Shown in pieces: positions 1 through 13,724 of a DNA stretch of 13,724 nt. Below the pieces are notes generated by a model. It saw only the letters and a list, made by a program, of their open reading frames with translations. It searched no databases and was not told the DNA's origin. Both the position numbers and the translations under genes were made by a program. Every line of letters starts with the position of its first letter. Position 1 is the stretch's first letter. The stretch is from Pseudomonadota bacterium (lineage in GTDB: Bacteria; Desulfobacterota; Desulfobacteria; Desulfobacterales; Desulfobacteraceae), in assembly GCA_018816605.1 (NCBI GenBank), contig JAHIVS010000352.1, forward strand, positions 1 through 13,724, written 5' to 3'.

Positions 1-309
1 CATCCGGATCTGGTGGTGGATGCCCTGAAAAAAGGGGCGGACGGCATCATGGTCATGGGCTGACACCTGGGTGAATGTCATTACCAGGATGGTAATATAA
101 AAGCTTCAGCCAGATTCGACGTCATCCGGTTCATGCTGGAAGATGCCGGCATTAACCCTGAACGGGCCACGATCGTATGGGTATCCGGTGCCGAAGGCCC
201 CCGGTTTGCCCGGAAAGTCACCGAATTTACCCAAAAAATAAAAGCACTTGGACCCAATGGCTTCAAAAAAAGCCGGCGTGTCCAAAAGGAGGAGGCACCA
301 TGCCAGTAA
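1..309 (+). CDS. mvhD: Hydrogenase iron-sulfur subunit MvhD, C-terminal part, selenoprotein (UGA at 61-63)
   Basis: Frame 1 is open from the window edge to TAA at 307-309 except for one TGA at 61-63. Read through, it gives the MvhD/FlpD family pattern. 'GADGIMVMG' precedes the UGA, 'HLGECHY' follows it, and 'SGAEGPRFA' and 'KALGP' come near the C-terminus. The family normally has Cys at the UGA position (GCHxGxCHY), so the codon is read as selenocysteine. MvhD carries a [2Fe-2S] cluster and passes electrons from the MvhAG hydrogenase to HdrA in the electron-bifurcating Hdr/Mvh complex. The 5' part lies outside the window; an hdr gene upstream is likely but not visible. The last 10 nt overlap the start of mvhG, which suggests translational coupling. 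The alternative, a pseudogene with a stop, is unlikely because the reading frame and motifs continue intact after the UGA. Confidence 0.9.
80..96 (+). promoter_or_regulatory. Candidate bacterial SECIS hairpin of mvhD
   Basis: A perfect 6-bp stem, ATTACC (80-85) with GGTAAT (91-96), closes a five-base loop AGGAT. The loop begins 22 nt after the UGA at 61-63. Bacterial SECIS elements are small stem-loops inside the coding region, shortly after the UGA, with a G among the first two loop bases; SelB binds them. This hairpin meets those rules (G at loop position 2). The call rests on eye-folding only. Confidence 0.7.
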
Positions 310-1235
310 AAATTGCCGGTGAATGGCTCAACTCCTGCTCGGGATGTGAAATCGCCATTCTCAACCTGGGAGAAACCCTGCTGGATCTTCTTCCCGATCT
401 TGATTTTGTCCACATCCCGGTTCTCATGGACCATAAACACTATGGCCAGCTCGGGGACAAGGCCCAAATTGATATTCCAAAGGCCACGGTGGGACTTGTT
501 TCAGGCGGTATCCGCAATGAGGAACACCTGGAGGTGGCCCATGAGATGCGCAAAAAATGTGATATCCTCATTGCCCTTGGCACCTGTGCCACCCACGGCG
601 GCATTCCTGCCCTGATCAATGCCTATACCAATGACCAGCTCTTTGAACGCTATTATCACACCGAAAGCACGGATCCCGGCGCCCAGGTGCCCGCAAGCGG
701 GGTGTCCAGACTTCTGGACCGGTGCTATGCCCTGGACGAGCAGATCAAAGTGGATATCTACCTGCCCGGCTGCCCCCCCCACCCGGACCAGATTGCCACC
801 GTCATCCTGGCCCTTTTGGCCGGAGAGACCCCGGTCCTGCCTTTCAGAAGCGTCTGCGACACCTGTCCCACAAAGCGCAACGGCAAGGGAAAGGTTAAAC
901 AAATCAAGCGCTTTATCACCACTCCGGCCTTTGATCCGGATCAGCCCCTGGACCAGATGCAATGTCTTCTGGAGCAGGGGTATCTGTGCACCGGCCCTGT
1001 CACCAAGGCGGGATGTGCGGGCAACAGCGGAGAAGGCCCCCGGTGTATCAGCGCCCGGGTTCCCTGCCGGGGCTGCTACGGCCCGGTGAAACAGGACGGC
1101 AACCAGCTTCTGGACATGCTCAATGCCCTGGTCTCCAACGGCATTGATATCAACAGCCTGCCGGACAGGGACAGCCTGCTCCGGTTTTCCGGGGCACACA
1201 ATCGGCTGGTTGCCAACAAAAAAGGAGGGATGTAA
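300..1235 (+). CDS. mvhG: F420-non-reducing [NiFe] hydrogenase small subunit MvhG
   Basis: This 311-residue small subunit of a group 3c hydrogenase carries electrons by iron-sulfur clusters from the NiFe site in MvhA toward MvhD. The proximal-cluster ligands are visible: C13 and C16 in 'NSCSGCE', C96 in 'GTCATHGG' and C158 in 'LPGCPPHP'. A Cys-rich C-terminal half (CDTC near residue 185, then CxGxxGxGPRC and PCRGC) supplies ligands for further clusters. The start at 300 is chosen because AAGGAGGAGG lies just upstream and the protein then begins 'MPVKIAGEWLNSC' as family members do. A longer open frame from 177 only extends into mvhD. There is no twin-arginine signal, so it should be cytoplasmic. 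It overlaps mvhD by 10 nt and abuts mvhA directly. Confidence 0.93.
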   Translation: MPVKIAGEWLNSCSGCEIAILNLGETLLDLLPDLDFVHIPVLMDHKHYGQLGDKAQIDIPKATVGLVSGGIRNEEHLEVAHEMRKKCDILIALGTCATHGGIPALINAYTNDQLFERYYHTESTDPGAQVPASGVSRLLDRCYALDEQIKVDIYLPGCPPHPDQIATVILALLAGETPVLPFRSVCDTCPTKRNGKGKVKQIKRFITTPAFDPDQPLDQMQCLLEQGYLCTGPVTKAGCAGNSGEGPRCISARVPCRGCYGPVKQDGNQLLDMLNALVSNGIDINSLPDRDSLLRFSGAHNRLVANKKGGM

Positions 1236-2669
1236 ATGGGAAAAACAATCAATATCTCGCCCCTGTCCAGGATCGAAGGACATGCGAACATTAAAATTCA
1301 ATTGGATGACACGGGCAATGTGGAAAATGCCGTCACCCATTTCAACTCCATCCGGGGGTTTGAAAAATATGTCCAGGGCAAGCCTGCCGAAGAGGTGACC
1401 CGGATCGTCACCCGGATCTGCGGCATCTGCCCCTGGCACCACCATCTGTCCTCCACCAAGGCCGTGGACGCCTGTTTTGGGGCGGATGTGGCTCCTGCCG
1501 GCCACATGCTCAGGGAATGCATGCAGAACATGGCCCATATCAATGACAAGATTCTCCATTTCTACTTTCTGGCAGCGCCTGACTTTGTCCTGGGGCCGGA
1601 TGCCGATTACAGGGTCAGAAACGTCATCGGCATTGCAAAGGCTGCTCCGGACCTTGCACGGCAGGTCATCCGGATGCGCCAACTGGGCCAGATGATGATG
1701 GAAAAATTTGCCGGCAAGGTGATCCACCCCATTGCGGCCGTGCCCGGCGGGTTTTCCAAACCCATGTCCGACAGCCAAAGGCTTAGCCTGATGGACGACA
1801 CCAAGACCCTGCTGGAATTTGCAAAGTTTACCATGGCCCATGCCAAGCAAAACATCTTCCCCAACTACCTGGAAGAGGTGACCACCATCGGCTCCATCAC
1901 CACCGGGTTCATCGGAACGGTGGACGACCAGGGCTCTTTAAACTTTTACGACGGCCGGATCCGGCTCATGAAGCCCGACGGCAGCTTTTCGGATTTCCAT
2001 GATGCCGACTATCTTAATTATATCGGCGAGCATGTGCAAGACACCTCCTATGGAAAATTCCCCTATGCCAAGTCCTGGGGCGAAGGGTTTTCCATGGACC
2101 TTGCACACCCCAAGGGCATCTACCGGGCCAACTGCCTGGCCAGGATCAATGTCTGCGACCGGATTTCAACCCCCCTGGCGCAGGCCGAGCTGGAAGAGTT
2201 CAGGAAAAGCTTTGGCCGCCCTGCCCAGCACACCCTGCTCTACCACTGGGCAAGGCTCATTGAGTTGGTCTATGCCTGTGAAAAAACCCTGGAACTTTTG
2301 TCCGATATTGCCATCTGCGGCAGGGAAACACGGTTTGACGTGACCCCCAGGGCAGGCCGGGGTGTGGGGCATGTGGAAGCCCCCCGGGGCACGCTCATCC
2401 ATGACTATACCACCGATGACAAGGGTCTTATTGTCTCGGCCAACATGATTGTGGGGACCACCCACAACCTGGCCCCCATCAGCATGAGCGTGGAGCAGGC
2501 CGCCCGGATGCTCATCAAGGACGGAAAGGTGGATGAAACCATCCTCAATAAGGTGGAAATGGCCGTTCGGGCCTACGACCCCTGAATTTCCTGTGCCACC
2601 CACCGCCTGGACGGCGGCAAGATTATCGCTATTAAAATTGTGGATAAAACCGGCCGGGAAATCCAATAA
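1236..2669 (+). CDS. mvhA: [NiFeSe]-type hydrogenase large subunit MvhA, selenoprotein (UGA at 2583-2585)
   Basis: This catalytic subunit splits or makes H2 at the nickel-iron site. The N-terminal ligand motif is RICGIC, with C62 and C65. The C-terminal motif reads DP-U-ISCATH when TGA at 2583-2585 is taken as Sec450, followed by C453 and H456; the family consensus is DPCxxCxxH. The frame then runs 21 more residues to TAA at 2667-2669. Such a tail is normally cut off after the His by a maturation protease once nickel is inserted. The full length of 477 residues fits the family, and stopping at the UGA would remove two of the four nickel-binding residues. In known [NiFeSe] hydrogenases Sec replaces exactly this terminal Ni ligand. 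The ATG follows the mvhG stop with no gap, and AAGGAGGG lies inside the end of mvhG. Confidence 0.93.
2603..2617 (+). promoter_or_regulatory. Candidate bacterial SECIS hairpin of mvhA
   Basis: The stem CCGCC (2603-2607) with GGCGG (2613-2617) closes the loop TGGAC. The loop begins 22 nt after the UGA at 2583-2585, the same spacing as in mvhD, and both loops fit NGGAN. A G is present at loop position 2, as expected for SelB recognition. The stem is short but GC-only. The fold was found by eye. Confidence 0.65.
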
Positions 2670-2687
2670 CCAGGAGTTCCCAGCTTT

Positions 2688-2716
2688 AAATGGTGCGGAG
2701 AAATCCGCACCATTTT
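2688..2716 (+). terminator. Intrinsic terminator of the mvh operon
   Basis: A perfect 12-bp inverted repeat, AAATGGTGCGGA (2688-2699) with TCCGCACCATTT (2704-2715), encloses a GAAA tetraloop and ends in a short T run (2713-2716). It begins 18 nt after the mvhA stop. The A and T flanks could make it work in both directions. Confidence 0.75.
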
Positions 2717-2725
2717 GGAACAATC

Positions 2726-3142
2726 GTGAAACCGAAAATTAACAGCATCAGCATTATTTCAATGCTAATTATACTTTTTTTAATATCCATACCCGGCTTG
2801 TATGTTTATTATTTCACCGAATGGAGAAATGATGGCCTTTCCCAAGACATTGCGCAACAGCAGTCCATCCCGGAATTTCAGGAAGATTCCAAAATTTTTG
2901 ATAACCGGATCGTATTACGAAAAGATAAAAGTATCACCCTGAACAAAAGCAGACTGATTTTTAAAGGGGTTACAGACAAAAGAATTCATCTGGATGTCTA
3001 TTTGCTCGAACTGGATCCGGAACATGCTTATCCCCATTATATTTCTAAGACAGATACCAACAAAACAATCCGGCTCGGAGATTCAACCTTCCAGCTTTTA
3101 AAGGTAAGCAAGAGCGTATTGCAGCTGAAGATACTCAATTAG
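2726..3142 (+). CDS. Small single-span membrane protein, function unknown
   Basis: This 138-residue protein (GTG start) is not recognised. After a short basic start (MKPKINS), one hydrophobic segment at about residues 8-30 (ISMLIILFLISIPGLYVYYF) should act as an uncleaved anchor. A soluble domain of about 105 residues follows, rich in charged residues and beta-type patterns, and is probably outside the membrane. The frame is open back to ATG 2690, but that codon lies inside the mvh terminator stem. The GTG at 2726, with TTTGGAA about 5 nt upstream, is therefore preferred; an ATG at 2762 is a further option. Its base composition is more AT-rich than that of the hydrogenase genes, which fits a separate origin. 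No neighbour hints at its role. Confidence 0.6.
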   Translation: MKPKINSISIISMLIILFLISIPGLYVYYFTEWRNDGLSQDIAQQQSIPEFQEDSKIFDNRIVLRKDKSITLNKSRLIFKGVTDKRIHLDVYLLELDPEHAYPHYISKTDTNKTIRLGDSTFQLLKVSKSVLQLKILN

Positions 3143-3403
3143 ACCCCGCCCTCTTCCGGCACCCGGAAAATATAAAAAAATGCAGGTGCTCCAGCTCGCT
3201 CCGGTCAGCCACTATCTGGAGGCCCAGCCCAAACGATTATCCATGGTGCTGCTCAGCTACCTCGGGTTGAATTTTTTTAACCCCTGGGCATAGTTTATAC
3301 TCTGGAGTCCCATTCAAAAAACTGATACCTCTTTTTATTATCGGTGAGCGATTCCCTCACAAAAACCTGCAGACAAAAAAGCAACGGGTGAACACACCGC
3401 TAA
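3143..3403. other. Gene-poor stretch
   Basis: There is no convincing gene here. A 37-codon open frame from ATG 3180 to TAG 3291-3293 has a hydrophobic end but no clear ribosome binding site and no recognised motif. No strong hairpin or promoter was seen. Together with the following remnant it looks like eroded DNA. Confidence 0.5.
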
Positions 3404-3661
3404 TTTGCGTCAGGGCTGCAAAAAAGGTCTGCAGCAAAATCGATTTCGGCCGAACTCGACTTCCAGACCCGGGAGATGGCCGGTCTGTCGCCCATCCTGA
3501 AAATGGCAGATACACACACCATGGTGGTCGTGGCAGAGGTTCATGAAACCGATATCAGCAAGATCCGGTACAACCAGGGGGCTGTGATCAAAAGCCGGGC
3601 CTGCCAAGGGCGCCCTGCGGCGGGGGTGGGCAGAACTGGACCAACAATCCGCACCTCCTAA
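3404..3661 (+). pseudogene. Remnant of a DevB/HlyD-type membrane fusion protein
   Basis: The frame from 3404 to 3661 reads '...MAGLSPILKMADTHTMVVVAEVHETDISKIRYNQGAVIKS...'. It matches the C-terminal part of periplasmic adaptor (membrane fusion) proteins of DevB-type ABC exporters, whose typical pattern is 'M-x-VxAEVxExDIxKVRxGQxAxI'. The later 'GRPAAGVGRTGPTIRTS' resembles the following family segment (G-x-V-x-x-IGxTIR). Only about 80 of the usual 350 or more residues remain. There is no plausible start codon with a ribosome binding site, and the frame ends before the family's last strands. No DevC or DevA partner is nearby. It is read as a decayed gene fragment. The identification is from pattern memory, not from a search. 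Confidence 0.5.
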
Positions 3662-3996
3662 TAAGCTGGGGCCGGCTGTTTTTTATAGCCCCCCTGAAAA
3701 TTCAGGTTGACGACATCTGAATTCTCTGGGATAATCGTCGCAATTACTATTTCTCTGATTTGCGGCATCCACACTAAATTCTTTCTTTCCGGAGCAAAAA
3801 TGCCCCAGGCGATATTGGTGCCATGCCCCAAAAATATCAAATCGTCGGCAATGGGGTCAAAAACAGATCCCAGGCGCTCCGGAGAACCTTCGTATTCAAG
3901 GTAGACTGCCGATAAATTCTCTATTTCATACAGGATGAAGGCTTTAGGATAATGGACAAAACAGCCCGGGAAAAAGACAATCAATTGCGCAAACAT
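3658..3996 (-). CDS. Doubtful minus-strand ORF, function unknown
   Basis: This minus-strand frame of about 112 codons starts at an ATG at 3996 inside the beginning of the sensor kinase gene and ends at 3658. The part outside the kinase gene (about 98 residues) has an ordinary protein composition, for example 'LEYEGSPERLGSVFDPIADD' and 'IFLGHGTNIAWGIFAPERKN'. It is more protein-like than the plus-strand frames there. It has no recognised family and no clear ribosome binding site. Its proposed start overlaps another gene head-on. It may be the surviving 3' end of a gene whose start was lost, or chance. Confidence 0.25.
   Translation of the reverse strand: MFAQLIVFFPGCFVHYPKAFILYEIENLSAVYLEYEGSPERLGSVFDPIADDLIFLGHGTNIAWGIFAPERKNLVWMPQIREIVIATIIPENSDVVNLNFQGGYKKQPAPAY
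3707..3735 (+). promoter_or_regulatory. Candidate sigma-70 promoter upstream of the sensor kinase
   Basis: TTGACG (3707-3712, 5 of 6 matches to TTGACA) is followed after 17 nt by GATAAT (3730-3735, 5 of 6 matches to TATAAT). Transcription would start near 3742 and leave about 210 nt of leader before the kinase start at 3952. No other strong promoter was seen closer to that gene. Confidence 0.4.
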
Positions 3997-6042
3997 GCGG
4001 AAACCCTGATGGAGAGCAGAAAAGACTGCCAGCCGGGGAAAGATGTCGACAAAACACAGGAATTGATCCGAGAGCTTCAGACCACCCAGATTGAACTTGA
4101 ACTCCAGGCCGAACAACTGCGTCAATCGGAACTGGAATTGCTGATTTCCAAAATGCGCTATACAGCCCTATATGATTTTGCACCCATTGGCTATATCAGC
4201 CTTGATCGAAGAGGTGTGATTCTGGAAGCCAATCTTACCTTTGCAGACATGCTGGCAGTGGAAAGAGCATCTTTGATCGGCCGGCCGGTGTCAAACCATA
4301 TTGTTTTTGACCACCGGGATATCTTCCATACGCACCTGAAAACCCTGTCCCCATCACACCCAAAACAAACTTGTGAACTGCAGATGGAGACCGCCGGCCC
4401 AAACCCATTGGAGGTGCATCTTGAAACCACCATGGTTTTGAAGGAGGCGCCAGATCCGGAACAATATCGCACCGTTATCCTGGACATCACCCAGCGCAAA
4501 CGCGCGGAGGCGGCCCTGCAGAAAAGCGAACTCAAATACCGTTCCATGATGGAATCCATGACCGATCCGGTATATATCTGTTCGCCGGACTTCACCATGG
4601 AATACGCAAATCCCGCCATGATCAAACGCCTTGGCCGGGACGCAACGGGCGAAGCCTGCCATGATGCCCTCCACGGTTTGGATCACAGATGCGCATGGTG
4701 CGTGTTCGACAAGGTTGCAGCCGGCAACTCCATTGAAACGACCATTGTAAGCCCCTTTGACGGCAGGAACTATCGTGTAACCAATATGCCGATTCAACAT
4801 CAAAACGGAACCGTTTCAAAAATGTCCATATTTCGGGATATTACCGATTATCTGGCAGCAGTTGTTGAAAAAAACAAAGTGCTTTCTCAATTGCGGCAGT
4901 CCCAGAAACTGGAGTCCATCGGCAGTCTTGCCGGTGGAATCGCCCATGATTTTAACAATATCCTCCACCCCATTCTCGGTTTTGCAGAAATGTCCCTTGA
5001 AGATTTGCCCGAAACCCATCCCGTAAGAGAAAATCTTAAGGACATCATTCAAGGTGCCAAAAGAGCCCGTGACCTGGTCAAACAAATCCTTTCCTTCAGC
5101 AGCCAAAGGGAAACGGAACAAAAACCGCTCCTGCTTAAACCCTTGATCCAAGAAGCGCTGAAATTGATAAGGGCATCCATTCCCGCAAACATTGAAATCC
5201 GCCAGGAACTTTATGATATGCGGGACCATGTTTGGGCCAACCCGACAGAAATTCATGAAATTGTACTCAACCTTTGTACCAATGCCTATCATGCCATGGA
5301 ACACTCAGGCGGCACCCTTTGGGTTCGGTTAAATCGGGCCGTTCCCGGCCCGGACTTAAATTTGCCCCCTGGAGACTATTGCTGCCTTTGCATCAGCGAT
5401 ACCGGCATGGGTATCCGGCCTGAAACAATCGAAAAAATTTTTGATCCGTATTTTACCACAAAAGCACTGGGCAAAGGCTCAGGACTGGGGCTATCGGTAG
5501 TCCATGGTATCGTTAAAAAATATCAGGGCGCCATAGCCGTTGAAAGCCTTATTGGCAAAGGCACTGTTTTCAGGGTGTACCTTCCCCTAACCCTGTCAAT
5601 GAAAAAATCCGATAACAAACAGATTGTCCCATCAAGGCCGGGTGGAGACGAAAAAATTTTATTGGTCGACGATGAAGCGCCCATTGTCAAAATCGGCGTT
5701 CGCATTCTAGAAAAACTCGGCTACAAGGTGACGGGGGCATCCGGCAGCCTTGAAGCACTGGAGTTGTTTACTGCCGCACCCCATTATTTTGACCTGGTCA
5801 TCACCGATATGGCCATGCCCGCAATGGTTGGGACACAATTGGCCCAACGGCTGATACAGACACGCCCTGATATTCCCATCATTATCTGTACCGGATTCAG
5901 CGAGAAAATAGACCCTGAAACAGCGGCCTTTCTTGGCATCAAGGACTATATCAACAAACCGTTTTTAACCATTGATTTGGCTTCAAAAGTTCGGGCGGTT
6001 CTTGACCAGGCAAAAAAGAACACCCCTGCCCCTCCCCTGTAA
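3952..6042 (+). CDS. Hybrid sensor histidine kinase (PAS-PAS-HisKA-HATPase-REC)
   Basis: This 696-residue cytoplasmic sensor has no membrane segment. A coiled-coil-like N-terminus (residues 1-65, ending 'ELQTTQIELELQAEQLRQSE') leads into PAS 1 (about 68-180, ending DITQRKRAE) and PAS 2 (about 195-300). PAS 2 has three close cysteines, C236, C247 and C250. The HisKA box is 'HDFNNILHPILGFAEM', with H332 as the phosphorylated His. The ATPase N-box holds N444, the G1 box is DTGMGI (483-488), and 'GKGSGLGLSVVHGI' follows. The C-terminal receiver has D573/D574, phospho-acceptor D619 and K669. The start at 3952 has GAAGG 10 nt upstream. It likely senses an internal signal or redox state. The sigma-54 activator 327 nt downstream is a natural target or co-regulator, but that activator lacks a receiver, so the link is inferred. 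Confidence 0.92.
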   Translation: MDKTAREKDNQLRKHAETLMESRKDCQPGKDVDKTQELIRELQTTQIELELQAEQLRQSELELLISKMRYTALYDFAPIGYISLDRRGVILEANLTFADMLAVERASLIGRPVSNHIVFDHRDIFHTHLKTLSPSHPKQTCELQMETAGPNPLEVHLETTMVLKEAPDPEQYRTVILDITQRKRAEAALQKSELKYRSMMESMTDPVYICSPDFTMEYANPAMIKRLGRDATGEACHDALHGLDHRCAWCVFDKVAAGNSIETTIVSPFDGRNYRVTNMPIQHQNGTVSKMSIFRDITDYLAAVVEKNKVLSQLRQSQKLESIGSLAGGIAHDFNNILHPILGFAEMSLEDLPETHPVRENLKDIIQGAKRARDLVKQILSFSSQRETEQKPLLLKPLIQEALKLIRASIPANIEIRQELYDMRDHVWANPTEIHEIVLNLCTNAYHAMEHSGGTLWVRLNRAVPGPDLNLPPGDYCCLCISDTGMGIRPETIEKIFDPYFTTKALGKGSGLGLSVVHGIVKKYQGAIAVESLIGKGTVFRVYLPLTLSMKKSDNKQIVPSRPGGDEKILLVDDEAPIVKIGVRILEKLGYKVTGASGSLEALELFTAAPHYFDLVITDMAMPAMVGTQLAQRLIQTRPDIPIIICTGFSEKIDPETAAFLGIKDYINKPFLTIDLASKVRAVLDQAKKNTPAPPL

Positions 6043-6369
6043 CCCCTTAAAAACGCATCCATTTTTAATCCTTGACAGCAGCCTGGGGGCCTGGTAAGGA
6101 ATTGTTCATTGGGCATTTCGTTTAATCTGATCGCCCGATTTCATCCCAATGGGGAGTCAGGCTCTGCCGGAGACCGGACAAGAACAGTTAAGGTCCGATC
6201 CGGTTTCATCCCTTGATTTCAGGCAGACAGACTATCTTCTTGATCCGCCTGCCGGCATTTTACTACATTGCCCAATTTCATCTCAACAGGGTTCGGGCAA
6301 AGCCAAAAAAAACGGACAACACTTTTTTTAAAAAGGTGGATCTAAATTTCATTTCATACCAAGGCAGAT
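6043..6369. other. Intergenic stretch between kinase and sigma-54 activator
   Basis: There is no gene in these 327 nt. A TTGACA at 6072-6077 lacks a good -10 partner. The motif TTTCATC, or a close variant, occurs at 6139, 6204, 6276 and 6347, about 65-72 nt apart, and may be chance. No clear terminator was seen after the kinase gene, so read-through transcription is possible. Confidence 0.5.
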
Positions 6370-7416
6370 ATGAAATTATCAAAAGAAGCACCCGGATCTG
6401 AAACGCAAGGTGCCGCATCTGAATCAACCCCGGAATCATTAACAACGATGCCCTGGGGAGACTGCCCGGCAATGCAGCAGCTATTGAAAGACGTACGATG
6501 CGTGGCCAGATCCAACCGGCCGGTTTTGATAACCGGGCCCACCGGGTCCGGCAAAGAGGTGGTTGCAGCCCATATCCATCGGTTTGGCGACAGGCGTCAT
6601 TCCGCTTTTATCCCGATTAATTGCGGGGCAATCCCTGAGACGCTTATCGAATCAGAACTATTTGGTCATGAACGCGGCGCTTTTACCGGTGCCACACAGG
6701 CCTCTGACGGCTATCTGGGAACGGTTCGGGACGGGACCCTCTTCCTTGACGAGGTTGGTGAGCTTCCCCTCGTTCAGCAAACCAGGCTCCTTCGGGTTCT
6801 GGAAACCCGCTGCTTTGCACCCATCGGCTCAGCAAGGCAGCATAAATTCCATGGCCGGATCATGGCCGCCACACACAAGGACCTCAAGCAGATGGTTCTT
6901 GAGGGGAAATTTCGCGAAGATCTCTACTATCGTATCGGGGTCTTGGTTCTGAGAATACCGGGATTGAACGAACGTCGGGAGGATATTCCCAAACTTGTGA
7001 CCTATATGGCCTCGGACCAAATTCGCACTTTACGCTTTTCATCCGGCGCGCTGGCTGCCCTGACTCAAGCCGACTGGCCCGGAAATATCCGGCAACTCAG
7101 AAATATCGTTGACCGGATCGCAGTCCTAAGCGATGATGACCCGGTAACAAAAGACACTGTTCGTCGGTTTATTTCCGATAGAAACCGATCCATGCAGGAG
7201 ACGCTGGACACGATTACCGCTAAAATTCTTGGGCTTGACCTGGAGAACAAACTTCATTGCCTGCAGTCTTCAATGATCCGCCATGCCCTGCAGAAAACCG
7301 GCGGAAACAAGAGTGCGGCGGCCCGTTTGCTGGGGGTCCACCGGAAGTTTCTTGAGCGCAAACTCCAGGCAGAAGGCGGTTCTTTTTTCCAAACACTTTC
7401 CATGGAAAAACACTAG
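6370..7416 (+). CDS. Sigma-54 enhancer-binding activator without receiver domain (AAA+, Fis-type HTH)
   Basis: This 348-residue transcription activator of the NtrC/PspF class uses ATP to open sigma-54 RNA polymerase at -24/-12 promoters. The N-terminal region before the AAA+ core is only about 30 residues, so no receiver, GAF or PAS domain is present. Walker A is GPTGSGK (56-62), the sigma-54 contact loop is GAFTGA (103-108) and Walker B includes D127 E128. A C-terminal Fis-type helix-turn-helix lies at about 295-340 ('GGNKSAAARLLGVHRKFLER'). The ATG at 6370 has AAGG 7 nt upstream. Activity must be set by a partner protein, by its level, or be constitutive. A good sigma-54 promoter lies 0.9 kb downstream at 8284-8299, making that operon the obvious target; this is inference. 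Confidence 0.92.
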   Translation: MKLSKEAPGSETQGAASESTPESLTTMPWGDCPAMQQLLKDVRCVARSNRPVLITGPTGSGKEVVAAHIHRFGDRRHSAFIPINCGAIPETLIESELFGHERGAFTGATQASDGYLGTVRDGTLFLDEVGELPLVQQTRLLRVLETRCFAPIGSARQHKFHGRIMAATHKDLKQMVLEGKFREDLYYRIGVLVLRIPGLNERREDIPKLVTYMASDQIRTLRFSSGALAALTQADWPGNIRQLRNIVDRIAVLSDDDPVTKDTVRRFISDRNRSMQETLDTITAKILGLDLENKLHCLQSSMIRHALQKTGGNKSAAARLLGVHRKFLERKLQAEGGSFFQTLSMEKH

Positions 7417-7487
7417 CCTCCCTCCCGCTTTGTCCGACCCCTAAAAAAATAATATTGGCCGGATTCGGCCACAGTCAAAAGACAGAC

Positions 7488-7512
7488 CGGCCGGATTCAG
7501 CCGTTTTTTTTT
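7488..7512 (+). terminator. Intrinsic terminator after the sigma-54 activator
   Basis: CGGC (7488-7491) pairs with GCCG (7500-7503), with one further pair inside a mismatch and a GATT loop, followed by nine T (7504-7512). A similar element, GGCCGGATTCGGCC at 7457-7470, forms a 5-bp hairpin just upstream; the two share GGCCGGATTC. Confidence 0.65.
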
Positions 7513-7589
7513 AACACACCCTCGCCCGGTTCAAACAGCCCCATACCCAAGCGCACCAATTGCTGCAGTATTTAAAAAAAATCAGCCTG

Positions 7590-7605
7590 ACCCGGCTAAC
7601 CGGGT
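7590..7605 (-). terminator. Possible terminator hairpin at the end of the HTH gene
   Basis: ACCCGG (7590-7595) and CCGGGT (7600-7605) form a perfect 6-bp stem whose loop holds the TAG stop of the minus-strand HTH gene. On the minus strand a run of seven T comes only about 8 nt after the stem, so termination is possible but not typical. Confidence 0.35.
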
Positions 7606-8039
7606 TTTGGGTCCAGAATCGATTTTAACAGATTTTGACACTGGCGTTCTTTCAAGGCGATGCCGAACCGTTTTTCAAGGTGCTCGGATAACAGCCTGCC
7701 GGTCCACTTATGCCGTGTATATCCCGAGGCCTGGGGTGATTTTTTAAGATCCTGGCCAAGGATCTGCCGCTCTTGTTTTGTCAGGGAAGATTTACGTCCC
7801 CGGCCGGGCGTATCTTTCAATCCCTCTATGCCCTGGTCGTTCAAGCGGTGGAGCCACCGCTGGACGGTTGTCGGGGCGATCCGGAAAAGCGTTGCGATTG
7901 TTGCAATGGGAATACCCCGGCAGGCCAGCATTGCGATTTGAAGGCGGCCGATAAAACGTGCGTCTTGGCTTCCGGAAAGATAGCGATGTATTTCTGCCTT
8001 GATTTTCCCGCAATTCTCAATTTTTATGGCTTTGGGCAT
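7596..8039 (-). CDS. Orphan transposase-type helix-turn-helix protein (IS630-like N-terminal domain)
   Basis: This 147-residue protein has the HTH region of IS630/Tc1-type transposases: 'IATLFRIAPTTVQRWLHRLN' is the first HTH, 'GIEGLKDTPGRGRKSSLT' is the typical linker, and a second winged-helix-like part follows. The start at 8039 is chosen because AAGGAG lies 6 nt upstream on the minus strand; the open frame reaches further up without that support. The DDE catalytic domain is absent, since only 180 nt separate the stop from the preceding gene. Either this is the first half of a decayed insertion sequence or a stand-alone DNA-binding protein. Its intact frame and good ribosome binding site make the second worth considering. 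It lies opposite to all its neighbours. Confidence 0.7.
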   Translation of the reverse strand: MPKAIKIENCGKIKAEIHRYLSGSQDARFIGRLQIAMLACRGIPIATIATLFRIAPTTVQRWLHRLNDQGIEGLKDTPGRGRKSSLTKQERQILGQDLKKSPQASGYTRHKWTGRLLSEHLEKRFGIALKERQCQNLLKSILDPKPG

Positions 8040-8283
8040 ATGGGTCTCCTTAAACGAACCAGGCCTGGCATCTATACGTCTTCTAAAAATAAAAATGACT
8101 CCTGGTATCTTAGCAGCCTGCCGCCGAACTGAAAGAAGGTGTTTTGCCTCCATGCTCTGGCCGGACCCGGGCAGGGCCTGTTTTGGTTATTTTGGTATCC
8201 CGCCTGGCATTTTTTCAAGTTCAACCCAGGGAAATCTTGGGGAAGCTGCAATAATTTATGCGTGTATTTTCAAATAGATATAC
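8040..8283. other. Divergent intergenic region between HTH gene and sigma-54 operon
   Basis: No gene is convincing here. The stretch should hold the minus-strand HTH gene's promoter and the upstream activator sites of the sigma-54 promoter. TTTTGG occurs twice close together near 8180-8195, and an AT-rich tract near 8250-8280 could allow bending. No clear long palindrome was seen. Confidence 0.4.
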
Positions 8284-8299
8284 TGGCATCAAGTTTGCT
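8284..8299 (+). promoter_or_regulatory. Sigma-54 (-24/-12) promoter
   Basis: TGGCATCAAGTTTGCT matches the consensus TGGCAC-N5-TTGCW with one change and has the required GG-N10-GC spacing (GG 8285-8286, GC 8297-8298). The start site would be near 8310, about 37 nt before the first gene at 8347. A sigma-54 activator is encoded 0.9 kb upstream. Confidence 0.75.
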
Positions 8300-8346
8300 C
8301 ATCCATACAAATAAACCAATTCAACCCCATTACAAAGGAGAGGGCA

Positions 8347-9168
8347 ATGTCGTTAATTTTACCATTTCAATTCATCAACAAGGTTCCTGGTGATGAAGCG
8401 CAATTGGCCACCGTGGTTTTTGTTGAAAATTGCTATGCCGCGAAACCGGAAAAAGACTCCAATGGCAAACAGGAAAATGGGTCTTTTTTTTATACGGCCT
8501 GGCAGTATTTGAATCCCTCGGGCGGTTCGGAAGAAAACTTTCAATATGATACCCAGCTGGCCGTGTCCGCCCGGATAGCGTCCCAGCAGGACACCCTTGC
8601 ACCCGACAGCGACGGGGCCGGACAAAACAGCACCCTTGTTACCCCCAGAAACTATCTGCCCAGTCCACTCCAGCAAGTCTTTGCCGGCCAGCGCTGGCAG
8701 GTTGAGGAGGTGTCCGTAACCCGGTCCGGCAAAACAATCCAGTCCCTGAGGGTGAAGGCGGCCGGGGCAGCAAAGGGCCCTTTTGTCGAGGTGATCAACA
8801 ATATTGAACTCGAACCCGGCTACACCATGGAGCTGGACTGGTTTTTCGGCCCCAGCCAGATGGGGGTCACCTGCGGCCTGACCCAGGGTCAGCCCGCGGT
8901 GCTGCAAACCGGGACCCGGATTTTTTTTAAACCGGTGATGCCCGGGGCTGACAAATGGGTGCAAAAGCGGTGGACCCCCGGAGAATTGGAAGATGCGACC
9001 GTCTATGTGCCGCCCATTACCGCAGAAATGATTCAGGTTTTTTTCCAAAAAAAACAAGGGCCCGAGCCCCCCGCAGAACTGAAAAAACACAACGACCGCC
9101 CCCCAGAAACGCCCGGGTCTCCATCTTTACCGGAAGAAAGGCAGTATCTGTTTATCCCCATTGAATAA
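8347..9168 (+). CDS. Conserved-looking protein A of unknown function, paralog of the next gene
   Basis: This 273-residue protein is not recognised with confidence. It has no signal peptide or membrane segment. Alternating hydrophobic and polar residues and many aromatics suggest an all-beta fold. It shares blocks with the gene at 9282: 'YTAWQYLNPSGG' with 'VHAWQVLNASAG' (then E-x-F-x-Y), a 'VNN' block followed by 'DWF/NWF', and a last strand ending in 'PIE' or 'PVE'. A Pro/Glu-rich insert (about 235-262) precedes the last strand and is missing from the paralog. The style recalls RhiA-like proteins, but that is only an impression. AAAGGAG lies 6 nt before the ATG. It is the first gene after the sigma-54 promoter, so it is likely the most strongly made. 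A carrier, scaffold or immunity role for the peptide system is speculation. Confidence 0.75.
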   Translation: MSLILPFQFINKVPGDEAQLATVVFVENCYAAKPEKDSNGKQENGSFFYTAWQYLNPSGGSEENFQYDTQLAVSARIASQQDTLAPDSDGAGQNSTLVTPRNYLPSPLQQVFAGQRWQVEEVSVTRSGKTIQSLRVKAAGAAKGPFVEVINNIELEPGYTMELDWFFGPSQMGVTCGLTQGQPAVLQTGTRIFFKPVMPGADKWVQKRWTPGELEDATVYVPPITAEMIQVFFQKKQGPEPPAELKKHNDRPPETPGSPSLPEERQYLFIPIE

Positions 9169-9182
9169 GCGATCAAGAAGTT

Positions 9183-9196
9183 CCTGTGGCCACAGG
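9183..9196. repeat. 14-bp perfect palindrome
   Basis: CCTGTGGCCACAGG reads the same on both strands and lies in the 113-nt gap between the two paralogous genes. It could be an operator half-site pair or the core of a weak hairpin. No second copy was noticed. Confidence 0.4.
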
Positions 9197-9281
9197 TTGA
9201 TGGCCCTCGGATCTGCGATGGCGCCGGGTCCAAGGGAGAATATGTACAAAAAACCCGAATTTACCCAAAAGGAGAAACACA

Positions 9282-9908
9282 ATGACAACTTTTAATGTAA
9301 CCATGAGTGTCGAATCGATGGAAGGCAAATCCGTTCTGGTATTCTTAAAGCCCCTGTCGCCCCAACGCAACTATCTGGTCCATGCCTGGCAGGTGCTGAA
9401 TGCCTCTGCCGGAGCAACGGAATCCTTTGATTACGAGGCACATATTTCCACCTGCGTCACCAGTGTAGGACTCAATCCCAGCAACACGGTCATTTCCAAA
9501 ACCGAACCCATCGTACCGGGTCAGTTGCTCCAGGCTGTGAGCCCCAGCGGCCTGTCGCCCAAACTGGAAAAAGCCTCCTCGGCCCTGGCCAAGGAAAAAC
9601 TGACCCCCCAGCAGGCAGGGGTGGTCAACAACACAAATCCCTTTTTCCAGTTTGATTGCAATTGGTTTGTCAACCAGAAACCTGTGGTGACCATGCCCAA
9701 AGTTGATGCGGGAATGACCTGCTCCTTTGAATATATGCCCAATTTTTATTTCATGATAGCAGCGCCGCCTTTGACCGGGCAGACCTATATCGTGCAAAAT
9801 TTTTCAGACATGACCAAATATGTCATGCCCATCAGTGCCACCTCGGTTGAGGTTGTCGTGTCCAGAAGTCAGGGACGTTGGGAATTTGATTTTACGCCCG
9901 TTGAATAA
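9282..9908 (+). CDS. Conserved-looking protein B of unknown function, paralog of the preceding gene
   Basis: This 208-residue protein has no signal peptide or membrane segment and looks like an all-beta protein. It aligns with the gene at 8347 over several blocks: 'HAWQVLNASAGATESFDYEA', 'PGQLLQAVSPS' against 'PSPLQQVF', 'VVNNTNPFFQFDCNWF' against 'VINNIELEPGYTMELDWF', and the shared ending F-x-P-(V/I)-E. It lacks the Pro-rich insert of its paralog. AAAGGAG lies 7 nt upstream of the ATG, nearly the same ribosome site as in the genes before and after it. The paralog pair suggests a duplication kept for two partner subunits, or for two substrates. The true function cannot be read from the sequence. 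Confidence 0.75.
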   Translation: MTTFNVTMSVESMEGKSVLVFLKPLSPQRNYLVHAWQVLNASAGATESFDYEAHISTCVTSVGLNPSNTVISKTEPIVPGQLLQAVSPSGLSPKLEKASSALAKEKLTPQQAGVVNNTNPFFQFDCNWFVNQKPVVTMPKVDAGMTCSFEYMPNFYFMIAAPPLTGQTYIVQNFSDMTKYVMPISATSVEVVVSRSQGRWEFDFTPVE

Positions 9909-9918
9909 TTGTTCCATT

Positions 9919-9946
9919 GGGCTGCGGTCTTAAAGGACCGCGGCCC
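9919..9946 (+). other. Strong intercistronic RNA hairpin
   Basis: GGGCTGCGGTC (9919-9929) pairs with GACCGCGGCCC (9936-9946), 11 bp with one T-G wobble and a TTAAAG loop, in the 61-nt gap before the protease gene. No T run follows, so it is more likely a stabilising or attenuating element than a full terminator. Confidence 0.6.
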
Positions 9947-9969
9947 GCAATTTGTAAAGGAGAGAAACC

Positions 9970-10905
9970 ATGATCAGAAGCAGGCTTGTTCTAGTGGTTA
10001 CACTAGTGTTCTGGCTGGCAGTCGGTTTGGCGGTCGGCCAAGAATCAGGACCTTTTATTATCATAAAACAGGAACGCGGTTTGATAAAAGAATGGGACAA
10101 TACTCGGTTTCAGGACACCAAACCGCTGGCGATGCCCGAGCTGAACCCGACACAATTCACCCAATTGCTCAAAGACCAGCCCCCTCCTTACGGCAGAGCT
10201 ATGGAGCCGATGATTGAAGAAGGACAGGTGAAGGCTCTGAAGACCCCGGGTCAGCCCCGCAAGGCAGATGTGCAAAAGATGCCCTTTTCCGGTGGTGGAA
10301 AATTGTTTTTTTCCACCCCGTCCGGGGATGCCAGCTGTTCTGCTCAATTTGTCGGCAACAGCGAAAAAGTAATCATGACCGCAGCCCATTGCGTTGTTGA
10401 CAAGGATACCGGCCAGAAATATTCAAATTTCACCTTTTACCGGGCCTATGCCGAGGGAGGCGGGCAGCAGGTCGGAATTGAATGCGGGGCCGTAAACAAA
10501 AAATGGAAACAAAAGGCCGACCAGCCGCCAAATTTTGCATATGATTACGCCTTTTTTCTCACCCATGTAACGTCAAGCGGGGGCTCTCTGGGGCTTAAAA
10601 TGGAAATTCCGGACACAAAGCTCACGGCCATCGGTTATCCGCAAAACTATGGCAACAGCCAGTATATGTACGCGGTGGACGGCAGTAAGGGAACCCTATC
10701 CGGCCATATCGTGCAAATGGTGAACAATCCCATGAGAAACGGCAACAGCGGTGGCGCCTGGATAGGAGATTTAAACAAGGGAGACTATGCCGTCGGCTTG
10801 AATTCTTTCCATGTAAGCGGAGAATCAACCAGTGAATACGGGCCTTTCTTCAATGACGAGACCTGGGACCTGTATCAATTTGTCAAACAGGGAAAGTGCA
10901 GATGA
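9970..10905 (+). CDS. Secreted trypsin-like serine protease (S1 family)
   Basis: This 311-residue protein starts with a clear Sec signal peptide: basic MIRSR, a hydrophobic core to about residue 20, and likely cleavage near 'AVG-QES'. After a pro-region of about 85 residues comes the chymotrypsin-fold domain. H140 lies in 'MTAAHC', D192 in 'YDYAFF' and S260 in 'GNSGGAW' (GDSGG in most relatives). All three catalytic residues are therefore present, and the spacing is right. It should act in the periplasm or outside the cell. The cleavage preference cannot be read with confidence. AAAGGAG lies 7 nt upstream of the ATG, and a strong hairpin separates it from the paralog gene. Lying directly before a small Cys-rich peptide gene, it is a candidate for trimming that peptide after export. 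Confidence 0.88.
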   Translation: MIRSRLVLVVTLVFWLAVGLAVGQESGPFIIIKQERGLIKEWDNTRFQDTKPLAMPELNPTQFTQLLKDQPPPYGRAMEPMIEEGQVKALKTPGQPRKADVQKMPFSGGGKLFFSTPSGDASCSAQFVGNSEKVIMTAAHCVVDKDTGQKYSNFTFYRAYAEGGGQQVGIECGAVNKKWKQKADQPPNFAYDYAFFLTHVTSSGGSLGLKMEIPDTKLTAIGYPQNYGNSQYMYAVDGSKGTLSGHIVQMVNNPMRNGNSGGAWIGDLNKGDYAVGLNSFHVSGESTSEYGPFFNDETWDLYQFVKQGKCR

Positions 10906-10984
10906 AACCGTTCCAACAAAGGCAAACGATAGGCTTAAGACCATGAAGTTTGCAGCAATCAACTTAAAAAAAGGAGGACATGAC

Positions 10985-11179
10985 ATGGGTGAAGCTAGAA
11001 TCCAGGCCCCCCCCCGGATCCGCAGGGTCCATGGGGGTCAGGCACAGAACATGGGCCCAAGGCCCAGGCGTTGCGGCTGCAATTGCGGCCAATGTGCCTG
11101 CAGCAATGACAATCAACCCCGGGCCAATACCGGGATCACGGTTTATACCGCAACCCAGCAGGGAACCCAGGCCAATTAA
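10985..11179 (+). CDS. 64-residue Cys-rich peptide, candidate radical SAM substrate (RiPP precursor)
   Basis: This small ORF has an ideal AAGGAGG (10971-10977) 7 nt before the ATG. Residues 1-29 are basic and Cys-free, and include 'RRVHGGQAQ' (Gly-Gly at 17-18) and 'GPRPRR'. Residues 30-39 are CGCNCGQCAC, with Cys at 30, 32, 34, 37 and 39. Residues 40-64 are rich in Thr, Asn and Gln ('NTGITVYTATQQGTQ'). A cluster of N-terminal Cys followed by a Thr-rich tail is the layout of sactipeptides, where Cys sulfur is bonded to a backbone carbon of a later residue. The next gene encodes a SPASM radical SAM enzyme, the usual maker of such bonds. Alternatives are a metal-binding peptide or a substrate for another Cys modification. 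A longer start at ATG 10943 is possible but has a poor ribosome site. There is no signal peptide. Confidence 0.7.
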   Translation: MGEARIQAPPRIRRVHGGQAQNMGPRPRRCGCNCGQCACSNDNQPRANTGITVYTATQQGTQAN

Positions 11180-11186
11180 ACACGCC

Positions 11187-11203
11187 TCCGGGAGAGGCCC
11201 GGA
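11187..11203 (+). other. RNA hairpin after the peptide gene
   Basis: TCCGGG (11187-11192) pairs perfectly with CCCGGA (11198-11203) around a five-base loop, beginning 7 nt after the stop of the peptide gene. No T run follows. Confidence 0.5.
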
Positions 11204-11220
11204 ACCACTGAAAGATTGAA

Positions 11221-11253
11221 GCAGTCCGACCCGGCCCTGCCGGTTCGGGCTGC
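11221..11253 (+). other. Strong intercistronic hairpin between peptide and radical SAM genes
   Basis: The arms 11221-11235 and 11239-11253 pair over 15 positions with one G-T wobble and one mismatch, closing on a CCT loop. There is no T run. Such a structure between a precursor gene and its modifying enzyme often reduces read-through or protects the upstream RNA, giving more peptide than enzyme. Confidence 0.65.
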
Positions 11254-11300
11254 ACACGTATCCGGCCCCGGGGTTTGGAGAACCTGGAAAAGAGGTTACC

Positions 11301-12845
11301 ATGGACAACCCAGCAGAAAGAAACCATTTTTTTAGAACCGGCCGCACCACCAAAGTGCCCCTGATGGCCCATTTCCGAACACAAAAATCCCACTATATTT
11401 ATGACGCCGGCACCAACGAAATTGTATTGGTGCCCACAGATTTCTGGGAGGCCAGCCGGCCCCGGGCCTTCGGGCAGCCCGGATCATACCTATCCCCAGG
11501 ATCTTTTTCCGGGAATGGCAGTCAACGGCCCCGGGTGACAGAGCTCCTGACGTCAGATCTCAAAACCGCCAGGGACTCCGGACTCTTTGGGACGAAAAGG
11601 CCCCGGGGCCGGAGTCTGTTTCTAAGTAAAAAACAATTTGCCCAAAAGACCCGGCAGCATCTGAGCCAACTGATACTGTGCATCACGGAACGCTGCAATT
11701 TGCGCTGTTTGTATTGTCCCTATTCGGCATCCTATCCCCACCAGCGTCAACATGGTTCCAGGGGGATGTCTTTTGAGACGGCCCGGCAGGCGGTGGATTT
11801 TTTTCTGGCCCATAGCAAAAAGGCAGAGCATCGATTTATAAGTTTTTATGGGGGAGAGCCCACCCTTAATATGCCCATTGTCAGAAAGATCGTTGAATAT
11901 ACCCGGTGTAAATGCGGTTCCAGCGTCTCGTTCAACATGACCACAAACGGATATAACCTGCCGGAAGAGACTTTGAAATTTCTGGTGGATCAAAATTTTT
12001 TAATAGTGGTGAGCGTGGATGGTCCGGCCGACCAACATGACAAATACAGACGAACCATAGGCCAGCACCCAACCCATGGGGGCGTTTTGAAAACCCTGGT
12101 GCGTCTGCGCACAATGGCTTGGGACGATTGTATTTCCCGGTTGAGGCTCTCCATTGTAATCGCCCCCCCCTATGACATCCGGCGCCTGAAATTGTATTTT
12201 GACAATGACCCTTTGTTTCAAGATATCGGGTTTGGTGTCACCATGGTGGCCAGTGCCACAAAACATTTTTTTTCCAACCAGAAAGTCCAAGAGGCCCTGG
12301 AGGTTAAATTGCCCTTTGACACCAAATTTGAAGCCATGTTCCAGGAATACAAACAAAACCTTATCAACAACACCCCCTACAAAAGCCGGTTTCTGGCGGC
12401 AATTTTTGAGATGCGGTTTCTTCGCCTTCACAAACGGATACTCCACAACGGGTATTCGGATCTCATTTATGCCAATGGTATTTGTGAGCCGGGCATCAGA
12501 AGACTTTATGTGACGTGTGACGGCCGGTTCACAATTTGTGAAAAAGCCAATAACACTTTGGAAATCGGCAATCTTGAAGAGGGCATTGATTCCGAAAAAG
12601 TCTTTGGTATTTTGACTGGCTTTATCCGGAATCTGGACCGCCAGTGTACCCGCTGTTTTGCCAACAGATTGTGTTCCGTCTGTTTTGCCAGCGATTTCAG
12701 TTCCAAAGATTTTTATCCAGGAGACCTGGAAAGTGAATGCGCCCGGATCCGGGAAGACCTTAACACAAATCTGATTGCCTATTGCCAGGTCCTTGAAAGC
12801 AATCCCAGGGCCTTTGATTTTATGCAGGACATAACCCTGGAATAG
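11301..12845 (+). CDS. SPASM-domain radical SAM peptide-modifying enzyme
   Basis: This 514-residue enzyme has an N-terminal region of about 125 residues ('HYIYDAGTNEIVLVPTDFWE' is typical of peptide maturases and could help bind the leader). The radical SAM core follows: C132, C136 and C139 in CNLRCLYC hold the [4Fe-4S] cluster that cleaves S-adenosylmethionine, and 'FYGGEPT' is the SAM-binding motif. The C-terminal SPASM domain has C395, G408, C413, then C449, C452, C458, C461 and C480, enough for two auxiliary clusters. The last pair is CX2C where the usual pattern is CX3C. This architecture is that of thioether- or C-C-bond-forming peptide maturases (AlbA, SkfB, CteB types). GAGG lies 5 nt before the ATG. 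The substrate is most likely the 64-residue peptide encoded 121 nt upstream. The exact bond made cannot be deduced. Confidence 0.9.
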   Translation: MDNPAERNHFFRTGRTTKVPLMAHFRTQKSHYIYDAGTNEIVLVPTDFWEASRPRAFGQPGSYLSPGSFSGNGSQRPRVTELLTSDLKTARDSGLFGTKRPRGRSLFLSKKQFAQKTRQHLSQLILCITERCNLRCLYCPYSASYPHQRQHGSRGMSFETARQAVDFFLAHSKKAEHRFISFYGGEPTLNMPIVRKIVEYTRCKCGSSVSFNMTTNGYNLPEETLKFLVDQNFLIVVSVDGPADQHDKYRRTIGQHPTHGGVLKTLVRLRTMAWDDCISRLRLSIVIAPPYDIRRLKLYFDNDPLFQDIGFGVTMVASATKHFFSNQKVQEALEVKLPFDTKFEAMFQEYKQNLINNTPYKSRFLAAIFEMRFLRLHKRILHNGYSDLIYANGICEPGIRRLYVTCDGRFTICEKANNTLEIGNLEEGIDSEKVFGILTGFIRNLDRQCTRCFANRLCSVCFASDFSSKDFYPGDLESECARIREDLNTNLIAYCQVLESNPRAFDFMQDITLE

Positions 12846-12869
12846 CCCAAGCAACCCCAGGGGTTTGGG
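12846..12869. terminator. Possible bidirectional terminator between convergent genes
   Basis: The 26-nt gap between the radical SAM gene and the convergent CBM9-like gene holds CCCAA (12846-12850) pairing with TTGGG (12865-12869). Inside it AACCCC faces GGGGTT. The structure is imperfect and the flanking T runs are short. Confidence 0.4.
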
Positions 12870-12871
12870 AT

Positions 12872-13552
12872 TTAAAATTCCAGTGTGCCGAAAAATTTCG
12901 GCAGATGAAAATTGGGTTTGGGAAAATCAACCGGTGCCCAGGTCAGCCAATGGGGATGGGAAGATTTGTCGGCACATTTATAAAAATTTGCACGCCATTC
13001 CGCGCTGGGTGAGGGCCGGGTCACCGGACAATATTTTTTGAGCAGGGCCACGGGAATCTTGTATGAAATGCGCCAGGTGACCGGCTCGTCGATTTCCGGG
13101 TCAACCCTTTGGGGCAGAGAATGGGCAATCTTTATCCTGCGGCAGTCCTTTTCCGGGATGATGATCCTGTCCCTGCCGTTCCCGGGATGAAAATGGAAGA
13201 GCAGGGTTCCGCCGCAATTTGTCTCAAGGTTAAAATAGCCTCTGGAGATATCCGGGCCGGGTGTAAAAAAAAATTCCACGCAACTGTCTTCCCAGACATT
13301 GCCCTGGAAATCGGCTGCAACAGCCCGGACATACCTGTCATAAACTTGGAACAAAAGATTCAGGGCCTTATCATCATAGGCGATTTTCACCTCTGTCCTT
13401 GGGAAATGATCCGGTTTTTCCCCCATGTAATTTTGGATCACCTGGAAGGAAATCTCTTTCCACGGGTGCCGGTCCCAATCCGGAATTCCGGTCCGATGGG
13501 AGGTCAGATATGCAACTTTGCAGCGCATCTTTGGGTGTTTTTTGCCGGACAT
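12872..13552 (-). CDS. Carbohydrate-binding family 9-like (CBM9-like) protein
   Basis: This 226-residue minus-strand protein consists almost entirely of one CBM9-like beta-sandwich. Family hallmarks are 'KIAYDDKALNLLFQVYDRYVRAV', then 'VWEDSCVEFFFTPGP' and 'GYFNLETNCGGTLL' (about residues 57-125), with the last strands near 'WRISYKIPVALL' and 'EWRANFYKCAD'. No signal peptide is seen, so it seems cytoplasmic unless the start is wrong. ATG 13552 is used; the nearest purine-rich site is GGA about 10 nt upstream, and an ATG at 13528 is a second option. It begins 5 nt after the stop of a DmsC-like gene, so they are probably co-transcribed. The same fold also includes heme-binding gamma subunits of some DMSO-reductase-family enzymes, which is a possible but unproven link to its neighbour. 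Confidence 0.8.
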   Translation of the reverse strand: MSGKKHPKMRCKVAYLTSHRTGIPDWDRHPWKEISFQVIQNYMGEKPDHFPRTEVKIAYDDKALNLLFQVYDRYVRAVAADFQGNVWEDSCVEFFFTPGPDISRGYFNLETNCGGTLLFHFHPGNGRDRIIIPEKDCRRIKIAHSLPQRVDPEIDEPVTWRISYKIPVALLKKYCPVTRPSPSAEWRANFYKCADKSSHPHWLTWAPVDFPKPNFHLPKFFGTLEF

Positions 13553-13557
13553 GGGTT

Positions 13558-13724
13558 TTATTCCAAATCTTTTCCGATATGATCGGCAGCATGGACCATA
13601 TGGTTAAAAAACAAAACCCTGCCAATCAGTTCCTGGACCGTCAGCAAAACCAGTATCAGTGCGGACAGGTCCGGCCGGGCAAAAACAAAGAACCCGGTCA
13701 TTACAATCAGCATGCCCCCCCGGA
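13558..13724 (-). CDS. C-terminal end of a DmsC-like membrane anchor subunit (partial)
   Basis: The minus-strand frame from the window edge to TAA at 13558-13560 is open for 55 codons. It reads two hydrophobic stretches ('GGMLIVMTGFFVFA' and 'LSALILVLLTVQELIGRVLFF') and ends 'NHMVHAADHIGKDLE'. The E-x-x-GR-x-LFF block before a short hydrophilic tail is typical of the last membrane helix of DMSO-reductase-type anchor subunits (DmsC). Such subunits hold a molybdenum enzyme on the membrane and take electrons from the quinone pool. The rest of the gene, and any catalytic subunits, lie beyond the window. Other polytopic membrane proteins cannot be excluded from so short a piece. The CBM9-like gene follows 5 nt downstream. 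Confidence 0.55.
   Translation of the reverse strand, partial: RGGMLIVMTGFFVFARPDLSALILVLLTVQELIGRVLFFNHMVHAADHIGKDLE

Follow-up and report, generated by a model that had tools for sequence, protein, structure and literature searches.

The five genes that follow a sigma-54-type promoter in the window (the whole 13,724-nucleotide stretch of DNA analysed here) raise the question of whether they form one undescribed peptide system that is conserved elsewhere, as the original prediction proposed. The five genes appear to be a single operon composed of two blocks, the first comprising two beta-sandwich proteins (A and B) and a protease and the second a Cys-rich peptide and a radical SAM enzyme (Table 1), and a single conserved system is without evidence. 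The reading preferred here, to which we assign a probability of roughly 55%, is one sigma-54-driven operon that joins two blocks of different origin, A-B-protease and a thioether RiPP cassette with leader removal.

Table 1. Coordinates of the features in and around the five-gene locus
Feature	Position	Strand	Evidence or remark
Sigma-54 activator gene, candidate regulator	6370-7416	+	AAA+ PF00158 3.1e-62; Fis-type HTH PF02954 2.4e-10
IS630-type transposase fragment	7596-8153		Just 5' of the promoter and gene A
-24/-12 sigma-54-type promoter TGGCATCAAGTTTGCT	8284-8299	+	Exact TGGCAYN5TTGCW match, including the GG-N10-GC core
Block 1: A, B and exported trypsin-fold protease	8347-10905		
A, 273-aa beta-sandwich paralogue	8347-9168	+	Signal peptide not seen by eye; model pLDDT 80.6
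B, 208-aa beta-sandwich protein, unnamed highly conserved family	9282-9908	+	Model pLDDT 88
Trypsin-fold serine protease, 311 aa, probably exported	9970-10905	+	PF13365 5e-5, just under cut-off; AL20 protease 3cp7 1.2e-10
Block 2: 64-residue Cys-rich precursor and RumMC/CcpM-like radical SAM/SPASM enzyme	10985-12845		
RiPP precursor, 64 aa	10985-11179	+	Coding score and ribosome site
Putative leader, residues 1-29	10985-11071	+	
Putative core, residues 30-64	11072-11176	+	Starts CGCNCGQCAC
Spacer with strong predicted hairpin	11180-11300	+	RNA fold -50.2 kcal/mol, z -1.98; 6/200 shuffles as stable
Radical SAM/SPASM thioether-type peptide maturase, 514 aa, CteB-like N-terminal region	11301-12845	+	PF04055 6.4e-16

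The order and coordinates of the five ORFs are confirmed, and all of them lie on the + strand, in agreement with the single direction of transcription described originally. The intergenic gaps measure 61-121 bases and contain no + strand terminator-like site; common direction, close spacing and the lack of an internal terminator are the pattern expected of one functional unit. A scan for sigma-70-like sites, which is blind to other promoter types and returned 8 sites against 5 expected by chance, places the sole + strand site between A and the start of the enzyme gene within B (9771-9800, 9/12 matches). We infer that the five genes are co-transcribed. The ribosome sites, previously described as matching, are AAAGGAG or AAGGAGG upstream of four of the genes, whereas the radical SAM gene has AAAAGAGG. 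The hairpin in the spacer before this gene may lower expression of the enzyme relative to the peptide.

The predicted sigma-54 promoter is borne out by an exact consensus match and by the activator gene upstream. The match ends 47 bases before gene A and is the only such site in the window, even when one mismatch is allowed; shuffling gives an expectation of 0.08 exact sites per window, with at least one site in 15 of 200 shuffles. Judged from the sequence, sigma-54 control of the locus is probable. The activator, in which no N-terminal receiver or sensor domain is found, may regulate the five-gene operon, as its proximity suggests.

A comparison of A and B by hhalign reveals a profile-profile probability of 97.7% (E 1.7e-12), and both proteins are predicted to be beta-rich, which supports their description as two paralogous beta-type proteins. 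Against a profile of 23 B sequences, B scores 386 bits (B itself is one of the 23 rows) and A, which lies outside the profile, scores 21.4 bits (E 3.6e-5). B matches no family in Pfam, NCBIfam, PHROG or PADLOC, and A, B and the peptide have no Pfam or NCBIfam family at E values up to 1, which is consistent with the claim that the five-gene set corresponds to no recognised system. A link of A and B to AidA/PixA inclusion proteins or RhiA is supported by no test and was dropped. At least 101 homologues of B are present among the matches listed, with 46-98% identity; the identity to B in named Pseudomonas, Marinomonas and Betaproteobacteria is 60-71%, except for the Pseudomonas solani copy (52%). 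B is present in 3 of 398 sampled Pseudomonadota genomes, one being the genome used as the centre and another that of locus L008. No match is found in viral contigs, or in plasmids and phages at 1e-5; a relaxed plasmid and phage search yields one partial Microvirga match (41.5 bits to the B profile). In the explanation preferred here, A and B would belong to a beta-sandwich family that has been widely transferred.

The neighbourhood of B was read in 23 loci elsewhere, gathered with the B profile. An ECF-type sigma gene is among the neighbours in 15 loci and A in 11; the further paralogue C and a tail-collar protein each occur in 10, and an exported EndoU-type RNase in 9, the last in loci that include Pseudomonas, Duganella and Chitinimonas. 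EndoU occurs in 10 of the 21 genomes carrying B, compared with 5 of 299 sampled Pseudomonadota. A homologue of A lies upstream of B, in the same order as in the window, in 11 loci (22-32% identity to A in the 10 aligned), and an exported protein follows A-B in several. Two loci carry an exported protein other than EndoU near B, and an S-type pyocin remnant lies nearby in one. A is absent from 12 of the 23 loci; EndoU and the other exported protein are likewise both absent from 12, so the exported partner of B is not universal. When the 250 bases ahead of each + strand gene near B are scanned with up to one mismatch allowed, the 23 loci yield a single sigma-54-like site, which does not precede A or B; sigma-54 control therefore looks particular to the window.

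These loci from Betaproteobacteria and Pseudomonas, unnamed and found here, have the adjacency and order of A and B in common with the window (11/23), whereas the ECF sigma gene, the protein of about 1,050 aa, the collar protein, C and EndoU are all missing from the window, which has the exported protease and the RiPP genes instead; neither an ECF sigma gene nor EndoU is found near B by tblastn of the 13.7-kb window. The linkage between the B family and EndoU is the more surprising part of the locus when compared with the RiPP cassette, and no paper linking EndoU with a tail collar was found. With 60-71% identity across distant bacteria, an unnamed family and a link to an exported RNase, B points to an unexplained system. 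It is conceivable, though rather unlikely, that A/B(/C) is a general module that spreads horizontally and works with an exported effector that can be exchanged. In Pseudomonas, Duganella and Chitinimonas this effector would be the EndoU RNase, in two loci a different exported protein, in one perhaps the nearby pyocin remnant, and here the serine protease with a thioether-crosslinked peptide, with sigma-54 control replacing that by ECF sigma factors.

The same loci speak largely against a five-gene set conserved elsewhere. The protease, the peptide and orthologues of the enzyme are all absent from the 23 B loci, a sample outside which the window's own lineage lies. None of the 21 whole genomes carrying B has an orthologue of the enzyme (3 have 26-27% matches only) or a protease match at E 1e-5, the latter in a search run without a positive control. 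Genome contigs gathered through the enzyme alone, which cover close relatives only, do not contain the set, and no contig size is common by eye to the 101 listed B rows and the 118 enzyme rows, including a 19,333-base contig with an 86% B. The literature yielded no paper that connects sigma-54, RiPPs and radical SAM enzymes with Desulfobacter; the one paper listed that brings sigma-54 together with radical SAM and a precursor peptide concerns Aneurinibacillus. The five-gene set may be specific to the window's own lineage.

These counts also bear on an alternative in which the five genes are one dedicated system, with A and B binding, carrying, displaying or neutralising the crosslinked peptide and the protease maturing it. 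The shared strand, tight spacing, common sigma-54-type promoter and four similar ribosome sites would suit such a system, as would the fact that no other exporter or immunity gene is recognised in the window, where family searches covered part of the ORFs. We nevertheless consider it unlikely, given the 23 A/B-family loci and 21 genomes above and the enzyme relatives of 41-49% identity, whose longest contigs (10.7-35 kb) match no listed B match in size. The suggestion that A and B serve as exporter or immunity proteins is weak because the peptide is absent from every B locus that could be read. An accidental juxtaposition, in which rearrangement has joined two separately transcribed units, A-B-protease and peptide-enzyme, and the cassette has its own promoter, would fit the transposase fragment just upstream and the occurrence of A/B elsewhere without the cassette; it appears a little less plausible still, as the sole + strand sigma-70-like site between A and the enzyme start lies inside B and no terminator separates the blocks.

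Within the first block of the preferred two-block operon, the protease aligns with 3cp7 over residues 110-304, and its triad motifs are complete (His in AAHC, Asp in DYAF and Ser in GNSGG; residues 138, 192 and 258). With a hydrophobic N-terminus that reads by eye as a signal peptide, these features uphold the prediction of an exported protease as probable. In trypsin, the Arg/Lys specificity derives from an Asp that forms the floor of the S1 pocket and precedes the catalytic Ser by six residues. By this numbering rule, the corresponding residue in the sequence of the protease is Pro and not Asp, which gives no indication of cleavage after Arg. No other candidate for removing the leader is recognised in the window, and the protease may cleave the leader.

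In the second block, the peptide frame scores +0.045 per codon, compared with -0.05 to -0.31 for the six other frames and +0.06 to +0.13 for six of the window's known genes, where the gene being scored was left out of the model. An AAGGAGG lies 7 bases upstream of the ATG. Cysteines are located at positions 30, 32, 34, 37 and 39, and RPRR (26-29) adjoins the first core cysteine. A search that requires shared exact words returned one candidate, the identical protein. The coding frame, the five cysteines and the adjacent radical SAM gene agree with the proposed pairing of a Cys-rich peptide with a SPASM maturase.

The CX3CX2C motif of the enzyme consists of C132, C136 and C139 (codons 132-139), and its SPASM region reads C395-X12-G-X4-C413-X35-C449-X2-C452-X5-C458-X2-C461-X18-C480. 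The assignment as a SPASM enzyme stands on these seven cysteines, all present and invariant in 18 aligned sequences (window included), although the Pfam SPASM model scores 14.2 bits, under its cut-off of 21.5. The best NCBIfam model is that of CcpM (TIGR04068; 262 bits over nearly the whole length, cut-off 500), and the scores for RumMC (NF035951, 220/720 bits, a full-length match), the quinohemoprotein maturase (147/453) and the SCIFF maturase (TIGR03974, 102/425) are likewise below cut-off. The best solved-structure match is CteB (5WGG, E 1.4e-61, profile positions 8-468), to which the enzyme profile aligns from chain residue 4-5, with the N-terminal, putatively leader-binding (RRE-like) region included. 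The nearest relatives are 41-49% identical. At E 1e-20, 6 of 398 sampled Pseudomonadota genomes contain matches (26-33% identity), which we take to be QhpD-like; the 198 plasmid records all fall below 60% identity (best rows 23-28%), and none is found in viral contigs. A 26%-identical enzyme in another locus (L044) adjoins a peptide with CxC blocks, whose score on the model for CA_C0660 sactipeptides is 30.8 bits, below the cut-off of 60, and this pair is followed by genes that by eye resemble ABC transporters. The second block thus appears to be a thioether-type RiPP cassette, a known type of machinery for sulfur-crosslinked peptides, with the peptide chemistry extrapolated because the enzyme scores far below the equivalog cut-offs and the peptide matches no family.

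Two other readings concern the peptide. The 64-residue ORF might not be the substrate, and the enzyme might mature another protein in the manner of QhpD. The quinohemoprotein model score and the lack of any relative found for the peptide are compatible with this, yet the Cys-rich ORF has a good ribosome site directly 5' of the enzyme gene and the related enzyme adjoins a CxC-rich peptide, and we regard this reading as very improbable. Alternatively, the product may be an intracellular or redox/metal-binding peptide resembling SCIFF and not an antimicrobial one. The role of SCIFF-type peptides is unsettled. CteB, the strongest solved relative, is a SCIFF maturase and no exporter or immunity gene is recognised in the window, both of which favour an intracellular product, whereas the RPRR/C junction and the co-encoded, probably exported protease point to processing beyond the cytoplasm; we consider this reading distinctly unlikely.

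In the preferred two-block operon, the exported protease would occupy the place that is often taken, in A/B loci elsewhere, by an exported nuclease-type protein. The precursor leader would be bound by the RRE-like region of the enzyme, which, using SAM and its SPASM clusters, would join several of the five CGCNCGQCAC cysteines to residues in the Cys-free tail through thioether bridges of the sactipeptide or ranthipeptide type. Cleavage, plausibly following the RPRR that ends at residue 29, would then take off the leader to give a 35-residue product that may be exported and could have an antagonistic role.

Such a cassette would place thioether peptides of the RumMC/CcpM type in an operon that is under sigma-54 control and encodes an exported protease of its own. 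It would also offer a testable co-encoded activating protease for these peptides, of which the studied example relies on trypsin from outside. Among the known systems, CcpM/CLI_3235 (TIGR04068/TIGR04065) provides the best NCBIfam model, covering nearly the whole enzyme, whereas the peptide has no TIGR04065 match. CteB, the maturase of the SCIFF/thermocellin ranthipeptide, is alike with its N-terminal region included, whereas the substrate in the window matches no SCIFF model. Ruminococcin C (RumC/RumMC) differs in that RumC has four cysteines and not the five of the window, in the low score of the enzyme on the RumMC model, and in its protease, which is supplied by the gut for ruminococcin C and co-encoded here; the window further has a sigma-54-type promoter and no recognised exporter or immunity genes. 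The likenesses are the size of the precursor (64 residues here; RumC1 ends at residue 63), the core cysteines, a basic residue where leader and core meet, the involvement of a trypsin-fold protease and a near-identical spacing of the SPASM cysteines, given for RumMC as CX13GX4CX36CX2CX5CX2CX18C (PMC6779426). By analogy, the presence of an RPRR/C junction together with an exported protease brings to mind the activation of ruminococcin C by trypsin (PMC6779426), and the junction may mark a site of cleavage.

Five open reading frames follow one another on the forward strand, encoding the paralogous beta-sandwich proteins A and B, a trypsin-fold protease, a 64-residue Cys-rich precursor peptide and a radical SAM/SPASM enzyme. 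The successive intergenic gaps are 113, 61, 79 and 121 bases, and a perfect -24/-12 motif lies 5' of A, for which 0.08 exact matches per window are expected from shuffles. These features, on which the original prediction was built, are sound. A scan revealed no forward-strand terminator-like site in any of these four gaps, and the peptide-enzyme gap contains a strong predicted hairpin that is only mildly unusual (z -1.98). An IS630-type fragment sits between a stand-alone sigma-54 activator gene and the promoter; its 185-residue reading frame, which matches only positions 2-107 of the 299 of the IS630 transposase, is probably a remnant. The flanking CBM9_2 carbohydrate-binding-type protein, encoded convergently with the enzyme, has no second Pfam domain over the cut-off.

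Features of the operon and its surroundings in the window
Feature	Position	Strand	Remark
[NiFe] hydrogenase small and large subunit genes	177-2585	+	upstream
Stand-alone sigma-54 activator gene	6370-7416		upstream of operon
IS630-type fragment	7596-8153	-	
-24/-12 motif	8284-8299		
A	8347-9168	+	ORF call
B	9282-9908	+	ORF call
Protease	9970-10905	+	ORF call
Peptide	10985-11179	+	ORF call
Radical SAM enzyme	11301-12845	+	ORF call
CBM9_2-type protein	12872-13552	-	

The A/B module belongs to an undescribed beta-sandwich family. A is paralogous to B (hhalign, 97.7%), and B has no family in Pfam, NCBIfam, PHROG or PADLOC. The search with B listed 101 homologues at 46-98% identity, the four closest at 86-98%; those in Pseudomonas, Atopomonas, Marinomonas, Duganella, Janthinobacterium, Chitinimonas and Sulfuriflexus share 60-71%, except for a second-type B copy of Pseudomonas solani (52%). 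B is rare: of 398 sampled Pseudomonadota genomes three carry it, including the genome at the centre of the sample. In Pseudomonas alcaligenes (L004:10001-12250), B occurs in three tandem copies that share 73-76% identity with the L020 protein.

The neighbourhoods of B were compared by tblastn in 23 loci, some of which are clipped by contig ends. A is found near B in 11 loci and a third paralogue, C, in 10, together with an ECF-type sigma-70-family gene (15 loci; Pfam on two), an orphan of approximately 1,050 residues (10 loci), a tail-collar protein (10 loci; PF07484 on one), an exported EndoU-type RNase (9 loci) and a different exported protein (2 loci). The order ECF-type sigma, orphan, tail-collar, A, B and (C) is kept in L003, L005, L009, L010, L011, L014, L015, L020 and L023. 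Relatives of the orphan are present on 13 plasmid records, including those of a haloarchaeon, Tsukamurella, Sinorhizobium and Chryseobacterium, and a patatin-like phospholipase gene adjoins it in two of the four viewed. L007:11432-11995 and L020:11450-12034 encode related exported proteins (43% identical, YRGM motif, no Pfam match) that directly follow C, the place of EndoU in other loci. Downstream of B in Pseudomonas marginalis (L002:10926-11552), a 208-residue reading frame with S-type pyocin, cytotoxic and cloacin-immunity domains looks like a bacteriocin remnant.

EndoU exceeds the Pfam cut-off in L001, L002, L004, L009, L010, L011 and L015; that of L013 is partial and below the cut-off, and that of L014 was identified by our own profile. 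The distance to B is 4-5 kb in L014 and L015 and approximately 1 kb or less in the other seven loci, and the EndoU proteins have signal-like N-termini by eye. At E 0.001, EndoU is detected in 10 of 21 B genomes (nine over the cut-off) versus 5 of 299 sampled Pseudomonadota genomes, a contrast that shows linkage rather than a calibrated p-value because the sample is phylum-wide, not lineage-matched, and there is non-independence among the B genomes (eight from Pseudomonas and two each from Chitinimonas and Janthinobacterium). A comparison of positions puts 9 of the 13 EndoU places in B genomes within the B locus. The beta-sandwich family and its EndoU linkage merit attention separate from the RiPP cassette.

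The original prediction regarded the five genes as a possible undescribed sigma-54-controlled peptide system. This is half right: the Cys-rich peptide with its SPASM enzyme in a sigma-54-type operon stands, and the single conserved system does not among the 23 loci and 21 genomes reached. Neither the protease nor the peptide nor an enzyme orthologue is present in any of the 23 B loci, where one radical SAM match occurs (26%, L019), and the B genomes contain at best 26-27% radical SAM matches (3 of 21) and no protease match in a search run without a positive control. The ECF sigma, orphan, collar, C and EndoU genes are absent from the window by tblastn, and the tested upstream regions of the B loci contain one sigma-54-like site, distant from A and B. 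By eye, the contigs listed for B and enzyme homologues have no size in common, including a 19,333-base contig with an 86% B, a comparison that is indirect because one (the longest) contig is listed per cluster and the contigs of the other close B relatives measure 1-2.6 kb. The two blocks, A-B-protease and peptide-enzyme, may have merged into a single functional unit within one lineage.

The enzyme contains a Radical_SAM domain, and its residues 23-499 and 111-512 align with the models of the maturases CcpM (262 bits, cut-off 500) and RumMC (220 bits, cut-off 720), respectively. The profile match to the maturase CteB (PDB 5WGG; 1.4e-61) also covers the N-terminal region, which in CteB is the leader-binding RRE according to excerpts of PMC8326336. 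The SPASM cysteine spacing, C-X12-G-X4-C-X35-C-X2-C-X5-C-X2-C-X18-C, nearly equals the CX13GX4CX36CX2CX5CX2CX18C given for RumMC in excerpts of PMC6779426. Among the 118 proteins listed, which include the enzyme itself, the nearest relatives are 49%, 43%, 42% and 41% identical, and the remainder share at most 33% over most of the length. Codon use in the peptide frame resembles that of coding sequence, and its ribosome site is well placed; a search confined to shared exact words returned only the identical sequence. All five cysteines lie within ten residues followed by 25 Cys-free residues, a layout that would suit crosslinks between the Cys block and the tail. A distant enzyme relative from a viral-contig record (L044, 26% identical) adjoins a peptide that has the blocks CRCYC and CGCAC and scores 30.8 of 60 bits against the CA_C0660 sactipeptide family; genes that by eye are ABC-transporter-like come next. 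In another viral-contig record (L047:7500-7730), a CYCPCEC peptide frame without an NCBIfam match lies directly 5' of a radical SAM/SPASM-like gene.

The protease has a chymotrypsin fold by sequence (3cp7, 1.2e-10), with triad motifs and, by eye, what looks like a signal peptide. Six positions before the catalytic serine, where trypsin has Asp, this protease has Pro, and a preference for Arg is therefore not indicated. The RumC leader is cut by trypsin after Lys19, as required for activity, according to excerpts of PMC6779426. In the window peptide, RPRR immediately precedes CGCNCGQCAC. By analogy, a role as the leader protease cutting at RPRR is attractive; the protease could equally be an exported partner of A and B. 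We take the locus as a putative thioether RiPP cassette in a sigma-54-type operon, behind an A/B module that comes with an exported protease. The kind of cassette, RumMC/CcpM-like, is already known, and this variant is new.
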